A DNA stretch of 64,000 bases from an uncultured Allomuricauda sp. (GTDB lineage Bacteria > Bacteroidota > Bacteroidia > Flavobacteriales > Flavobacteriaceae): positions 62,001-126,000 of the forward strand of contig NZ_CANLYK010000004.1 of the NCBI RefSeq assembly GCF_947495325.1, read 5' to 3'. Every line of letters begins with the position of its first letter. The first letter of the stretch is position 1. This document shows positions 1 through 64,000 of the stretch, piece after piece. The translations under genes were made by a program, and so were the position numbers. Under the pieces are notes generated by a model that saw only the letters and a list, made by a program, of their open reading frames with translations, was not told the origin of the DNA and ran no database searches.

Positions 1-130
1 GAATTGCATTAAAAGCAGGTAGTTCCTCGTTCACCTCGGAAACAATTCGACTTCCTTTTATTTTGGGTTTGCGCTGTGCCAGCACCGTTACTTGGCACAA
101 CAATAGAAGTAATACTATAAGATTTTTCAC
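1..130 (-). CDS. Partial N-terminus of a secreted DUF2807-like (head GIN domain) protein
   Basis: Only 43 codons lie in the window and the gene runs off the left edge. Read on the minus strand from a GTG at 130-128, the product opens with a Sec signal peptide (IVLLLLLCQVTVLAQ, probably cleaved after LAQ) followed by KPKIKGSRIVSEVNEELP. That opening resembles the start of exported DUF2807 auto-transporter-adhesin-head proteins of flavobacteria, where an idiosyncratic 'KGN/KGS...EVR..LP.F' stretch follows the signal. Assignment to DUF2807 is inference from this short piece; the signal peptide is directly visible. No ATG is seen in the right place, so GTG is the best start. The coxA terminator lies just upstream, so this gene may be transcribed independently. 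Confidence 0.55.
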   Translation of the reverse strand, partial: MKNLIVLLLLLCQVTVLAQRKPKIKGSRIVSEVNEELPAFNAI

Positions 131-197
131 AAGTGTTTGATTTAAGGTTCTTAAAGATATTACAAATAACAATTGCCGTACCAAACTCATCAAACAA

Positions 198-224
198 AAA
201 ACCCATCCGAGTGGGATGGGTTTT
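198..224. terminator. Bidirectional rho-independent terminator after coxA
   Basis: An 11-bp perfect stem (AAAACCCATCC at 198-208 with GGATGGGTTTT at 214-224) around the loop GAGTG. The A/T runs on both flanks make it work in either direction. It lies 15 bases past the coxA stop and closes the actABCDEF-coxBA operon. Confidence 0.85.
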
Positions 225-238
225 CTTTATGTAAAGCT

Positions 239-2050
239 TTAATGATTCAGTTCTTCTTCGTTGTCCTGAAGCGGAACGGTCTGTGGAACAAAATCCTGAC
301 CCGGAAGAATATACTCACCATTTTCATGTGTTTTACTGTAGTCATATGCCCAACGGTGTACATGTGGGATTGCACCTGGCCAGTTACCATGTATATGTTC
401 CTGTGGTGCTGTCCATTCTAAAGTAGTAGCTTTCCATGGATTTAAAGGTCCTTTTTTTCCGTAGAAAATACTTCTAATAAAATTGAAGGCAAATACCAAT
501 TGTGCTCCAGCAGTTATTATTGCGAAAACCGTCATCAACACCTGTACATTGGTAAGCTCATCAAACATTGGGAATGCGGTATTCTCATAATATCTTCGAG
601 GTACACCGGCCATACCCACAAAATGCATTGGGAAGAATATTCCATATGATCCAATGGCTGTAATCCAAAAGTGGACATAGCCTAAGTTCTTGTTCATCAT
701 TTTACCTTCGAACATTTTAGGGAACCAATGATAAACCCCTGCAAAAAGTCCGTACAATGCTGATATACCCATCACCAAGTGGAAGTGAGCCACCACAAAA
801 TACGTATCATGTACATTAATGTCCAATGTACTATCACCCAATATTATTCCAGTAAGACCACCTGTGATAAAGGTTGATACCATTCCTATTGAAAAGAGCA
901 TTCCAGGGTTTAGTTGCAGATTTCCTTTCCATAAGGTGGTAATCCAGTTGAATGCTTTTACTGCTGATGGAATAGCAATCAATAATGTTGTAAATGTAAA
1001 GACAGACCCCAAAAACGGGTTCATCCCTGAAATGAACATGTGGTGTCCCCAAACAATAGTCGATAAGAATGCAATGGCCAAAATAGACGCAATCATTGCC
1101 CTATATCCAAAGATAGGTTTACGAGCGTTAACAGCCATTACTTCGGATACTATCCCCATGGCCGGAAGAATAACAATGTATACTTCTGGATGACCCAAGA
1201 ACCAAAATAAGTGTTCAAACAATACTGGCGATCCTCCTTGATAGTGTAATACCTCTCCTTGAATGAAAATATCTGATAGGAAAAATGATGTTCCAAAACT
1301 TCTGTCCATAATCAACAGCAATGCTGCAGAAAGTAGCACTGGGAAGGAAATCACCCCAATTACAGCTGTCACAAAAAATGCCCAAATGGTCAAAGGTAAA
1401 CGTGTCATAGACATTCCCTTTGTTCTTAGGTTAAGGACAGTAACTATATAGTTCAATGAACCCAATAGGGATGATGCAATAAATATGGCCATAGAAACCA
1501 ACCAGAGTGTCATCCCTGCTCCGGAGCCCGGTTGCGCCATTGGCAATGCACTAAGTGGAGGGTAAATAGTCCATCCAGCTGCAGCAGGACCTGCCTCAAC
1601 AAACAATGAAATTACCATGATAACGGCAGACACAAAGAACATCCAAAAAGAAAGCATATTCAGAAAGCCTGAGGCCATGTCACGAGCGCCAATCTGCAAT
1701 GGAATCAATAAATTACTAAAAGTACCACTCAATCCAGCAGTAAGCACAAAGAAGACCATAATAGTACCGTGCATGGTAACCAATGCAAGGTAAATGTCGG
1801 CATCCATAACTCCACCAGGAGCCCATTTACCTAGAAACGCTTCAAAAACGGAAAAAGATTCCCCAGGCCATGCCAATTGCATTCTAAATAGCAATGACAT
1901 TGCAATTCCAATAAAGCCCATAATCAAAACACCCGTAATAAGATATTGCTTAGCAATCATCTTATGGTCTTGACTGAAGATGTATTTGGTAACGAAGGTT
2001 TCTTTATGATGATGTCCGTGATCCTCGTGTCCGTGTTCAGTAGCTGACAT
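239..2050 (-). CDS. coxA: Cytochrome c oxidase subunit I (heme-copper oxidase, A type)
   Basis: This is the catalytic subunit of the terminal oxidase: it reduces O2 to water at a heme/CuB centre and pumps protons across the inner membrane. The 603-residue product has the expected run of about a dozen membrane helices. WFLGHPEVYIVILPAMG carries the His-Tyr pair of the active site, HHMFISGMNP holds CuB histidines, and HDTYFVVAHFHLVMG supplies the heme-ligating histidines. The HPEVY form is typical of A-type mitochondrial-like oxidases. The first 15 residues hold six histidines (EHGHEDHGHHH), an uncommon extension. It is the last gene of the act-cox operon, 41 bases after coxB, and a strong terminator follows. 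In Flavobacterium johnsoniae the homologous oxidase forms a supercomplex with alternative complex III, which this gene order supports. Confidence 0.97.
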   Translation of the reverse strand: MSATEHGHEDHGHHHKETFVTKYIFSQDHKMIAKQYLITGVLIMGFIGIAMSLLFRMQLAWPGESFSVFEAFLGKWAPGGVMDADIYLALVTMHGTIMVFFVLTAGLSGTFSNLLIPLQIGARDMASGFLNMLSFWMFFVSAVIMVISLFVEAGPAAAGWTIYPPLSALPMAQPGSGAGMTLWLVSMAIFIASSLLGSLNYIVTVLNLRTKGMSMTRLPLTIWAFFVTAVIGVISFPVLLSAALLLIMDRSFGTSFFLSDIFIQGEVLHYQGGSPVLFEHLFWFLGHPEVYIVILPAMGIVSEVMAVNARKPIFGYRAMIASILAIAFLSTIVWGHHMFISGMNPFLGSVFTFTTLLIAIPSAVKAFNWITTLWKGNLQLNPGMLFSIGMVSTFITGGLTGIILGDSTLDINVHDTYFVVAHFHLVMGISALYGLFAGVYHWFPKMFEGKMMNKNLGYVHFWITAIGSYGIFFPMHFVGMAGVPRRYYENTAFPMFDELTNVQVLMTVFAIITAGAQLVFAFNFIRSIFYGKKGPLNPWKATTLEWTAPQEHIHGNWPGAIPHVHRWAYDYSKTHENGEYILPGQDFVPQTVPLQDNEEELNH

Positions 2051-2091
2051 AATCTTTTTAAATTTTATTATAGTTCTTTTCCTAGCCTAAC

Positions 2092-3150
2092 TTATTCAAC
2101 TGTTGCAAGCGTTTCTTTAAAAGTAGCTTGCTCGGCAATCCATTTATTATATTCTTCTTCTGTTTCCACTATAATTTTCATTTGCATGTTATAGTGTGAT
2201 TTTCCACAGATTTTGTTACAAAGTAAAATGTAATCATATTCCCATGGATCCGAATTTGGTTCTCCAGCCGCAGCACGCTTTGCTCTAATGGCATTGGTCC
2301 TTTTTACCTTCTCAATTACATCAGGATTTAATCTAATCTCTTCTGTTGTTATTGTCGGTGTGAATGAAAATTGTGTTATCATGCCGGGAACACAGTTCAT
2401 CTGCGCTCTAAAGTGTGGCATATATGCAGAATGCAATACATCTTGTGAACGCATCATAAAGTTAACTTTTCGTCCAACTGGAAGATGCAATTCTTTTACT
2501 ATAATATCGTCTGCTCCATTTGGGTCAGCTTCATCCAAACCAAGAACGTTTGCTCTGTCAATATCAATTAACCTTACGCTGGCATCACCTAGAACATTGT
2601 CTTCTCCTCCGTAGCGAGCAGACCAATTAAATTGTTGTGCATATAATTCAACAATCAACGGATCATCTTCATCATTAATGTCCATAATATTAGTCCACGA
2701 ATACAATCCCCATAGAATTAAACCTGCCAAAACAATAACGGGAATAATGGTCCAAATGAATTCCAAACGGTCGTTATCCGCAAAGAAAAGTGCTTTTTTA
2801 CCTTCTTCTCCTCGGTACTTATATCCAAAATAATGCAACAATGCCTGTGTAATTGTCTGCACAAAAAAGATAATGGCAAAGGATACCCACATTAATTGAT
2901 CGTATTCCCCACCATGTGCTGAAGATGCTTCTGGTAAAAGCATTTTGTTGTACTTAGCAAAGCTAAATATGGTTATCCCGTAGATAAAAATCAGGAATCC
3001 AAACAATAAATAACCATTGTAATTATTATCTGAATCCGTGGCTACCTCCGTACTTTCTGCTTTGAGTTGAGACAATTCAAAAATCTTGGTCATCTGCCAG
3101 ATTGCGATTGCTACCAGTACTAAAACACTCAATGTTAATAATGCAGTCAT
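2092..3150 (-). CDS. coxB: Cytochrome c oxidase subunit II (CuA-binding)
   Basis: This subunit accepts electrons at the binuclear CuA centre and passes them to subunit I. The 352-residue product has a hydrophobic N-terminus and three further membrane segments before about residue 155, then a periplasmic cupredoxin domain. The CuA motif CNKICGKSHYNMQM near residue 310 shows the two Cys, the His and the Met ligands in canonical spacing. There is no CxxCH, so this is not a caa3-type subunit with a fused cytochrome c; electrons should come from the c-hemes of ActA or ActE. Four hydrophobic segments is more than the usual two. It lies 27 bases downstream of actF and 41 bases upstream of coxA, so it is co-transcribed with both. 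Confidence 0.96.
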   Translation of the reverse strand: MTALLTLSVLVLVAIAIWQMTKIFELSQLKAESTEVATDSDNNYNGYLLFGFLIFIYGITIFSFAKYNKMLLPEASSAHGGEYDQLMWVSFAIIFFVQTITQALLHYFGYKYRGEEGKKALFFADNDRLEFIWTIIPVIVLAGLILWGLYSWTNIMDINDEDDPLIVELYAQQFNWSARYGGEDNVLGDASVRLIDIDRANVLGLDEADPNGADDIIVKELHLPVGRKVNFMMRSQDVLHSAYMPHFRAQMNCVPGMITQFSFTPTITTEEIRLNPDVIEKVKRTNAIRAKRAAAGEPNSDPWEYDYILLCNKICGKSHYNMQMKIIVETEEEYNKWIAEQATFKETLATVE

Positions 3151-3177
3151 TGTATATCTTTCTAAGACTTAATCGTA

Positions 3178-4533
3178 TTAATAATGAAATTGTCTACTCT
3201 CTTCAATAAATGGATTGCGTTTTGGTTGTAATGGCTGTTTTGTAAGCGTGTTGAACACCCAATACACAAACAATCCTCCAAAGAACAATATTCCTCCAAT
3301 TTCAGGTAATCCTATATACCATTGATCTCCAACCGTTGCTGGCATAATCATATTGAACACATCCATATAGTGACCAAAAAGCACTACAATACCGGCCATG
3401 ATAACAAACCAGTTTACCCTTTTGTAATCACTGTTCATCAATACCAACAATGGGAATATAAAGTTCATGGCAAGCATTCCAAAGAATGGTAATTTATAAT
3501 CTTCTATTCTTGTAATAAAATAGGTTACTTCTTCTGGGATGTTGGCATACCAAATCAACATAAATTGGGAAAACCATAGATAGGTCCAGAAAATACTGAT
3601 TCCAAACATGAATTTTGCCAAATCATGAATATGGCTATTGTTTACATCCTCTAAATGTCCTTTTGATTTCAGGTAAATGGTAACCATTGCGATTACGGTA
3701 ATTCCTGAAACGAACATACTAGCGAATACGTACCATCCAAATAGGGTACTGAACCAGTGGGGATCTACACTCATGATCCAATCCCAAGACATTATAGATT
3801 CCGTAATCAAATAGAACACCAAGAAAGCAGCGGAAATTCTGAAATTCAGCTTAAAGTTTGAATTATCATCAGACTCATCTTGTGCCAATGAAAGTTTTCT
3901 GGAATACTCACGATAGAAAATCCAACCGGCCAAGAAAATGGCTGCACGAACCAAAAAGAAAGTAGGATTTAAGTATCCTGCTTTTCCTTGTAATAGTTTG
4001 TCATGGGCAACTACATCGGCATCCATCCATACAAACATGTGATTCATATGCAATACAGAAAGTAACAAAATCACAAATACTATAATTCCGCCTGGTACGA
4101 TATAAGCCGTAATTCCTTCCATTACACGAAATAACAGGGGTGACCAACCTGCCTGTGCAGCACGTTGAATAGCATAAAAAGCTAAAACACCCAATGATAT
4201 CATAAAGAAGAAAAAGGCCGCAACGTATAATGCAGACCAAGGTCTATTCTGTAATTGATGCAATAAATGTTCGTCATGCGAAGCATCATGCTCCTCTCCA
4301 TGTGCTGCAGCTTCACCATGTGTATCCTTTTCTGCATGATTTCCTTCCGCAGCATGGCTTGAGGCTTCTTCGCCATGTCCACCTCCGTGACCATCACCAT
4401 GTGCTGAAGCCACCATTGCCTTGGCTTCTTCCACAGTACTGGGAGCAGATAAAAAACCTGTTGCTAAACAAATCAATCCAACTGCCATTGCAATGAAAGA
4501 TCCTATTCTTAGTCTGTTTGAAAACGTGTACAT
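3178..4533 (-). CDS. actF: Alternative complex III integral membrane subunit ActF
   Basis: ActF is an integral membrane subunit of alternative complex III, a quinol:electron-acceptor oxidoreductase that replaces the bc1 complex in many Bacteroidota; it is related in fold to ActC. The 451-residue product has a first membrane helix (residues about 10-30), then an exposed loop of about 60 residues that is strikingly histidine-rich (11 His between about residues 44 and 93, in patterns such as HGDGHGGGHGEE), then about nine membrane segments. The assignment rests on length, topology and its place between actE and coxB. The His-rich loop is not needed for the core fold and may bind metal; that is inference. 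It starts 17 bases after actE. Confidence 0.93.
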   Translation of the reverse strand: MYTFSNRLRIGSFIAMAVGLICLATGFLSAPSTVEEAKAMVASAHGDGHGGGHGEEASSHAAEGNHAEKDTHGEAAAHGEEHDASHDEHLLHQLQNRPWSALYVAAFFFFMISLGVLAFYAIQRAAQAGWSPLLFRVMEGITAYIVPGGIIVFVILLLSVLHMNHMFVWMDADVVAHDKLLQGKAGYLNPTFFLVRAAIFLAGWIFYREYSRKLSLAQDESDDNSNFKLNFRISAAFLVFYLITESIMSWDWIMSVDPHWFSTLFGWYVFASMFVSGITVIAMVTIYLKSKGHLEDVNNSHIHDLAKFMFGISIFWTYLWFSQFMLIWYANIPEEVTYFITRIEDYKLPFFGMLAMNFIFPLLVLMNSDYKRVNWFVIMAGIVVLFGHYMDVFNMIMPATVGDQWYIGLPEIGGILFFGGLFVYWVFNTLTKQPLQPKRNPFIEESRQFHY

Positions 4534-4550
4534 AGTATCCTCTTATCCAA

Positions 4551-5120
4551 TTATTTTGTTAGGTCTTCCTTTAATTTCATTACGTATTCCGACACTTGCC
4601 ACATCTCTTCTTCATTGGCAAACTGAGCCGCATAAGAACCCATGGAATTTAAACCGTAATAAATGGTATGGTATGTGGTTCCCACGGTAATGTTACGTGC
4701 AACATCATCATAACTGGGAACACCCAATATTTTTTCTCTTTTTACCAAAGTACCTTGTCCTTTACCTTTTGGTCCGTGACAAATGGCGCAATAAATATCA
4801 TAGAGCTCTTCCCCAGTCGCTAAATTAGCTTCACTTTGCAATGAATCCAAAGGACTCACATTTAATCTTGCCAATTCTTTGCCTTCTGGAGTATTTTCAA
4901 ACTTGTATGGCATATAGCCTCTTGAGATCGTATTTTCCGCAGGAAGCATAGCTTCTGTTCCATTGGGGAACAATCCATTATCTACTCCCTGATAGGTTTC
5001 ATAACCTACGGGCTCGTACATGTTTGGCATATACTGATAGTTTGGACTGTTCTTGTCAGCACAAGCCGCCATAGACAGAACCAAAACCAAGACAACACTT
5101 ATTTTACCTAAATGCTTCAT
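4551..5120 (-). CDS. actE: Alternative complex III monoheme cytochrome c lipoprotein ActE
   Basis: ActE is a membrane-anchored monoheme c-type cytochrome that relays electrons in alternative complex III. One heme motif, CAICH, is present, with a plausible distal Met further on (GLNSMGSYAAQ). I choose the ATG at 5120 because it gives a compact lipoprotein signal peptide starting MKHLGKISVV and ending in the lipobox SMAAC; an in-frame start at 5147 would overlap actD by 23 bases and add nine residues ahead of the signal peptide. In the F. johnsoniae complex ActE is lipid-anchored, which agrees with the lipobox here. The gene sits between actD and actF with gaps of a few bases. Confidence 0.93.
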   Translation of the reverse strand: MKHLGKISVVLVLVLSMAACADKNSPNYQYMPNMYEPVGYETYQGVDNGLFPNGTEAMLPAENTISRGYMPYKFENTPEGKELARLNVSPLDSLQSEANLATGEELYDIYCAICHGPKGKGQGTLVKREKILGVPSYDDVARNITVGTTYHTIYYGLNSMGSYAAQFANEEEMWQVSEYVMKLKEDLTK

Positions 5121-5124
5121 ATTT

Positions 5125-5652
5125 TTAAGAATCCTTTTCTGTAACATTTATTTCCACAGCTCCAGTATCCCACAACAATGCTGTAAGTTCCTTTTCATTA
5201 TCATGAATGCCCAATTCCATTAAAAAATGGTCATCCGTTGTTCTAACATCAGGATTTTCCGCTTTTTTAAATGGCCACATTCTACTTCTTAAATAAAATG
5301 TGATTACCATTAAATGCGCTGCAAAGAAAACCGTCAATTCAAACATAATAGGAACAAAGGCCGGCATATTTTCCAAATAACTAAAACTTGGTTTACCGCC
5401 AATATCCTGGGGCCAATCCTCAATCATGATATAGTTCATCATAACAATGGCCACGGTAAGTCCCAAACATCCATACATAAAGGAAGTAATTGCTATTCGG
5501 GTATCTTCCAAGCCCATTGCCTTGTCTAAACCATGCACAGGGAAAGGGGTATACACTTCTTCAATATGATGGTGCTCTGCCCTAACCTTCTTTACGGCAT
5601 GCATCAAGATATCATCATCGGTATAAAGTGCCTGTATAACTTTTGATGCCAT
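5125..5652 (-). CDS. actD: Alternative complex III subunit ActD (DUF3341)
   Basis: ActD is a small subunit of alternative complex III with two membrane helices. The 175-residue product matches the DUF3341 pattern: a soluble N-terminal part including an HHIEEVYTPFPVHGLD segment, two hydrophobic helices around residues 58-78 and 95-120, then a short polar tail. The family is known almost only from act operons, so position between actC and actE is strong support. The start lies 2 bases after the actC stop, so translation is probably coupled. Confidence 0.93.
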   Translation of the reverse strand: MASKVIQALYTDDDILMHAVKKVRAEHHHIEEVYTPFPVHGLDKAMGLEDTRIAITSFMYGCLGLTVAIVMMNYIMIEDWPQDIGGKPSFSYLENMPAFVPIMFELTVFFAAHLMVITFYLRSRMWPFKKAENPDVRTTDDHFLMELGIHDNEKELTALLWDTGAVEINVTEKDS

Positions 5653-5654
5653 AA

Positions 5655-7379
5655 TTATTTTTTAGCGTTTAATTTTTTTGCCTGTCCTGCCCAATCATCA
5701 CGTTGCGCCCTTCCAGGGAACGAACCAGTGATGGAGTCTAACAAGTCATATTCTTTTTTAGTCATTTTACTTACTTGCGCGAACGTAAAAATTCCTATTT
5801 GGTTCAAGGTTTGCTCCATTTGAGGTCCTATTCCCTTAACTTTTTTCAAATCATCGGCAGTTTCCGTATCTGCATCAAAGGAACCAATGGCATCCAGTAG
5901 CGAGGAAACTTGCTTCTCATCCGATTTAGGTTTTTCTGCCTTAGGAGCTTTTTCCTTTTTAGCACCGGCTTTTGCTGGCATTTCATATAAAGGTTTTCCT
6001 GCATCCCTTAGCTTTTTGTACTTCTCCCCTGAAGCTTTCAATATTGATTTAACCTCCGCCTGCGCAATTACTGGGAATGTTCTTGAATATAATAGGAACA
6101 ATACAAAGAAGAAACCTATGGTCCCTATAAATATTCCAATATCCACAAATGTTGGAGAGAACATTGTCCAAGATGAAGGCAAGTAATCTCTATGTAATGA
6201 AGTTACAATGATTACAAATCGTTCAAACCACATTCCTATGTTTACCACAATTGAAATGAAGAATGAGAACATGATACTTGTACGCAATTTTTTGAACCAC
6301 ATAAACTGTGGTGAAAACACATTACAAGTCATCATAGACCAATAAGCCCACCAGTAAGGTCCTGTTGCCCTATTTAAAAATGCATACTGTTCGTATTCAA
6401 CTCCAGAATACCAAGCAATAAACAACTCGGTGATATATGCACATCCAACAATTGAACCTGTAATCATGATTACAATGTTCATCAATTCAATATGCTGTAC
6501 GGTTATGTATGCTTCAAGGCTACACACTTTTCTCATTATAATAAGAAGTGTGTTCACCATGGCGAATCCTGAGAAAATTGCACCTGCAACAAAATACGGT
6601 GGGAATATAGTTGTATGCCAACCTGGAATGACCGAAGTGGCAAAGTCAAACGATACAATGGTGTGTACTGAAAGTACAAGTGGTGTTGCTAAACCAGCCA
6701 AAACCAAAGATACTTCTTCAAAACGTTGCCAATCTTTGGCCCTACCTGTCCAACCGAAGCTTAACAAGCTATATATTTTCTTCTGGAACGGTTTTACCGC
6801 CCTATCGCGAATCATGGCGAAATCTGGCAATAATCCTGTCCACCAGAATACCAAGGAAACGGATAGATAGGTTGAAATCGCAAATACATCCCAAAGCAAT
6901 GGCGAGTTAAAGTTTACCCATAACGAACCAAATTGGTTAGGAATTGGCAATACCCAATAAGCCAACCAAGGACGTCCCATGTGAATGATAGGGAACAATC
7001 CCGCTTGAATTACCGAAAATATGGTCATCGCTTCTGCAGAACGGTTAATTGCCATCCTCCATTTTTGTCTGAACAGCAACAATACTGCAGAAATCAGGGT
7101 TCCTGCGTGACCAATACCTACCCACCAAACAAAATTTGTAATATCCCAGGCCCAGTTTACCGTCTTGTTAAGACCCCAAACTCCAATACCTGTAGAAATA
7201 GTATAAATGATACATCCTAGACCCCAAAGGAATGCAACTAAAGCAATGGTAAATACAATCCACCAATGTTTGTTGGCCTTTCCCTCTACAGGAGCAGCGA
7301 TATCCACGGTAACATCATGGTATCCTTTGTCTCCAAGTACTAAGGGCTTTCGAATAGGTGCTTCGTAATGCGACGCCAT
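5655..7379 (-). CDS. actC: Alternative complex III quinol-binding subunit ActC (NrfD/PsrC family) with C-terminal helix-hairpin-helix module
   Basis: ActC is the polytopic NrfD/PsrC-like subunit thought to bind menaquinol. The first 450 residues carry about ten membrane helices (for example FVWWVGIGHAGTLISAVLLL). After residue 460 the protein changes character: a Lys/Ala/Pro-rich linker (KAGAKKEKAPKAEKPK) leads to a compact module at residues 509-574 with the helix-hairpin-helix signature DDLKKVKGIGPQMEQTLNQI, ending WAGQAKKLNAKK. Standard ActC proteins are shorter and lack this tail. The same module with the same linker style ends ribosomal protein S2 in this window. The module should face the cytoplasm; its function in a respiratory complex is unknown. 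The gene follows actB by 32 bases. Confidence 0.95.
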   Translation of the reverse strand: MASHYEAPIRKPLVLGDKGYHDVTVDIAAPVEGKANKHWWIVFTIALVAFLWGLGCIIYTISTGIGVWGLNKTVNWAWDITNFVWWVGIGHAGTLISAVLLLFRQKWRMAINRSAEAMTIFSVIQAGLFPIIHMGRPWLAYWVLPIPNQFGSLWVNFNSPLLWDVFAISTYLSVSLVFWWTGLLPDFAMIRDRAVKPFQKKIYSLLSFGWTGRAKDWQRFEEVSLVLAGLATPLVLSVHTIVSFDFATSVIPGWHTTIFPPYFVAGAIFSGFAMVNTLLIIMRKVCSLEAYITVQHIELMNIVIMITGSIVGCAYITELFIAWYSGVEYEQYAFLNRATGPYWWAYWSMMTCNVFSPQFMWFKKLRTSIMFSFFISIVVNIGMWFERFVIIVTSLHRDYLPSSWTMFSPTFVDIGIFIGTIGFFFVLFLLYSRTFPVIAQAEVKSILKASGEKYKKLRDAGKPLYEMPAKAGAKKEKAPKAEKPKSDEKQVSSLLDAIGSFDADTETADDLKKVKGIGPQMEQTLNQIGIFTFAQVSKMTKKEYDLLDSITGSFPGRAQRDDWAGQAKKLNAKK

Positions 7380-7411
7380 AATTTATCTTCTAGTTACTTC
7401 TTATTTATTGA

Positions 7412-10400
7412 TTAAGCCTCGTTGGTGTTTCTCACTTTAACATGGTAGAACACATTTGGTTTTGTTCCCACATGTTCTAATAAGTGATACATTCTATCAT
7501 CTTCCTTCAACTCAGCAATCTTACTGTGATCATCATTGATATCTCCAAAGACCATTGCTCTACTGCTACATGCGGCCGAACAGGCTGTTTGGAATTCGCC
7601 ATCTTTAATTGCACGTCCATCCCTCTTAGCATCTAAAATGGTCTTCTGTGTCATTTGAATACACATAGAACATTTTTCCATTACCCCTCTAGAACGCACA
7701 TTAACGTCCGGATTGATAACCATTTTACCAAGGTCATTGTTCATGTTGAAGTTGAACTCGTCATTATCACTATACAAGAACCAATTGAACCTTCTTACTT
7801 TGTATGGACAGTTGTTGGCACAATATCGAGTACCTACACAACGGTTATATGCCATTTGATTTTGACCTTGTCTTCCGTGTGACGTTGCCGCAACCGGACA
7901 AACTGTTTCACAAGGAGCGTGGTTACAATGTTGGCACATGACAGGTTGAAATGCCACTTGTGGATTCACGGAAGGATCTTCCATCTCTCTAAATCCACCT
8001 AAGGAACCATTATCGCCCCATAGGCCATCCATGTTCTCTTTCTTGTCGTTATCCTGCTCAAAAGTCTCTTCAGAGGAATAGTATCTGTCAATACGTAACC
8101 AGTGCATATCCCTAGACTTTCTAATCTCTTCCTTTCCAACAACAGGAACGTTATTCTCTGCATGACATGCAATAACACAAGCTCCACAACCTGTACAAGC
8201 ATTCAAATCAATAGACAAGTTAAAGTGATGACCGATTGAGCGGTCAAACTCTTGCCATAAATCTGCATCTGGCGATGTAACAGGAATTTCTTGATGGTCT
8301 TTGGATACCTGTGGAATTGCATTCCATTCATGAACATCCTTTGTATTGAAGATTTCCAAGGTGGTCTCCTTGATGATATCCCCTCTACCCATCAATGTTT
8401 TTTGTAGCTGAACACATGCAAACTCATGCACTCCTTCAGCTTTTTCTATACTAACCGATTGTACATCGGAAAAATTATTATAAAGTGCGAAAGCATTTAC
8501 GCCAGTGGCCATTTCGGCCTTCATACCAGCTTTCTTTCCATATCCAAAGGAAAGTCCAACCGTACCGATAGCTTGTCCAGGCTGGATGATAACAGGAACG
8601 TTATTCACAGTAACTCCGTTAACTGTTAAATTAACATAGCTTCCGTTTAAGCCTCCGTTTGCAACATTGAAGTTCTCAAGTTCCAATCTTTCCGCATCAG
8701 CTTTGGCAACAGTAACATAGTTATCCCAAGAAACCCTAGAAACTGGATCCGGGAATTCTTGCAACCATGGATTACTGGCTTGTCTACCATCCCCCATTCC
8801 AATTTTAGAATAAAGAACCATCTCTATTCCGGAACTTGTAGTATTTACTAAGGAACGTATCGCCGAAGCAATAGGAGCGATGCTAGGCTGTGCCTCTTCT
8901 TCGTCCTCACCAGCAGCAACCAAAGGTTGTTCAGCTGATCCCTCAACAACTGGAGCAGCAAACACTCCATCTTGTAATGCCTTATTCCAATCTGAACCTT
9001 GCAACACATTCGTGCCCCAAGTGTCCTTAATATATTCGTAATAGGTTTGCTCACTGCCCATCCAAGTCAACAAAGCTGACTGAAATTGCCGTGTGTCAAA
9101 CAGCTCACGAATGGCAGGCTGCATTAAACTGTATTGTCCTTTTTTCAATTCTGCATCACCCCAAGATTCTAGATAGTGGGAAGCTGCCGCTACATACTTC
9201 ACTGCTTGTGCAGTTTCATCATTATTAAAAGCGAAGTCTATAGAAACATCTACTTTTTCAAGACCAGAGATAAAGTCAGCAGCATTTGGCAATGAATACG
9301 CTGGATTCACACCATCAATAATCAAAGCTCCAACACGACCAGCATTCATATCTGCAACCAACTTGTTCACTTTTGCAATGCTACCTTGGCGCACATATTT
9401 TGGATTCTCCGTGTCAAATGCTTCACTAGCCAACAATTGATTGATAGCAAGCACTACGGTTTGTGCGTTAATATCATTTAACCCTGTAACAACAACAGCT
9501 TTGCTTCCAGCCTTTCTAATTTGAGCAGCTACGGCATCAACAGCTTCATCAACATCTGAAGTTCCTCCACCAACATTGCTGCCATTTAATTTGCCGTACA
9601 ACTTTGCCAAGGCAATTTTTTGTTGTGTAGGCGTCATTGGATAGCGCTTGTCAGCATTTGCCCCTGTCAAGGACATATTGGATTCCATCTGAATATGCTT
9701 GGACATCTTTCCATGTTTTGGAACACGTCCTTTGGCATATCCACCATCATATCCCCCACCTTGCCAATCTCCTAAGAAATCAGCACCAAAAGAGACAATC
9801 AAATCTGCTTTTTCAAAATCATAATCTGCAAGAGCTCTTTCCCCATAAGCAGCATTAAAAGCATTTAGTGAGGCATCTTCAGAGATGGCATCATACACTA
9901 CATGGCTTACATTTTCACCATAGGCTGCCTTAAAATCAGCAATTAATCTATCTGTTGATGGACTTGCATAGGTTTGGGTCAACAACACTATTTGCTTACC
10001 AGAATTTTTTGCAGCCGCAAGACCACCTTTAATTCTGTTATCCAAATCTTTCCATTCAATGGCTTCCCCATTTGCGGATGGTCCTTGAACCCTTGTGCTA
10101 TCATATAAGGATAATACCGAAGCTTGAACACGTGCATTCGCACTTCCATTCACTTTGGCATCTGTATTATTTTCAATCTTAATAGGTCTTCCTTCCCTAG
10201 TTTTTACCAAAATGCTGGCAAAATCATATCCATCAGCAATTGTGGTGGCGTAGTAGTTGGCAACTCCCGGGACAATACTATCCGGTTGCACCACATAGGG
10301 AATAGATTTACGAACAGGTCCTTCACAGGCAGCAACAGTTGCCGCGGCCGTGCTAAAGCCTACATACTTTAAGAAGTCCCTCCTATTGGTACTGGAGGCT

Positions 10401-10537
10401 GACAAATTTTCCTTGTCGCCCAAAAACTCATCAACGGGAATCTGTTCTGTAAATTCGTTTTGTCTTAGCGCCTCAACAATGGAATCGTTCGGATTTAACT
10501 CCGCTTCACTTTTCCAATATTTTTTGTTTGATGCCAT
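7412..10537 (-). CDS. actB: Alternative complex III iron-sulfur/molybdopterin-fold subunit ActB
   Basis: ActB is the large periplasmic subunit that takes electrons from quinol oxidation through iron-sulfur clusters. The 1041-residue product starts with an extended Tat-type leader: about 50 residues, then NRRDFLK with the twin Arg at 52-53 and a lipobox VAAC at Cys71, so it is probably exported folded and lipid-anchored. Residues about 80-760 form a degenerate molybdopterin-oxidoreductase fold; ActB proteins are known to lack the Mo cofactor. From about residue 780 the ferredoxin-like part shows four cysteine groups (CTGCGACVIACH, CQHCNHAPCETVCP, CVGTRYCANNCP, CSMC followed by ACSAACSSRA), enough for three 4Fe-4S and one 3Fe-4S cluster as in the known complex. 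Second gene of the operon. Confidence 0.96.
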   Translation of the reverse strand: MASNKKYWKSEAELNPNDSIVEALRQNEFTEQIPVDEFLGDKENLSASSTNRRDFLKYVGFSTAAATVAACEGPVRKSIPYVVQPDSIVPGVANYYATTIADGYDFASILVKTREGRPIKIENNTDAKVNGSANARVQASVLSLYDSTRVQGPSANGEAIEWKDLDNRIKGGLAAAKNSGKQIVLLTQTYASPSTDRLIADFKAAYGENVSHVVYDAISEDASLNAFNAAYGERALADYDFEKADLIVSFGADFLGDWQGGGYDGGYAKGRVPKHGKMSKHIQMESNMSLTGANADKRYPMTPTQQKIALAKLYGKLNGSNVGGGTSDVDEAVDAVAAQIRKAGSKAVVVTGLNDINAQTVVLAINQLLASEAFDTENPKYVRQGSIAKVNKLVADMNAGRVGALIIDGVNPAYSLPNAADFISGLEKVDVSIDFAFNNDETAQAVKYVAAASHYLESWGDAELKKGQYSLMQPAIRELFDTRQFQSALLTWMGSEQTYYEYIKDTWGTNVLQGSDWNKALQDGVFAAPVVEGSAEQPLVAAGEDEEEAQPSIAPIASAIRSLVNTTSSGIEMVLYSKIGMGDGRQASNPWLQEFPDPVSRVSWDNYVTVAKADAERLELENFNVANGGLNGSYVNLTVNGVTVNNVPVIIQPGQAIGTVGLSFGYGKKAGMKAEMATGVNAFALYNNFSDVQSVSIEKAEGVHEFACVQLQKTLMGRGDIIKETTLEIFNTKDVHEWNAIPQVSKDHQEIPVTSPDADLWQEFDRSIGHHFNLSIDLNACTGCGACVIACHAENNVPVVGKEEIRKSRDMHWLRIDRYYSSEETFEQDNDKKENMDGLWGDNGSLGGFREMEDPSVNPQVAFQPVMCQHCNHAPCETVCPVAATSHGRQGQNQMAYNRCVGTRYCANNCPYKVRRFNWFLYSDNDEFNFNMNNDLGKMVINPDVNVRSRGVMEKCSMCIQMTQKTILDAKRDGRAIKDGEFQTACSAACSSRAMVFGDINDDHSKIAELKEDDRMYHLLEHVGTKPNVFYHVKVRNTNEA

Positions 10538-10569
10538 ACGATATATCTGAGATTATCTTCTTTTAATTC

Positions 10570-11931
10570 TTAATAGTGACACTTACCACATTCCAAACCA
10601 CCCATCATAGCTACTGTCAGGTTCTCAACTCCATACTTCTTTGAAAGTTCTTCATGAATAGCTGCATAGTACTCATTGTCCTCAACCTTAACTTCCGTCT
10701 CTCTGTGACAGTTGATACACCATCCCATTGTTAATGGTGCAAATTGATACATCACTTCCATTTCCTCAACCGGACCATGACATGTTTGACATTCAATACC
10801 TCCAACAGAAACGTGCTGTGAATGATTAAAATAGGCAAAGTCTGGTAGGTTATGGATTCTAACCCATTCTACAGGTTGACTTTCACCAGTATATTTTTGA
10901 TTCTCCTCGTCCCATCCAACGGCTTTGTATAATTTCTTGATCTCTCCAGTATAAAATTCATTGGTGTAGCCATTTGCCATATCTTCTGCACTCGGTCCTT
11001 CAGGATTCCCTTTGTACTCATAAATAGATTTATGACAGTTCATACAAACATTTAATGCTGGTATTCCAGAGTGTTTTGAAACTCGTGCCGAAGAGTGACA
11101 ATATTTACATTCAATTTTATTGTCTCCTGCATGTATTTTGTGTGAATAATGAATAGGTTGCACCGGCGCATATCCTTGATCAACACCTACCTGCATCATC
11201 CAACCATAGGCAAAGTACGCACTTCCCAATAACAAGAAGATTGCGCTTACCAAAACCAAAAATTGATTTTGGGCAAAAGCTTTCCAGATTGGTGTTCGCT
11301 TTTCAACCTTTTCTTTTTCCAATACCACACCATTGGCTTCGGCAATACGTCTTAACGTATTGTTTACCAAAATCAGCATGATAACCAAAAGACCAAAAAC
11401 AAGTGCCAAGGCACCTAGAATAATTTCATTTGATATACCACTTCCAGAACCTGTTTCCCCACCTTCAGAAGCAACAGCCACAGCAGTAACCGGTGTTGGT
11501 GGTGGAGCAGCCGTATAAGCCAGTATATCATCAATATCAGCATTTGACAATGTAGGAAAGGCAGTCATTGCCGCTTGATTGTACTCCGCATAAATTTTAT
11601 TGGCGTATGCATCACCAGACTTAATCATCCCTGGACTGTTCTTAATCCATGCATAAAGCCACTCTTTATCCAAACCTTCTTCTTCCAATAATCTGGACTC
11701 CACATTGGCCAACGCAGGACCCGTCATTTTACGATTTAGTGCATGACAGGCAGCACAATTTTGATTGAACAACTGCTTACCCTTAGCGACATCACCTCCC
11801 GAGGCATTTGCGTCTTCAGCTACAACTTCTGAGACAACAGCTTCTTCTTGCGCATAAAATGAAGTGGAAAAAAATAGGAGGGATAAACCTAAGACTTTAG
11901 AAAATAGATGGCGGTATAAAACCTTTTTCAT
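10570..11931 (-). CDS. actA: Alternative complex III multiheme cytochrome c ActA with fused N-terminal monoheme domain
   Basis: ActA is the multiheme c-type cytochrome of alternative complex III. The 453-residue product has a Sec signal peptide ending SFYAQ, a monoheme cytochrome c domain (CAACH at residues 59-63), a Pro/Gly-rich linker, a membrane helix at about 168-190, a second at about 223-245, and a pentaheme domain with CKYCH 275, CMNCH 296, CQTCH 381, CINCH 405 and CGKCH 448, six hemes in all. The five C-terminal hemes are those of the family core; the N-terminal domain is a fusion seen in Bacteroidota and could hand electrons to the adjacent oxidase or to soluble carriers. First gene of the act-cox operon. 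ATG at 11931 gives the complete signal peptide. Confidence 0.95.
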   Translation of the reverse strand: MKKVLYRHLFSKVLGLSLLFFSTSFYAQEEAVVSEVVAEDANASGGDVAKGKQLFNQNCAACHALNRKMTGPALANVESRLLEEEGLDKEWLYAWIKNSPGMIKSGDAYANKIYAEYNQAAMTAFPTLSNADIDDILAYTAAPPPTPVTAVAVASEGGETGSGSGISNEIILGALALVFGLLVIMLILVNNTLRRIAEANGVVLEKEKVEKRTPIWKAFAQNQFLVLVSAIFLLLGSAYFAYGWMMQVGVDQGYAPVQPIHYSHKIHAGDNKIECKYCHSSARVSKHSGIPALNVCMNCHKSIYEYKGNPEGPSAEDMANGYTNEFYTGEIKKLYKAVGWDEENQKYTGESQPVEWVRIHNLPDFAYFNHSQHVSVGGIECQTCHGPVEEMEVMYQFAPLTMGWCINCHRETEVKVEDNEYYAAIHEELSKKYGVENLTVAMMGGLECGKCHY

Positions 11932-12018
11932 ATTAACGAAATTTCTGTCGAAATCTTTGGCACGGTTATTACTACTGATATTGAGTGTTATAGCCTTTCA
12001 CCATGCTAAAATCGGTCA

Positions 12019-12026
12019 CAAAAATA
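12019..12026 (-). promoter_or_regulatory. Candidate -7 element for the act-cox operon
   Basis: On the minus strand the octamer TATTTTTG matches the Bacteroidota -7 consensus TAnnTTTG about 88 bases before the actA start. I could not find a convincing TTTG -33 element 19-21 bases further upstream, so the call is weak. The 214-base actA/SPOR-gene divergent gap holds no other clear signal for this strand. Confidence 0.35.
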
Positions 12027-12105
12027 CGACATAGAGTGATTTTTTAAAATGTTAAGGGATCTATAATAACTAATTTATACGGATTCTAAATAAGCTGTGA
12101 GCACC

Positions 12106-12133
12106 TTGTTTAAACCATAAAAATTTACATTTG
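12106..12133 (+). promoter_or_regulatory. Promoter of the SPOR-domain gene
   Basis: TTG at 12106-12108, 17 bases, then TACATTTG at 12126-12133: this fits the Bacteroidota sigma-A promoter pattern, with slightly short spacing. The start of transcription would fall near 12138-12140, so close to the first ATG (12146) that the downstream ATG at 12167 is the more comfortable translation start. Confidence 0.55.
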
Positions 12134-12166
12134 TAGTAGCAAAGAATGGAAAAGCAGTCATATCTC

Positions 12167-12538
12167 ATGAAAACCCTAGTAATTATAACATTCTTGATAG
12201 GTTTCACGGTTCAACTTTCCGCTCAGGAAGGTAGTATTACTGTTGAACAAGACCCACGGATTGATGAACTGATGAAGGTATATTCAGAAGTTAATTCGAA
12301 GGCAGATTTTTATCAAATACAGGTAGGTTTTGGGAGTTATCAAAAAGCTCAAAACCTAAAATCCCAAATAGACATTGATTTTCCCACATGGTATTCCAAA
12401 ATTGAGTTTGAATCTCCTACATATAGAGTACGTTTGGGCAAGTTTAAAACGAAGTTGGAAGCGGAGCGAAAGTATTTGGAAGTACGCAAAAAATATCCGG
12501 ATGCAATGCTCTTGAAACCCGAAACCAATTCTAGATAA
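12167..12538 (+). CDS. Secreted SPOR-domain protein
   Basis: SPOR domains bind denuded glycan strands of septal peptidoglycan. The reading frame opens at 12146, but I place the start at the ATG at 12167: it begins a normal Sec signal peptide (MKTLVIITFLIGFTVQLSAQ) right away and leaves room for a leader after the promoter. The mature 100 residues form one SPOR domain: DFYQIQVGFGSYQKAQNLK, a central RVRLGKFKTKLEAERKY, and a closing YPDAMLLKP. It has no membrane anchor, so it should be a small periplasmic protein. It is a lone gene between divergent actA and convergent infB. Family assignment is firm; a role in cell division or envelope integrity is inferred from the family. Confidence 0.85.
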   Translation: MKTLVIITFLIGFTVQLSAQEGSITVEQDPRIDELMKVYSEVNSKADFYQIQVGFGSYQKAQNLKSQIDIDFPTWYSKIEFESPTYRVRLGKFKTKLEAERKYLEVRKKYPDAMLLKPETNSR

Positions 12539-12541
12539 AAT

Positions 12542-12569
12542 AAAAAATCCCGCTTGAGCGGGATTTTTT
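12542..12569. terminator. Bidirectional terminator between the SPOR gene and infB
   Basis: A 12-bp perfect stem (AAAAAATCCCGC with GCGGGATTTTTT) around TTGA. It sits between two convergent genes and serves both: 3 bases past the SPOR gene stop and 21 bases past the infB stop. Confidence 0.92.
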
Positions 12570-12590
12570 ATTTCTAATCTATTATTCCTC

Positions 12591-15347
12591 TTATAGTTTT
12601 TTCTTGACAGCTACTTCTTGGAAGGCTTCTACAATATCCCCTTCCTTGATATCATTGTAGTTTTTAATCTGTAGACCACAATCGTATCCTTTAGACACTT
12701 CTTTAGCATCATCCTTAAATCGTTTAAGCGATGCCAATTCTCCAGTGTAGATTACAACACCATCTCTTATCAAACGAATTTGCGAGTTTCTAAAGATTTT
12801 ACCACTGGTCACCATACAACCTGCAATGGTTCCAATCTTGGAAATCTTGAAGGTTTCCCTAATCTCTGCATTACCGGTAATCTCTTCTTTCATCACTGGA
12901 GAGAGCATACCTTCCATAGCATCCTTAAGGTCATTGATGGCATCATAGATAATGGAATACATTCTAATATCAATCTCCTCCTTATCAGCAACCATACGCG
13001 CATTGCCCATCGGCCTTACGTTAAATCCAATGATGATTGCATCGGAAGCACTGGCCAATAGCACATCAGATTCAGTAATTGCACCTACGCCTTTATGAAT
13101 AATGTTGACCTGAATTTCATCTGTGGACAACTTTTGGAACGAATCTGTCAATGCCTCAACGGAACCATCAACATCACCCTTAAGGATAATGTTCAATTCT
13201 TGGAAGTCACCTAAAGCAATACGTCTACCTATTTCATCCAAAGTAATGTGTCGTTGTGTACGGACAGATTGCTCACGTTGCAATTGCGAACGCTTGGTTG
13301 CAATTTGTTTTGCTTCACGCTCATCATCCAACACACTGAACTTATCACCTGCCTGCGGAGCTCCATCCAAACCTAAAATTGAAATTGGAGTAGCAGGACC
13401 GGCTTTCTTAATATCATTGCCACGTTCATCTTGCATGGCTTTTACTTTACCACTGCACGTTCCCGCCAACACATAATCGCCTATTTGAAGGGTTCCGGAT
13501 TGCACCAAGATAGTAGACACATATCCTCTACCCTTGTCCAAGAAAGCTTCTACGACCGTACCTGAAGCCAATCTATCTGGATTTGCTTTCAATTCCAATA
13601 GTTCAGCTTCCAAAAGCACTTTTTCCAATAGCTCGTTTACCCCTTCTCCTGTTTTTGCAGAAATATCATGGGATTGGATTTTACCTCCCCAATCTTCCAC
13701 CAACAAGTTCATAGCTGCAAGACCTTCCTTAATCTTCTCAGGATTGGCCGCTGGCCTATCGATCTTATTAATAGCGAACACAATTGGAACGCTCGCTGCT
13801 TGGGCATGACTGATTGCTTCCTTTGTTTGAGGCATGATATCATCATCTGCCGCAACAACAATTATGGCTATGTCCGTTACTTGGGCACCACGAGCACGCA
13901 TCGCCGTAAAGGCTTCGTGACCCGGTGTATCTAAAAATGCTATTTTCTGTCCATCCTTTAATGTAACGCCATACGCACCGATATGCTGGGTAATGCCCCC
14001 GCTTTCACCTGCAATTACATTTTCTTCCCGTATATGATCCAGTAAAGAAGTTTTACCGTGATCCACATGCCCCATAACGGTAACAATGGGAGCTCTTGGT
14101 TTTAAATCTTCAGGAGCATCTACTTCTTCTTCAATAGATTCTTCTATTTCCGCAGTAATGAACTCAACCTCATATCCAAATTCTTCTGCAACAATGGAAA
14201 GTGTTTCTGCATCCAAACGCTGGTTCATGGTTACCATGATACCCAAGGACATACAGGCAGATATAATCTGGGTAGTAGAAACTTCCATCAATGTAGCAAC
14301 CTCATTCACCGTAACGAATTCGGTTACTTTTAGGATTTTACTTTCAAGCTCTTGTTGTTCAAGATCTTTCTCTGTCTGCTGACGGTGCTGATCTCTTTTC
14401 TCCCTTCTATATTTGGCGCCTTTACCTTTGTTGGACTTACCTTGAAGTTTTTCAAGGGTTTCCCGTACCTGTTTTTGTACTTCTTCTTCTGTTGGCTCAA
14501 CTTTTGGGGCACCAGGACGCTGACTTCCTCTTCTACCTGGTCCACTGGCTCCACCCCTATTTGGAGGTCGGTTTCCACCTGCTGATTGAGATGGGTTTTT
14601 ACTGATAATGCGTTTTCTACGCTTTCTCCTATCAGCACTTGAATCAGAATTTGATGAAGCGGCCTTTTTAGGTTCTTCTTTCTTTTTCTTTGGCTTGTTG
14701 AATTGGGCAAGATCTATTTTATCTCCAGTAATCTTAGGCCCACTAAGTTTTTTATATTGTGTCTGGATAGCCTCTGGTTCTTTAGGCTCCTCTTCAACTT
14801 CTTTTTTGGATTCAACAGCTTTTTCAACTGGTTTAGCCGTTTCTTTCTTTGGTTCTGCCTCTGGTTTTGTTTCTACTTCGGCAATAACTTCTGGCGCTGG
14901 TTTAACCTCTTCTTTAACAGGTTCTACTACCTTTGGTTCCTCTACAACCTCTGGTGCCTTTTCCGCCTTTGGCTTCTCTGGTTTTTTATCTAAATCAATT
15001 TTGCCAACCTTTTTAGGGCCAGACAATTCTACTTTGGCTTTTATAACATGTTCCGCATTCCTTCGCTCTCTGGCAAGTCTGCGCTCTTCCTGCTCTTGTT
15101 CAATTTGAACTCTAAGAGCTTCTTTCTCTTTACGCTTTTCCTCACCAACTTCTTTCGAGGCTACCTTTTTGCTTTTATCCGTCTGGAATTCATCCAACAG
15201 CACCTGATACACCTCATCTGAAATTTTTGTTGTAGGTCTTGCTTCCACATCATGACCCATGGAAGAAAGGTGTTCTACAGCCCTATCCAGTGAAATGTTC
15301 AATTCCCTGAGAACCTTATTAAGTCTTATTGTTGGGTTTCCTGCCAT
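12591..15347 (-). CDS. infB: Translation initiation factor IF-2
   Basis: IF-2 is the GTPase that brings initiator tRNA to the 30S subunit and promotes subunit joining. The 918-residue product has the N-terminal IF2_N helix bundle (residues 1-55), a long charged linker rich in Lys, Glu, Pro and Ala (about 60-330, including [20 protein letters not shown]), a second IF2_N-like segment, then the G domain starting near residue 425 with [16 protein letters not shown] and NKID, followed by the beta-barrel and C-terminal domains. The length and the low-complexity linker are normal for Bacteroidota. It is the last gene of rimP-nusA-infB. Several long antisense open frames over the linker are artefacts of its repetitive codons. 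Confidence 0.98.
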
Positions 15348-15391
15348 AAATTGTATTTCCTTACCCTAAAAATTTGCCGCTAATATATAGC

Positions 15392-16624
15392 TTAATCTTC
15401 AAACTCTTCTTTAAGGATGCGCACTACATCCTGAACAGTTTCTTCTTCTAAATCAGTTCGCTTTATCAAGTCATTGACATCTTGTTCCAAGACACTTCGT
15501 GCAGTATCTAATCCAATCTTCTTGAATTCATCAATAACCCATGCTTCTATTTCATCCGAAAACTCGGTCAACTCAACATCTTCTTCCACACCTTCTCTAA
15601 ATACATCTATCTCATAACCAGTTAATTGACCTGCCAATCGAATATTATGTCCACCTCTACCAATAGCTTTGGAAACCTCCTCTGGCTTAAGGTAGACTTG
15701 AGCTGTTTTCTTCTCGTCATTTAATTTCACAGATGATACTCTAGCCGGACTCAATGCCCTTGTCACCATTAACTGTGAATTATTTGTCCAGTTGATAACA
15801 TCAATATTTTCATTGCCCAATTCACGTACAATACCATGAATCCGTGAACCTTTCATTCCCACACAAGCCCCTACTGGATCAATTCTATCATCATATGAAT
15901 CTACAGCAACCTTTGCCTTTTCCCCAGGGATTCGGACTGCCTTCTTAATTGTAATTAGTCCGTCGAACACTTCAGGAATTTCTTGGAAAAATAATTGCTC
16001 CAAGAAAGATGGGGAAGTCCTAGACATGATAATTGCAGGTTTGTTCCCTTTCAGCTCAACACTTTCAATTACACCACGAACATTATCACCTTTTCTGAAA
16101 AAATCTGATGGAATCTGTTTTTCCTTTGGAAGTATAATTTCATTTCCTTCGTCATCCAACAAAATAATTGCTTTATGACGAATATGATGCACCTCTGCGG
16201 TATAAATCTCTCCTTCTAAATCCTTGAACTGCTTGTAAATTGTAGTGTTATCATGTTCATGGATTTTGGAAATCAAGTTTTGACGCAAGGCCAAAATAGC
16301 CCGTCGTCCCAAATCTATTAATTTCACTTCTTCAGATACGTCCTCACCAACCTCGAAATCCGGCTCTATTTTTCTAGCCTCGGTCAAAGAAATTTCCTCA
16401 TTGGGCTCTTCCACTTCACCATCCTCAACCACAATACGGTTTCTCCAAATTTCCAAATCACCTTTATCAGGGTTGATAATGATGTCAAAATTTTCATCGG
16501 AACCAAATTTCTTTTTAAGGGCGTTTCGGAAAACATCTTCCAAAATTGCCATAAGGGTTACCCTATCAATAAACTTATCGTCCTTAAATTCTGAAAAGGA
16601 TTCGATGAGCGCTAGGTTTTCCAT
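15392..16624 (-). CDS. nusA: Transcription termination/antitermination factor NusA
   Basis: NusA binds RNA polymerase and nascent RNA and modulates pausing, termination and antitermination. The 410-residue product has the N-terminal polymerase-binding domain, an S1 domain (around residues 130-200, GEIYTAEVHHIRHKAIILL), KH1 (VGACVGMKGSRIHGIVREL) and KH2 (AIGRGGHNIRLAGQLTGYE), and ends in an acidic tail without the two extra repeats found in E. coli NusA, as usual outside Gammaproteobacteria. It lies 13 bases after rimP and 44 bases before infB in the widely conserved rimP-nusA-infB order. Confidence 0.98.
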   Translation of the reverse strand: MENLALIESFSEFKDDKFIDRVTLMAILEDVFRNALKKKFGSDENFDIIINPDKGDLEIWRNRIVVEDGEVEEPNEEISLTEARKIEPDFEVGEDVSEEVKLIDLGRRAILALRQNLISKIHEHDNTTIYKQFKDLEGEIYTAEVHHIRHKAIILLDDEGNEIILPKEKQIPSDFFRKGDNVRGVIESVELKGNKPAIIMSRTSPSFLEQLFFQEIPEVFDGLITIKKAVRIPGEKAKVAVDSYDDRIDPVGACVGMKGSRIHGIVRELGNENIDVINWTNNSQLMVTRALSPARVSSVKLNDEKKTAQVYLKPEEVSKAIGRGGHNIRLAGQLTGYEIDVFREGVEEDVELTEFSDEIEAWVIDEFKKIGLDTARSVLEQDVNDLIKRTDLEEETVQDVVRILKEEFED

Positions 16625-16637
16625 TTTTATACTACAA

Positions 16638-17099
16638 TTAAAATTTTATAATAACTTTTGCTTCATGGATATCAGAAAATGCAATATCCCGCTTTTTCTG
16701 AACCGTTATTTTTCCTTTACCAACTGGTTTGGGCTCACGAGCCTTCCACTCTAAGGTAATCGTATCTTCAGTGGCATTTGTCAGGTTTCCTTCCAACTCT
16801 TCTCCACCTATCCTGACCATTAATTTTCTACCTATGTTTTTTTTATACTGGCGGGGTAACTCCAACGATGATGTAGCTCCAGCAGAAGTAACTTCCAATG
16901 AGAAATCTTCTTCTTCCCGATCAAGGTTATGCTCAATGGCTCTGCTCACATTCATACAATCCTGTAGATTGATTCCGTTATCGCCATCCAAAACCACACG
17001 AATCGTGTTGTCTCCACCCACAGTAAAATCAATCAAAAACAAGGAAGGGTTTTCCTCCAAAGCCTTATTTAATAATGATGCTACTTTTTCCTTAAACAT
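16638..17099 (-). CDS. rimP: Ribosome maturation factor RimP
   Basis: RimP assists maturation of the 30S ribosomal subunit. The 153-residue product is of normal length and shows the family features: the N-terminal alpha/beta domain with DFTVGGDNTIRVVLDGDNG and CMNVSRAIEHNLD, the SLEVTSAG motif in the middle, and a C-terminal SH3-like barrel (LMVRIGGEELEGNLTNATE). It is first in the rimP-nusA-infB operon. Its leader holds a terminator-like hairpin 18 bases before the start codon. Confidence 0.96.
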   Translation of the reverse strand: MFKEKVASLLNKALEENPSLFLIDFTVGGDNTIRVVLDGDNGINLQDCMNVSRAIEHNLDREEEDFSLEVTSAGATSSLELPRQYKKNIGRKLMVRIGGEELEGNLTNATEDTITLEWKAREPKPVGKGKITVQKKRDIAFSDIHEAKVIIKF

Positions 17100-17116
17100 A
17101 AAAATAAGTAATAAAA

Positions 17117-17137
17117 GAGGGGACTAGAAGTCCCCTC
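17117..17137 (-). promoter_or_regulatory. Leader hairpin before rimP-nusA-infB, possible attenuator
   Basis: A perfect 9-bp GC-rich stem, GAGGGGACT (17117-17125) with AGTCCCCTC (17129-17137), and a 3-base loop. In the mRNA sense it is followed by a U-rich stretch that runs almost to the rimP ATG at 17099. It therefore looks like an intrinsic terminator placed inside the transcribed leader, between the promoter at about 17167-17198 and the first gene. Control by premature termination, perhaps by NusA itself, is inference. Confidence 0.6.
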
Positions 17138-17166
17138 ATGAATAACTTTTTATCCGTTCAGTGGTG

Positions 17167-17198
17167 CAAATATACAATAAATTTAATGTTTAAAACAA
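17167..17198 (-). promoter_or_regulatory. Promoter of rimP-nusA-infB
   Basis: On the minus strand TTG at 17198-17196, 21 bases, then TATATTTG at 17174-17167 fit the Bacteroidota promoter consensus. Transcription would start near 17160, giving a leader of about 60 bases that contains the hairpin at 17117-17137. Confidence 0.6.
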
Positions 17199-17246
17199 GC
17201 TAGAAACACAGAAAGTTGCGTTCTTTAAATTACAATGCAGCTTTGG

Positions 17247-17783
17247 TCATTCCTTTGGAATATGGTTTAAAATGGTAAGGTATTTTGGCCATGGCCCTAC
17301 CTCAGACTTATACTGTTTGGCCATTACTCTAGAGATTTGAGCAATGTGCCCCAGATCATGAACCACCCAGGCAGATAGAAGTTGGGCCAAGGTAACATCG
17401 CCAAGTTCTGGATGAATACCAATACGATCCAAATCTTTGGATGTAAGGTTTTTTGATTTTAAAGTTGTTAGATTGTTTTTTCGTAATTCTTCAAACTCAT
17501 CAAGCAAGTCTTCGAGGTTTTTGTCCTTGGAGTTTTCAAATTGTGCAAATCTATCAAAAGGTTGAAAAGTCTTTAGGGGACCATCTTCCAAAATAAGTTC
17601 TGTCCGAACCATCCAATCCGTTTTTTCACCATGGATAAGATGCCCAATAACATCGAACGGACTCCACGTATCTTTGCCTTCGTTTTCCAGAATCCATTCC
17701 AAAGGTAAATCCTGTAACAGCGTCCTTAGGGCCAAAGGAGTCCTTTCCAAAATGGGAGTCGCTTTATTCAGTTCAAATTTCAT
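17247..17783 (-). CDS. DinB-superfamily (YfiT/DUF1572-like) putative metal-dependent protein
   Basis: DinB-like proteins are four-helix bundles with a three-histidine metal site; several act as thiol S-transferases, most are uncharacterised. The 178-residue product has the family layout: an N-terminal helix, a first His in FDVIGHLIHGEKTDW, and the C-terminal VVHDLGHIAQISRVM with two further His on one helix. The open frame extends to 17870, but I choose the ATG at 17783 because homologues begin around LNKATPIL and the extra 29 residues look like random translation. It stands alone between the rimP promoter region and tRNA-Gln. The substrate is not predictable. Confidence 0.8.
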   Translation of the reverse strand: MKFELNKATPILERTPLALRTLLQDLPLEWILENEGKDTWSPFDVIGHLIHGEKTDWMVRTELILEDGPLKTFQPFDRFAQFENSKDKNLEDLLDEFEELRKNNLTTLKSKNLTSKDLDRIGIHPELGDVTLAQLLSAWVVHDLGHIAQISRVMAKQYKSEVGPWPKYLTILNHIPKE

Positions 17784-17976
17784 ATTCAACAAAGTTACTG
17801 TTTGCGAGTTATTATTAGGCTCTTGATTCCAATGAAAGGCATACACCATATCTAAATGAGCGAAAATCAATAATCCCTAACAAACTCGAAACTGTAGAAA
17901 TATAAAAATCAAAGAGGTTGCTAAAATTGTTCGTACCGGAAAATTTTTGAAGTAAACAAAGACATTGTCTGTAAAT

Positions 17977-18016
17977 AAAAAACCTCCTGTATAGTTGTAA
18001 TATAAGGAGGTTTTTT
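17977..18016 (-). terminator. Terminator of tRNA-Gln
   Basis: An 11-bp stem, AAAAAACCTCC (17977-17987) with GGAGGTTTTTT (18006-18016), with an 18-base loop, immediately 3' of the tRNA on the minus strand and followed there by a U run. Confidence 0.75.
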
Positions 18017-18017
18017 G

Positions 18018-18089
18018 TTGGCCTACAAGGACTCGAACCTTGAACGACTGGACCAAAACCAGCTGTGTTACCAATTACACCATAGGCCA
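18018..18089 (-). tRNA. tRNA-Gln (anticodon TTG)
   Basis: The minus strand reads TGGCCTATGGTGTAATTGG at the 5' end, an anticodon arm CTGGTTTTGGTCCAG with anticodon TTG, and a T arm containing GGTTCGAGTCC. The acceptor stem TGGCCTA/TAGGCCA is perfect and starts with the U1-A72 pair typical of bacterial tRNA-Gln. No CCA is encoded. It is a single tRNA gene with its own promoter and terminator. Confidence 0.95.
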
Positions 18090-18107
18090 GTACCGCATTT
18101 GAGCGTG

Positions 18108-18138
18108 CAAATTTAAAACAAACTTTGGTTTCAACAAA
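18108..18138 (-). promoter_or_regulatory. Promoter of tRNA-Gln
   Basis: On the minus strand TTTG (18138-18135), exactly 19 bases, then TAAATTTG (18115-18108) match the Bacteroidota sigma-A consensus fully. The start would fall about 15 bases before the mature tRNA 5' end. Confidence 0.75.
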
Positions 18139-18259
18139 TATTTTGACAAGATTCCAAGCTATTTTTACAGATGCCTACTTGTTAAAGCTTTTCCAAAATT
18201 AAACAGTCTTCTCTACTATATTTACTAAATTCGCCCCAACTTGGTAAACACCAATCTTT

Positions 18260-21200
18260 ATGTTTGCAAAAGACTTCAAAAAATGGGATACCATCTTAGG
18301 ATGGGTTTCCTTTGCTATAGCATTTATCGTATATGCCTTAACCGTTGAACCTACGGGAAGTTTCTGGGATGCTGGGGAATATATAACCACCTCGGCCAAA
18401 TTACAGGTAGGCCACCCCCCTGGAGCTCCACTTTTACAAATGATCGGTGCATTCTTTTCCATATTTGCTTTTGGAGATTCTTCCAAAATAGCCTTGATGG
18501 TAAATGCAGTTTCAGTAGTTTCCAGTGCCTTTGCGGTATTGTTCACTTTTTGGACCATTACCAATATGACCCGTAAACTGATTCCTCAAAAGAAGGCTTT
18601 GACCAATAGCAGGTCCATTGCTGTTCTAGGGAGTGGACTGGTAGGGGCTTTGGCCTTTACTTTTTCCGATAGTTTTTGGTTCAATGCAGTGGAAACAGAA
18701 GTTTACGCCATGGCAAGCTTCATTATGTCCTTGTTACTTTGGTTAGGATTAAAATGGACCGATAATCTAGATGACCCTAGAGGTAACCGTTGGTTATTGC
18801 TCATCTGTTTTCTAATTGGCCTAACATTTGGTATCCAATTCATGGGATTTTTGGCCATCCCTACCATTGGACTTTTGTATTACTTCAAAAAATACAAGAC
18901 CACTACTATCAAGAATTTCTTTTTGGCCAATAGTATAGTGATTGCCCTTTTAATGCTCGTATATAAATTCTCTTTGACCTATGTTTTAAAACTATTTGGC
19001 TGGAGCGAGGTATTTTTCATTAACAGCATTGGGCTTCCTTTCAACTCTGGAACCATTATCATGGGCCTACTCTTTATTGCCGCCTTTTATTTTGGTCTGA
19101 AATATACCCGAAAAAACAATTTTCATACTGGGAATACCATTGTCCTTTGTCTAATGTTTTTGATTTTTGGATTTTCTTCTTGGTTAATGCTTCCTATAAG
19201 AGCCAATGCAAAGACTGTTGTAAATGAGAATGACCCTTCAGATGCGCGATCTCTTTTGGCCTATTATAACAGAGAACAATACCCCGGTGTTGAAAGTCCT
19301 TTCTACGGAGCTTATTACTCTGATGCTTTTGCGCCTGCCGGAGAAAATAAAGATGACCGTCCCAAATATGAAAAGGACAGAAAATTGGGCAAATATGTTA
19401 TCGTAAACAATTACAAGAATGCTATCCAAGGGCCTAATGAAAAGCATGTAGGCATTCTTCCGAGGCTTTGGAGCGATCAGCACGCAGAAAACTACATCCG
19501 CTATTTTGGCGAGTTGGGATTTCGAATCAAATCTGAATATATTTCCAACAATGATCTTAGACAAGCCGTAAGTCAATTTAAAAGTGCCTATGCACGAGGC
19601 GAACTGGAAGCCGATCAATATATTCGGTTTTTACAGGAGTTTGGGGAGTATATTGAGGTTGAACCACCTACTTTAGGCCAAAACCTGCGCTATCTTTTTG
19701 AGTTTCAATTTGGCTATATGTATATGCGCTACTTTATGTGGAATTTTGTAGGTAGACAGAATGACCTTCAAGGTAGGTATGATGAAAATGGTAATTGGCT
19801 TAGTGGTATTGGTTTTATAGATAGTATTCGATTAGGAAGTCAGAATAACCTTCCAAGTGATTGGAAAAACAATAAGGGAAGAAACACCTATTTCTTTTTG
19901 CCATTGTTTCTAGGTATTATTGGACTTGTTTTTCAAATCTCAAAAAATCCAAAACACTTTTGGGCACTCTTTGTCTTTTTCCTGTTTACCGGGTTGGCAA
20001 TTCAGTTCTACACCAATCCCTATATCTTCCAACCACGGGAAAGGGATTATTCGCTCGTGGGATCATTCTATATTTTCTGTATTTGGATTGGTATTGGGGT
20101 TTATGGCCTTTTTGAAGAGTTCAAAAAGCTGTTGTCGGCAAAAATAGCCGCACCCGCAGTTACGGTACTCTGTCTTTTGGCAGTACCATTATTAATGGCA
20201 TTTCAAAATTGGGATGACCACGATAGATCTGATCGATATACCGCAAACTCCACGGCCAAAGCTTATTTGGACTCATGTCAGGAAGATGCTGGAGCCATAT
20301 TGTTCACTATTGGTGACAATGATACCTTTCCGCTGTGGTACGCCCAAGAAATTGAAGAATATCGCACAGACGTACGGGTTGTAAACACCAGTCTTTTTGC
20401 TACTGATTGGTACATTGACCAAATGAAACGAAAGGCCTATGAGAGCGACCCCATTCCATCGCAACTTACGCATGAAAAATACAGATATGGTTCACGGGAT
20501 GCGGTGTACCATTTTGAGGGAATCACAGAAAATCGTTGGAATATAAAAGATTTGATAAATTGGATTGGAAGTGATAAACCCCAAACCAGATTCAGGTATC
20601 TTTTAGAAAAACGAGGAGAAGACCTTAATAACTATGATGAGAGCAATCTGGACATCATATATTACCCCACCAATAAGATTAGAATTCCAGTCAACAAACA
20701 AAATGTGTTGGAAAGTGGCTTGGTCAAAGAAAAGGATTCAGCTTTGATAGTGGATTATATCGATATTAATCTTCCACAGAGTGCCATGCCCAAAAACAGA
20801 ATATTAATGTTGGATATAATTGCCAACAACGATTGGAAAAGACCCATCTATTTTTCTGGGGGAAGTTTTGATAGTGCGGAATACATTTGGATGAAGGACT
20901 ATTTGCAATTGGATGGTCTAGTATACAAATTGGTGCCCATAAAAACCAAGAATAGAAGCTCATTTGAAATGGGACGCATTGATACTGATTTAATGTATGA
21001 TATTGTCAAGAAATGGGAATGGGGAAATTCTGGAAGCAATGAAATTTACCATGATACACAAACACGATCCCAAGGACTCTCTTTTAGAAGCAATTTAGCA
21101 CGACTTACAGAAACCTTGATTGATGAAGGTAAAATAGAAAAAGCCAAGGATGTCATAGATATTGCCATGACCAATATGCCCGTTGAGCATTTTAGCTTCT

Positions 21201-21592
21201 ATGCCTTTGTAGAGCCTTTTGTTGATGGATATTATAAAGTTGGTGAAACCGAAAAAGCCAGATTGCTTTTCGGAAAATTGAAAAAAGTATATCAAGAACG
21301 TTTGGAATATTACTCAGGTATTCCTCTTGATGAACAGTATGGAAAGCTTGATGATATTTTGGCGGATATGCAAGCCTATCGCAGAAATATAGATATCCTA
21401 ATAGAAAATCAGGATCGAGAACTTGCCGAATCAGAAACCATGATCTTCAACGAATACATTGATAAATTCTCACAATTTATGGGAGAAGAGGAAGACATGT
21501 TTGAAGAACCTTTACTTGACCCAGATTTAGGAGACTCAATTCCTTTGGATAGCATTGAATCCGTGCCAGATTCTGTTGGGCTGGAACAATAA
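18260..21592 (+). CDS. DUF2723 (TMEM260-like) polytopic membrane glycosyltransferase-like protein
   Basis: DUF2723 proteins are large membrane proteins of the GT-C superfamily, related to eukaryotic TMEM260, a protein O-mannosyltransferase. The 1110-residue product has about a dozen membrane helices in its first 650 residues. The first extracytoplasmic loop carries VEPTGSFWDAGEYITTSAKL, whose acidic residues occupy the place of the GT-C catalytic acid, and a later loop has FNAVETEVYAM. The C-terminal 450 residues are soluble, with GDNDTFPLWYAQE near residue 690 and a helical, TPR-like end before an acidic tail. A role in O-glycosylation of exported proteins is plausible for a flavobacterium but is inference; the donor and acceptor are not known. 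The gene is transcribed alone and ends at a strong terminator. Confidence 0.88.
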   Translation: MFAKDFKKWDTILGWVSFAIAFIVYALTVEPTGSFWDAGEYITTSAKLQVGHPPGAPLLQMIGAFFSIFAFGDSSKIALMVNAVSVVSSAFAVLFTFWTITNMTRKLIPQKKALTNSRSIAVLGSGLVGALAFTFSDSFWFNAVETEVYAMASFIMSLLLWLGLKWTDNLDDPRGNRWLLLICFLIGLTFGIQFMGFLAIPTIGLLYYFKKYKTTTIKNFFLANSIVIALLMLVYKFSLTYVLKLFGWSEVFFINSIGLPFNSGTIIMGLLFIAAFYFGLKYTRKNNFHTGNTIVLCLMFLIFGFSSWLMLPIRANAKTVVNENDPSDARSLLAYYNREQYPGVESPFYGAYYSDAFAPAGENKDDRPKYEKDRKLGKYVIVNNYKNAIQGPNEKHVGILPRLWSDQHAENYIRYFGELGFRIKSEYISNNDLRQAVSQFKSAYARGELEADQYIRFLQEFGEYIEVEPPTLGQNLRYLFEFQFGYMYMRYFMWNFVGRQNDLQGRYDENGNWLSGIGFIDSIRLGSQNNLPSDWKNNKGRNTYFFLPLFLGIIGLVFQISKNPKHFWALFVFFLFTGLAIQFYTNPYIFQPRERDYSLVGSFYIFCIWIGIGVYGLFEEFKKLLSAKIAAPAVTVLCLLAVPLLMAFQNWDDHDRSDRYTANSTAKAYLDSCQEDAGAILFTIGDNDTFPLWYAQEIEEYRTDVRVVNTSLFATDWYIDQMKRKAYESDPIPSQLTHEKYRYGSRDAVYHFEGITENRWNIKDLINWIGSDKPQTRFRYLLEKRGEDLNNYDESNLDIIYYPTNKIRIPVNKQNVLESGLVKEKDSALIVDYIDINLPQSAMPKNRILMLDIIANNDWKRPIYFSGGSFDSAEYIWMKDYLQLDGLVYKLVPIKTKNRSSFEMGRIDTDLMYDIVKKWEWGNSGSNEIYHDTQTRSQGLSFRSNLARLTETLIDEGKIEKAKDVIDIAMTNMPVEHFSFYAFVEPFVDGYYKVGETEKARLLFGKLKKVYQERLEYYSGIPLDEQYGKLDDILADMQAYRRNIDILIENQDRELAESETMIFNEYIDKFSQFMGEEEDMFEEPLLDPDLGDSIPLDSIESVPDSVGLEQ

Positions 21593-21593
21593 A

Positions 21594-21619
21594 AAAAGCG
21601 AGGGTAAAACCTCGCTTTT
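21594..21619. terminator. Bidirectional terminator between the DUF2723 gene and the thioredoxin-fold gene
   Basis: A 10-bp stem AAAAGCGAGG/CCTCGCTTTT with loop GTAAAA between convergent genes. It overlaps the stop codon region of the minus-strand thioredoxin-fold gene, which ends at 21618. Confidence 0.85.
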
Positions 21620-21914
21620 AAATATATTCGTTCAATATTCCAATAAGGGTATTGGCATCTTGTTCACCACTCTGTCGCCAAACCATTTCTCCTTTCTTAT
21701 AAATCATCAATGTTGGCAATCCTTTAATTCGTAAAGCTTGTGAAAGTTCTTTGTTTTTGTCAACATCAATCTTTATTACTTTTCCTTTATCACCTAGTGC
21801 TGCTGCAACATCGCGCAACACGGGGTGCATGGATATGGATTGATCGTTCCATTCTGCATAAAAGTCCAGTAGCACCGGTACTTTTAAATCTATAAGTTCA
21901 CCAAATTTGGACAT
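21618..21914 (-). CDS. Thioredoxin-fold protein lacking the CxxC active site
   Basis: The 98-residue product has the thioredoxin fold in full: VPVLLDFYAEW strand and turn, a helix, the IKIDVDKN strand, IKGLPTLMIYKKGE with the cis-Pro at residue 67, and the C-terminal helix. At the active site the canonical WCGPC is replaced by WNDQS (residues 22-26): Asn23 and Ser26 stand where the two redox cysteines should be, and there is no other Cys in the protein. It therefore cannot act as a dithiol oxidoreductase; a chaperone-like, binding or regulatory role is possible. No signal peptide, so cytoplasmic. The frame is intact with no sign of decay. It is convergent with the DUF2723 gene and transcribed alone. 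Confidence 0.85.
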   Translation of the reverse strand: MSKFGELIDLKVPVLLDFYAEWNDQSISMHPVLRDVAAALGDKGKVIKIDVDKNKELSQALRIKGLPTLMIYKKGEMVWRQSGEQDANTLIGILNEYI

Positions 21915-21937
21915 GTGTAATTCTAAGGTTTACAATC

Positions 21938-21945
21938 CAAAAGTA
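21938..21945 (-). promoter_or_regulatory. Candidate -7 element for the thioredoxin-fold gene
   Basis: The minus strand reads TACTTTTG, a match to TAnnTTTG, 24 bases before the start codon. No good TTTG is seen at the expected -33 place, so only the -7 element is supported. Confidence 0.4.
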
Positions 21946-22005
21946 AGAAAATTTGTTAAAATTTTAATCCGGGTAGAATTTAACAGGGAAAGAAGAGCGT
22001 TAAAT

Positions 22006-23241
22006 TCACGTTAAACCTTTCTTTTTAAGGGTAATCACAGAGATTTCAGGCCAAATACCCACTCTTCCCGGGTATCCAATAAAACCAAAACCACGGTTAA
22101 CATTAATGAACTGACCAAGTTCTTCGTAGATACCGGCCCAATATTTATAACGCCATTTTACGGGACTCCATTTTATCCATCCAGGGATTTCAACACCAAA
22201 CTGCATACCATGGGTATGGCCACTCAATGTCAAATGAAAATGGTATTCATCATTAATCACCACGTCTTCCCAATGTGAAGGATCATGGCTCATCAAAATC
22301 TTAAAATCCTCTTTGGCGATTCCTTGTTTTGCTTTTTCTAAATCTCCAGCTTTTTTAAATCCACCCCTACCCCAATTTTCGACACCTAACAGAGCTATTT
22401 TCTCCCCGTCTTTTTCTAAATATCGATGTGAATCCAACAACAAATCAAACCCGATATTTTTCTGAAGATTTTTTAAATCTTCAAGGTTTTTAGTTTTTGC
22501 TTCATCCGAGGGCCAAGATGTATAATCCCCATAATCATGATTGCCTAAAATGGAAAATTTTCCGTCTTTTGCTTGTAGCGTGGCAAAAAGGTCTGCCCAA
22601 GGTTCCATCTCAATTGTTTTATCATTGACCATATCTCCTGTAAAAAGGATAACATCACTCTTTTGTTTGTTGATCAAATCAATACCATAAGCCACCTTGT
22701 CCCTATTGTCAAAACTGCCACTATGCACATCTGAAATCTGTGTGATTTGATATCCATCAAAAGCATCGGGCAAATCATCGAACTCCAATTCATATTTAAG
22801 GACCTTATAATTGTATTTGCCTTTGTACATTCCATATAGCAAAGCTCCAAATGGCAAAGCAGCAATACCCATGGCAATGCCGCTAACAAATTTCCTTCGG
22901 GAGGGAAAAAACGTAGTTTGTGTTTCCGTAAGTCCGGTAAATTTATTGTATCCAAAGACGACCAATCGCACCACATCCTCCAACAATAAAAATATACCAA
23001 AAACCAACCCCAATAATAAAAAAGAAAAAAACACACCTCCAGCAACGGAAATTTTCCCGCGTATACCATCTCCAGGTGCATAATAGTATACCCTAATCAT
23101 AAGATTGAGCCAAGCACCAAAAAAAACCAAGCCATAAATAATCTGTGCCCAGGGGTTTTTAACTATCGTTTTAAATCCTTGGAAGCCATAAATGGCCAAA
23201 ATGATATATACTATGGAGAGGATGATAAGAAATCGTGGCAT
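22006..23241 (-). CDS. Membrane-anchored metallophosphoesterase (YaeI/YkuE type)
   Basis: The 411-residue product has four or five hydrophobic helices in the first 140 residues and then a calcineurin-like phosphoesterase domain. All five metal-binding blocks are present in order: ITQISDVHSGSF, VILFTGDMVND, FSILGNHDYGD, KILMSHDPSHW and LTLSGHTHGMQFG. The binuclear metal site should thus be intact. Homologues of this layout hydrolyse UDP-2,3-diacylglucosamine-like or other lipid-linked pyrophosphate substrates, or are uncharacterised; I cannot name the substrate. The nearest genes are the thioredoxin-fold gene and cutC on the same strand, with gaps of 91 and 53 bases. Confidence 0.88.
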   Translation of the reverse strand: MPRFLIILSIVYIILAIYGFQGFKTIVKNPWAQIIYGLVFFGAWLNLMIRVYYYAPGDGIRGKISVAGGVFFSFLLLGLVFGIFLLLEDVVRLVVFGYNKFTGLTETQTTFFPSRRKFVSGIAMGIAALPFGALLYGMYKGKYNYKVLKYELEFDDLPDAFDGYQITQISDVHSGSFDNRDKVAYGIDLINKQKSDVILFTGDMVNDKTIEMEPWADLFATLQAKDGKFSILGNHDYGDYTSWPSDEAKTKNLEDLKNLQKNIGFDLLLDSHRYLEKDGEKIALLGVENWGRGGFKKAGDLEKAKQGIAKEDFKILMSHDPSHWEDVVINDEYHFHLTLSGHTHGMQFGVEIPGWIKWSPVKWRYKYWAGIYEELGQFINVNRGFGFIGYPGRVGIWPEISVITLKKKGLT

Positions 23242-23294
23242 GCTAAATTTTTGTAAAGATATTTCTTTAGTTCTGGAACCAAATTATTTGAGAA

Positions 23295-24017
23295 TTATTT
23301 AACGCTCCGTACGATTTGACGAATAGTTTCCAGGTTTGTTACAGCAACTTGACCTTCTTTTAAATGCCTTTCAGAGTTCATGGAGATTTTGTCTTCAACA
23401 GAAATCTCACTTTCAAAAGAAGTTCCAGATAAGTGAATGGCCATGAAACCTGCATTCTTGAATTTTTCAACATTTTCCATTCCTATTCCCCCTCCTGGCA
23501 TAATGTTGCATGTTTTTGAAGTAGTTTTAAGATCTAAAAGAAGATCTAACCCTTTTTCAGCGGAAGTTTGTTGCCCTGAGCTTAATAAAAAATCAACTCC
23601 AGCCTCTTCAAGTTGCGACAAAGCCGCCTTTGGATTCGGAATCCAATCAAAAGCGCGATGGAAAGTGAATTTCATTGGTTTTGATACGGCAATAAGCTGT
23701 TTTGTTCTTTCAATATCCAAAGTGAAATCAGATTTTAGAATACCGGAAACTACACCATCAATTCCTATTCCATTGCAAAATTCAATATCTTTTTTCATCA
23801 CTTCAAACTCGTGTTTAGAATATGTGAAATGACCGCTTCTCGGACGGATCAATACATGAATCGGAATGTTGGTTTGTTCCTTTACCATTTTAATCAAACC
23901 GTAAGAAGGGGTAATCCCCCCTACTCCAAGTTCAGAACAAAGTTCAATTCTATCTGCTCCTGCACGTTGTGCATTTAGACCAGATTCCAAAGAATTCACG
24001 CAAACTTCTATAAGCAT
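23295..24017 (-). CDS. cutC: Copper homeostasis protein CutC family
   Basis: CutC proteins are TIM-barrel proteins named for a copper-tolerance phenotype in E. coli, though direct copper handling is disputed. The 240-residue product has the family signature: IEVCVNSLESGLNAQRAGADRIELC at the start, IPIHVLIRPRSGHFTYS, KFTFHRAFDWIPN, LLSSGQQTSAEKG and NIMPGGGIGMENV. The open frame continues upstream to 24491 but that part is antisense to the glycosylasparaginase gene; homologues begin at MLIEVCVNS, so I set the start at 24017. The gene is divergent from the glycosylasparaginase with only 40 bases between the starts, so the two promoters must overlap each other or the coding regions. Confidence 0.92.
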   Translation of the reverse strand: MLIEVCVNSLESGLNAQRAGADRIELCSELGVGGITPSYGLIKMVKEQTNIPIHVLIRPRSGHFTYSKHEFEVMKKDIEFCNGIGIDGVVSGILKSDFTLDIERTKQLIAVSKPMKFTFHRAFDWIPNPKAALSQLEEAGVDFLLSSGQQTSAEKGLDLLLDLKTTSKTCNIMPGGGIGMENVEKFKNAGFMAIHLSGTSFESEISVEDKISMNSERHLKEGQVAVTNLETIRQIVRSVK

Positions 24018-24057
24018 ATTGCTATATTTATCAAGATTAAAAATAAACATCCAAATC

Positions 24058-25053
24058 ATGCAAAGACGTAAGTTTTTAAAAAAATCAAGCCTTACTACTG
24101 CGGGATTGTTGTCCGCTCCAATTCTTGCATCCTCCAAAACGGAAAATAGAGGAGAAAATGCACCTGTGTTGACCGAAGCCAGGAAACCAATTGCTATTTG
24201 CACTTGGAACTTTGCAAATGCCACTGCAAAAGCATGGGAAGTTTTAAGTAATAAAGGTAGTGCTTTGGACGCTGTAGAACAGGGTGTTATGGTAGAAGAA
24301 GCCAATATCAATAACAAGACTGTTGGTATAGGTGGGAGGCCCGATAGAGATGGGAATGTAACCTTAGATGCATGCATTATGGACAAAGATGGAAATTGTG
24401 GCTCCGTTGTGTATCTGCAAAACATAGCACACCCTGTATCTGTGGCCCGTAAGGTAATGGAAGACACTCCACATATTATATTGGCCGGCAAAGGCGCTGA
24501 ACAATTTGCCTATGAAAAGGGGTTCGAAAAAACCGACTTGCTTACCGAAAGTACTCGAAAGCAATATGAGGAGTGGAAAAAAAAATCCAAGTATGAAACC
24601 ATCATCAACATAGAAAACCATGACACCATTGGTATGCTGGCAATTGATGAAAATGGAGACATTGCTGGGGCCTGTACTACCAGTGGAATGGCATATAAAG
24701 TTGCTGGACGGGTTGGGGATTCTCCTATTATTGGAGCTGGACTTTATGTGGACAACGAAGTGGGCGGCGCAACGGCCACAGGTGTTGGCGAAGAGGTGAT
24801 TAGAACTGTGGGCAGCTTTTTAATTGTGGAATTGATGCGGCAAGGAAAGAGTCCACAAGAAGCCTGCGAGGAAGGTGTGAAGCGCATCATGAAAAAGAAC
24901 AAAGGTCGAAAGGACTTCCAAATAGGCTTTTTGGCCATAAACAAGCAAGGTGAAACAGGCGGTTACTGTGTTCATCCTGGGTTTACCTTTAGGGAATACT
25001 CCGAAGATGGGCATGAGAATAGGCAAGTGAGCAGTTTTTATCAAAAAGGGTAG
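24058..25053 (+). CDS. Glycosylasparaginase (N4-(beta-N-acetylglucosaminyl)-L-asparaginase)
   Basis: This N-terminal nucleophile hydrolase splits the GlcNAc-Asn bond of N-glycosylated peptides after autocleavage. The 331-residue product starts with a Tat-like signal (MQRRKFLKKSSLTTAGLL) and should be periplasmic. The self-processing site HDTIGMLAID puts the catalytic Thr at residue 190; the downstream beta subunit shows GRVGDSPIIGAGLYVDN and GGATATGVGEE, which line the substrate site in the Elizabethkingia and human enzymes. The IAICTWNFANATAKAW opening matches the glycosylasparaginase branch rather than plant-type isoaspartyl asparaginases. The ATG at 24058 is chosen because it starts the signal; the frame opens at 24019. 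A role in recycling host or dietary glycopeptides is inference. Confidence 0.9.
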   Translation: MQRRKFLKKSSLTTAGLLSAPILASSKTENRGENAPVLTEARKPIAICTWNFANATAKAWEVLSNKGSALDAVEQGVMVEEANINNKTVGIGGRPDRDGNVTLDACIMDKDGNCGSVVYLQNIAHPVSVARKVMEDTPHIILAGKGAEQFAYEKGFEKTDLLTESTRKQYEEWKKKSKYETIINIENHDTIGMLAIDENGDIAGACTTSGMAYKVAGRVGDSPIIGAGLYVDNEVGGATATGVGEEVIRTVGSFLIVELMRQGKSPQEACEEGVKRIMKKNKGRKDFQIGFLAINKQGETGGYCVHPGFTFREYSEDGHENRQVSSFYQKG

Positions 25054-25135
25054 GCCACAATGCCTGTTTCTTAGCACTTTTTTCTACTTTTAAAGTTCGT
25101 CAATCAATCATTGTTAACAGACAACTACTAATAAA

Positions 25136-27970
25136 ATGTCCGACCAAAAACGTCTTTTTCTCCTTGATGCCTACGCCCTGATTTTTAGAGGATACTACGC
25201 TCTAATCAAGAACCCAAGAATCAATTCCAAAGGGATGGACACTTCAGCCATCATGGGCTTTGTAAATTCTCTTTTTGATGTGATCAAACGGGAAAAGCCG
25301 GACCATCTTGCCGTATGCTTTGATAAAGGCGGCAGTGTTGAACGTACAGAACTCTTTGAAGATTATAAAGCCAATCGCGATGAAACCCCGGATGCCATCC
25401 GTATTGCAGTTCCCTACATTCAGAATATTTTAAAGGCCATGCAAATTCCTGTTGTAGAATTGGAAGGTTTTGAAGCTGATGATATTATTGGGACTCTTGC
25501 CAAACAGGCGGAAAAGGAAGATTATAAAGTTTTTATGGTCACCCCAGATAAAGATTTTGGTCAATTGGTCTCTGAAAACATTTTCATGTACCGTCCTGCA
25601 AGAATGGGAAATGGTATAGAGATTTGGGGTATCCCTGAAGTTCAAAAACGATTTGGCGTGGAACGCCCAGAGCAGGTCATAGATTATTTGGGGATGATGG
25701 GAGATGCCAGTGACAATATTCCTGGACTCCCAGGAGTAGGAGACAAAACGGCCAAAAAATTCATTGCTGATTTTGGGGATATGGAAGGACTTTTGGCCAA
25801 CACGGATAAGCTGAAAGGCAAAATGAAAGAGAAAGTTGAAGAAAATGCTGAACTGGGTAGGCTTTCACGAAAATTAGCTGAAATAAATCTTAATTGTGAT
25901 GTTACTTTTAATGCTGCAGATTATGAAATGTCTGAACCGGACAGTCCCAAGGTCCAACAGATTTTTGAAGAACTGGAGTTTAGAAGACTTAAAGACCAGT
26001 TCATTAAGATTTTCTCGGAGGAATCTGTAGAAGCAAGTCCCGCTTCAAACGCTCCAAAAGCTGTTGGAAAATCCCAGGTAGCCGGAAGTGGGCAATTTAG
26101 TTTATTTGGAGGAAGCCCTGTGGATGCTCCCGCAACAATAAAGGATGAAAACAGTAGAAATACGGTTACCAACGTTTTCCATATATATCAAAGTATTGTC
26201 CCAGGATTGGGAATGAAACTCTTTTTGGATAAGTTAATGAAGCAGACTTCGGTTTGTTTTGATACGGAGACTACTTCCATTAATCCTTTACAGGCCGAAC
26301 TAGTTGGAATTGCGTTTAGTTGGGAAGCAAAAAAAGGCTTTTATATACCTATTCCTGAGGAAAAGCAAGCCTGTATGGAAATTTTGGAACAGCTTCGACC
26401 TTTCTTTGAATCTGAATCCATAGAAAAAATTGGACAAAACCTCAAATACGACATCAAAGTGATGAAAAACTACGGTGTTGAAGTAAAAGGAAAGTTGTTC
26501 GATACTATGTTGGCACATTATCTCATCAACCCTGATATGCGCCACAATATGGATGTATTGGCAGAAACCTATTTAAATTACACTCCGGTTTCCATTACAG
26601 AACTCATTGGGAAAAAAGGGAAAAATCAGCTAAGTATGCGTCAGGTCCCTGTAGAAAAACAAACCGAATATGCATCTGAAGATGCTGACATTACCTTACA
26701 ATTGGCACAGCATTTTAGACCGGAACTGGCAGCTGCCAAAACAGAAGAGCTTTTCGAAAATATTGAAGTGCCCTTACTGCGAGTTTTGGCCGATATGGAA
26801 ATTGAGGGCATCAATTTAAATGAAAACTTTCTAAACGATCTCTCTTCCGAACTTGACACTGACATTAAAAATTTAGAACAAAAAATTTATGATGCCGCGG
26901 GCCAAGAATTCAATATTGCATCGCCAAAACAATTGGGTGAAATTCTTTTTGACAAATTAAAATTGGTAGATAAACCAAAAAAGACCAAAACTGGTCAGTA
27001 TTCCACTGCAGAAGATGTGCTTTCCTATTTAGCCAAAGATCATGAAATTATTCAAAATGTGTTAGATTACCGAGGCCTTGCCAAACTGAAAAGCACTTAT
27101 GTGGATGCTTTGCCCAATGAAGTCCAACAACATAGTGGTCGGGTACACACCGATTATATGCAAACTGTTGCAGCCACTGGGCGATTGAGCAGTAATAATC
27201 CTAATCTACAAAACATTCCTATTCGCACGGAACGCGGAAGACAGGTACGGAAGGCCTTTGTTCCAAGAGATGAAAATTACGTTTTACTGGCTGCGGATTA
27301 TTCTCAAATAGAGCTTCGTATCATTGCCGCTTTGAGCGAAGAAGATACCATGATTGAAGCTTTTAAAAATGGGGAAGATATCCATGCCTCAACAGCATCC
27401 CGTGTTTTTAATGTTCCCATTGAAGAAGTAACACGCGAACAGCGTGGCAATGCCAAAACAGTCAACTTTGGAATTATATATGGTGTTTCTGCCTTTGGAT
27501 TAAGCAACCAGACAGATTTAAGTCGTTCCGAAGCCAAAGAATTGATAGAGACCTATTACAAGACCTATCCCAAATTGCGCAATTATATGGGTGAGCAAAT
27601 AGATTTTGCTCGCGATAACGGTTATGTGCAAACCGTTTTGGGTCGCAGACGCTACCTAAAAGATATAAATGCCGGTAATCAAGTGGTTCGCGGTGCTGCA
27701 GAGCGTAATGCCGTAAATGCCCCAATTCAAGGAAGTGCAGCCGACATTATTAAAATAGCGATGATCAACATCCATAAAAAACTCTCCGAGGGTAGATACA
27801 AAACCAAAATGCTATTGCAGGTGCACGATGAACTGGTTTTTGATTGTTACAAACCAGAGTTGGAAGAAATGAAGGCACTTATTAAATCCGAAATGGAAAA
27901 TGCTTATACTTTAGCCGTGCCTTTGGATGTGGAAATAGGTATTGGTGACAATTGGTTGGAGGCGCACTAA
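25136..27970 (+). CDS. polA: DNA polymerase I
   Basis: PolA fills gaps and removes RNA primers in replication and repair. The 944-residue product has all three domains. Residues 1-290 form the 5'-3' exonuclease (LLDAYALIFRGYYAL, GDASDNIPGLPGVGDKTA). A 3'-5' exonuclease follows with an apparently complete active site: CFDTETTSINPL, NLKYDIKVMKNYG and YASEDADITLQL. The polymerase domain has AADYSQIELRIIAALS (motif A), the O-helix region RGNAKTVNFGIIYGVSAFGL and LLQVHDELVFD (motif C). The retained proofreading residues differ from Taq-like enzymes. It stops 2 bases before the stop of the convergent TonB receptor gene, and no terminator is visible between them. Confidence 0.98.
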   Translation: MSDQKRLFLLDAYALIFRGYYALIKNPRINSKGMDTSAIMGFVNSLFDVIKREKPDHLAVCFDKGGSVERTELFEDYKANRDETPDAIRIAVPYIQNILKAMQIPVVELEGFEADDIIGTLAKQAEKEDYKVFMVTPDKDFGQLVSENIFMYRPARMGNGIEIWGIPEVQKRFGVERPEQVIDYLGMMGDASDNIPGLPGVGDKTAKKFIADFGDMEGLLANTDKLKGKMKEKVEENAELGRLSRKLAEINLNCDVTFNAADYEMSEPDSPKVQQIFEELEFRRLKDQFIKIFSEESVEASPASNAPKAVGKSQVAGSGQFSLFGGSPVDAPATIKDENSRNTVTNVFHIYQSIVPGLGMKLFLDKLMKQTSVCFDTETTSINPLQAELVGIAFSWEAKKGFYIPIPEEKQACMEILEQLRPFFESESIEKIGQNLKYDIKVMKNYGVEVKGKLFDTMLAHYLINPDMRHNMDVLAETYLNYTPVSITELIGKKGKNQLSMRQVPVEKQTEYASEDADITLQLAQHFRPELAAAKTEELFENIEVPLLRVLADMEIEGINLNENFLNDLSSELDTDIKNLEQKIYDAAGQEFNIASPKQLGEILFDKLKLVDKPKKTKTGQYSTAEDVLSYLAKDHEIIQNVLDYRGLAKLKSTYVDALPNEVQQHSGRVHTDYMQTVAATGRLSSNNPNLQNIPIRTERGRQVRKAFVPRDENYVLLAADYSQIELRIIAALSEEDTMIEAFKNGEDIHASTASRVFNVPIEEVTREQRGNAKTVNFGIIYGVSAFGLSNQTDLSRSEAKELIETYYKTYPKLRNYMGEQIDFARDNGYVQTVLGRRRYLKDINAGNQVVRGAAERNAVNAPIQGSAADIIKIAMINIHKKLSEGRYKTKMLLQVHDELVFDCYKPELEEMKALIKSEMENAYTLAVPLDVEIGIGDNWLEAH

Positions 27971-27972
27971 TT

Positions 27973-30375
27973 TTATTGAAAAGTAAAATTATAGGTCAAT
28001 GCAAATATGGGACTATTGGCAACTGAGAGTTCATAGGCTCCCACAGGTTGACCTGCAAAAATATAGGAATACTTTCCTGCATCGCGTGAGCCATAGAATA
28101 CATTGAACGGATTTTTTCTTCCATAAACGTTATAGACGGTAAAGGTCCAGTCCCCTACCCATCTGGGGTTCTTCTTTTTGGTATATTTTATCTTCCATGA
28201 AAAGTCCAAACGATGGTATACCGGTAGTCGAGCATTGTTTCGTTCCAAAAATATGGGCACATCAATATCCTCAAGTTCAAATATGCCGTTGGCAATGGTA
28301 TAAGGCCTTCCTGATTGACCCGTAAAATTAAAACTGAACGTATTGAATTTGTCACCCTCGAGATTTAGGGTAGCGTTGACCACATGAGGCCTATCGAAAT
28401 CAGAATTATACCATTTGTTCCTATTAATACTTGTTGTTAAACCTTCATCATCTGATCGGAGCAAACTCTTGGACCAGGTATAATTTATCCATCCGTTCAC
28501 CTTTCCTGTAGGTTTCTTTAGACTAAACTCCACACCATAGGCTTTACCCAAAACTTGGACCACATCTTGCTCTATGGCATCTTCTAAAAAGAACCTCGCG
28601 CCAGGTCTATAGGTAAGATTATTTTCAGTATCCCTATAATATCCCTCAATGCCCATTTCCACATCGTTCTTAAAGTTTTTGAAAATCCCAAGTCCAAAGG
28701 AATTACTGATTTGAGGTTTAATAAAGGGGTCAGCTGTTTTCCAACGGGATGTTGGTATGGGCGTAGTACTATTATAAATATTTTGCAAATACTGGTTTAC
28801 GTTGGCATAACTTGCCTTGAGCGAGGTGTTTTCATCCAACAATAAGCTAACTCCAATTCGAGGTTCTAGATTGGAAAAGGCTTGTACTTTTTCTCCCTTT
28901 TCAAAAAATTCAGCATCCACTAGATTACCTGCATCGTCATAAGCATTGAGGGTATAGGGCCCCTGGAACAAAAAGTGGTTGAATCTTAACCCACCCGAAA
29001 GCGTTAAATTCTCCAAAGGATGCCAATTCACACTTGTGAATCCTGAAAACTCATAGCTGGTCTCCGAGGGAAGTGATACTGGAAAAACATTTACAGATGT
29101 TCCTGGATTAAGTTCCCCTGGGTCAATTTTGTATCGATTTACCTGTACTCCCGCATAATAATCCAACTTGTCAGATTCTTTTTTGGAAAACTCAGAAAGC
29201 AAACTGGTGTAATTGATTCCAGAAACATACTCTATTTCGTTGGAACTATCCAATTCAGGAAAAATATTCTTTGGAGTATAATTGCTTCCTACCAATATGG
29301 CTCTTAGATTGGAATTATCGTTGAAAGTATGAAGCCAATTCAATGTTCCGTTCAAGGTTTGAAAGTCGTATTGGTTGTTTTCAGCATTGATGTTCTCTAT
29401 CTGTGTTATCAAATCCAACTGGTAAAAATCCTTACTATAAAAACCGGTAAGACTAATCTGGTCCTTTTCACTGGGGAGGTACAATAATTTCACAGTACTA
29501 TCATAAAATCTTGCTTTGGTGTTTTCAAGTCTGTCCGAAAACAAGGGAAGCAGAAAATCTGTAAGACCGGCCCTACCTCCAGCAATGAGCATCAGCTTAT
29601 CTTTAATTATCGGTGTCTCTATGGCGACCCTACTGGATACCAACCCGATACCCCCTCTAATTTTAAATTTGTCTGTATATGGATTTTTTACCTTAACATC
29701 CATTACGGAAGTCGTCCTTCCGCCGTACCGAGCCGGAATATTGGCTCTGTATAAATCCACGAAAGCGATGACATCTGGGGTAAATACAGAAAAAAGTCCG
29801 AACAAATGTGTTGGATTAAAAACTGGGGCATAATCGTATAACAATAAATTTTGATCCAAAGAGCCTCCCCGAACGGATAGACCGTTACTGATTTCTCCTG
29901 AATTATTGACTCCCGCCAACAGAGTCATGCCACGTAAAACATCAAACTCCCCGATTGCGGCCGGGATTTTTTTCAGTTCCTGGGTCTTTAGTTGCAAGAC
30001 TCCCATTTGGGGAGATTCCACATTGTCATTATTTCTCTTTGCCCGCACCACTACCTCTGACAATCTTTCCTGACTCTCATCCAGCACTATGTTCAGAGAA
30101 ATATCCTTATCAAGGGAAACATTCCTTTCATAGGCATAAAAACCAATATGGGTCGCCTTAATGCGATAGCTGTTTGCAGGGAGATCAATAGTGAATTGTC
30201 CTTTGTCATCCGTAATACCACCACACTGGCATGGTGTTATGGAAATACCTACATTCTCCATTGCATCTCCCAAACTACCATCTGTTATTCGTATGGACAA
30301 TTTGTATTCTTGACCTTGGACGGCCGAAATTCCAAGTAGTAAGAAAACCCAAAAGAGATAATTGTTTTTTTTCAT
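27973..30375 (-). CDS. TonB-dependent outer membrane receptor with carboxypeptidase-like N-terminal domain
   Basis: The 800-residue product has a Sec signal peptide (ending AVQGQ), a carboxypeptidase-regulatory-like beta domain at about 22-110 (CGGITDDKGQFTID, a repeat unit typical of SusC-like and related receptors), a plug domain (LSVRGGSLDQNLLLYDYAPV, PARYGGRTTSVMDV) and a 22-strand-type barrel ending in a C-terminal aromatic residue (YNFTFQ). It is shorter than SusC proteins and lacks a SusD partner. Instead it is preceded by a DUF4249 lipoprotein gene, 32 bases upstream, a pairing common in Flavobacteriaceae. Such pairs are thought to import a substrate other than large glycans; the ligand is unknown. 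Energy should come from TonB-ExbB-ExbD. Confidence 0.92.
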   Translation of the reverse strand: MKKNNYLFWVFLLLGISAVQGQEYKLSIRITDGSLGDAMENVGISITPCQCGGITDDKGQFTIDLPANSYRIKATHIGFYAYERNVSLDKDISLNIVLDESQERLSEVVVRAKRNNDNVESPQMGVLQLKTQELKKIPAAIGEFDVLRGMTLLAGVNNSGEISNGLSVRGGSLDQNLLLYDYAPVFNPTHLFGLFSVFTPDVIAFVDLYRANIPARYGGRTTSVMDVKVKNPYTDKFKIRGGIGLVSSRVAIETPIIKDKLMLIAGGRAGLTDFLLPLFSDRLENTKARFYDSTVKLLYLPSEKDQISLTGFYSKDFYQLDLITQIENINAENNQYDFQTLNGTLNWLHTFNDNSNLRAILVGSNYTPKNIFPELDSSNEIEYVSGINYTSLLSEFSKKESDKLDYYAGVQVNRYKIDPGELNPGTSVNVFPVSLPSETSYEFSGFTSVNWHPLENLTLSGGLRFNHFLFQGPYTLNAYDDAGNLVDAEFFEKGEKVQAFSNLEPRIGVSLLLDENTSLKASYANVNQYLQNIYNSTTPIPTSRWKTADPFIKPQISNSFGLGIFKNFKNDVEMGIEGYYRDTENNLTYRPGARFFLEDAIEQDVVQVLGKAYGVEFSLKKPTGKVNGWINYTWSKSLLRSDDEGLTTSINRNKWYNSDFDRPHVVNATLNLEGDKFNTFSFNFTGQSGRPYTIANGIFELEDIDVPIFLERNNARLPVYHRLDFSWKIKYTKKKNPRWVGDWTFTVYNVYGRKNPFNVFYGSRDAGKYSYIFAGQPVGAYELSVANSPIFALTYNFTFQ

Positions 30376-30407
30376 GTTGTATTCCTATGTGATGAAAAAC
30401 TTCTAAA

Positions 30408-31571
30408 TTAATTTGGCCAACCTACAGGGCGAAAGCTGGTATTATAGCGATTTTCCTCCGGGCAGGATACGTAAAACACCCAGTCCTCCGGCGCTACTCC
30501 TGGTGGAGGTCTATCTTCTTCCGTTACTTCCTCTATTTCCGCTTCAATCTCAGGTCCAACTATTTGATCCCGTTCGATAAAAATTCGAGCTATATCGGTC
30601 GGGGCGGCCGTAAACCTACCCAAGACGAACTCCTCACTGTCTGCCGGATTAAACATGTTTCCAATCAAGGCCGCGGGAGGAGGCGAATTAAAACCGCCAT
30701 TATTATCCACTAAATCTTTTAAGGTCTGGAAATACCGAAATGCTTCTGCAGAAAGTGAAACTTGCTGAACCTCCACCAATATGTCCTTTTTATTGTACAG
30801 AAGAACATCAGCTATGGCCAGTTGTGTGGAATTTCCGTTGGTAAATTCATCTGACCAAATATTAATGTTTTCATTATAGCGAATACGCCAACATTCATTT
30901 TCACATCGATATGAATAATAGGGAACTATAGACTCAGGAAAATTAGGATATGGATCCACCGGTATACAGGTACCATCCCTATAAATATGGGAGTTGGAAC
31001 ATATCGCACAGAGATCTTTCAACTCAAAAGAGCGGAAACTCCAATAATAAAAATTTTCCTGACCAAGGGGATCATTAAAGCCAACCTCAATGGAATGTCC
31101 CGGTAAAAACCGATCAAACCCAATATCAAAAACAAGTTCTGGGTCATATGTGGCACTTATGGAATTTATGTATACGGGCTCCACTATAGTTTCCGGTAGC
31201 GATTTGTAATTTCTACCATCCGAAAGCAAAACATCCAGTTCCCAAGTATCCCCAACGGAGGCAACAAAATCCATCGGAGGAACATAAACCCCAGAACCAT
31301 CTTCTTCGGAAAACATTACCACCGTCCCTGTATTTGAATTGAGCAAGGACACTACCGCTTCGTTGACCGGTATATTGGAATAGCGATTCCGCTCAACCAC
31401 AGACTCCTTGATCGTTACAAAGGATACCCCTATCGAGGTTGTCACGATCGACTCTATGGTAACAAGATTACTTCTAAATTCAAATTCCGGTTCTACAGGT
31501 TCCGTACAACCCGATAAAAGAAAACAATATGCACTAAATACAATTATTATAAAACTTACATTATTGGACAT
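30408..31571 (-). CDS. DUF4249 surface/periplasmic lipoprotein partner of the TonB receptor
   Basis: The 387-residue product is a lipoprotein: signal SFIIIVFSAYCFLLSGC with the lipobox Cys at residue 22. The mature part opens VEPEFEFRSNLVTIESIVT and contains the immunoglobulin-like region VVSLLNSNTGTVVMFSEEDGSGVY, both typical of DUF4249. The middle has a small cysteine cluster not expected for every member: LCAICSN, GTCIPVD and RCENECWRI, seven Cys in about 50 residues. It is the first gene of a two-gene operon with the TonB receptor and probably caps or assists that receptor at the outer membrane. Family assignment is from pattern and context; the ligand is unknown. Confidence 0.85.
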   Translation of the reverse strand: MSNNVSFIIIVFSAYCFLLSGCTEPVEPEFEFRSNLVTIESIVTTSIGVSFVTIKESVVERNRYSNIPVNEAVVSLLNSNTGTVVMFSEEDGSGVYVPPMDFVASVGDTWELDVLLSDGRNYKSLPETIVEPVYINSISATYDPELVFDIGFDRFLPGHSIEVGFNDPLGQENFYYWSFRSFELKDLCAICSNSHIYRDGTCIPVDPYPNFPESIVPYYSYRCENECWRIRYNENINIWSDEFTNGNSTQLAIADVLLYNKKDILVEVQQVSLSAEAFRYFQTLKDLVDNNGGFNSPPPAALIGNMFNPADSEEFVLGRFTAAPTDIARIFIERDQIVGPEIEAEIEEVTEEDRPPPGVAPEDWVFYVSCPEENRYNTSFRPVGWPN

Positions 31572-31924
31572 TGACTGGAATTATATAAAACAAAGCGACT
31601 AATGTAGCTGTATTCTTATGTGCAATGTTGAAAACATCGGTCAACTAGTATAAAACATCACCCATTTGTTAATTTGTGGGTCATCCTTCTAGACGAACAC
31701 CTGTGCTTTAAAGACCTTTCTTTAAAAAATAAGCACAGACCTATTATGATTGTCTTAAACGGAATAATGTTGTTATAGAAAAACTACCTTTCTAGCTCTT
31801 TTCATATGACTTCTTTAACATGAGATGTTAAAATAGTTGCGAGGGTATTCCAAAAATACTTGGAGTTGATAAATTCATCCATTTTGTCAATTTTTTTTTA
31901 GCTTGGACATAATAATTCAGAAAA
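31572..31924. other. Intergenic region, 353 bases, no gene seen
   Basis: AT-rich divergent gap between the DUF4249 gene and the NTF2-like lipoprotein gene. I see no supported open frame on either strand, no tRNA, and no full TTTG-N19-TAnnTTTG promoter. There are two weak dyads: ACCCA/TGGGT at 31660-31681 and TCCAA/TTGGA around 31849-31865. It must hold the promoters of both flanking genes, but I cannot place them. Confidence 0.5.
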
Positions 31925-32401
31925 ATGAAACCAATTCAATTACTCCCCCTATACCTAATAATTTTGACAACAATAGCTTGCCAGGAAACGGTTAAATCCA
32001 ACAAAGATGATAGCGACAAAAAGAATAGTTTATTACAAACCATAGAAACATTCAACACCGCTTTTTCAAAAGGCGACTTGGCTACTCTGAACTCATTGAC
32101 AACCGAGAACTATATTCACACCACCGGAAATTCAAAGGCAATTGGAAAATCTGAGTGGTTTAAGTATCTAGAAAAAAGAACCGCCCAAATTCAATCTGGA
32201 AATCTTAAAGTAATATCCTATACTTTAGACGAACAGCATATTGAAATATACCAAGACAATGCCATTGTAACTGGTAAAATTTCTGTTGTAACTCAAGATA
32301 GTGTACTGTTAAAAGAAAATCAATACCGCATCACCAATATTTGGGCAAATGTTTCTGGTGTATGGAAACGCGCCGCATTTCATGATGGAAAAATAAAATA
32401 G
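31925..32401 (+). CDS. NTF2-like (DUF4440/SnoaL-type) lipoprotein
   Basis: The 158-residue product has a lipoprotein signal (LILTTIAC, Cys at residue 19), a charged linker, then one NTF2-like alpha+beta domain: LLQTIETFNTAFSKGDLATL, LTTENYIHTTGNSKAIGKSE and RITNIWANVSGVWKRAAFHD. Proteins of this kind often carry a DUF4440 label and include isomerase-like and binding proteins; no catalytic residue set can be named here. It is transcribed alone and ends at a strong terminator. Function is unknown beyond the fold and an envelope location. Confidence 0.82.
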   Translation: MKPIQLLPLYLIILTTIACQETVKSNKDDSDKKNSLLQTIETFNTAFSKGDLATLNSLTTENYIHTTGNSKAIGKSEWFKYLEKRTAQIQSGNLKVISYTLDEQHIEIYQDNAIVTGKISVVTQDSVLLKENQYRITNIWANVSGVWKRAAFHDGKIK

Positions 32402-32432
32402 ATAGAACCTGTTAGAAACAAACTAAAACCTA

Positions 32433-32457
32433 AAAAGGCACCCAATGGGTGCCTTTT
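32433..32457. terminator. Bidirectional terminator after the NTF2-like lipoprotein gene
   Basis: An 11-bp perfect stem AAAAGGCACCC/GGGTGCCTTTT around AAT, between the convergent NTF2-like gene and the 56-residue hypothetical gene. Confidence 0.92.
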
Positions 32458-32480
32458 CTTATCGTATTATTCGTTTTTGT

Positions 32481-32651
32481 TTACCAGCCAAAAGCCAGTT
32501 TAAATTTTGATTTAGTTTTCTTTTTAACTTTTTGTTGTTCTACTTCCGCTTCATGATTCCTAAGACGTGCGTCCTGCTCAAAATGCGCGAACATTTCCAT
32601 TGAAAACGGTGAAGCTTGCCAAACATTTGGATAATGCTTTAACTTTTTCAT
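32481..32651 (-). CDS. Small basic hypothetical protein, 56 residues
   Basis: I do not recognise a family. From the ATG at 32651 the product reads MKKLKHYPNVWQASPFSMEM and ends in a Lys-rich tail (KVKKKTKSKFKLAFGW). It has no signal peptide or membrane helix and would be a small basic cytoplasmic protein. The frame extends to 32690 but the upstream 13 residues look non-coding. Support comes from its position: a strong terminator stands directly past its stop on the minus strand, and the interval is otherwise unexplained. It might be a nucleic-acid-binding or purely structural peptide; this is a guess. Confidence 0.5.
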   Translation of the reverse strand: MKKLKHYPNVWQASPFSMEMFAHFEQDARLRNHEAEVEQQKVKKKTKSKFKLAFGW

Positions 32652-32791
32652 AGTGAAATAATTTTCAATTAATACAAAGCAAAATTCCACCTATTACTAT
32701 CGTTTCAAAACAACATGATTTTCCTATTTCTATGCTATTTTATCCCTATTATTACTTTTGGGAAGTAAAAATCCTAACATGGGATAAAAAA

Positions 32792-33238
32792 TCAGAAATT
32801 TTCATAGTTATCCCCAATTTTATCCAAAACCCTTAAAAAAGTTTCAAACTCTTCATTATCCAGGGCTTTTACAGCTTGTTTACGCAAAAGGTTGGCATGA
32901 GGTTCTATTTTGGAGATAATATCCTGCCCTTTTAGGGTCAACTCTAATTTAAAACGTTTTAAATCACCTTTAAAACGAGTCTTGGTAATCCAACCTTTTC
33001 GTTCAAGTCCCCCAATAACCCGGGAAGTAGTGGCTCTGTTCCTAAAATTGGACTTTACAATATCAGATTGGGATACATCTTTGCCCAACTGATAAATACG
33101 GTATAGAATTACCCATTGCTCAATGGTAAGTTCCACTCCCAATTCTTTGAACTTTCTAAGGTAGGCGTCCTGCACTTTGCGCAAAACCAAATCCAAATGC
33201 AATCCAATACCTGATATTTCGTCTATTTGATGAAGCAT
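32792..33238 (-). CDS. MarR-family transcriptional regulator, likely of the tyrosine degradation genes
   Basis: The 148-residue product has the MarR layout: N-terminal dimer helix, winged helix-turn-helix with YRIYQLGKDVSQSDIVKSNF and the recognition-helix region RATTSRVIGGLERKGWITKTR, and a C-terminal dimer helix. MarR proteins usually repress a neighbouring gene set until a small, often aromatic, ligand binds. It is divergent from hppD with 142 bases between the starts, and that gap contains a 15-base inverted repeat of MarR-operator type. Control of homogentisate-pathway genes by 4-hydroxyphenylpyruvate, homogentisate or tyrosine is therefore a reasonable inference, with autoregulation likely. 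Confidence 0.92.
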   Translation of the reverse strand: MLHQIDEISGIGLHLDLVLRKVQDAYLRKFKELGVELTIEQWVILYRIYQLGKDVSQSDIVKSNFRNRATTSRVIGGLERKGWITKTRFKGDLKRFKLELTLKGQDIISKIEPHANLLRKQAVKALDNEEFETFLRVLDKIGDNYENF

Positions 33239-33337
33239 GCCTATCCTTTTATCCGCTATTCCAGTTATCTACCCGAAATTACTTCAGATTTTAACAATTA
33301 TTTGACCTAAACTGAGCTAAAGTAGTTTCAAAATTAC

Positions 33338-33345
33338 TATTTTTG
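33338..33345 (+). promoter_or_regulatory. Candidate -7 element of the hppD operon
   Basis: TATTTTTG matches TAnnTTTG 36 bases before the hppD start. The -33 region is poor, as may be expected for a regulated promoter. The last bases overlap the inverted repeat at 33343-33357. Confidence 0.45.
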
Positions 33346-33357
33346 TTGCATCAACAA
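33343..33357. promoter_or_regulatory. Candidate MarR operator (inverted repeat)
   Basis: TTGTTG-CAT-CAACAA is a perfect 6-bp inverted repeat with a 3-base spacer, a size and shape typical of MarR-family operators. It lies in the divergent marR/hppD gap and overlaps promoter elements on both strands. Confidence 0.6.
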
Positions 33358-33380
33358 CAATAATTTAAAATATAGCTGAT

Positions 33381-34514
33381 ATGAGCACCTCTACGTTACC
33401 AAAATTACATGATGCCGCCAAAGATTTTATGCCCATAAACGGCACAGATTATTTGGAACTTTATGTGAGCAATTCAAAACAGGCAGCTCACTTTTATAAA
33501 ACCGCCTTTGGCTTTCAATCATTAGCTTATGCAGGGTTGGAAACCGGGTTAAAAGATAGGGAAAGTTATGTGGTGGTTCAAGATAAAATTAGGCTTGTGC
33601 TTACCTCTCCTTTAAAAAGCGGTACCGATATCGGCCGTCATATAGACCAACATGGAGATGGAATCAAGGTGGTGGCCCTATGGGTAGATGATGCCACCTA
33701 TGCATACAATACAGCTATGGAACGTGGTGCAAAATCCTACATGGAACCGCAAGTTGAAGAAGACAACACAGGAAAAATTGTTCGTTCCGGTATTTATACC
33801 TACGGTGAGACTGTTCACATTTTTGTAGAAAGAAAAGATTACAACGGAACATTTATGCCTGGGTTTAGAAAATGGGAGACTCCGGACTACAATCCATCTC
33901 CCGTTGGATTAAAATTTGTAGACCATATGGTTGGAAATGTTGGATGGAACCAAATGAACGAGTGGGTGAATTTTTACGAAAACGTCATGGGTTTCACCCA
34001 AATACTTTCTTTTGATGATAAAGATATCTCTACAGATTTCACTGCTCTTATGAGCAAAGTAATGAGTAATGGTAACGGTCGTATTAAATTTCCAATAAAC
34101 GAACCTGCAGCTGGAAAGAAAAAATCCCAAGTAGAAGAATATCTTGATTTTTATGAAGGTGAAGGTGTTCAACACATTGCAGTGGCCACAGATGACGTAA
34201 TTGCTACAGTTAGGCAGCTTAAAAGTAGAGGGGTTGAGTTTCTAAAAGTACCTGATACCTATTATGATGCCGTGTTGGACCGTGTTGGCGAAATTGATGA
34301 GGATATTGCCCCTTTAAAAGAACTGGGTATTTTGGTTGACCGGGATGATGAAGGCTATTTATTACAGATTTTTACCCGTCCGGTGGAACCAAGACCAACC
34401 ATGTTTTTTGAAATCATTCAAAGAAAAGGTGCACAATCATTTGGAAAAGGTAACTTTAAAGCACTGTTTGAAGCTATTGAGAGAGAACAGGAACTTAGGG
34501 GAACTTTGCATTAA
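33381..34514 (+). CDS. hppD: 4-hydroxyphenylpyruvate dioxygenase
   Basis: This Fe(II) enzyme converts 4-hydroxyphenylpyruvate to homogentisate, the second step of tyrosine degradation. The 377-residue product has two vicinal-oxygen-chelate repeats. The iron ligands are visible as His182 (KFVDHMVGNV), His265 (GVQHIAVATDD) and Glu344 (FFEIIQRKG), and the C-terminal QSFGKGNFKALFEAIE helix that closes the active site is present. First gene of a five-gene run (hppD-hmgA-fahA-flavin reductase-aminotransferase), 15 bases before hmgA, and divergent from the marR gene that probably controls it. Confidence 0.97.
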   Translation: MSTSTLPKLHDAAKDFMPINGTDYLELYVSNSKQAAHFYKTAFGFQSLAYAGLETGLKDRESYVVVQDKIRLVLTSPLKSGTDIGRHIDQHGDGIKVVALWVDDATYAYNTAMERGAKSYMEPQVEEDNTGKIVRSGIYTYGETVHIFVERKDYNGTFMPGFRKWETPDYNPSPVGLKFVDHMVGNVGWNQMNEWVNFYENVMGFTQILSFDDKDISTDFTALMSKVMSNGNGRIKFPINEPAAGKKKSQVEEYLDFYEGEGVQHIAVATDDVIATVRQLKSRGVEFLKVPDTYYDAVLDRVGEIDEDIAPLKELGILVDRDDEGYLLQIFTRPVEPRPTMFFEIIQRKGAQSFGKGNFKALFEAIEREQELRGTLH

Positions 34515-34529
34515 TTAAAACATTCTAGT

Positions 34530-35687
34530 ATGCCAATCTATCATAAACTCGGAAAGATTCCGCAGAAAAGACACACCCAATTTACGAAACCAGATGGGAG
34601 TCTATATTATGAACAATTATTTGGCACCATAGGTTTTGATGGCATGTCTTCTCTACTTTACCACATGCACAGACCCACACAGGTCTCTGCAATTGGCAAA
34701 GCGGTTGACCTAAGTCCAAAAATTGCTGTTGAAAAAAATATTGCCTCTCGTAAGCTTATAGGTTTTGATGTCGCTCCCAAAGATGACTTTTTGGACTCAC
34801 GAGAACCAATGCTTGTAAATAGCGATGTGCATGTGGGTTTGGCAGCTCCAAAAAAATCAATGACCGAGTATTTTTATAAAAACTCGGATGCCGATGAGAT
34901 GCTTTTTATCCATAAAGGAACGGGTACTCTAAAAACATTTTTAGGTAATATTCCATTTGAATATGGTGATTACCTAATTATTCCCCGTGGGATGATTTAT
35001 CAAATTGAGTTTGACACTGAGGATAACCGCATACTATATGCAGAATCCTTTCATCCCATCTATACACCCAAACGATATAGAAACTGGTTTGGGCAATTGT
35101 TAGAACATTCTCCATTCTGCGAACGTGACTACAAATTGCCTCAAGATTTGCAAACCCATGATGAGAAAGGCGAGTTTGTAATGAAAATAAAGAAACAGGG
35201 TATGTTGCATACGCTCGTATATGCTTCGCACCCTTTTGACGTTGTGGGTTGGGATGGGTACAATTTTCCCTACGGATTTTCCATTCATAATTTTGAGCCC
35301 ATTACCGGTCGTGTGCACCAGCCACCACCAGTGCACCAAACCTTTGAGACCAGTGCTTTCGTAATTTGCTCTTTTTGCCCAAGATTGTACGATTACCATC
35401 CAAAGGCAATTCCAGCACCATATAATCACTCCAATATAGATTCCGATGAAGTATTGTATTATGTGGATGGGGATTTTATGAGCAGAACAGGCATTGGCCC
35501 TGGTTACATCTCCTTGCATCCCGCAGGGATTCCACACGGGCCACACCCTGGAACATATGAGGCTAGTATAGGCAAAACCAAAACTGAAGAATTAGCCGTT
35601 ATGATCGATACGTTCAAACCACTTCAGGTCACAGAAAATGCCTTGAAGATTGATGACGGTACGTATTACAAATCTTGGGTAGAATAA
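34530..35687 (+). CDS. hmgA: Homogentisate 1,2-dioxygenase
   Basis: HmgA opens the aromatic ring of homogentisate to maleylacetoacetate with Fe(II). The 385-residue product is shorter than the roughly 430-445 residues of animal and proteobacterial enzymes but keeps the cupin core: EMLFIHKGTGTLKTFLGNIP, GDYLIIPRGMIYQIEFD, and the metal-binding and substrate loop SLHPAGIPHGPHPGTYEAS. The N-terminal MPIYHKLGKIPQKRHTQF is typical of the Bacteroidota branch. It lies 15 bases after hppD. A 24-bp inverted repeat separates it from fahA. Confidence 0.95.
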   Translation: MPIYHKLGKIPQKRHTQFTKPDGSLYYEQLFGTIGFDGMSSLLYHMHRPTQVSAIGKAVDLSPKIAVEKNIASRKLIGFDVAPKDDFLDSREPMLVNSDVHVGLAAPKKSMTEYFYKNSDADEMLFIHKGTGTLKTFLGNIPFEYGDYLIIPRGMIYQIEFDTEDNRILYAESFHPIYTPKRYRNWFGQLLEHSPFCERDYKLPQDLQTHDEKGEFVMKIKKQGMLHTLVYASHPFDVVGWDGYNFPYGFSIHNFEPITGRVHQPPPVHQTFETSAFVICSFCPRLYDYHPKAIPAPYNHSNIDSDEVLYYVDGDFMSRTGIGPGYISLHPAGIPHGPHPGTYEASIGKTKTEELAVMIDTFKPLQVTENALKIDDGTYYKSWVE

Positions 35688-35700
35688 ATAGATGGCCTTA

Positions 35701-35766
35701 TGTCAGTTCGAGCGCAGTCGAGAACACATAAGGCATAAATAATTCTCGACTGCGCTCGAACTGACA
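35701..35766. repeat. REP-like inverted repeat between hmgA and fahA
   Basis: Two perfectly complementary 24-base arms (35701-35724 and 35743-35766) flank an 18-base centre. Each arm contains the self-complementary-rich core TTCGAGCGCAGTCGAG. The GC-rich arms contrast with the AT-rich surroundings. The structure is that of an intergenic palindromic repeat; I recall similar TTCGAGCGCAGTCGAG-bearing elements from flavobacterial intergenic regions. It is the only copy I noticed in this window. In RNA it would form a very stable hairpin within the operon transcript. Confidence 0.85.
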
Positions 35767-35783
35767 ATTCAATTTTAATTTTC

Positions 35784-37004
35784 ATGATTATAAATATTCC
35801 CGAAAACTCCGATTTCTCAATCCATAATATTCCATTTGGGATTTTTTCAACAGCAGATAGAAGCCCTAGAGCTGGCGTTGCCATTGGAGAACATATTTTG
35901 GATTTAGCTGCTGTTGCAGAATTAGACGTTTTTGATTTTAATACTGCAGTTCTTGAAAAAGATACGCTCAATGATTTTATCTCCTTAGGAAAATCAATTA
36001 CCAAAAGGGTAAGAACTAATATTCAGCATTGGTTACAACAGGAAGATTCAGCTTTGGCAGACAAACCTGAGCTTTTTGTCTTACAATCTGAAGCAAGCAT
36101 GCACATGCCCGTCTCCATTGGGGACTATACGGATTTTTATTCCAGTATAGAACACGCCACCAATGTAGGGACCATGTTCCGCGACCCAAAAAATGCCCTA
36201 ATGCCCAATTGGAAACATATTCCGGTGGGCTATCACGGTAGGGCCTCATCCATAATTGTAAGTGGGGAGTCCATCCATAGGCCTAAGGGACAGGTTTTAC
36301 CAAAAGATGCTACAACTCCTGTCTTTCAAGCTTCAGCACGTTTGGATTTTGAGTTGGAAATGGGCTTTATCACTGGGAAAAGCACAGCTGTAGGAGAATC
36401 TATTTCAACCCAAGATGCTGAGGATTACATTTTTGGTATGGTGTTGCTAAATGATTGGTCTGCACGTGACATTCAAAAATGGGAGTATGTTCCACTGGGC
36501 CCTTTTTTGGCGAAGAATTTTGCCTCACATATTTCACCTTGGATAGTGACTTTGGAAGCTTTGGAGCCTTTTAGAGTATCGGGTCCTGATCAAGAGCCAA
36601 AAGTGCTTCCCTATTTAGAATATGAAGGAGTTAAAAACTACGATATTAAGCTCGAGGTTGGAATCTCTCCCGATGGTAGTGAAGAGGAGACCGTTTGCAA
36701 TTCCAATTTTAAATATATGTATTGGAACATGGCACAGCAATTGGCTCACCATACGGTAAATGGCTGCAATATTAATGTAGGGGATCTTTATGGTTCAGGC
36801 ACCATTTCTGGAAAGGATGAAAATTCTTATGGCTCTATGTTAGAACTAGCCTGGATGGGCACTAAACCCATCAAAATGAAAGACGGGTCAGAACGAAAGT
36901 TTATAAATGATGGCGATACCGTAATTATGAGAGGGTCTGCCGAAAAAGATGGTATTAAGGTTGGTTTTGGAGAAGTTTCCGCAAAGGTGCTTCCAGCAAA
37001 ATAG
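35784..37004 (+). CDS. fahA: Fumarylacetoacetase
   Basis: FahA hydrolyses fumarylacetoacetate to fumarate and acetoacetate, the last step of the pathway. The 406-residue product has the N-terminal SH3-like domain (IHNIPFGIFSTADRSPRAGVA) and the C-terminal FAH fold. The metal and catalytic residues are all present: Asp117 and His124 in TDFYSSIEHATNVGTMFR, Glu190 and Glu192 in DFELEMGFITG, Asp224, Arg228, Gln231 in NDWSARDIQKWE and Lys244 in FLAKNF. It follows hmgA across a 96-base gap filled by the inverted repeat and is 33 bases before the flavin-reductase gene. Confidence 0.97.
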   Translation: MIINIPENSDFSIHNIPFGIFSTADRSPRAGVAIGEHILDLAAVAELDVFDFNTAVLEKDTLNDFISLGKSITKRVRTNIQHWLQQEDSALADKPELFVLQSEASMHMPVSIGDYTDFYSSIEHATNVGTMFRDPKNALMPNWKHIPVGYHGRASSIIVSGESIHRPKGQVLPKDATTPVFQASARLDFELEMGFITGKSTAVGESISTQDAEDYIFGMVLLNDWSARDIQKWEYVPLGPFLAKNFASHISPWIVTLEALEPFRVSGPDQEPKVLPYLEYEGVKNYDIKLEVGISPDGSEEETVCNSNFKYMYWNMAQQLAHHTVNGCNINVGDLYGSGTISGKDENSYGSMLELAWMGTKPIKMKDGSERKFINDGDTVIMRGSAEKDGIKVGFGEVSAKVLPAK

Positions 37005-37037
37005 ATCATTATCTTAGCGCAAACTAAAGAAACGGAA

Positions 37038-37952
37038 ATGTCCACCATAAAAACTATAGACCCAACTTCTATTCCTCAACCAGAGCTGCATGCTTATTTA
37101 CTTTCGGCAGTCGCTCCCAGGCCCATTTGCTTTGCAAGTACAATTGACAAAGCGGGAAATGTGAATTTAAGTCCTTTTAGTTTTTTTAATGTATTTAGTT
37201 CCAACCCTCCAATAATGATATTCTCTCCATCAAGAAGCGGACGGGACAACTCCCTAAAACATTCACATCAGAATATAAAAGAAGTGCCCGAGGTGGTCAT
37301 TAATATTGTAGACTATCCCATAGTGGAGCAAATGTCCCTGTCCAGTACAGCTTATGAAAAGGGTGTGAATGAATTCATTAAATCTGGATTAACAGAAGTT
37401 GCCAGTGAAAAAGTAAGGCCACCCCGTGTTGCAGAAGCTCCGGTTTCTTTTGAATGCAAAGTTGAACAGGTTATTGAACTTGCGGATACTCCCGGGGCAG
37501 GAAACCTAATCTTGGCCAAGGTTGAACTTATCCATATCAACGAAAAATTCATAGATGAACAGGGAAAGTTAGACCCCTTAAAATTGGATCTAGTGGGTAG
37601 AATGGGTGGAAGCTGGTATACAAGAGCTAGTGGAAATTCCCTCTTTGAAATTCCCAAACCAATTCGCAATAAAGGCATTGGAGTAGATCAGCTTCCGGAA
37701 GGCATTAGAAATAGTACCGTTTTGACAGGAAACAACTTAGGCCGACTGGGAAATTTGGAGAAACTACCCACGCCAGAGGAGGTAGAAAAGATTGGTTTGG
37801 ATGATGAGATTCAAATGCTATCTAAAAAATTGGATGGAAATACAGAAAAATTAAAAAAAGAATTGCACTGGTTATCTCAACAAATGCTGAAAGACAACGA
37901 TACAGAAAAAGCATTAAAGGTGCTACTGTATGCTGAAAAATTAGGCGAATGA
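37038..37952 (+). CDS. Flavin reductase-like (FMN-binding split barrel) protein
   Basis: The 304-residue product has an FMN-binding split barrel of the flavin-reductase-like family in its first 200 residues: SAVAPRPICFASTIDKAGNV, NLSPFSFFNVFSSNPPIMIF and VINIVDYPIVEQM. A helical, Lys/Glu-rich C-terminal tail of about 90 residues follows. It overlaps the aminotransferase gene by 4 bases (ATGA), so the two are translationally coupled. No step of the homogentisate pathway needs a flavin reductase, so it may supply reduced flavin to an enzyme elsewhere or act on a pathway side product; the role is unknown. Its place inside the cluster suggests a link to aromatic catabolism. Confidence 0.85.
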   Translation: MSTIKTIDPTSIPQPELHAYLLSAVAPRPICFASTIDKAGNVNLSPFSFFNVFSSNPPIMIFSPSRSGRDNSLKHSHQNIKEVPEVVINIVDYPIVEQMSLSSTAYEKGVNEFIKSGLTEVASEKVRPPRVAEAPVSFECKVEQVIELADTPGAGNLILAKVELIHINEKFIDEQGKLDPLKLDLVGRMGGSWYTRASGNSLFEIPKPIRNKGIGVDQLPEGIRNSTVLTGNNLGRLGNLEKLPTPEEVEKIGLDDEIQMLSKKLDGNTEKLKKELHWLSQQMLKDNDTEKALKVLLYAEKLGE

Positions 37953-39052
37953 ACCACGAAATAGAGTCTATTTTCAAATCCTATTTAGAGCCAAGAGAGG
38001 TATATACTGGAGGCAAGAACATACCTGCCTCAAACAAGAAGATATATAAACTATCCTCAAACGAAAACCCGCTAGGAGCTTCCCCAAAAGCCATTGCTGC
38101 AATAAAGGCAGCGGCTGAACAGGTAACGGTTTATCCTGACCAAACAGATATTCGCTTAAGGGAAGCCTTGGTAACGGATTTTACTGGTCAGTTGGCAGCA
38201 GACCAATTTATTTGTGCCAATGGAGGTTCTGAAATTATCGATATGCTTTTACGGGCATTTATACATGAAGGGGATGAAGTCATCTACTCCAATCCTTCCT
38301 TTTTGCCTTACTCCGTATTTTCAAGATGGTATGGCGCAACTCCAATAGATATTCCATTGTTGAAACCAAATTACGATTTAGATGTGGAGGGGATTTTAAA
38401 TGCCATCACAGATAAAACAAAGGTTATTTTTTTAACCAGTCCCAACAATCCAACTGGCACCTATATTCCAAAGGATGTGTTGGAAGGTTTTCTGAATCGA
38501 ATTCCAAAAAATATAGTAATTGTTTTTGATGAAGTGTATCGGCATTTTGCCGATGCTGAAGATTATGTTACCGCATTACCCTATGTGAAAACCGGTCATA
38601 ATATAATCGCAATAAATAGCTTTTCAAAAACGTATGGATTGGCAGGACAACGCATTGGGTATTGCTATACGACCGCAACAATTGCAAATTACCTCAGACA
38701 AATACACAAGCCATTTTTATTACCAATTACTTCCATTGAGGCTGCCATCGGCGCATTAAATGATGAGTTGTTTGTTGAAAAAACGGTGAAAACGATTCAT
38801 GCTGGCAGAAAATACCTAATGCATGAGTTTGAAAAAATGGGAATTATGTATTGGCCTACGCAGGGAAACTTTTTTATTATAGACCCACCCATTCCTGAAT
38901 TTGATTTTACAGATAGACTTATGGAAGATGGGGTTATGGTTAGACCTGTTTCACAATTTGGTGCCCTGGGAAAAGTACGGATTACTATTGGTGACCAAGA
39001 ATCCAATGAAGCATTGGTAGATGCGCTTAAAAAAATAAAACCCCGCACCTAA
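37949..39052 (+). CDS. PLP-dependent aminotransferase, HisC-like, probably aromatic amino acid aminotransferase
   Basis: The 367-residue product is a fold-type I aminotransferase close to histidinol-phosphate aminotransferases: SSNENPLGASPKA near the start, FLTSPNNPTGTYIP, IVFDEVYRHFAD with the PLP-binding Asp, and SFSKTYGLAGQRIGY with the Schiff-base Lys at 227. HisC-like enzymes often take tyrosine or phenylalanine. As the last gene of a run that degrades 4-hydroxyphenylpyruvate, it most likely makes that compound from tyrosine rather than serving histidine synthesis; no other his gene is nearby. Substrate assignment is by context only. Confidence 0.85.
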   Translation: MNHEIESIFKSYLEPREVYTGGKNIPASNKKIYKLSSNENPLGASPKAIAAIKAAAEQVTVYPDQTDIRLREALVTDFTGQLAADQFICANGGSEIIDMLLRAFIHEGDEVIYSNPSFLPYSVFSRWYGATPIDIPLLKPNYDLDVEGILNAITDKTKVIFLTSPNNPTGTYIPKDVLEGFLNRIPKNIVIVFDEVYRHFADAEDYVTALPYVKTGHNIIAINSFSKTYGLAGQRIGYCYTTATIANYLRQIHKPFLLPITSIEAAIGALNDELFVEKTVKTIHAGRKYLMHEFEKMGIMYWPTQGNFFIIDPPIPEFDFTDRLMEDGVMVRPVSQFGALGKVRITIGDQESNEALVDALKKIKPRT

Positions 39053-39069
39053 ATTAAGATGCAGGGTTT
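39038..39069 (+). terminator. Imperfect hairpin after the aminotransferase gene
   Basis: AAACCCCGCA (39038-39047) can pair with TGCAGGGTTT (39060-39069) with one C/A mismatch. It overlaps the end of the aminotransferase gene and lies between convergent genes, so it may terminate the tyrosine operon; the U run is poor. Confidence 0.45.
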
Positions 39070-39090
39070 GATTTATGCTGTTGTACTTAT

Positions 39091-39597
39091 TTATTGTTTG
39101 GTAAAAACGGCGTCAGCACCATCATAGTTATTTTCATCTATATCCTCACCAGCAATAATCAAAGTATTTTCGTCTTCTAAAGTGATCGTTATGGTCTCCT
39201 CTTCCATATCTTCATTAACGAAAGTCAATTGATCTCCATCCAAAGACCATATAGTAGTTTCCGTGTCACTTTCCTCCGGACAATCAACCGTTAACCCACC
39301 AATACCAACATTTATATTGCTGGCAATATAATTCGTTTTGTTTTCCGAAGTCGCCGTATTGTCCGCATTAAATGTAAATGATGCTATATCACAGTCCAAT
39401 GCATTAAACGCATCCAAAGCTTCCTTGGCAAAGTTCAGATTACTATTATTTGTACTACTATCAATCCTAAGGTCAGTTAAAACCCATGTGCCAATAATGC
39501 CATTAGATTCAGGTGAATTATCAGAGCTTTCACTATCAGAAGAACAGGAAAATAGTAAAAAAGCGGTTGAAAAAAGTAATGCTATATTCTTTTTCAT
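39091..39597 (-). CDS. Lipocalin-like acidic lipoprotein
   Basis: The 168-residue product is a lipoprotein (KNIALLFSTAFLLFSC, Cys at residue 18) with a Ser/Asp-rich linker and a small beta-rich domain: GIIGTWVLTDLRID, SFTFNADNTATSENK, TTIWSLDGDQLTFVNED and TITLEDENTLIIAGED. The G-x-W start and the strand pattern match the lipocalin-like proteins common in flavobacterial envelopes. The domain is strongly acidic. It is transcribed alone, convergent with the tyrosine cluster. Ligand unknown. Confidence 0.78.
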   Translation of the reverse strand: MKKNIALLFSTAFLLFSCSSDSESSDNSPESNGIIGTWVLTDLRIDSSTNNSNLNFAKEALDAFNALDCDIASFTFNADNTATSENKTNYIASNINVGIGGLTVDCPEESDTETTIWSLDGDQLTFVNEDMEEETITITLEDENTLIIAGEDIDENNYDGADAVFTKQ

Positions 39598-39673
39598 GGT
39601 TTTAGTTTGAGGGTTTTTATTACGGGATAACGCAAAAAATCATCAAATAGTACCAAAAAAAGCGGATTATACT

Positions 39674-42325
39674 CTAAAAGACAAAGCGATAGGTAGCCTT
39701 GAGCAGAAAAATATTCTGTGGCTTTTGGCCAAATATATTATCACCTAAACTTGCAAACAATCCTTCAGATGGATCGCCATCGCGTGATACGTCTTGAGAC
39801 CAGACCAAGAAAATCTCAGACCCTGGAATGTATTCCCAGCGGACAACCAAATTGGAACGGAACTGTACAAATGAAAAATCAGGATTACCAAAGTTAAAAT
39901 CCTCGGTTCCATTTAAATCCTCGTCAACCGAGTATGTATCATCCACAAAAGAAATCTGAGTATTATCATACGAAGTAAACCTATCTTCAAAGCGTTTTTC
40001 CAGAGCGGCGGAAACATATTTAAAGTTGGAATATCTGCCTCTTGAAATAAATGGTTGCCCCCAATACTGAATAGTCAAGTTTGGGTTTATTGTGTAATTC
40101 AATCGGAAAGACATGCTCAAAGTTCGCTGCTGAATATGACCATTTAAGTATCTTGGCGTACCATTTACATCATCAAAATTGTCTATAAACTGTAACTTAT
40201 CATTATTGATATTGAATGAAGGAAAGGCTGAAATTCGAAGAGCATCAAAAGGTTGGTACGTGGCTCCCGCTTCTATATAATATGTACGATAGGAATTATC
40301 AACTGCTTTTTCGCCTCTGTGAAACATACTAAATCGTATTTTTTTCCTGCTATCGGTGCTTATACTGTTCCAAAAACTCACTTCAGGAGATTGTCGTAAT
40401 CTTGGGCCACCTCTCAATGCAAAGTTTGAATATTGAATTGGGGCGTAGTTAAATCCAAAGTTAGAAAACCAATTGTTTTTCCAATTCTGCCAGCTATTGG
40501 TGTTAAAACGAAGACTGTTGTGGTTACCTCCAAAATCCCATGCACTCCAATGGTTATAGTTAATGCCAACTCTCCTGAATGTACTATCCGGTTTCAGGGT
40601 TTGATACCCTATCCAAGTATAGTGGCGAATATCATCTGCCTGGCGTTGAAAACCAATGTCATTCAATTCCAATTCTGGGGAGCGCCAGGCACCTCCAGAC
40701 TCAAACTTCCAATGGCCATTGCCTATTTTTCCAATTTGTATATTCCCTCCCGTACCGGATAAGGATGTTTTGGTAGTATCCAATTCAACATGACCTGCAT
40801 CCACACGTTGAAATAGATGGGTAATGGTTTCTTGGGTATTGGTTATGGCCTCTTCACTTCCTTTTACATGACTAAAAGTAACATTGCCTTCCACATACCA
40901 ATCCCTATTGTTCCATTGATGTTTAAAGTCCACTGCGCCCGTGTATGCGGATTCATGTAAAAAATCCAATTGTTCGGTTAAATTATCCCTATTTGTAGCG
41001 GTAAAAATTCCGCCGATATAGGAATTACGTTCATTAAAATCTTTTTGAAGCCTTCCAACAAAATAATTGGTCAACGGCTCTACCATTTCTTTTCTCCGAT
41101 TACCCTCATCATCAATAATGGATGCGTAGCGCTTTGCGGTAACACTTTCAAGAACTCCTATCGCCCATCCGTCTTTGGTTTTACCACTAAATTTTGCGGC
41201 TCCAATTATTGGAGTATTATTCGGTTGATCTACAAATTCCTGATCCGAAGTATTAGGAGAACCTTGTGGGCTTCTTCCAATCCGTCTAGAATAAAATACA
41301 TTGTCAAAACCAAAGGTGTTTCCCGCTTCAGATTCGGAAAGATTAAAGTCAAATATATTCTTGTTCTCTACAAAAAAAGGTCGCTGTTCTCGGAAAAAAA
41401 TTTGAAAACCATCCAAAGCTATGGCTGATGGGTCAGCCTCAACTTGTCCAAAATCTGGATTGACCGTCAAATCCAGAGTTAAATCATTGGTAATACCAAT
41501 TTTTGCATCCAATCCAACGGTAATATCACTATCACTTCCATCTCTAAAAGGATTTCCATCTTCTGCTTCATAAGTTTCACTGCTGGCAACCGTATATGGT
41601 TGTATTTCCAATTGTTTTTGGGGCTCTATATTCTTTAATCCATGTAGTTCACCAAACTCACTTACCCATCCTGGTTGGTCAATAGGTTTTCTTTGCCATA
41701 AAGACCGTTCCTCTGCCCTAAAAAATCTTCGGGTAGATTGTAGCCCCCAAACCTGATTTTCAGAATCGCCAAATTTTAACTGGCTTAGTGGTATTTTCAG
41801 TTCAGCTGTCCAACCCTCATCATCAATCTTGGTTTTTGTATACCAAATTGGGTTCCAACTACTATCCCAGTTATTTCCATTATTGGATACAAATTCATCT
41901 CCTTTTACCCCAGCTACTGTAACAGTAAAAGAAAATGCTGTGCGCTTGTCATGATAACTATCAATATTGAATTCTACCCAATCGCCTTCAAATCCATCCC
42001 TTCTTGATAATCTTTTTACAATTTTATCAGGCTCTGCATCATAACATCTTACACCTATATAAAGATTCTTACTATCATACACTATTTTAAATTTTGTTTG
42101 ATAGCTGGGAGGAGTATTTTCATCAGGTCGGGATTCAATGTAATCTCCCCCCCAATCCACAAGATTCCATGCAAGGTCATCCAACAATCCATCTATGGTT
42201 GGGGGTGTTTCTAAATCAATGGACTTGGTTTCATATATTTTTTTTGGAACAACGGTTGTTGAATCTTGGGCAGTTGAATAAAAAGAAATGGATACTAAGG
42301 TGAAGAAAATGATTAGGTTTTTCAC
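39674..42325 (-). CDS. DUF5916 outer-membrane-associated protein with N-terminal CBM9-like domain
   Basis: The 883-residue product has a signal peptide (ending YSTAQ), a CBM9-like beta-sandwich at about 35-220 (IDGLLDDLAWN, LYIGVRCYDAEPDKIVKRL, WTAELKIPLSQLKFG), and a large C-terminal domain of the DUF5916 type rich in alternating aromatic strands and ending RFVF, which looks like an outer-membrane barrel. The junction PDFGQVEADPSAIALDGF and FFREQRPFFVENKNIF is characteristic of DUF5916. Family function is unknown. It is a lone gene; the terminal phenylalanine is the usual barrel-assembly signal. Confidence 0.85.
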   Translation of the reverse strand: MKNLIIFFTLVSISFYSTAQDSTTVVPKKIYETKSIDLETPPTIDGLLDDLAWNLVDWGGDYIESRPDENTPPSYQTKFKIVYDSKNLYIGVRCYDAEPDKIVKRLSRRDGFEGDWVEFNIDSYHDKRTAFSFTVTVAGVKGDEFVSNNGNNWDSSWNPIWYTKTKIDDEGWTAELKIPLSQLKFGDSENQVWGLQSTRRFFRAEERSLWQRKPIDQPGWVSEFGELHGLKNIEPQKQLEIQPYTVASSETYEAEDGNPFRDGSDSDITVGLDAKIGITNDLTLDLTVNPDFGQVEADPSAIALDGFQIFFREQRPFFVENKNIFDFNLSESEAGNTFGFDNVFYSRRIGRSPQGSPNTSDQEFVDQPNNTPIIGAAKFSGKTKDGWAIGVLESVTAKRYASIIDDEGNRRKEMVEPLTNYFVGRLQKDFNERNSYIGGIFTATNRDNLTEQLDFLHESAYTGAVDFKHQWNNRDWYVEGNVTFSHVKGSEEAITNTQETITHLFQRVDAGHVELDTTKTSLSGTGGNIQIGKIGNGHWKFESGGAWRSPELELNDIGFQRQADDIRHYTWIGYQTLKPDSTFRRVGINYNHWSAWDFGGNHNSLRFNTNSWQNWKNNWFSNFGFNYAPIQYSNFALRGGPRLRQSPEVSFWNSISTDSRKKIRFSMFHRGEKAVDNSYRTYYIEAGATYQPFDALRISAFPSFNINNDKLQFIDNFDDVNGTPRYLNGHIQQRTLSMSFRLNYTINPNLTIQYWGQPFISRGRYSNFKYVSAALEKRFEDRFTSYDNTQISFVDDTYSVDEDLNGTEDFNFGNPDFSFVQFRSNLVVRWEYIPGSEIFLVWSQDVSRDGDPSEGLFASLGDNIFGQKPQNIFLLKATYRFVF

Positions 42326-42497
42326 TTGTTTCGTTTTTTGATTTGATTAGCCACATTAAAGACCTTCTAAAAATGGAATAGTTACAGTTAGGTGAGCTTT
42401 TTTATTAAATTATCCACAAAAAAACCATGGTACACCCTTGCATTTTTTAGTGAAATAGTAGCTCTGTGAAAAAGTAAAAAATATTCCCAATCAACCA

Positions 42498-42528
42498 TTT
42501 GTAATTCAATCTAATAATCGTACATTTG
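42498..42528 (+). promoter_or_regulatory. Promoter of rplM-rpsI
   Basis: TTTG (42498-42501), 19 bases, TACATTTG (42521-42528): a full match to the Bacteroidota sigma-A consensus. Transcription would start near 42532. Confidence 0.8.
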
Positions 42529-42531
42529 CAG

Positions 42532-42544
42532 CCCGTTTATCGGG
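42532..42544 (+). promoter_or_regulatory. Small hairpin at the 5' end of the rplM leader
   Basis: CCCG-TTTAT-CGGG forms a 4-bp GC stem at the very start of the predicted transcript, in a leader of about 43 bases. It could belong to an L13 autoregulatory leader, as L13 leaders have been proposed in Bacteroidia; on sequence alone this is tentative. Confidence 0.35.
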
Positions 42545-42574
42545 ATAGATTTATAATTCAATAACATTCTAGAA

Positions 42575-43030
42575 GTGGATACATTAAGTTACAAGACTAT
42601 TTCTGCCAATAAAGCAACCGTTGACAAGCAATGGCTGTTGGTTGATGCTGAGGGAGAAACATTAGGAAGATTGTCTTCAAAAGTAGCCAAATTACTAAGA
42701 GGAAAATACAAGACCAATTTTACCCCTCATGTAGATTGCGGAGATAATGTAGTTATTATCAATGCGGAAAAAATCAAGTTGAGTGGAAACAAATGGGATG
42801 ATAAAACCTATTTAAGGTATACGGGCTATCCGGGTGGACAACGTTCAACTACCGCTAAGGAATTGTTGGATAAACATCCTGAACGAATTATTGAAAAATC
42901 CGTTAAGGGAATGCTTCCAAAAAACAAATTAGGTGCTGAGTTGTTCAGAAACCTTAAAGTATATGTTGGGTCAGAGCATGATCAAGAGGCACAAAAACCG
43001 AAAGCAATAAACTTAAACGACTACAAATAA
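42575..43030 (+). CDS. rplM: Ribosomal protein L13 (uL13)
   Basis: L13 is an early-assembly protein of the 50S subunit. The 151-residue product is of normal length and shows [40 protein letters not shown] and [14 protein letters not shown], all diagnostic. The start is a GTG at 42575; no suitable ATG precedes the conserved N-terminus. The stop codon overlaps the ATG of rpsI by one base (TAATG), the usual coupling of this pair. Confidence 0.98.
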
Positions 43031-43416
43031 TGGAAGTGGTTCATAAGATTGGTAGAAGAAAAACTGCTGTTGCAAGAGTATATGTTTCAGAAGGAAAAGG
43101 AAACATAACTGTAAACAAAAGAGATTTAAAAGACTACTTTACTACAGCTACATTACAATATAAGGTAAAGCAACCTTTTGCATTAACTGAAAATGAAGAC
43201 AGCTACGATGTAAAGGTAAATGTATATGGTGGTGGAATAACTGGCCAAGCTGAGGCGGTTCGTTTAGCATTGTCAAGAGCATTGTGCGAAATAAATGAAG
43301 AGCATAGAATAGTCCTTAAGCCTGAAGGCTTATTGACAAGAGACCCAAGGATGGTGGAACGGAAGAAATTCGGTCAGAAAAAAGCCCGTAAGAAATTCCA
43401 GTTCTCTAAACGTTAA
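43030..43416 (+). CDS. rpsI: Ribosomal protein S9 (uS9)
   Basis: S9 sits in the head of the 30S subunit with its basic tail reaching the P-site tRNA. The 128-residue product starts HKIGRRKTAVARVYVSEGKG, has GGGITGQAEAVRLALSRAL, and ends with the invariant KKARKKFQFSKR. Second gene of rplM-rpsI, coupled by a one-base stop/start overlap. A palindromic terminator-like structure follows 43 bases past its stop. Confidence 0.98.
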   Translation: MEVVHKIGRRKTAVARVYVSEGKGNITVNKRDLKDYFTTATLQYKVKQPFALTENEDSYDVKVNVYGGGITGQAEAVRLALSRALCEINEEHRIVLKPEGLLTRDPRMVERKKFGQKKARKKFQFSKR

Positions 43417-43458
43417 TATTTTTGGTGCTGATGCACCTCATTATATAAGTTCATTGAA

Positions 43459-43480
43459 AACCCTGAAATATTTCAGGGTT
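43459..43480 (+). terminator. Palindromic terminator between rpsI and rpsB
   Basis: AACCCTGAAAT and ATTTCAGGGTT form a perfect 22-base palindrome followed by AAATTTTTAA. The hairpin would lose a few central pairs to make a loop but keeps the GC part of the stem. It probably ends the rplM-rpsI transcript and leaves rpsB with its own promoter in 43481-43628, which I could not identify. Confidence 0.6.
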
Positions 43481-43628
43481 AAATTTTTAACCAAGTTGTC
43501 GTTGTTCCAAAGAGCAAAAAAAATCGACTTTTTGGAATTTAGTTTAGCATCTAAATGAATGGGGCGAACAAATTTTGTGACCACCCACTCATTGGCTAAT
43601 ACAACGGAACGTAAACTAATTACAAAAG

Positions 43629-44795
43629 ATGGCAAGTAAAATTGAAGTTAAAGACTTACTACAAGCAGGTGTGCATTTTGGACACCTAACAAGAAAATGG
43701 AATCCTAATATGTCTCCCTATATCTATATGGAGCGTAACGGAATCCACGTTATCAATCTCTACAAAACAGTGGCAAAAATTGAGGAAGCCAATCAGGCCC
43801 TTAAAAAAATTGCCGCATCCGGAAGAAAAATTCTTTTTGTAGCCACAAAAAAGCAAGCAAAGGATATTGTTGCTGAGAAAGTATCCAATGTAAACATGCC
43901 CTATATTACCGAAAGGTGGCCAGGTGGTATGTTGACCAACTTTGTTACCATTCGTAAAGCTGTTAAGAAAATGGCAGCTATTGATCGAATGAAAAAGGAT
44001 GGTACATTTAAAACGCTTTCCAAAAAAGAAAGACTTCAAGTTGATCGTTTGAGAGCAAAATTGGAAAAAAACTTAGGGTCTATTTCAGAAATGACACGAT
44101 TACCCGGTGCTATTTTTATAGTAGACACCATGCGTGAACACATTGCGGTAAAAGAAGCTCAAAAATTGAACATTCCTATTTTCGCAATAGTTGACACCAA
44201 TTCTGACCCAAGACCTATCGATTATGTTATTCCAGCAAATGATGATGCAGGAAAATCCATCGAAGCAATAATGACCCAGGTTACCAATGCTGTTGCCGAA
44301 GGTTTGGCAGAACGTAAAAGTGACAAGCAAGAAGAAAAGCCAGTGGCAGCCAAAGAGGCTCCGGAGGCCAAAACTGAAGCTCCAAAAGAAGCAAAGAAAG
44401 AAGTAGTAGCTGAAGAAGAGGCTCCAGTGACTGAAGTAGCTGAACCTGTTGCAGAAAAAGTAGAGGAGGTCGTTGCCGAAGTTGAAGTTAAGGAAGAAGT
44501 TAAAGCAGAGGAGAAAAAACCGAAGAAAGCGGAAAAGTCCAAAGCCGATGACCTTACCAAAATTGAAGGTGCCGGACCAAAAGCAGCTGAGGCTTTAGTA
44601 AACAGCGGTATAGATACTTTTGCGAAACTTGCAAAAGCTGACCCTGAAAAAATCAAGGAAATCTTGACTGAAGCTAGTTCAAGAATGGCTCATTTAGATC
44701 CAACATCTTGGCCAAAACAGGCAAAAATGGCTGCTGATGGAAAATGGGACGAATTAAAAGAATGGCAAGACAACGCCAAAGGCGGTGTTGAATAG
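43629..44795 (+). CDS. rpsB: Ribosomal protein S2 (uS2) with long C-terminal extension and helix-hairpin-helix module
   Basis: S2 binds the 30S subunit at the platform near S1. Residues 1-230 are a normal S2: LLQAGVHFGHLTRKWNP, ERWPGGMLTNFVTIRK, LPGAIFIVDTMREHIAV and IFAIVDTNSDP. The product is 388 residues rather than about 250. Residues 235-305 are an Ala/Glu/Lys/Val-rich linker, and residues 308-388 form a helix-hairpin-helix module (DDLTKIEGAGPKAAEALVNS) that ends WPKQAKMAADGKW. The same module ends ActC in this window. The extension would lie on the solvent side of the 30S subunit. First gene of rpsB-tsf. Confidence 0.97.
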   Translation: MASKIEVKDLLQAGVHFGHLTRKWNPNMSPYIYMERNGIHVINLYKTVAKIEEANQALKKIAASGRKILFVATKKQAKDIVAEKVSNVNMPYITERWPGGMLTNFVTIRKAVKKMAAIDRMKKDGTFKTLSKKERLQVDRLRAKLEKNLGSISEMTRLPGAIFIVDTMREHIAVKEAQKLNIPIFAIVDTNSDPRPIDYVIPANDDAGKSIEAIMTQVTNAVAEGLAERKSDKQEEKPVAAKEAPEAKTEAPKEAKKEVVAEEEAPVTEVAEPVAEKVEEVVAEVEVKEEVKAEEKKPKKAEKSKADDLTKIEGAGPKAAEALVNSGIDTFAKLAKADPEKIKEILTEASSRMAHLDPTSWPKQAKMAADGKWDELKEWQDNAKGGVE

Positions 44796-44825
44796 CATAA
44801 AACTAATTTAACATTGACCTAAAAC

Positions 44826-44846
44826 AAAACACCTAATCCGTGTTTT
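44826..44846 (+). terminator. Weak intercistronic hairpin between rpsB and tsf
   Basis: AAAACAC and GTGTTTT pair in a 7-bp stem with a 7-base loop, in the 81-base rpsB-tsf gap. It could reduce read-through or mark an RNA processing site; it is too weak to be called a full terminator. Confidence 0.3.
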
Positions 44847-44876
44847 ACTTTATATAAATTTTTAAATAGAGAAAAA

Positions 44877-45701
44877 ATGGCAAAGATTACCGCCGCAGAA
44901 GTAAATAAATTAAGAAAGACCACCGGAGCTGGAATGATGGATTGCAAAAATGCTTTGGTTGAAGCTGATGGTGATTTTGAAAAAGCAATAGAGATCCTTA
45001 GAAAAAAAGGACAAAAAGTAGCTGCCAAAAGAGCGGACAGAGATTCCTCTGAGGGTGCAGCTATTGCCAAGGTAAGTAACGATAATTCAAATGGGATAAT
45101 CATCTCTTTGAACTGTGAGACCGACTTTGTTGCAAAAAACGAAACCTTTGTAACCCTTGCAAATGATTTGGCTGACCTTGCTTTGGGCTTTTCCAGTAAA
45201 GATGATTTCTTGGCTGCCTCTTTCAATGGAATGAGTGTTGCTGAAAAGTTGACCGAGCAAACCGGCGTTATTGGAGAAAAAATTGAAATTGGAAGCTTTG
45301 AAAAATTAGAAGCTCCTTTTGTAGGTTCCTATATTCATGCTGGTAACAAGATTGCAACTTTGGTTGGTTTGTCAGCCGCAGTTGATGGTGCTCCAGAAGC
45401 CGCAAAAGATGTTGCTATGCAAGCTGCCGCAATGAATCCGGTTGCTTTGAATGAAGAAGGTGTTGATCAATCCATTATAGATAAAGAGATTGAGATTGCT
45501 AAAGACCAATTGCGTCAAGAAGGTAAGCCTGAAGCTATGCTTGAAAACATTGCAAAAGGTAAATTGAAGCGTTTCTTTAAGGACAATACCTTGGTAAACC
45601 AGACCTTCATAAAAGACAATAAGCAAAGTGTTGCACAATACGTGAAGTCTGTTGATTCCAATTTGGAAGTTACAGGATTCCAAAGAGTGGCATTGGGATA
45701 A
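44877..45701 (+). CDS. tsf: Elongation factor Ts
   Basis: EF-Ts exchanges GDP for GTP on EF-Tu. The 274-residue product has the N-terminal UBA-like helix bundle (VNKLRKTTGAGMMDCKNALV), the TDFVAKN motif that inserts into EF-Tu (NCETDFVAKNETF), and the core ending KRFFKDNTLVNQTFIKDNKQ. Length is normal. It follows rpsB in the near-universal order. Unlike in most bacteria, pyrH does not follow directly: an antisense sigma-factor cassette intervenes and a strong terminator ends the transcript here. Confidence 0.98.
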   Translation: MAKITAAEVNKLRKTTGAGMMDCKNALVEADGDFEKAIEILRKKGQKVAAKRADRDSSEGAAIAKVSNDNSNGIIISLNCETDFVAKNETFVTLANDLADLALGFSSKDDFLAASFNGMSVAEKLTEQTGVIGEKIEIGSFEKLEAPFVGSYIHAGNKIATLVGLSAAVDGAPEAAKDVAMQAAAMNPVALNEEGVDQSIIDKEIEIAKDQLRQEGKPEAMLENIAKGKLKRFFKDNTLVNQTFIKDNKQSVAQYVKSVDSNLEVTGFQRVALG

Positions 45702-45721
45702 TCCAATTATTATAAGATTAC

Positions 45722-45753
45722 AAAAGCCCGCTTCCTAAAGGAAGCGGGCTTTT
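45722..45753. terminator. Bidirectional terminator after tsf
   Basis: A 14-bp stem, AAAAGCCCGCTTCC with GGAAGCGGGCTTTT, around TAAA, between convergent tsf and the second DUF4097 gene. One of the strongest hairpins in the window. Confidence 0.95.
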
Positions 45754-45779
45754 TATTTGTAGTACAACTAGTGGTGGTC

Positions 45780-46589
45780 TTATTTTGATTTTATCAAAAT
45801 ATCGCCATTAAAGGTTTTAAAGAGCATTTCGGGTCCACCCCCATTTATCTTACCCCTCACCCACTGTTCCAGCTTAACTTTATATGTGCCTGATGAGCTA
45901 TTTTTATTCACTTCAGGTTTATTTACCACAACCTGCATATCAAAATCTGTAAAAATCTCTCCCATATCGGACTTTGCCTTTACATCAGCTTTTAATGAGC
46001 TTGGAAAGATAATCTCTACATCACCATTTAAACTACTAAAAGCCATATTGGCATCGCTATCAATACTATTGAATTCAACCTTTATATCTCCATTAACAGT
46101 ATCTGTGGAAGCGGAACCACTTACGGATTTCAAAGTTATTTCACCATTAACATTACTGATTTCCATTTCTCCATTAACTCCTATAACGGAAATGTCGCCA
46201 TCATTGACAGTAGATAGTTTAAGTGAAAAGTCCTTAGGCACTTTTACATCCAAATTCGTAATCTTATTCCACTGTTCATTAATAATGTGAACCACATTGT
46301 TCTTTTCCTCCGCACCTATATTTAAAGAGGAACCTTCAATGCGTTTCATGCCCTCTCTATTATTCTTTTCTTTATAATGATGTTTTTCACTCCCAAAGGA
46401 TGCCTTTACAACCACTTCCTTCCCTTCGTAAGCTGCTACGCTTATAGAACCAGAGATTTGATCTACAACCAATTTTCCTGGACTGCTTGGATTACTTAAA
46501 GGAACCGAAAATAGATTTATACTTTTTTCCTGCGCCGATAAATTACTTGTAAAAAATGCAACAGCAATTAGTAGTATTATTTTTTTCAT
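45780..46589 (-). CDS. Secreted DUF4097-type beta-strand repeat protein (second copy)
   Basis: The 269-residue product has a Sec signal (MKKIILLIAVAFFTSNLSAQ) and then a run of short repeated beta strands of the DUF4097 kind, with recurring NGE/NGD turns: VNDGDISVIGVNGEMEIS, NVNGEITLKSVSGS, TVNGDIKVEF and SLNGDVEIIF, ending TFNGDILIKSK. It should form a single-stranded right-handed beta solenoid in the envelope. The frame opens at 46622 but the ATG at 46589 starts the signal peptide. It begins 4 bases after the stop of its paralogue upstream and shares the block GEIFTDFDM with it. Last gene of the sigma-factor cassette. Molecular function unknown. Confidence 0.82.
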   Translation of the reverse strand: MKKIILLIAVAFFTSNLSAQEKSINLFSVPLSNPSSPGKLVVDQISGSISVAAYEGKEVVVKASFGSEKHHYKEKNNREGMKRIEGSSLNIGAEEKNNVVHIINEQWNKITNLDVKVPKDFSLKLSTVNDGDISVIGVNGEMEISNVNGEITLKSVSGSASTDTVNGDIKVEFNSIDSDANMAFSSLNGDVEIIFPSSLKADVKAKSDMGEIFTDFDMQVVVNKPEVNKNSSSGTYKVKLEQWVRGKINGGGPEMLFKTFNGDILIKSK

Positions 46590-46593
46590 GACA

Positions 46594-47454
46594 TTATATT
46601 TTTTTGATGAATACATTTCCATTTAAAGTTTCAAAGTCAAATTCAACTTGACCACTTCCAATTTGCACAACAGGTTTGGCCTCAAATTTGTATTTCGCCT
46701 TACCTCCCTGTTCTTTATTGGTTTTCATAAATTGTTTGTTAATATCAAAATCCGTGAACATTTCCCCGTTCATGCTTTTAAAGGAAATATTTGCCGATAG
46801 TGCTTTTTGGTATGATATATTGATGTCTCCATTCAAAGAATAATATTTCGAAGGACTTTTTGGGTTTTCGGTATACGAAATATTAACAGCCCCATTGATA
46901 CAATTTACCTTCGTTTTTCCTGTAACATTACTGAGCGTAATCCCTCCATTTACATTTTCTGCCTGTAAATAAGTTCCCTTGGTGTTTTTAACTGAAACTT
47001 CACCATTGTTCACTGTACTTACATTAATCTGGACCGAATAAGGCACCTTGATTTTAAAGTCCATTTGATGTTCATAAGGCGGTTCTTGATAATTATTGCA
47101 CCAGTTATATTTAAGTTGATTTTTATCAAACTCAATATAAGGTGCATCGGGGTGCAAGAATACCTTATCATCCTCCTGAATAACTTGAAGTGATAGTTCT
47201 TGTTTTCCCAACTCCAAATCCGTGGAGTCGTCGGCCGTAATTGTTTTTTCAACAGCAACCATAATCGTACTTCCGCTATACCCTTCCACCGAAATAGAAC
47301 CAAAAACATTTTTTACTATTATCGTATTTTCCGTACTGTTGGAAAACGGTATTTCTTTTTTAATTACCTCTGTAAATTCCCCTTTCTGTGCTTCTGTGCA
47401 TTGTATGCCTACCAATGAGGATAGACATACCATAAAAATTAATTGCTTCATCAT
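46594..47454 (-). CDS. Secreted DUF4097-type beta-strand repeat protein (first copy)
   Basis: The 286-residue product is a paralogue of the next gene. It has a Sec signal (MKQLIFMVCLSSLVGIQC, probably cut after TEAQ; the lipobox is poor) followed by the repeat pattern VNNGEVSVKNTKGTYL, NVNGGITLSNVTGK, CINGAVNISY and SLNGDINISY, the block GEMFTDFDI and the end TLNGNVFIKK. The two proteins align along their length, so the pair arose by tandem duplication. Two ATG codons stand at the start (47454 and 47451). It is the third gene of the ECF sigma cassette, 58 bases after the HEAT-repeat gene. It may sense or respond to envelope stress; that is inference. Confidence 0.82.
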   Translation of the reverse strand: MMKQLIFMVCLSSLVGIQCTEAQKGEFTEVIKKEIPFSNSTENTIIVKNVFGSISVEGYSGSTIMVAVEKTITADDSTDLELGKQELSLQVIQEDDKVFLHPDAPYIEFDKNQLKYNWCNNYQEPPYEHQMDFKIKVPYSVQINVSTVNNGEVSVKNTKGTYLQAENVNGGITLSNVTGKTKVNCINGAVNISYTENPKSPSKYYSLNGDINISYQKALSANISFKSMNGEMFTDFDINKQFMKTNKEQGGKAKYKFEAKPVVQIGSGQVEFDFETLNGNVFIKKI

Positions 47455-47512
47455 TTTTAAATTTGACTGTTCGTGATTTGATTTGTTCCAAATAGGACGA
47501 TTGATAAATAAA

Positions 47513-48307
47513 CTAGATTATTGATTCTATAGAATGCTCTATTTTTTTCTTGACCGTGGTATCCAATTGTTTTTCTTTTAATAGTTGTTTAAATGGTTCT
47601 ATTGATGCTTTTTCTTGTAAGGCAACCATAAGATTTGCCAATGTTATCTGCAAGATTGGGGATTCTTGATTAGGTATTGACTGTACCAATCCTTGACGAA
47701 CCAATGGATTGTCCACATAATTTGTCAACGACTCTATTGCTGCCAATCTAACATTTACATTAGAATCCTTATTTAAGGTTTGCAGCAACGCTTTGACCAC
47801 CATTTCATCAACATCTCCAACTTTATTCGCCTCACTAACTCCTTGCAATCGCTGATTAGCGGATGGTTGTTCTAAAAGGGTAAGAATCAACTTTTGACGT
47901 ACATCATCCGTTTCCGCATTGGACGCAGCAACTTCAATTGTATTCGTACTGTCAGAAGAATTCATATAATATCCAATTCCTAGGCCCAGCCCCAACAAAA
48001 GCACACCATAAGCCAATTGCGGTTTAAAAATTCCAGACAATCCTTGTAAAAACATACTCCAACCGCTTTTCTTAACCGTATTCTCCACTTCTTTGTTGAG
48101 CATATTAAAAAAGGTGTCATCCATTTTCGCAGAAGGTTCAGGGGTTTTCAACTCCTTCACCATCTTCCAAGTATCCACCAACTCATCAAACTGAGTTTGG
48201 TATTCAATATTTTCGTCTAAAAAAATTTTGAATTTTTTGCTATCCTCCTCAGACATAATTCCGGTCATATAATCCATGCATTGAAGCTCAAACTTTTCTT
48301 TATCCAT
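47513..48307 (-). CDS. Putative membrane anti-sigma factor with C-terminal HEAT repeats
   Basis: The 264-residue product has an N-terminal cytoplasmic segment of anti-sigma type (CMDYMTGIMSEEDSKKFKIF), but without the HxxxCxxC zinc motif, one membrane helix at about 95-115 (LAYGVLLLGLGLGIGYYM), and a periplasmic part of about 140 residues made of HEAT-like helix pairs (VVKALLQTLNKDSNVNVRLA, AAIESLTNYVDNPLVRQGLV). It starts 2 bases after the stop of the ECF sigma gene, so the two are translated together, the usual arrangement of sigma and anti-sigma. Binding of the sigma factor by the N-terminus and of an envelope ligand, perhaps the DUF4097 proteins, by the HEAT part is inference. Confidence 0.8.
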   Translation of the reverse strand: MDKEKFELQCMDYMTGIMSEEDSKKFKIFLDENIEYQTQFDELVDTWKMVKELKTPEPSAKMDDTFFNMLNKEVENTVKKSGWSMFLQGLSGIFKPQLAYGVLLLGLGLGIGYYMNSSDSTNTIEVAASNAETDDVRQKLILTLLEQPSANQRLQGVSEANKVGDVDEMVVKALLQTLNKDSNVNVRLAAIESLTNYVDNPLVRQGLVQSIPNQESPILQITLANLMVALQEKASIEPFKQLLKEKQLDTTVKKKIEHSIESII

Positions 48308-48309
48308 TT

Positions 48310-48864
48310 CTACCTTATTTCCAATTGTAAAAAAATTGTTCGTAAATCCTTTAGGGCTCTATGCACCCTTACTTTGGCAGCGCCTTCTGTACAACCAACA
48401 ATCTGTCCTATTTCGGCAAACTTCAAATCTCTATACTTACTTAAAATCAATAGTTCCCTTTTTTCCTTGGGTAATTTCTTCAAAGCCCGTTTCAACAAAA
48501 TCGTATTGCCCTCCATTTCAACTTTCTCATTTAGAAAATCATCAATCCCGGTTCTAACATCTTCAGGTGAAATTCCTTTTGAAACATTTTCCTTAACCGT
48601 CTTTTTATGATAATCGTAATTCACGTTTCTTGCCATCCTAAACATCCAAGCTGGAAATGAGCCATCACCTGTATACGACTCCTTATACTTTAGCATTCTT
48701 TCAAATACATTTTGAACCAAATCCTCACTAACTGAAGGGTTATTTCCCAAATTGTAAAAGAATCCGAACAATCTTTTTTTATGACGTTCGTACAGTAATC
48801 CCAGTTTATCCAAATCCCCAGATTTTACTTTGAGCATAAGAAAGTTGTCGGTTAGTGTCTGCAA
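48310..48864 (-). CDS. ECF-type RNA polymerase sigma factor
   Basis: The 184-residue product has sigma region 2 (LYERHKKRLFGFFYNLGNN, DLVQNVFERMLKYKESY, FPAWMFRMARNVNYDYHKK) and region 4 (LPKEKRELLILSKYRDLKFA, IGQIVGCTEGAAKVRVHRAL) with no region 3 or 1.1, the ECF layout. It leads a four-gene minus-strand operon with a HEAT-repeat anti-sigma-like protein and two secreted DUF4097 proteins. Such sigma factors usually direct their own operon. The 164-base gap to divergent pyrH should hold its promoter; no sigma-A consensus is visible on this strand, which would fit an autoregulated promoter. Confidence 0.93.
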   Translation of the reverse strand: MQTLTDNFLMLKVKSGDLDKLGLLYERHKKRLFGFFYNLGNNPSVSEDLVQNVFERMLKYKESYTGDGSFPAWMFRMARNVNYDYHKKTVKENVSKGISPEDVRTGIDDFLNEKVEMEGNTILLKRALKKLPKEKRELLILSKYRDLKFAEIGQIVGCTEGAAKVRVHRALKDLRTIFLQLEIR

Positions 48865-49028
48865 TTTGATTTTCTTGTTTTGGCTTGTTGAAGGATATAC
48901 TTTGGTTTTCCAAAAAGGTTACAGAATGTATGATTTTTTTTATTATTATATTCTTGAATCATATCTTTTTACAATAATTCTTCATAAATATTTTTGATTA
49001 TTTTTGTCCGGACTTCAAGATATCCTCA

Positions 49029-49736
49029 ATGCAATACAAAAGAATTTTATTAAAATTAAGCGGAGAAGCCCTAATGGGTGAACAGCAATATGGAATTGAC
49101 CCAATACGTCTTTCAGAATACGCAGAAGACATTAAGGCGGTCATTGCCAAAGGTATTGAAGTCGCTATAGTTATTGGTGGAGGTAATATTTTTAGGGGAC
49201 TGTCGGGTGCAAGCCAAGGTATGGATCGTGTACAAGGCGACCATATGGGCATGCTGGCAACCGTAATCAATGGTTTGGCACTTCAAAGTGCATTGGAACT
49301 TCAGGGTGTTGAAACCAGACTGCAATCCGCCATAAAAATCAATGAAGTTGCAGAACCTTTTATTAGACGGAGAGCAATACGGCATTTGGAAAAAGGAAGA
49401 GTTGTTATTTTTGGGGGCGGTACTGGAAATCCGTATTTCACCACAGATTCTGCAGCAGTTTTGAGAGCTATTGAAATAAAAGCTGATGTTATTCTTAAGG
49501 GAACACGAGTGGATGGAATCTATACTTCTGACCCTGAAAAAGATAAAAATGCCACTAAGTTTGACTCCATTTCTTTTAACGAAGTCCTTTCTAAGGGATT
49601 AAAGGTCATGGATACAACGGCCTTTACTTTAAGCCAAGAAAACGAACTTCCAATTGTGGTCTTTGATATGAATACAAGGGGGAATCTAATGAAATTGGTT
49701 TCTGGAGAGAACATTGGAACGGTTGTAAATCTTTAA
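49029..49736 (+). CDS. pyrH: UMP kinase
   Basis: PyrH phosphorylates UMP to UDP in pyrimidine nucleotide synthesis. The 235-residue product has the amino-acid-kinase fold: [70 protein letters not shown] and [16 protein letters not shown]. Length is normal. It is the first gene of pyrH-frr, 41 bases before frr, and is divergent from the ECF sigma gene. A 7-bp hairpin lies in the pyrH-frr gap. Confidence 0.98.
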
Positions 49737-49737
49737 A

Positions 49738-49759
49738 TTGGTATAGCCTTTGATACCAA
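49738..49759 (+). other. Intercistronic hairpin between pyrH and frr
   Basis: TTGGTAT and ATACCAA form a 7-bp stem with an 8-base loop just past the pyrH stop. It lacks a U run, so it is more likely an RNA stability or processing element than a terminator. Confidence 0.4.
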
Positions 49760-49777
49760 CTATTAAAATTTAAAATT

Positions 49778-50332
49778 ATGAACGAAGAAGTAACTTTTAT
49801 CATTGACAGTACTAAGGAAAGTATGGATGGCAGTATTACTCATTTGGAAAAGGCTTTAATCAAGATACGTGCAGGTAAAGCTAGTCCCGTAATGCTATCA
49901 ACTGTTATGATAGAATATTATGGTTCCATAACCCCTCTTTCGCAAGTATCGAATATTAATACTCCCGATGCAAGGACTATTTCTGTTCAACCATGGGAAA
50001 AAAGTATTCTTCAGGATATAGAGACAGCCATCACAAACTCAAATTTGGGCTTTAATCCAATGAACAATGGTGAAATGATTATTATCAACGTTCCACCATT
50101 GACTGAAGAACGTAGGGTACAATTGGTAAAGCAGGCAAAAGCTGAAGCTGAGGATGCAAAAGTAAGTATCCGAAGTGCAAGACAGGAAGCCAACAAGGAA
50201 CTTAAAGGTTTGGAAATTTCTGAAGATTTGCGAAAAAATGCTGAAGTGGATGTTCAAGAGCTCACAGATACCTACAGCAAAAAAGTTGATGCTATCCTAA
50301 CAGTGAAGGAAGCAGAAATAATGAAAGTTTAA
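49778..50332 (+). CDS. frr: Ribosome recycling factor
   Basis: RRF splits post-termination ribosomes together with EF-G. The 184-residue product has the expected tRNA-like two-domain layout: KALIKIRAGKASPVMLSTVM, VEYYG-type IEYYGSITPLSQVSNI, ISVQPWEKSILQDIETAI, NNGEMIIINVPPLTEERRVQ and the C-terminal helix with EVDVQELTDTYSKKVDAI. Length is normal. Second gene of pyrH-frr. Confidence 0.98.
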   Translation: MNEEVTFIIDSTKESMDGSITHLEKALIKIRAGKASPVMLSTVMIEYYGSITPLSQVSNINTPDARTISVQPWEKSILQDIETAITNSNLGFNPMNNGEMIIINVPPLTEERRVQLVKQAKAEAEDAKVSIRSARQEANKELKGLEISEDLRKNAEVDVQELTDTYSKKVDAILTVKEAEIMKV

Positions 50333-50385
50333 ATTTCATCCAAATTTACGATTGGCTTTCTTTAGGAACACCGCTCATCATTCTC

Positions 50386-50393
50386 TACCTTTG
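50386..50393 (+). promoter_or_regulatory. Candidate -7 element of the MMPL transporter gene
   Basis: TACCTTTG matches TAnnTTTG 18 bases before the start at 50411. The -33 region only offers TTTA, so this is a partial promoter. Confidence 0.4.
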
Positions 50394-50410
50394 CCGCCAA
50401 TAAAACCTAT

Positions 50411-52807
50411 ATGGTAGCAAAGCTCACTAAAGGATTTTGGCCAAAGGTCGCAAGCATTATTCTAAGAAATAGGATTCTTATTCTTCTTGGTGTTGCCGCT
50501 TTTACGGTTTTTTTGGGCCTTCAGTGGAAAAACATGCAGTTTTCCAATACCGAAGCCAATATTCTGCCAGATGACCATCCAGCCACCATACAATACAATG
50601 CCTTTAAAAATATTTTTGGTGAAGAAGGAAATGCAATAGTTCTTGCCATCAGGGATTCATCACTCTTTACCCCAGAAAAATTTAACCGTTGGAATAAGCT
50701 AAGCAAGCAACTTGAGGCATTTCCAGAAATAGATTTTGTAGTATCTACCGACAACCTAAAAGTTTTGGTAAAGGATAATGATAAGCAAGAGTTTATCATG
50801 AAACCTTTTATTGAGAATCAACCAGAAACCAAAGAGGAAGTAGAAAAGCTTAAAAATCACCTTTTCAATGAGCTTCCTTTTTACGACAATCTTATTTATA
50901 ATCCGGAAAGCGGAACCATCCAGACCATTGCCTATTTGGACAAGGATATTATGAACACCGCCGTTCGGAATGAGTTTATCCTTAACGATCTTGCAGATCT
51001 TGTTGACAGTTTTGAAGAAGAAACCAATCTTGATGTACGCGTATCTGGCATGCCTTACATCCGTACTTGGAACACAAAATCCATTGTTGATGAAATTGGA
51101 ATCTTTATTGTTGCCGCATTACTGGTCACCTCAATTATATTTTTCTTCTTTTTCAGAAGTTTTAGGGCCACTTTAATTTCAATGTGCGTGGTGATAATTG
51201 GTGTTATGTGGGCCTTCGGGATCTTAGGTCTCTTGCGTTATGAAATCACGATTCTTACGGCGCTTATCCCTCCTCTAATTATTGTAATTGGGATTCCCAA
51301 CTGCATTTTCTTAATCAACAAATACCAACAAGAGGTCAAAAAACATGGGAATCAGGCGTTATCATTACAACGTGTCATTTCCAAAATTGGCAATGCCACC
51401 CTTATGACCAATATTACCACGGCTTCGGGTTTTGCGACATTTATCATTTTGGATAGTGATTTACTTAAGGAATTTGGCATTGTAGCCTCAATAAACATTA
51501 TTGGAATTTTTATCTTATCGCTGTTGATTATCCCAATTGTCTACAGCTTTATGCCACTTCCAAAGAACAAACATTTAAAACATCTCAATAAAAAATGGAT
51601 TGACATCTTTGTCAATTGGATGGAACGTATGGTTCGGCATCACCGTATAGGTGTTTATATTACCTCCGTCATCGTTTTGGTATTGAGTATTGTTGGAATA
51701 TATCAAATAGAGATTACCGGAAGTAGGATTGAAGATTTGCCCAAAGACACGCATTATTTTAAAGATATCCGCTTTTTTGAGGAAGAGTTTGATGGAATCA
51801 TGCCAATGGAAATTGTGGTAGACACCAAGAAAAAGAATGGGGCCATAAAACCTGCAACTTTAAGGCGAATGGATCAATTGGGGACAATTATTGAAGAAAC
51901 ACCGGAACTTTCCAAACCAATATCCTTGGTAAATCTAATTAAGTATTCCAAACAGGCTTTCTATAATGGAATCCCTAAATATTACCAATTACCAACATCA
52001 CAGGAAAATACATTTATAATGGATGTGGCCAGAAAATCTTCCAATGATGGAAACATTCTGGAAAGCTTTGTGGATAGTACGGGCCAAACAGCACGCATAA
52101 CAACCTATTTACGCGATGTTAAAATTGATCGCATGGAAGAAATTGAGCAAGACATGCAACAATCTATTGCCAAACTTTTTCCCGCCGAACGGTTTAACGT
52201 CTTTATTACAGGAAAAGCGTTGTTATTTTTAAAAGGCACTAAATATCTGGTCAAAAATTTATTGCTTTCATTGGCACTAGCCATCGGACTAATTTCCCTG
52301 TTTATGGCTTATTTATTCCGTTCCTTTAGAATGATTATAATTTCCTTGGTTCCTAACCTCCTTCCATTGGTAATTACGGCAGGATTAATGGGCTATCTGG
52401 GAGTTCCTATAAAACCCTCAACAATTCTAGTATTCAGTATTGCATTTGGAATTTCTGTGGATGATACAATTCATTTTCTAGCAAAGTATAGGCAGGAACT
52501 GGCTGCAAATCGGTGGCAAATTAAAAAATCTGTTTACGCCGCACTTCGTGAAACCGGTGTAAGCATGTTCTACACTTCCATTGTACTTTTCTTTGGGTTC
52601 TCCGTTTTTATAATTTCAAGTTTTGGCGGAACAAAAGCTTTAGGAGGATTGGTTTCGGCTACTTTACTTTTTGCAATGCTTGCCAACCTTGTTTTACTTC
52701 CATCATTATTGCTTTCGTTAGAAAGAAGTATTGCCAACAAGGAAGTACTCAAAAAACCACAGATAGATATCTTGCCAAAAGACGAGGTCAACCTCAAGGA
52801 CAAATAG
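50411..52807 (+). CDS. MMPL/RND-superfamily transporter
   Basis: The 798-residue product has the two-fold RND design: one membrane helix, a periplasmic domain (about 45-225), five helices, a second helix and periplasmic domain (about 420-610), then five more helices, twelve in all. Conserved pieces are FFFFFRSFRATLISMCVVII, LLRYEITILTALIPPLIIVI and the matching second-half FGISVDDTIHFLAKYRQEL, whose two Asp sit where RND proteins carry proton-relay acids. The size and the lack of a membrane-fusion partner put it with the MMPL or hopanoid-transporter-like group, which export lipids, rather than with drug efflux pumps. Substrate unknown. It stands between frr and asnS on the same strand. Confidence 0.88.
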   Translation: MVAKLTKGFWPKVASIILRNRILILLGVAAFTVFLGLQWKNMQFSNTEANILPDDHPATIQYNAFKNIFGEEGNAIVLAIRDSSLFTPEKFNRWNKLSKQLEAFPEIDFVVSTDNLKVLVKDNDKQEFIMKPFIENQPETKEEVEKLKNHLFNELPFYDNLIYNPESGTIQTIAYLDKDIMNTAVRNEFILNDLADLVDSFEEETNLDVRVSGMPYIRTWNTKSIVDEIGIFIVAALLVTSIIFFFFFRSFRATLISMCVVIIGVMWAFGILGLLRYEITILTALIPPLIIVIGIPNCIFLINKYQQEVKKHGNQALSLQRVISKIGNATLMTNITTASGFATFIILDSDLLKEFGIVASINIIGIFILSLLIIPIVYSFMPLPKNKHLKHLNKKWIDIFVNWMERMVRHHRIGVYITSVIVLVLSIVGIYQIEITGSRIEDLPKDTHYFKDIRFFEEEFDGIMPMEIVVDTKKKNGAIKPATLRRMDQLGTIIEETPELSKPISLVNLIKYSKQAFYNGIPKYYQLPTSQENTFIMDVARKSSNDGNILESFVDSTGQTARITTYLRDVKIDRMEEIEQDMQQSIAKLFPAERFNVFITGKALLFLKGTKYLVKNLLLSLALAIGLISLFMAYLFRSFRMIIISLVPNLLPLVITAGLMGYLGVPIKPSTILVFSIAFGISVDDTIHFLAKYRQELAANRWQIKKSVYAALRETGVSMFYTSIVLFFGFSVFIISSFGGTKALGGLVSATLLFAMLANLVLLPSLLLSLERSIANKEVLKKPQIDILPKDEVNLKDK

Positions 52808-52848
52808 CACCGCGGACATCTAATAAATATGCAGGTTCCATTGCTATC

Positions 52849-52864
52849 GTTTTTGATCAAAAAC
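52849..52864. promoter_or_regulatory. 16-base perfect palindrome before asnS
   Basis: GTTTTTGATCAAAAAC is fully self-complementary and lies in the 91-base MMPL/asnS gap, 35 bases before the asnS start. It could be an operator for a dimeric regulator or chance in AT-rich DNA; no regulator gene is adjacent. Confidence 0.35.
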
Positions 52865-52898
52865 CTATCTTTACCGCTTAATTTACTACAGCTTGAAA

Positions 52899-54332
52899 AT
52901 GAACTCTTATTCGATTAAAGAATTGCTTAACAAGCAACCAATTGGAGATTCCGTTGAAATAAACGGATGGGTAAAAACATTTAGAAGTAACCGGTTTATT
53001 GCCTTAAATGATGGGTCTACCATACACAATTTACAATGTATCGTTGACTTTGAAAACTTTGATGATAATTTGCTCAAACAAATTTCCACAGGTGCAGCTC
53101 TAAAAATTTCAGGTACGCTTGTAGAAAGTCAGGGAAGAGGGCAAAGTGTTGAAATTCAGGCTACGGATGTTTTTGTTCATGGTACTGCCGATCCAGAAAC
53201 ATATCCCATTCAGCCAAAAAAACATTCTTTGGAGTTTTTAAGGGAAAAAGCGCACCTAAGAGTTCGCACAAATACATTTTCTGCTGTCATGAGAGTTCGT
53301 TCTACCCTATCATTTGCAGTTCATAGTTATTTTCAGCAAAATGGATTTTACTATATGAACACGCCAATTGTTACCGGATCTGATGCCGAAGGTGCCGGGG
53401 AAATGTTCAGGGTGAGTACATTGGATACAAAGAATCCACCACTAGACGAAAACGGAGAAGTGGATTATTCCCAGGATTTCTTTGGAAAAGAGACAAATCT
53501 TACCGTTTCAGGGCAATTGGAAGCTGAAACCTACGCTATGGGACTTGGTAAAGTCTACACTTTTGGACCAACTTTCAGAGCCGAAAATTCCAATACATCC
53601 AGACATCTGTCGGAATTTTGGATGATTGAGCCCGAAATGGCTTTCCATGATTTGGATGCCAATATGGATTTGACCGAAGATTTTATCAAATGGACAATTC
53701 AATATGTATTGGACAAGTGCCAAGATGATCTAGAGTTTTTGGAGAAACGCCTTTTGGACGAAGAGAAATCAAAACCTCAAAATGAACGATCGGAAATGGC
53801 TTTGATAGAAAAACTCAAATTTGTTGTGGAGAACAACTTCAAAAGGGTTAGTTATACAGAGGCTATTGATATTCTAAAAAACAGCAAACCAAATAAGAAG
53901 AAGAAGTTTCAATTTCCCATCAATGAATGGGGAGCTGACCTGCAAAGTGAACATGAACGTTTCTTGGTAGAAAAACATTTTAAATGTCCTGTCATCCTTT
54001 TTGACTATCCAGCCAAAATAAAGGCATTCTACATGCGCTTGAACGATGATGAAAAAACTGTTAGGGCCATGGATGTCCTATTTCCAGGTATTGGAGAAAT
54101 TGTTGGGGGCTCTCAACGTGAAGAACGGCTAGAGGTACTTCAACAAAAAATAAAGGAGTTGGATATAGATGAAAAGGAGCTTTGGTGGTATCTGGATCTT
54201 AGGCGATTTGGAACCGCTGTTCATAGTGGATTCGGGCTTGGTTTTGAACGTTTGGTTCAGTTTACAACCGGAATGGGAAATATAAGGGATGTTATTCCTT
54301 ACCCTAGAACCCCACAGAATGCAGAGTTTTAA
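52899..54332 (+). CDS. asnS: Asparaginyl-tRNA synthetase
   Basis: AsnS charges tRNA-Asn with asparagine. The 477-residue product has the N-terminal OB-fold anticodon-binding domain (SVEINGWVKTFRSNRFIALN) and a class II catalytic core with motif 2 (YTFGPTFRAENSNTSRHLSE) and motif 3 (GFGLGFERLVQFTTGMGNIR). The asparagine-type core VVPFDYPAKIKAF-like segment (ILFDYPAKIKAFYMRLNDD) is present. The frame can begin at a TTG at 52893, but the ATG at 52899 is the natural start. It is followed by rpoN 43 bases downstream on the same strand. Confidence 0.97.
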   Translation: MNSYSIKELLNKQPIGDSVEINGWVKTFRSNRFIALNDGSTIHNLQCIVDFENFDDNLLKQISTGAALKISGTLVESQGRGQSVEIQATDVFVHGTADPETYPIQPKKHSLEFLREKAHLRVRTNTFSAVMRVRSTLSFAVHSYFQQNGFYYMNTPIVTGSDAEGAGEMFRVSTLDTKNPPLDENGEVDYSQDFFGKETNLTVSGQLEAETYAMGLGKVYTFGPTFRAENSNTSRHLSEFWMIEPEMAFHDLDANMDLTEDFIKWTIQYVLDKCQDDLEFLEKRLLDEEKSKPQNERSEMALIEKLKFVVENNFKRVSYTEAIDILKNSKPNKKKKFQFPINEWGADLQSEHERFLVEKHFKCPVILFDYPAKIKAFYMRLNDDEKTVRAMDVLFPGIGEIVGGSQREERLEVLQQKIKELDIDEKELWWYLDLRRFGTAVHSGFGLGFERLVQFTTGMGNIRDVIPYPRTPQNAEF

Positions 54333-54375
54333 ATTGAATGCTTAAATTTATATAGAAGGAAGATCGTAAATCCTT

Positions 54376-55830
54376 ATGCTAAAACAACATCTACAGTTTA
54401 AGCTTTCCCAAAAACTGTCTCCGCAGCAGATACAGCTCATGAAGCTAATTCAGTTGCCGACACAGGCTTTTGAACAGCGCCTAAAACAGGAACTTGAGGA
54501 AAATCCAGCTCTTGAAAGCGGAAAAGCGGAGAGTGAAACGGATGACGCTTTTGATGACAACTACGATGATTCTGCGGATAGTGAAACCATTTCTGCCGAA
54601 GAAATCAATATTGATGATTATTTAAGTGATGATGAGATTCCCGACTATAGGACCCAGACGAGCAATTATAGTCCTGATGATGATGAAAAAAGTATTCCTT
54701 ATGCAGCCGGAACTTCCTTTAACCAATATTTACTAAATCAACTTAATACCATATATCTGGATGATGAGGAATGGGCCATTGCCGAATTTTTGGTGGGTAG
54801 CGTGGATGAAAGTGGCTACATACGAAGACCGCTAACAGATATCATGGATGACCTTGCCTTTACGCAGAATATCTATGTAGAAGAAGATAAAATTGAGAGT
54901 GTCCTTAAAACTGTACAAGAGCTTGATCCTCCAGGGGTAGCTGCAAGATCTTTGGGTGAATGTCTCATTATTCAATTAAAACGGAAAGAAAAAACACCAG
55001 AAGTCGAGCTTGCTATTTCAATTTTGGAAAAGTCGTTTGATCAGTTCACCAAAAAGCATTATTCCAAACTTACCCAAAAGCATCATGTAAATGAGGAAGA
55101 ACTTAAGGATGCTATTTCTGAAATTGAAAAGCTAAACCCAAAACCAGGGGGTTCCTATGCAGGCAACAATCGAATTATTGAGCATATTGTACCTGATTTT
55201 TCCATTAAGATTGTTGAAGGTGAACTGGAGCTGACCTTAAATGGAAGAAATGCACCGGAACTTCACGTTTCCCGGGATTATAACAATATGTTGGAAGGTT
55301 ATAAAAATTCCAAGGAAAAATCAAAATCCCAAAAAGACACCGTACTTTTCATAAAGCAAAAGCTAGATGCCGCCAAATGGTTCATAGATGCCATTAAGCA
55401 GCGGCAACAGACCTTGTTTATAACTATGAGTACCATTATGAACTATCAAAAAGAGTATTTTTTAAGCGGAGACGAGCGTAAGTTGCGCCCTATGATCTTA
55501 AAAGATATTGCTGATCAAATTCATATGGATGTTTCTACGGTATCAAGAGTTGCGAATAGTAAATATGTGGATACTCCTTACGGGACAAAATTAATCAAGG
55601 AATACTTCTCCGAATCCATGAAAAATGAGCAAGGAGAGGATGTATCGACAAAAGAAATTAAAAAGATTTTGGAAACTGTTATTGGTGAGGAGGAAAAGAA
55701 AAAACCTTTGACAGATGATAAATTGGCAAAAATTCTTAAGGAACGTGGATATCCCATTGCCAGAAGAACCGTTGCCAAATACCGGGAGCAGTTGGGCATA
55801 TCCGTGGCTAGATTAAGAAAGCAAATTTAA
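54376..55830 (+). CDS. rpoN: RNA polymerase sigma-54 factor
   Basis: RpoN directs polymerase to -24/-12 promoters and needs an AAA+ activator. The 484-residue product has region I rich in Gln and Leu (LQFKLSQKLSPQQIQLMKLI, PTQAFEQRLKQELEENPALE), an acidic region II, the core-binding domain (LNTIYLDDEEWAIAEFLVGS) and the DNA-binding end with the HTH LKDIADQIHMDVSTVSRVA and the RpoN box ARRTVAKYRE. No activator gene is in the window. Its stop overlaps the start of the PAP2-like gene by one base. Confidence 0.97.
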   Translation: MLKQHLQFKLSQKLSPQQIQLMKLIQLPTQAFEQRLKQELEENPALESGKAESETDDAFDDNYDDSADSETISAEEINIDDYLSDDEIPDYRTQTSNYSPDDDEKSIPYAAGTSFNQYLLNQLNTIYLDDEEWAIAEFLVGSVDESGYIRRPLTDIMDDLAFTQNIYVEEDKIESVLKTVQELDPPGVAARSLGECLIIQLKRKEKTPEVELAISILEKSFDQFTKKHYSKLTQKHHVNEEELKDAISEIEKLNPKPGGSYAGNNRIIEHIVPDFSIKIVEGELELTLNGRNAPELHVSRDYNNMLEGYKNSKEKSKSQKDTVLFIKQKLDAAKWFIDAIKQRQQTLFITMSTIMNYQKEYFLSGDERKLRPMILKDIADQIHMDVSTVSRVANSKYVDTPYGTKLIKEYFSESMKNEQGEDVSTKEIKKILETVIGEEEKKKPLTDDKLAKILKERGYPIARRTVAKYREQLGISVARLRKQI

Positions 55831-56432
55831 TGCGCCATTTCCTAAATATTATTTCCTATATTTTTCATCCTTTGTTTATTCCTATTGGAGGCACCGCTCT
55901 ATACTTTTTGGTAGCGCCATACAGCACCTTGGAAATACAGAGTGGGAACATTCTTCCCATATTCATTCTTACGGTAATCATTCCAATTATTTTTTTTCTG
56001 ATACTTAAAAACCTAGGGGTAATCAGTTCTATATTTTTACCAAGCGTTCAAGAACGCAAATACCCCCTTTACATTAGTTGTATTCTTTTACTGATGGTTT
56101 TATACAAGGTAATCCCAAACAACTATGTACATGAGCTATTTTATTTTTTTACAGGTCTTTTAACCGCAACAAGCGCGGCTATTGTACTGTTATTTTTAAA
56201 ATTTAAGACCAGTATTCATCTTTTGGGAATGGGGAGTATATTGATGTTTATGATAGGTTTGAGCATCCGTTTTGAAACAAACATCACTATTGCCATAAGC
56301 ATATTCACTTTGCTTACTGGTCTTGTTGCCACTTCAAGATTATATCTAAAAGCGCATAGTAAAACAGAATTGTTGATTGGGTTTATTATTGGAACCTGTT
56401 CGCAGCTTATTATTTTGAAGTATTGGTTATAA
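55830..56432 (+). CDS. PAP2-like polytopic membrane protein without clear catalytic motifs
   Basis: The 200-residue product has about six membrane helices. The end, RLYLKAHSKTELLIGFIIGT, resembles the last PAP2 phosphatase motif (SR...H....D...G), and the start FHPLFIPIGGTALYFL is typical of a flavobacterial PAP2-like membrane family. The KxxxxxxRP and PSGH motifs are not visible, so phosphatase activity is doubtful. It is coupled to rpoN by a TAATG overlap and converges with the PorT-like gene, overlapping it by 6 bases. Function unknown. Confidence 0.7.
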   Translation: MRHFLNIISYIFHPLFIPIGGTALYFLVAPYSTLEIQSGNILPIFILTVIIPIIFFLILKNLGVISSIFLPSVQERKYPLYISCILLLMVLYKVIPNNYVHELFYFFTGLLTATSAAIVLLFLKFKTSIHLLGMGSILMFMIGLSIRFETNITIAISIFTLLTGLVATSRLYLKAHSKTELLIGFIIGTCSQLIILKYWL

Positions 56433-57110
56433 GATATAGAAGATAACACCTATTCGCAATATACCCATAGTGATTAGTTCACCACCTTCAATGCCAACAT
56501 CATCTTTCAGCAAAGGATTTAAACCATAATAGGCATGAATATTCCACGTATTGTATCCAAAATTTAGTTGTAATCCATATTGTAAATTCTGGATATCATC
56601 ATTTGAAAATGCTATTGTATTTGAATCTGTCACCAATTTTGACCTGCCGGAAAAGACATAACCCAATTTGACCCCTGCATAAATTCTCCAAAACTTATAC
56701 TCATCTACCGTTGAGGTTCTCCACCGCAATTCCAAAGGAATCTCTATGGCATGGGTCTCAAACTTACTTCGCTTATAATCTGAAGTCAAAACTTCATATG
56801 TTATCGCATTGTCCGTTTTATTAGTTCCTATATTGCTATAGTACGAATTAGTGGCGTATCCGAGTCCCAGTCCCAATCCAAAATTTCTTTTTTGATTAAA
56901 CGGGATATCTTTTATAAATCCGGTTTGCAAGCTGTACGATAAACTGCTCTGAACAACATTTGATGGTTTCTCCAAGAGGAGATTAAATCCCAAGCCAACA
57001 TAAAATTGATCTTCTAGGTATTTATTGTCTTGTATGGTTTTTGAGCTCTCCTGGGCCTTAATGCCAAGGCATGAAAGAAGATAGCATATTAAAAACAAAT
57101 AGTTTCTCAT
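56427..57110 (-). CDS. PorT-family outer membrane beta-barrel protein
   Basis: The 227-residue product has a signal peptide (MRNYLFLICYLLSCLGIKAQ) and then alternating amphipathic strands of an eight-stranded-type barrel: DQFYVGLGFNLLLE, NFGLGLGLGYATNSYY, IEIPLELRWRTSTVDEY, WRIYAGVKLGYVFSG and LQLNFGYNTWNIHAYYGLNP. This is the PorT/OmpW-like pattern that is widespread in Bacteroidota; one member, PorT, serves the type IX secretion system, but I cannot tell whether this one does. The GTG at 57116 is a possible start, the ATG at 57110 better. It lies downstream of the ExbD genes but behind a terminator. Confidence 0.8.
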   Translation of the reverse strand: MRNYLFLICYLLSCLGIKAQESSKTIQDNKYLEDQFYVGLGFNLLLEKPSNVVQSSLSYSLQTGFIKDIPFNQKRNFGLGLGLGYATNSYYSNIGTNKTDNAITYEVLTSDYKRSKFETHAIEIPLELRWRTSTVDEYKFWRIYAGVKLGYVFSGRSKLVTDSNTIAFSNDDIQNLQYGLQLNFGYNTWNIHAYYGLNPLLKDDVGIEGGELITMGILRIGVIFYIL

Positions 57111-57128
57111 TTGCACTAGTCTAATACT

Positions 57129-57163
57129 AAAAACAATCCAAATTAATCATTTGGATTGTTTTT
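57129..57163 (-). terminator. Terminator after the second ExbD pair
   Basis: A 15-bp stem, AAAAACAATCCAAAT with ATTTGGATTGTTTTT, around TAATC, 20 bases past the last exbD stop on the minus strand and just before the PorT-like gene. Confidence 0.85.
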
Positions 57164-57182
57164 TAGATCTACTTCCTTCAAC

Positions 57183-57662
57183 TTATTTTACATTGGCAAA
57201 TGCATTACCCTCATAGGTGGTGTAATTCACCTTCAATAAATTTACTTTTCGTAGTTCCTCTTTAATATCTGACACTATCCCAACCTTGACATCCTTATCA
57301 ACTTTTAGTGAAACCGTTACCAAATTTCTAATCGCATCTGGTTTTTTAGATAACTCGGATAAGACGTAGGGAGCCACATCATTTACATTTGCCAGCTTAT
57401 TATCTAATTGAATTCTTGGTTCCGTTCCAAGCACCTCTACTAATTCTCGGGATGGCTTTCCAACAAATATTTCAATAATCCTGTCTTTCTTCTCCAATTT
57501 TTTGACCTCCTCGGCATTGGGCAGGTTATTATCTACCAAGAGTGTATTGTTTTTAATGGTGGTAACCGTCATAAAAAAGAACAATAACATAAAAACAATA
57601 TCGGGTAGTGATGCAGTTGAAATGGCGGGTAATCTTTTTTTTGACTTTCTATAATTTTTCAT
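57183..57662 (-). CDS. ExbD/TolR-family protein (second pair, short type)
   Basis: ExbD proteins form the proton channel with ExbB and transduce the proton gradient to TonB or related proteins. The 159-residue product has a short basic N-terminus, one membrane helix with the essential Asp at residue 21 (SLPDIVFMLLFFFMTVTT) and a periplasmic domain (VDKDVKVGIVSDIKEELRKV). It is a close paralogue of the gene at 58472, with which it shares LPAxSTASLPDIVFMLL and the ending LKVNYTTYEGNAF. It lies 10 bases after its partner at 57673 and ends at a terminator. Confidence 0.9.
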   Translation of the reverse strand: MKNYRKSKKRLPAISTASLPDIVFMLLFFFMTVTTIKNNTLLVDNNLPNAEEVKKLEKKDRIIEIFVGKPSRELVEVLGTEPRIQLDNKLANVNDVAPYVLSELSKKPDAIRNLVTVSLKVDKDVKVGIVSDIKEELRKVNLLKVNYTTYEGNAFANVK

Positions 57663-57672
57663 GATATCAGTT

Positions 57673-58293
57673 TTATAGATTCATATTTGTTTGGGCTTCT
57701 GATAACCTCATAGGAAACATACTTCTTATCTGATTTATATTTTCCTTGAGTTCCAATTTGGTTTTAGCGCTAATTTTTGGATCAAAATATGCTTTTTCCA
57801 TTTCGGTGAAATCGCTCTTAAACAATCTTTGTGCTTCCCTGTTTCTAAGCTCATTATATGCTGCCGTTAATTCATTTTGTACCAGTATATATGTTCCATA
57901 TGCCGCCTCTCTATCACTACTAAATGCTATTATTGCTTCATTAGGATTATCAGATGAGCTGGAACTTCGTTCTCCAAGACAATAGTTACAATAATCTTCA
58001 TTTCCAACCATAGTCCCACCATTATCTAAAAACGTAATGGCCGCATCCTTCAAATCTTGCATTTGCATCCTATCGTCCTCAACTAAAAGCTCATTGTTTT
58101 TATTGAGGCTTACTCTAAAAATATTTCGCTCATTAATGGGGAGAGGAGGTGTTGTGTCCTTTGGAGGAAGTTTTCTATCCAAACCCATATCGGTTTGAAT
58201 TGTTGCCGTTACCAAGAAAAAAATCAATAATAAAAAAGCAATGTCAGCCATTGACCCAGCATTTACCTCTGGGATTTCATTGTTTCTAGCCAT
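57673..58293 (-). CDS. ExbD/TolR-family protein (second pair, long type with CxxC)
   Basis: The 206-residue product has the membrane helix SMADIAFLLLIFFLVTA with the proton-carrying Asp17 and a periplasmic domain longer than usual. The extra part carries a CNYC pair at residues 102 and 105 (YCNYCLGERSSSSSDNP), and a long helical C-terminus follows (YNELRNREAQRLFKSDFTEM). The paralogue at 58966 has the same insertion with the same cysteine spacing. It is the first gene of the second ExbD pair, which is separated from the first pair by a strong terminator, so it should have its own promoter in 58294-58418; I could not identify one. Confidence 0.9.
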   Translation of the reverse strand: MARNNEIPEVNAGSMADIAFLLLIFFLVTATIQTDMGLDRKLPPKDTTPPLPINERNIFRVSLNKNNELLVEDDRMQMQDLKDAAITFLDNGGTMVGNEDYCNYCLGERSSSSSDNPNEAIIAFSSDREAAYGTYILVQNELTAAYNELRNREAQRLFKSDFTEMEKAYFDPKISAKTKLELKENINQIRSMFPMRLSEAQTNMNL

Positions 58294-58418
58294 AATAAAA
58301 AGTTTTGTTGGAATTAATGATTCTATTTCCCCTTTGGGGGGTTATTCATCAATCACAACAACTATTCCAAAATACCATATCTGGCTGAAAACAAAATGAT
58401 TACATAAGAGCATATAAA

Positions 58419-58450
58419 AAAGCCCCAAATTATTTCTAATTTGGGGCTTT
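58419..58450 (-). terminator. Terminator after the exbB-exbD operon
   Basis: A 14-bp stem, AAAGCCCCAAATTA with TAATTTGGGGCTTT, around TTTC, 22 bases past the stop of the first short-type exbD on the minus strand. It separates the first ExbD pair from the duplicated second pair. Confidence 0.92.
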
Positions 58451-58471
58451 CCACTAAATCTAAGTTATTGC

Positions 58472-58954
58472 TTACTGTAAATTGTTAAAAGCATCTCCTT
58501 CGTAGGTCGTGTAGTTGACCTTCAGGGCATTTACTTCTCTTAACTGTTGTTTAATATCGGCGATAAGACCCATGTTGGCATTTTTATCCACCTTTAGAGC
58601 AGTTGTCAACACGTTCTGTAGTTCTTGAGGTTTCTTAGCACGTTCCGCAAGAATATAAGAGCCTACTTCTTCAACATTGGCAAACTTATCATTCAATTGA
58701 ATTTTTGGTTCAGTCCCAAAAACCTTTTGATATTCTTGGGTTGGTGTACCAACAAATATATAGATTACCCTATCCTTCTTCTCTAGCTTCTTGATTTCTG
58801 TTGCGTTTGGAAGAACATTATCAACCATTAAAGAACTATCTTTCATTGTGGTCACTGTCATAAAGAAAAATAGTAACATGAAGACGATATCGGGTAGTGA
58901 TGCAGTTGATACCGCAGGCAAATCCCCATCCTTCTTTTTTGCAAACTTTGCCAT
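58472..58954 (-). CDS. ExbD/TolR-family protein (first pair, short type)
   Basis: The 160-residue product has a basic start, the membrane helix SLPDIVFMLLFFFMTVTTM with the essential Asp22, and a periplasmic TolR-like domain (PNATEIKKLEKKDRVIYIFV, NANMGLIADIKQQLREVNAL). It is the last gene of the exbB operon, 11 bases after the long-type ExbD and before a strong terminator. Two different ExbD types per operon may form a heterodimer inside an ExbB pentamer, since the channel holds two ExbD helices; that is inference. It is a paralogue of the gene at 57183. Confidence 0.92.
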   Translation of the reverse strand: MAKFAKKKDGDLPAVSTASLPDIVFMLLFFFMTVTTMKDSSLMVDNVLPNATEIKKLEKKDRVIYIFVGTPTQEYQKVFGTEPKIQLNDKFANVEEVGSYILAERAKKPQELQNVLTTALKVDKNANMGLIADIKQQLREVNALKVNYTTYEGDAFNNLQ

Positions 58955-58965
58955 TCTACTTTAAT

Positions 58966-59571
58966 TTAATTGGTTGATGTTTCTGCTTCCGACAATTTCT
59001 GCGGAAACATTTCTTGTATACGTTTTACCTTATCCTTAAGACCTTCTCGTACACTTTCAGGTGTTTCTGGATTCAAGTATTCAGACTCCATTTTTGTGAA
59101 ATCTTGACCATATAGACGCTGTGCTTCACGATTACGCAAATCATTGTATGCGCCTACCAATTCATTTTGAACGGTTATATAGGTACTGTACTTAGTCTCA
59201 CGGTCATTCTTTAACGAGATGATAGCTTTTGTTGGATTGTCCGATGAAGCTGGGTCTCTCTTTCCTTTGCAAAACTCACAAGAACCATCTGCTCCGTTCT
59301 CCAAAAATGTCTTTGCAGACTCACGTAAATTCCTTAAATCCATCAACTCGTCCTCCACCAACAATTGACCATTTCTATTGATATTAACCGTAAAAATGTT
59401 CTTTTGCTTGATAACCACATCTTCTTCTGGCGGCTCCATTGGTGGCAACATACGATCTAATCCTGCATCTGTCTCAATGGTTGTTGTAACCAAGAAAAAG
59501 ATAAGTAATAAGAAAGCTATGTCTGCCATAGAACCGGCATTCACTTCTGGTGCTCCATTTCTTCTAGCCAT
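58966..59571 (-). CDS. ExbD/TolR-family protein (first pair, long type with CxxC)
   Basis: The 201-residue product has the helix SMADIAFLLLIFFLVTT with Asp17 as the proton carrier. The periplasmic domain carries an insertion with a CEFC pair at residues 98 and 101 (GSCEFCKGKRDPASSDNP) and a long helix with NDLRNREAQRLYGQDFTKM. Its paralogue at 57673 shares both. The cysteines would lie in the oxidising periplasm and may form a disulphide. It lies 14 bases after the small membrane protein gene and 11 bases before the short-type ExbD gene. Confidence 0.92.
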   Translation of the reverse strand: MARRNGAPEVNAGSMADIAFLLLIFFLVTTTIETDAGLDRMLPPMEPPEEDVVIKQKNIFTVNINRNGQLLVEDELMDLRNLRESAKTFLENGADGSCEFCKGKRDPASSDNPTKAIISLKNDRETKYSTYITVQNELVGAYNDLRNREAQRLYGQDFTKMESEYLNPETPESVREGLKDKVKRIQEMFPQKLSEAETSTN

Positions 59572-59585
59572 AACTTTTACATTTT

Positions 59586-60032
59586 TTACTTAACAAACAT
59601 TTTTTTCAATCCTGGAAAAACCATTAAGGCAACAGCAACAATAGTAAGAATGAAGAAAACATTGAGTCCCATTCCTATATTCTTAACTGTTCCTTCCGTA
59701 GTGCTAAGGTTTGGATTGTTGGCAAATGTATCTACAACTGCATTAGCTTCCTCTGAAGATGAAAGACCATATGCTATAGCTACAACCACAGCCAACCCAC
59801 CTATGCCGTACAATGCTTTTTTAATACTTCCTGGTGTGGACAACAATTTTTTGAATCCAAAAAACACCGTTGAAACCACCGCAATGGCCAACAGAATATA
59901 CATGATGATAAACATGAAGTTCATAGAACCACTGTTTATAGCATCTGGATCATCACTAGATGGCATACCAAACCATAAAGCGGTAGCCAAAAGTCCGATA
60001 ACAATCAGTACTATTTTTATTATTTTATTCAT
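59586..60032 (-). CDS. Small integral membrane protein of the exbB-exbD operon
   Basis: I do not recognise a characterised family. The 148-residue product has about four membrane helices (IIKIVLIVIGLLATALWFGM, FMFIIMYILLAIAVVSTVFF, LYGIGGLAVVVAIAYGL, MGLNVFFILTIVAVALMVF) and a short exposed loop SSSEEANAVVDTFANNPNLS. It is placed between exbB and the first exbD with gaps of 27 and 14 bases, so it is certainly co-transcribed and probably accompanies the ExbBD motor. An assembly or regulatory role is possible. Confidence 0.85.
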   Translation of the reverse strand: MNKIIKIVLIVIGLLATALWFGMPSSDDPDAINSGSMNFMFIIMYILLAIAVVSTVFFGFKKLLSTPGSIKKALYGIGGLAVVVAIAYGLSSSEEANAVVDTFANNPNLSTTEGTVKNIGMGLNVFFILTIVAVALMVFPGLKKMFVK

Positions 60033-60059
60033 GACTCTTGATAGTTATTAATTTCGTAA

Positions 60060-60791
60060 TTATTTTTTGTGGGCAGCCAACATATCTATTAAAGATATAG
60101 AGGAATCTTCCATGTCATTTACGATACTATCAATTTTAGCAATGATATAGTTGTAGAAAATCTGAAGAATAATCGCAGTGATCAAACCAAATACAGTAGT
60201 CAATAATGCTACTTGGATATCACCAGCAATCAAAGATGCACTCAAGTTACCAACTGCCGCAATTTTCTGGAAGGCCGCAATCATACCGATTACCGTACCC
60301 ATGAACCCAAGCATTGGCGCAATAGCAATAAATAAGGACAACCAAGAAACGTTTTTCTCTAACTGACCCATTTGTACACCACCGTATGCTACAACAGCTT
60401 TTTCAGCGGATTCCAATCCTTCTCCAGCTCTATCCAAACCTTGATAGAAAATAGAGGCAACAGGACCTTTTGTATTTCTGCATACTTCTTTTGCAGCTTC
60501 AACACCACCAGAAGCCAAAGCGTCTTCTACTTGCTGTTTAAGTTTAGCTGAATTGGTACTTGCCAAATTCAAATAAATAATTCTTTCGATGGCAACTGCC
60601 AATCCTAAAATCAAACATAAAAGTACAATTCCCATGAAAGCAGGACCTCCTTGGATAAACTGTTCTTTCAATACTTGAGTAAAACCTTTGCTGGCAGCAG
60701 CAGTTTCTTCTTGCAACATTGCTGCAGATGCAGTTGTTGTTCCCAAAATAAACATTCCAGCTACAGCCAGAGTATAGGATATTCTTTTCAT
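60060..60791 (-). CDS. exbB: ExbB/TolQ/MotA proton-channel protein
   Basis: ExbB forms the proton-conducting ring that powers TonB or related transducers. The 243-residue product starts with an extra hydrophobic segment that looks like a signal or first helix (YTLAVAGMFILGTTTASAA), then has FMGIVLLCLILGLAVAIERI, a cytoplasmic stretch with VEAAKEVCRNTKGPVASIFY, and the paired channel helices (SLFIAIAPMLGFMGTVIGMI, VALLTTVFGLITAIILQIFY) with the conserved Pro and Gly residues. First gene of exbB-orf-exbD-exbD. It may serve the outer-membrane receptor at 27973-30375 among others. Confidence 0.95.
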   Translation of the reverse strand: MKRISYTLAVAGMFILGTTTASAAMLQEETAAASKGFTQVLKEQFIQGGPAFMGIVLLCLILGLAVAIERIIYLNLASTNSAKLKQQVEDALASGGVEAAKEVCRNTKGPVASIFYQGLDRAGEGLESAEKAVVAYGGVQMGQLEKNVSWLSLFIAIAPMLGFMGTVIGMIAAFQKIAAVGNLSASLIAGDIQVALLTTVFGLITAIILQIFYNYIIAKIDSIVNDMEDSSISLIDMLAAHKK

Positions 60792-60872
60792 TTCTCTTAA
60801 ACTTAAATTTAGTTAGTTATTAATAATGTTAAAGATATAAAAATTTTATAATTGAAAAATTAAAATACCTAG

Positions 60873-60960
60873 CAGAGAGGAAGGGATTCGAACCCTCGAT
60901 ACACTTTTGATGTATACACACTTTCCAGGCGTGCGCCTTCGACCACTCGGCCACCTCTCT
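60873..60960 (-). tRNA. tRNA-Ser (anticodon GGA)
   Basis: The minus strand reads AGAGAGGTGGCCGAGTGG at the 5' end, an anticodon arm with CTGGAAAG (anticodon GGA), a long variable arm (class II tRNA) and the T arm GGGTTCGAATCCC. The acceptor stem AGAGAGG/CCTCTCT is perfect, with G as discriminator base as in serine tRNAs. No CCA is encoded. It lies between exbB and ansA. Confidence 0.95.
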
Positions 60961-61027
60961 ATTTCTAATAGTTAGGCTGCCCAATAAACAAAAAAATAAT
61001 TAGTATAGGAAATTTGAGGCGTTAATT

Positions 61028-62059
61028 TTAGTACATTTCACCACGAAGCGGGGTTTCAAAAATTGTCTTAAAGAGCTTTCTGGAAATATTGCTCCCCAAT
61101 AGATACATGGCTTTTGTTATGGCAGCTTCGGTCGTAATGTCCTTTCCGTTAATCATTTGCATCTCTTTTAGCTTTTCACTGGTCTCATAATGTCCCATTG
61201 AAACTGCTCCCCCAGAACACTGCGTTACATTAATAATATGTAATCCTTTGTCAATCGCTTCTTTTAATTCTTTTAAAAACCAATCATCAGTTGGTGCATT
61301 TCCTGCACCATACGTTTCCAAAATAACCGCCTTTAACCCAGATATGTTCAAAATTGATCTTAAAACTGACCTACTAAGACCGGGGAACAGTTTTAAAACC
61401 GCAATATTATCATCCATATTCCTATGTACCTGCAATGATTTTGATCGCAATGGCCTTTTACAAAGATTTGAATGATGAACTTTTAAATGTACCCCAGATT
61501 CAATTAGCGGAGGGTGGTTTAAAGATGCGAACGCCTCAAAATGTTCCGCGTTGATTTTTGTAGTTCTATTGGCCCGATACAATTTATACTCAAAATACAG
61601 ACCCACCTCTTGTACAACGGGTTTTCCTTTTTCTTTCAACGCAGCTATTTGAATTGACGTAATGAGATTTTCTTTTGCATCTGTGCGCAAATCCCCAATA
61701 GGAAGTTGAGACCCTGTAAAAATTACTGGCTTGGCCAGATTTTCCAACATAAAGCTTAAGGCTGATGCCGAATAACTCATGGTATCGCTTCCGTGGAGCA
61801 CTACAAATCCATCAAATTCCACATAATTCTCTTCAATTATTGAAGCAATGGTAACCCAATAGCCTGGATTCATATTCGAAGAATCTATAGGCTCATCAAA
61901 GGACACTCCTTTTAATTTACAATCCAATTGGTTCAACTCTGGAAGATTTCGAATCAACTCCTCAAAATTAAAAGCCTTGAGTGCCCCTGTTTTGTAATCC
62001 TTTATCATACCGATAGTACCTCCGGTATAGATAAGTAGAATGTTGGTCTTGTTTTGCAT
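61028..62059 (-). CDS. ansA: Type I L-asparaginase
   Basis: AnsA hydrolyses asparagine to aspartate and ammonia. The 343-residue product has the two catalytic triads of the family: ILLIYTGGTIGM with the nucleophilic Thr, and VVLHGSDTMSYSASALSFML with the second Thr-Asp pair; the Lys is in GDLRTDAKENLI. It has no signal peptide, so it is the cytoplasmic type I enzyme. The frame can be read from a TTG at 62077, inside tatD, but the ATG at 62059 is at the conserved start. It follows the TatD gene by 7 bases, so the two form an operon. Confidence 0.95.
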   Translation of the reverse strand: MQNKTNILLIYTGGTIGMIKDYKTGALKAFNFEELIRNLPELNQLDCKLKGVSFDEPIDSSNMNPGYWVTIASIIEENYVEFDGFVVLHGSDTMSYSASALSFMLENLAKPVIFTGSQLPIGDLRTDAKENLITSIQIAALKEKGKPVVQEVGLYFEYKLYRANRTTKINAEHFEAFASLNHPPLIESGVHLKVHHSNLCKRPLRSKSLQVHRNMDDNIAVLKLFPGLSRSVLRSILNISGLKAVILETYGAGNAPTDDWFLKELKEAIDKGLHIINVTQCSGGAVSMGHYETSEKLKEMQMINGKDITTEAAITKAMYLLGSNISRKLFKTIFETPLRGEMY

Positions 62060-62066
62060 ACTAATT

Positions 62067-62834
62067 CTAAATACCAAAAACCATTTTGGAGTTATCTGTC
62101 GTTATTGAAGCTATATCCTCGAGCGTCTTATCATATATTAAAGCTAATTTTTCCAATACCTTAATTATATATGCACTTTCATTTCGTTTTCCGCGGTATG
62201 GGACTGGTGCCAAGTAAGGCGAATCCGTTTCCAAAACAATATGTTTCAAATCAATATGTTTCAAAAATTGATCAATTTTTCCATTTTTAAATGTAGCAAC
62301 TCCACCAATGCCCAACTTCATATTATAGGATATAGCTTGATGCGCCTGTTCCAAGGTTCCCGTAAAGCAATGAAAAATTCCATAGAGGCCTTCTCCTTTC
62401 TCTTGTTCCAAAATCTCAAAAATCTCATCAAAAGATTCCCTACAATGAATTACTATGGGCAGCTTATATTTCTTTGCCAAACGTATTTGGTAGACAAACG
62501 CTTCTTGTTGCTGCTTTAAAAAGGTTTTGTCCCAATATAAATCAATTCCTATTTCACCTACCGCGCAAAACTTTCTTTCCGATAGCAATTTTTCCACATG
62601 GGACAACTCTTCCTTATAGTTTTCCTTCACATGGGTTGGGTGCAATCCCATCATTAAAAAAACATTGTCAGGATATTTGGTCTCCAAATCCAACATACTT
62701 TGTGTATAGGTGGAATCAATTGCGGGAATAAAGAATCGCTCAACACCTAATTCCATAGCATTATTGATGACCTCATCGCGGTCATCATCAAAAGCTTCAC
62801 TATATAAATGGGTATGTGTATCCGTTATTACCAT
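62067..62834 (-). CDS. TatD-family metal-dependent hydrolase/DNase
   Basis: TatD proteins are TIM-barrel metal-dependent nucleases. The 255-residue product has the metal ligands in DTHTHLYSEAF, the Glu of VGEIGIDLYW, the His of IVIHCRESFDE and the His of GIFHCFTGTLEQA, and ends with the motif ETDSPYLAPVPYRGKRNESA. All blocks are intact. It is the first gene of a pair with ansA. The start at 62834 is 37 bases from the divergent retropepsin-like gene. A role in DNA repair or 3' exonuclease activity is inferred from family members. Confidence 0.93.
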   Translation of the reverse strand: MVITDTHTHLYSEAFDDDRDEVINNAMELGVERFFIPAIDSTYTQSMLDLETKYPDNVFLMMGLHPTHVKENYKEELSHVEKLLSERKFCAVGEIGIDLYWDKTFLKQQQEAFVYQIRLAKKYKLPIVIHCRESFDEIFEILEQEKGEGLYGIFHCFTGTLEQAHQAISYNMKLGIGGVATFKNGKIDQFLKHIDLKHIVLETDSPYLAPVPYRGKRNESAYIIKVLEKLALIYDKTLEDIASITTDNSKMVFGI

Positions 62835-62871
62835 AAAGCAAAAATAGGTTTATCTTTAAGAAAAATTGTTG

Positions 62872-63312
62872 ATGAAATCCCTCAAAAAATTTCTGAAATC
62901 CAAAAACTACCTCAGAATCCCCTTGGTTCTTACGGAAACCAACCATTTTGAAATTGCCGCCAAAATAAATGGAGTTTCTGGTCGATTCATTTTGGATACT
63001 GGAGCTTCCAATACCTGTGTTGGGATGGACAAAATTGATTTTTTTAAAATGATTTCTGAGGTTTCAGATATAAAAGCAGCAGGAGCTGGTGCAACCGAAA
63101 TGGAAACCTTGGTCTCTTCCAAAAATAAAATCCAAATTGGAGAATGGAAAAAAAGCAAGCAAAAAATAGTATTGTTCGATTTAGTCCATGTCAACGAAGC
63201 ATTAACCTCTCATAATTCCCTACCTGTAGATGGGATTATAGGTGGCGACATCCTTAAAAAAGGTAAGGCCATAATTGATTATGACAAAAAAAACCTTTAC
63301 TTAAAAAAGTAA
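62872..63312 (+). CDS. Retropepsin-like aspartic protease (clan AA)
   Basis: The 146-residue product has one pepsin-type half: FILDTGASNTCVGMDKID with the DTGA catalytic motif, then AAGAGATEMETLVSSKNKIQ (flap region) and LPVDGIIGGDILKKGKAIID with the hydrophobic-Gly motif that precedes the fireman-type turn. The full enzyme would be a homodimer, as in retroviral proteases. There is no signal peptide. TTG codons at 62866 and 62869 open the frame; I choose the ATG at 62872. It stands alone between TatD and sucB and its substrate is unknown. Confidence 0.85.
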   Translation: MKSLKKFLKSKNYLRIPLVLTETNHFEIAAKINGVSGRFILDTGASNTCVGMDKIDFFKMISEVSDIKAAGAGATEMETLVSSKNKIQIGEWKKSKQKIVLFDLVHVNEALTSHNSLPVDGIIGGDILKKGKAIIDYDKKNLYLKK

Positions 63313-63328
63313 AGGCAATTGGTATTTA

Positions 63329-63343
63329 AAAAGCTTAGCTTTT
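63329..63343. terminator. Weak terminator between the retropepsin-like gene and sucB
   Basis: AAAAGC-TTA-GCTTTT can form a 6-bp stem between two convergent genes. It is short and may be only part of the true signal. Confidence 0.35.
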
Positions 63344-64000
63344 AAAGCTCCAACGCTTTTTCCACATTGTCATTCATCAATAATTCTTCTGGACTCTCAA
63401 GAGCTTCTTTTACAGCAACCAAAAATCCTACAGATTCCTTCCCATCAATGATTCGGTGGTCGTATGAAAGTGCCACATACATAATAGGCGCAATGACCAC
63501 TTGACCATCTTTGGCAATTGGACGTTCCACAATATTGTGCATTCCTAAAATAGCACTCTGCGGTGGGTTAATAATAGGCGTGGACAGCATGGAACCAAAT
63601 ACTCCCCCATTTGTAATGGTAAAAGTCCCTCCTGTCATCTCATCTACGGTAATTTCACCTTCACGCGCTCTAATTGCCAATCGTTTTACCTCAGCTTCAA
63701 CGCCTCTAAACGTCAAGTTCTCGGCATTTCGAATAACGGGAACCATTAATCCTTTTGGGCCAGAAACCGCTATACTGATGTCGCAAAAATCATAGGACAA
63801 CATTTCCTTCCCATCAATCATAGAATTTACAGCTGGGTATAGTTCCAATGCACGAACAACAGCTTTAGTAAAAAAGGACATAAAGCCCAGACTTACTCCA
63901 TGCTTCTCTTTAAAGGTTTCCTTGTATTGTTTCCGTAATTCAAAGATTGGTGACATATCCACTTCATTGAAAGTGGTCAACATTGCGGTTTCATTCTTTG
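63342..64000 (-). CDS. sucB: Dihydrolipoyllysine succinyltransferase (E2 of 2-oxoglutarate dehydrogenase), C-terminal part
   Basis: The E2 component transfers succinyl groups to CoA in the 2-oxoglutarate dehydrogenase complex. The 219 residues in the window are the C-terminal catalytic domain: [60 protein letters not shown] and the active site [13 protein letters not shown] with the catalytic His-x5-Asp-Gly group. The lipoyl and E1/E3-binding domains lie past the right edge. The FNEVDM and FMSFFTKA blocks favour the succinyl over the acetyl or branched-chain enzyme. Confidence 0.92.

Follow-up and report, generated by a model that had tools for sequence, protein, structure and literature searches.

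In the RpoE–RseA–RseB–RseC operon, a sigma factor gene is followed by genes for a membrane anti-sigma factor without a zinc motif and then for secreted partners, and in SigW–RsiW and its kin the sigma gene is followed at once by the gene for a membrane protein with an N-terminal helical anti-sigma domain, behind an ECF-type self-promoter. Class I anti-sigma factors beside ECF sigma factors are reported at 6% in Bacteroidetes, against 32% over all phyla, and Hx3Cx2C is described as marking only the zinc-binding subset of the class; membership without it is allowed, and about 48% of the membrane-bound members carry the motif, so that about half do not (PMC7406223). Toastrack (DUF4097) proteins are associated with envelope-stress output in LiaFSR/LiaX and Toastrack/PSP contexts, and Ravi et al. 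(2024) noted that some Toastrack operons have a sigma factor linked to them, arguing that the Toastrack is intracellular in the systems studied there (PMC11237479); the C-terminal part of LiaX has been described as regulatory (PMC10614854). Among flavobacteria, an ECF/anti-sigma pair with a promoter containing a conserved −10 element is reported for regulon SM6 of Flavobacterium psychrophilum (PMC9723704).

Here we analysed a four-gene cassette of a marine bacterium in the window (the whole stretch of 64,000 nucleotides under study), flanked by tsf and pyrH, in which genes for a sigma factor, a HEAT protein and two Toastracks lie head to tail on the minus strand with gaps of 2, 58 and 4 bases. 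All four open reading frames and the spacing agreed with the preliminary description of this DNA, and the Pfam matches of the four proteins were each above the curated cut-off:

48896..48923, minus strand: ECF-type promoter of the cassette (TGTAACCTTT ... GTATA, with 17 bases between TGTAAC and GTAT)
48310..48864, minus strand: ECF sigma factor (184 aa, TTG start; Pfam Sigma70_r2, 2.9e-13; Sigma70_r4_2, 1.3e-12)
47513..48307, minus strand: membrane anti-sigma-like HEAT protein (264 aa; Pfam HEAT_2, 5.1e-7)
46594..47454, minus strand: Toastrack A (DUF4097) with a predicted signal peptide (PF13349, 7.7e-9)
45780..46589, minus strand: Toastrack B (DUF4097) with a predicted signal peptide (PF13349, 2.1e-10)
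45725..45760, no strand assigned: stem-loop and T-run read in the sequence, a likely terminator shared by tsf and Toastrack B, whose ends converge here

By domain content the sigma factor is an ECF (group 4) protein, having only Sigma70_r2 (residues 24–89) and Sigma70_r4_2 (124–174); it may belong to an already numbered ECF group, and its TTG start lies at the same position in all 37 sigma genes of the window's cassette type. Toastrack B starts at the ATG of MKKII; an in-frame ATG upstream, at 46622, would give a 29-nt overlap with Toastrack A. The layout is similar to that of the RpoE operon, and no RseA or RseB Pfam domain was found in the four proteins at E values up to 1. The first two genes and the self-promoter resemble those of SigW–RsiW, but the cassette differs from that family in its outer HEAT domain, the loss of the zinc motif in this branch and the two secreted Toastracks. 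It differs from LiaFSR/LiaX in having an ECF/anti-sigma pair instead of LiaRS and signal peptides on its Toastracks (Pfam detected no LiaRS, LiaF/LiaF-TM, PspA or PspC domains in the four genes), and from FecR/TonB cell-surface signalling in having neither a FecR anti-sigma factor (no Pfam match in the four proteins) nor an adjoining TonB receptor gene. SM6 differs in its CGT −10 box and T9SS targets, with no Toastrack cassette named in the portion of that report drawn on here (PMC9723704). The terms 'HEAT repeat' and 'anti-sigma' are absent from the main text of PMC11237479, and our search of open-access literature (main texts and abstracts) found no description of the four-gene cassette; few class I anti-sigma factors are reported beside ECF sigma factors in Bacteroidetes (PMC7406223).

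The full order sigma–HEAT–Toastrack–Toastrack was kept in 72 of the 80 named loci; across the phylum, 40 loci held 43 cassettes, of which 37 kept it and 38 had two Toastrack genes beside the HEAT gene (37 in the usual order and 1 rearranged). The congeners place the genome in Flagellimonas/Allomuricauda (Flavobacteriaceae). Among 60 of them, the window's set lay between tsf and pyrH in 34, was absent from 25 and had left a deletion scar in 1, with at least 7 changes of presence or absence on the congener tree. Conserved order in relatives was one of the checks named in the preliminary description for its proposal that the four genes form one cassette; that proposal stands, congeners having either the whole set or none of it, and a chance neighbourhood is ruled out by order and presence conserved as a unit. 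A second four-gene set in the same genome is paralogous to the first, and its HEAT protein retains HxxxCxxC; the sigma and HEAT trees show the same two-type split as the Toastracks, with 2 (sigma) and 1 (HEAT) misplacements of 75. Evolutionary rates (32 cassettes) correlated between all pairs of parts (partial r = 0.30 to 0.61), sigma and Toastrack A (0.61) as highly as sigma and the anti-sigma domain (0.60); because every pair was correlated, rate co-variation did not discriminate as a test of HEAT–Toastrack pairing. The four-gene cassette is not peculiar to this genome.

The HEAT protein comprises a zinc-less class I anti-sigma domain (residues ~1–80), a transmembrane helix (~96–115) and a HEAT domain (~130–264), and its structure model (pLDDT 81) has N-terminal helices at residues 3–15, 20–32, 34–52 and 60–78, in line with the three-helix domain and fourth helix that characterise the class. 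The zinc motif, already described as missing from this protein, was found in none of the 37 HEAT proteins of the window's type (the window's included), versus 14 of 18 paralogues. The proposed resemblance to an anti-sigma factor holds nonetheless: residues 1–79 match the paralogue domain (profile–profile E = 4.3e-15), zf-HC2 exceeded its cut-off in all four paralogue HEAT proteins tested, and the paralogue profile matches RsiW (E = 8e-7, aligned in register over residues 6–78), DdvA (6.7e-5) and 3hug chain B (3.7e-4). It is because the paralogue retains HxxxCxxC that the window's protein can be tied to solved anti-sigma factors such as RsiW; its class I assignment runs through the paralogue's homology to RsiW-type domains, the window-type anti-sigma profile by itself giving no significant solved anti-sigma factor in the PDB (3hug at E = 0.7). 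Homology and the shared operon strongly suggest that the HEAT protein binds the sigma factor. The single transmembrane helix and an excess of K/R on the inner side (35 of 36 HEAT proteins) place the HEAT domain outside the membrane, as first described. A fold search with the whole model, its hit list taken up by HEAT/ARM repeats, designed and natural alike, that cover residues 123–264, barely probed the N-terminal domain. Of all parts of the cassette, the HEAT domain evolves most slowly (mean distance 0.185 over 32 cassettes; sigma, 0.367; Toastracks, 0.45–0.46; anti-sigma domain, 0.94).

Both sets are preceded by an ECF-type promoter in which TGTAACCTTT and a TATA box stand at constant spacing, and TGTAAC-N17-GTAT lies upstream of 35 of the 37 window-type cassettes. 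The strict motif has 2 matches in the 4.1 Mb genome, one ahead of each four-gene set, which makes autoregulation of the cassette likely; the preliminary description had suggested as much from the mere absence of a sigma-A promoter, and positive promoter evidence now backs it. Over 60 genomes, 73 of the 77 strict matches lay ahead of cassettes, and the four genomes without either cassette had none; across the phylum, TGTAAC preceded the cassette sigma gene in 31 of 43 cassettes versus 2.7 in shuffles. A one-mismatch search of the window's own genome returned 7 matches besides the two exact ones, and a regulon beyond the two cassettes was dropped, these matches (9 in all) being fewer than those of a reversed control pattern (19). 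One of the seven precedes rpoD, a conserved, cassette-independent site: an ECF-like TGTAAC-N17-GTATA lies ahead of rpoD in 29 of 30 congeners checked, among them the four that lack both cassettes, so the promoter type is not exclusive and another sigma factor can use such promoters.

Both secreted proteins can be counted as Toastracks, with PF13349 above cut-off in each and a Toastrack beta fold for B (model pLDDT 87; best solved fold match 4qrk, E = 2.5e-10; 3pet also matched). PF13349 was matched at E values up to 0.01 in 40 of the 46 rows of the Toastrack B alignment; searched against PDB sequences, the Toastrack B profile found nothing significant, and only fold comparison gave matches. 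A simple test found signal peptide-like N-termini in 36 of 37 Toastrack A and 37 of 37 Toastrack B proteins. The pair had been called duplicated, which is right in that they are paralogues; a recent tandem duplication is ruled out by the joint tree, in which first and second positions form separate clades for each cassette type (0 to 2 misplaced rows per clade). These four clades are well supported, but the branching order among them is not (support 0.24). Both Toastracks also show similarity to LiaX, over the C-terminal part of its model (E = 8e-8 and 1e-10), although these matches fall far below the cut-off set for it.

Our preferred reading, to which we give a probability of roughly 0.5, is that the cassette is an autoregulated ECF sigma/membrane anti-sigma signalling operon with the HEAT domain as a protein-binding sensor and the Toastracks as its likeliest partners. 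In the resting state, the HEAT protein would use its helical domain in the cytoplasm to hold the sigma factor at the inner membrane, while the extracytoplasmic HEAT domain would bind protein, most probably the two co-encoded secreted Toastracks, which could either keep the anti-sigma factor holding or report envelope damage. A change in this holding state would free the sigma factor to transcribe its own operon from TGTAAC-N17-GTATA, raising sigma, leash and Toastracks together, a positive feedback with a built-in shut-off. Gene content, predicted topology, promoter and co-inheritance can be read from the sequence itself; HEAT–Toastrack contact and an envelope signal are suggested by the layout, by strong conservation of the HEAT domain and by analogy with LiaX and RseB, the analogy that also points to the Toastracks as the module's partners. 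Counting against this reading are the window-type anti-sigma profile's lack of a significant solved match of its own, the ECF-like site ahead of rpoD, rate co-variation that singles out no HEAT–Toastrack pair, and the signal peptides seen here, set against the intracellular Toastrack argued by Ravi et al. for their systems.

With the same sigma/anti-sigma core, the Toastracks might instead be outputs, secreted envelope protectors made on demand, and the HEAT domain might sense a misfolded envelope protein or a cell-wall or LPS component, an account that is possible though well short of even odds. HEAT-like folds bind many protein ligands, and the HEAT/ARM fold matches would suit such a sensor; as the last genes of an operon whose strict promoter is nearly confined to cassettes (73/77), the Toastracks would also be its main predicted products. 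Yet an output could sit elsewhere, whereas 38 of 43 cassettes across the phylum pair the HEAT gene with two Toastrack genes, which are lost with it.

It is unlikely that the cassette is not autoregulated, with another resident ECF sigma factor reading the TGTAAC promoter in a hierarchy and the cassette sigma acting on other promoters: the related rpoD site in genomes without either cassette suggests that sites of this kind may be read by a different factor, but the strict form stands exactly at the two cassettes in this genome and nowhere in the four genomes lacking both, and TGTAAC precedes the cassette sigma gene phylum-wide far more often than in shuffles. We consider it highly improbable that the HEAT protein is a membrane scaffold or co-activator merely descended from an anti-sigma factor. 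Loss of the zinc motif, the fast-diverging N-terminal domain and an own profile without a direct match to solved anti-sigma factors would fit such a role; against it, zinc-less class I domains are common, making up about half of the membrane-bound anti-sigma factors (PMC7406223), the zinc motif is variably present within both cassette types, and of the five other parts it is the sigma factor whose rates the anti-sigma domain tracks most closely (partial r = 0.60).

The preferred reading of an autoregulated signalling operon would give secreted Toastrack proteins a role; the titles of their closest solved structures go no further than 'putative cell adhesion protein', 'putative adhesin', 'putative lipid binding protein' and 'putative pectinase'. 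More tentatively, with the odds against it, the cassettes may represent a phylum-wide class of transmembrane signalling, an ancient paralogous ECF cassette pair in which the anti-sigma factor's extracytoplasmic HEAT domain would read the state of two co-encoded secreted Toastracks as periplasmic signal carriers of a Bacteroidota envelope response, and the cassettes would regulate each other by way of a promoter type common to both. With two copies in many genomes and a clean absence from sister species, the module provides a natural experiment as well as a small system open to testing. The two cassettes are sometimes neighbours.

The cassette of the preliminary description (hereafter W, with its two Toastrack (DUF4097, PF13349) proteins named A and B by position) lies between tsf, which ends at 45701, and pyrH, which starts at 49029 on the strand opposite to the cassette:

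48310-48864, minus strand, ECF sigma factor gene
47513-48307, minus strand, HEAT-protein gene
46594-47454, minus strand, Toastrack A gene
45780-46589, minus strand, Toastrack B gene
48999-49006, plus strand, candidate sigma-A box TATTTTTG

The intergenic gaps, read from the window, are 2, 58 and 4 bases, as originally reported, and the sigma, HEAT and DUF4097 domains were all above their Pfam cut-offs; for the N-terminal part of the HEAT protein, Pfam gave no domain at cut-off. The four-gene order first noted in the window is conserved in relatives, with complete sets at 72 of 80 named loci (kept from 237; Flagellimonas, Allomuricauda, Croceitalea, Maribacter, Saonia, Poritiphilus, Croceivirga, Polaribacter, Tenacibaculum and others) and in 37 of 43 cassettes from 40 regions across the phylum, a sample chosen by, and so conditioned on, the HEAT protein. 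The eight incomplete named loci were cut by contig ends (L196, L225, L226 and L232), had a gene in two pieces (L192 and L216) or had a single Toastrack detected by models (L234 and L236); the remaining phylum cassettes had one Toastrack found (four), no Toastrack found (one) or the order sigma-Toastrack-HEAT-Toastrack (one). Relatives of the HEAT protein (profile search, E 1e-10) occurred in 58 of 395 phylum genomes and 31 of 171 genera.

The genome itself (GCF_947495325.1; 4.1 Mb in 14 contigs) has three DUF4097 places above the Pfam cut-off. Two are those of the window; the third, on contig 2, belongs to a complete paralogous cassette (P) that keeps the W order (sigma, HEAT protein, two Toastracks), its second Toastrack being recognised through resemblance to relatives, not through Pfam. 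The gene after it, on the opposite strand, is presumably DUF423-like. Among 75 cassettes, the W/P split was recovered with two misplacements in the sigma tree and one in the HEAT tree, suggesting an old duplication of the whole set, after which its genes were for the most part inherited jointly; the same split in the Toastrack trees is not independent, as type was defined on the Toastracks. By HEAT type, 36 genomes of the genus (this one included) carried both (19), W only (1), P only (12) or neither (4). W-like and P-like cassettes adjoin at three loci elsewhere in the phylum (in tandem at L239, divergently at L240 and L246), which hints at shared control. In one P cassette (L296, genome G348), ~1.7 kb separates the sigma gene from the HEAT gene.

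Both cassette types share a promoter-like signature. TGTAAC preceded the sigma gene in 37 of 37 W cassettes, followed exactly 17 bases later by GTAT in 35 (GTTT or GTTC in the other two, both of the Polaribacter group), and in 18 of 18 P cassettes, where W's spacing gave (C/T)TAT in 14 and GTAT in three. It also occurred within 220 bases upstream of the sigma gene in 77 of 78 of the named set (5.5 expected by shuffling) and in 31 of 43 of the phylum set (2.7 expected). The strict form TGTAACSTTT-N14-TATA had two matches in this genome, one ahead of each cassette, and 77 in 52 of 60 congeners, 73 of them ahead of a cassette of either type (42 by coordinates, 14 at later-found W cassettes and 17 at fetched, typed P cassettes); the reversed control pattern had 26 matches in the 60 congeners (summed from the table). 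Three of the other four strict matches (L299, L302 and L307) had no cassette gene behind them, and the fourth lay in G003, an uncultured Muricauda genome. The strict form was absent from the four genomes lacking both cassettes, and also from 9 of 37 W and 4 of 18 P cassettes. The promoter type is not exclusive to the cassettes, because TGTAAC-N17-GTATA stood ~45 bases ahead of the start of the primary sigma gene, rpoD, in 29 of the 30 congeners inspected, whether or not they carry a cassette (L287:1501-1528, C3:39207 in this genome; also L308-L337); this housekeeping gene may be driven by some ECF sigma. Many congeners (G002, G016, G019, G034 and others) have two to four RpoD-like genes, which share ~83%, 65% and 55% identity with the main copy. 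The candidate sigma-A box fits TAnnTTTG, the flavobacterial consensus in PMC9723704; it lies within a stretch conserved before pyrH and is divergent from the cassette promoter, both sharing one 164-base gap.

The zinc motif said to be missing from the HEAT protein is indeed absent (HxxxCxxC in 0 of 37 W proteins), and is present in 14 of 18 P proteins, with zf-HC2 above the Pfam cut-off in all four P proteins submitted. A profile built from residues 1-80 of 16 P proteins matched RsiW in register over residues 6-78 (E 8e-7), DdvA (6.7e-5) and 3hug chain B (3.7e-4); the W profile had no significant match when searched by itself, and aligned with the P profile over 79 columns (E 4.3e-15). Across the rest of the phylum its distribution is patchy (7 of 22 proteins of W type, 2 of 15 of P type), so it may have been repeatedly gained or, more likely, repeatedly lost; groups mixing zinc and zinc-less class I anti-sigma domains are already described in PMC7406223. 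A single hydrophobic helix lies at about residue 97, with more K/R on its N-terminal than on its C-terminal side in 35 of 36 proteins of type W (one tie) and 11 of 17 of type P (five ties). The W model (64 sequences, mean pLDDT 81, pTM 0.49) has helices at 3-15, 20-32, 34-52 and 60-78, a transmembrane helix at 96-115 and a HEAT solenoid at 130-263. The solenoid resembles alphaRep proteins, which are designed and HEAT-like (Z 14.5 over 124 residues, rmsd 3.0), but helical repeats often reach scores of this range through their shape only. Together, these sequence features support a sigma factor that would transcribe its own cassette, with the membrane-bound HEAT protein as its anti-sigma.

Over 32 cassettes, the HEAT domain evolved slowest (mean distance 0.185, against 0.367 for sigma, 0.451 and 0.461 for the Toastracks, 0.94 for the anti-sigma domain and 1.30 for the linker and transmembrane segment) and therefore calls for a conserved partner outside, a role that the co-encoded, secreted Toastracks could fill. 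Type I signal peptides were predicted, by a simple hydropathy and cleavage-site test, in 36 of 37 W Toastracks A, 37 of 37 B, and 18 of 18 at each P position. The Toastrack B model (46 sequences, pLDDT 87, pTM 0.80) matched 4qrk ('putative cell adhesion protein', E 2.5e-10) and 3pet ('putative adhesin', 3.2e-5). In Enterococcus, LiaX is secreted, and losing its regulatory C-terminal part switches LiaFSR on (PMC10614854). The window Toastracks match only that part of the LiaX model, though far below its cut-off. They are the best candidates for the HEAT partner. Secreted RseB serves RseA in this role in Escherichia coli. The main rival to such a partnership is that the Toastracks are a protective output.

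Ravi et al. 2024 (PMC11237479) discuss Toastrack contexts, note an operonically linked sigma factor, propose membrane stress signalling and locate Toastrack intracellularly; 'HEAT repeat' and 'anti-sigma' occur nowhere in the paper's main text. The literature searched, mostly outside subscription journals, yielded no published description of the cassette, which we rate as ECF/anti-sigma signalling, already known in kind, here with a putative HEAT sensor and Toastrack partners.

The W cassettes of the genus obtained in a first set (19) and later (14) lie between tsf and pyrH in identical order. Among 60 congeners (this genome included), 34 carry W and 25 lack every cassette gene, tsf there lying next to pyrH. 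The remaining genome (G015, L096) retains a scar that fuses the start of the sigma gene to the last part of the gene for Toastrack B. On a quick tree from neighbouring housekeeping genes, presence changes eight times (at least seven counting starred branches). Because the site is fixed, the plain reading is repeated loss of the whole unit, although exchange by recombination may instead have produced the pattern. One of the 34 carriers, G003 (L068/L216), has an internal stop in its HEAT gene and, behind it, ~1.3 kb of extra DNA ahead of Toastrack A; in G023 (L062), ~1.5 kb of extra DNA lies between tsf and Toastrack B.
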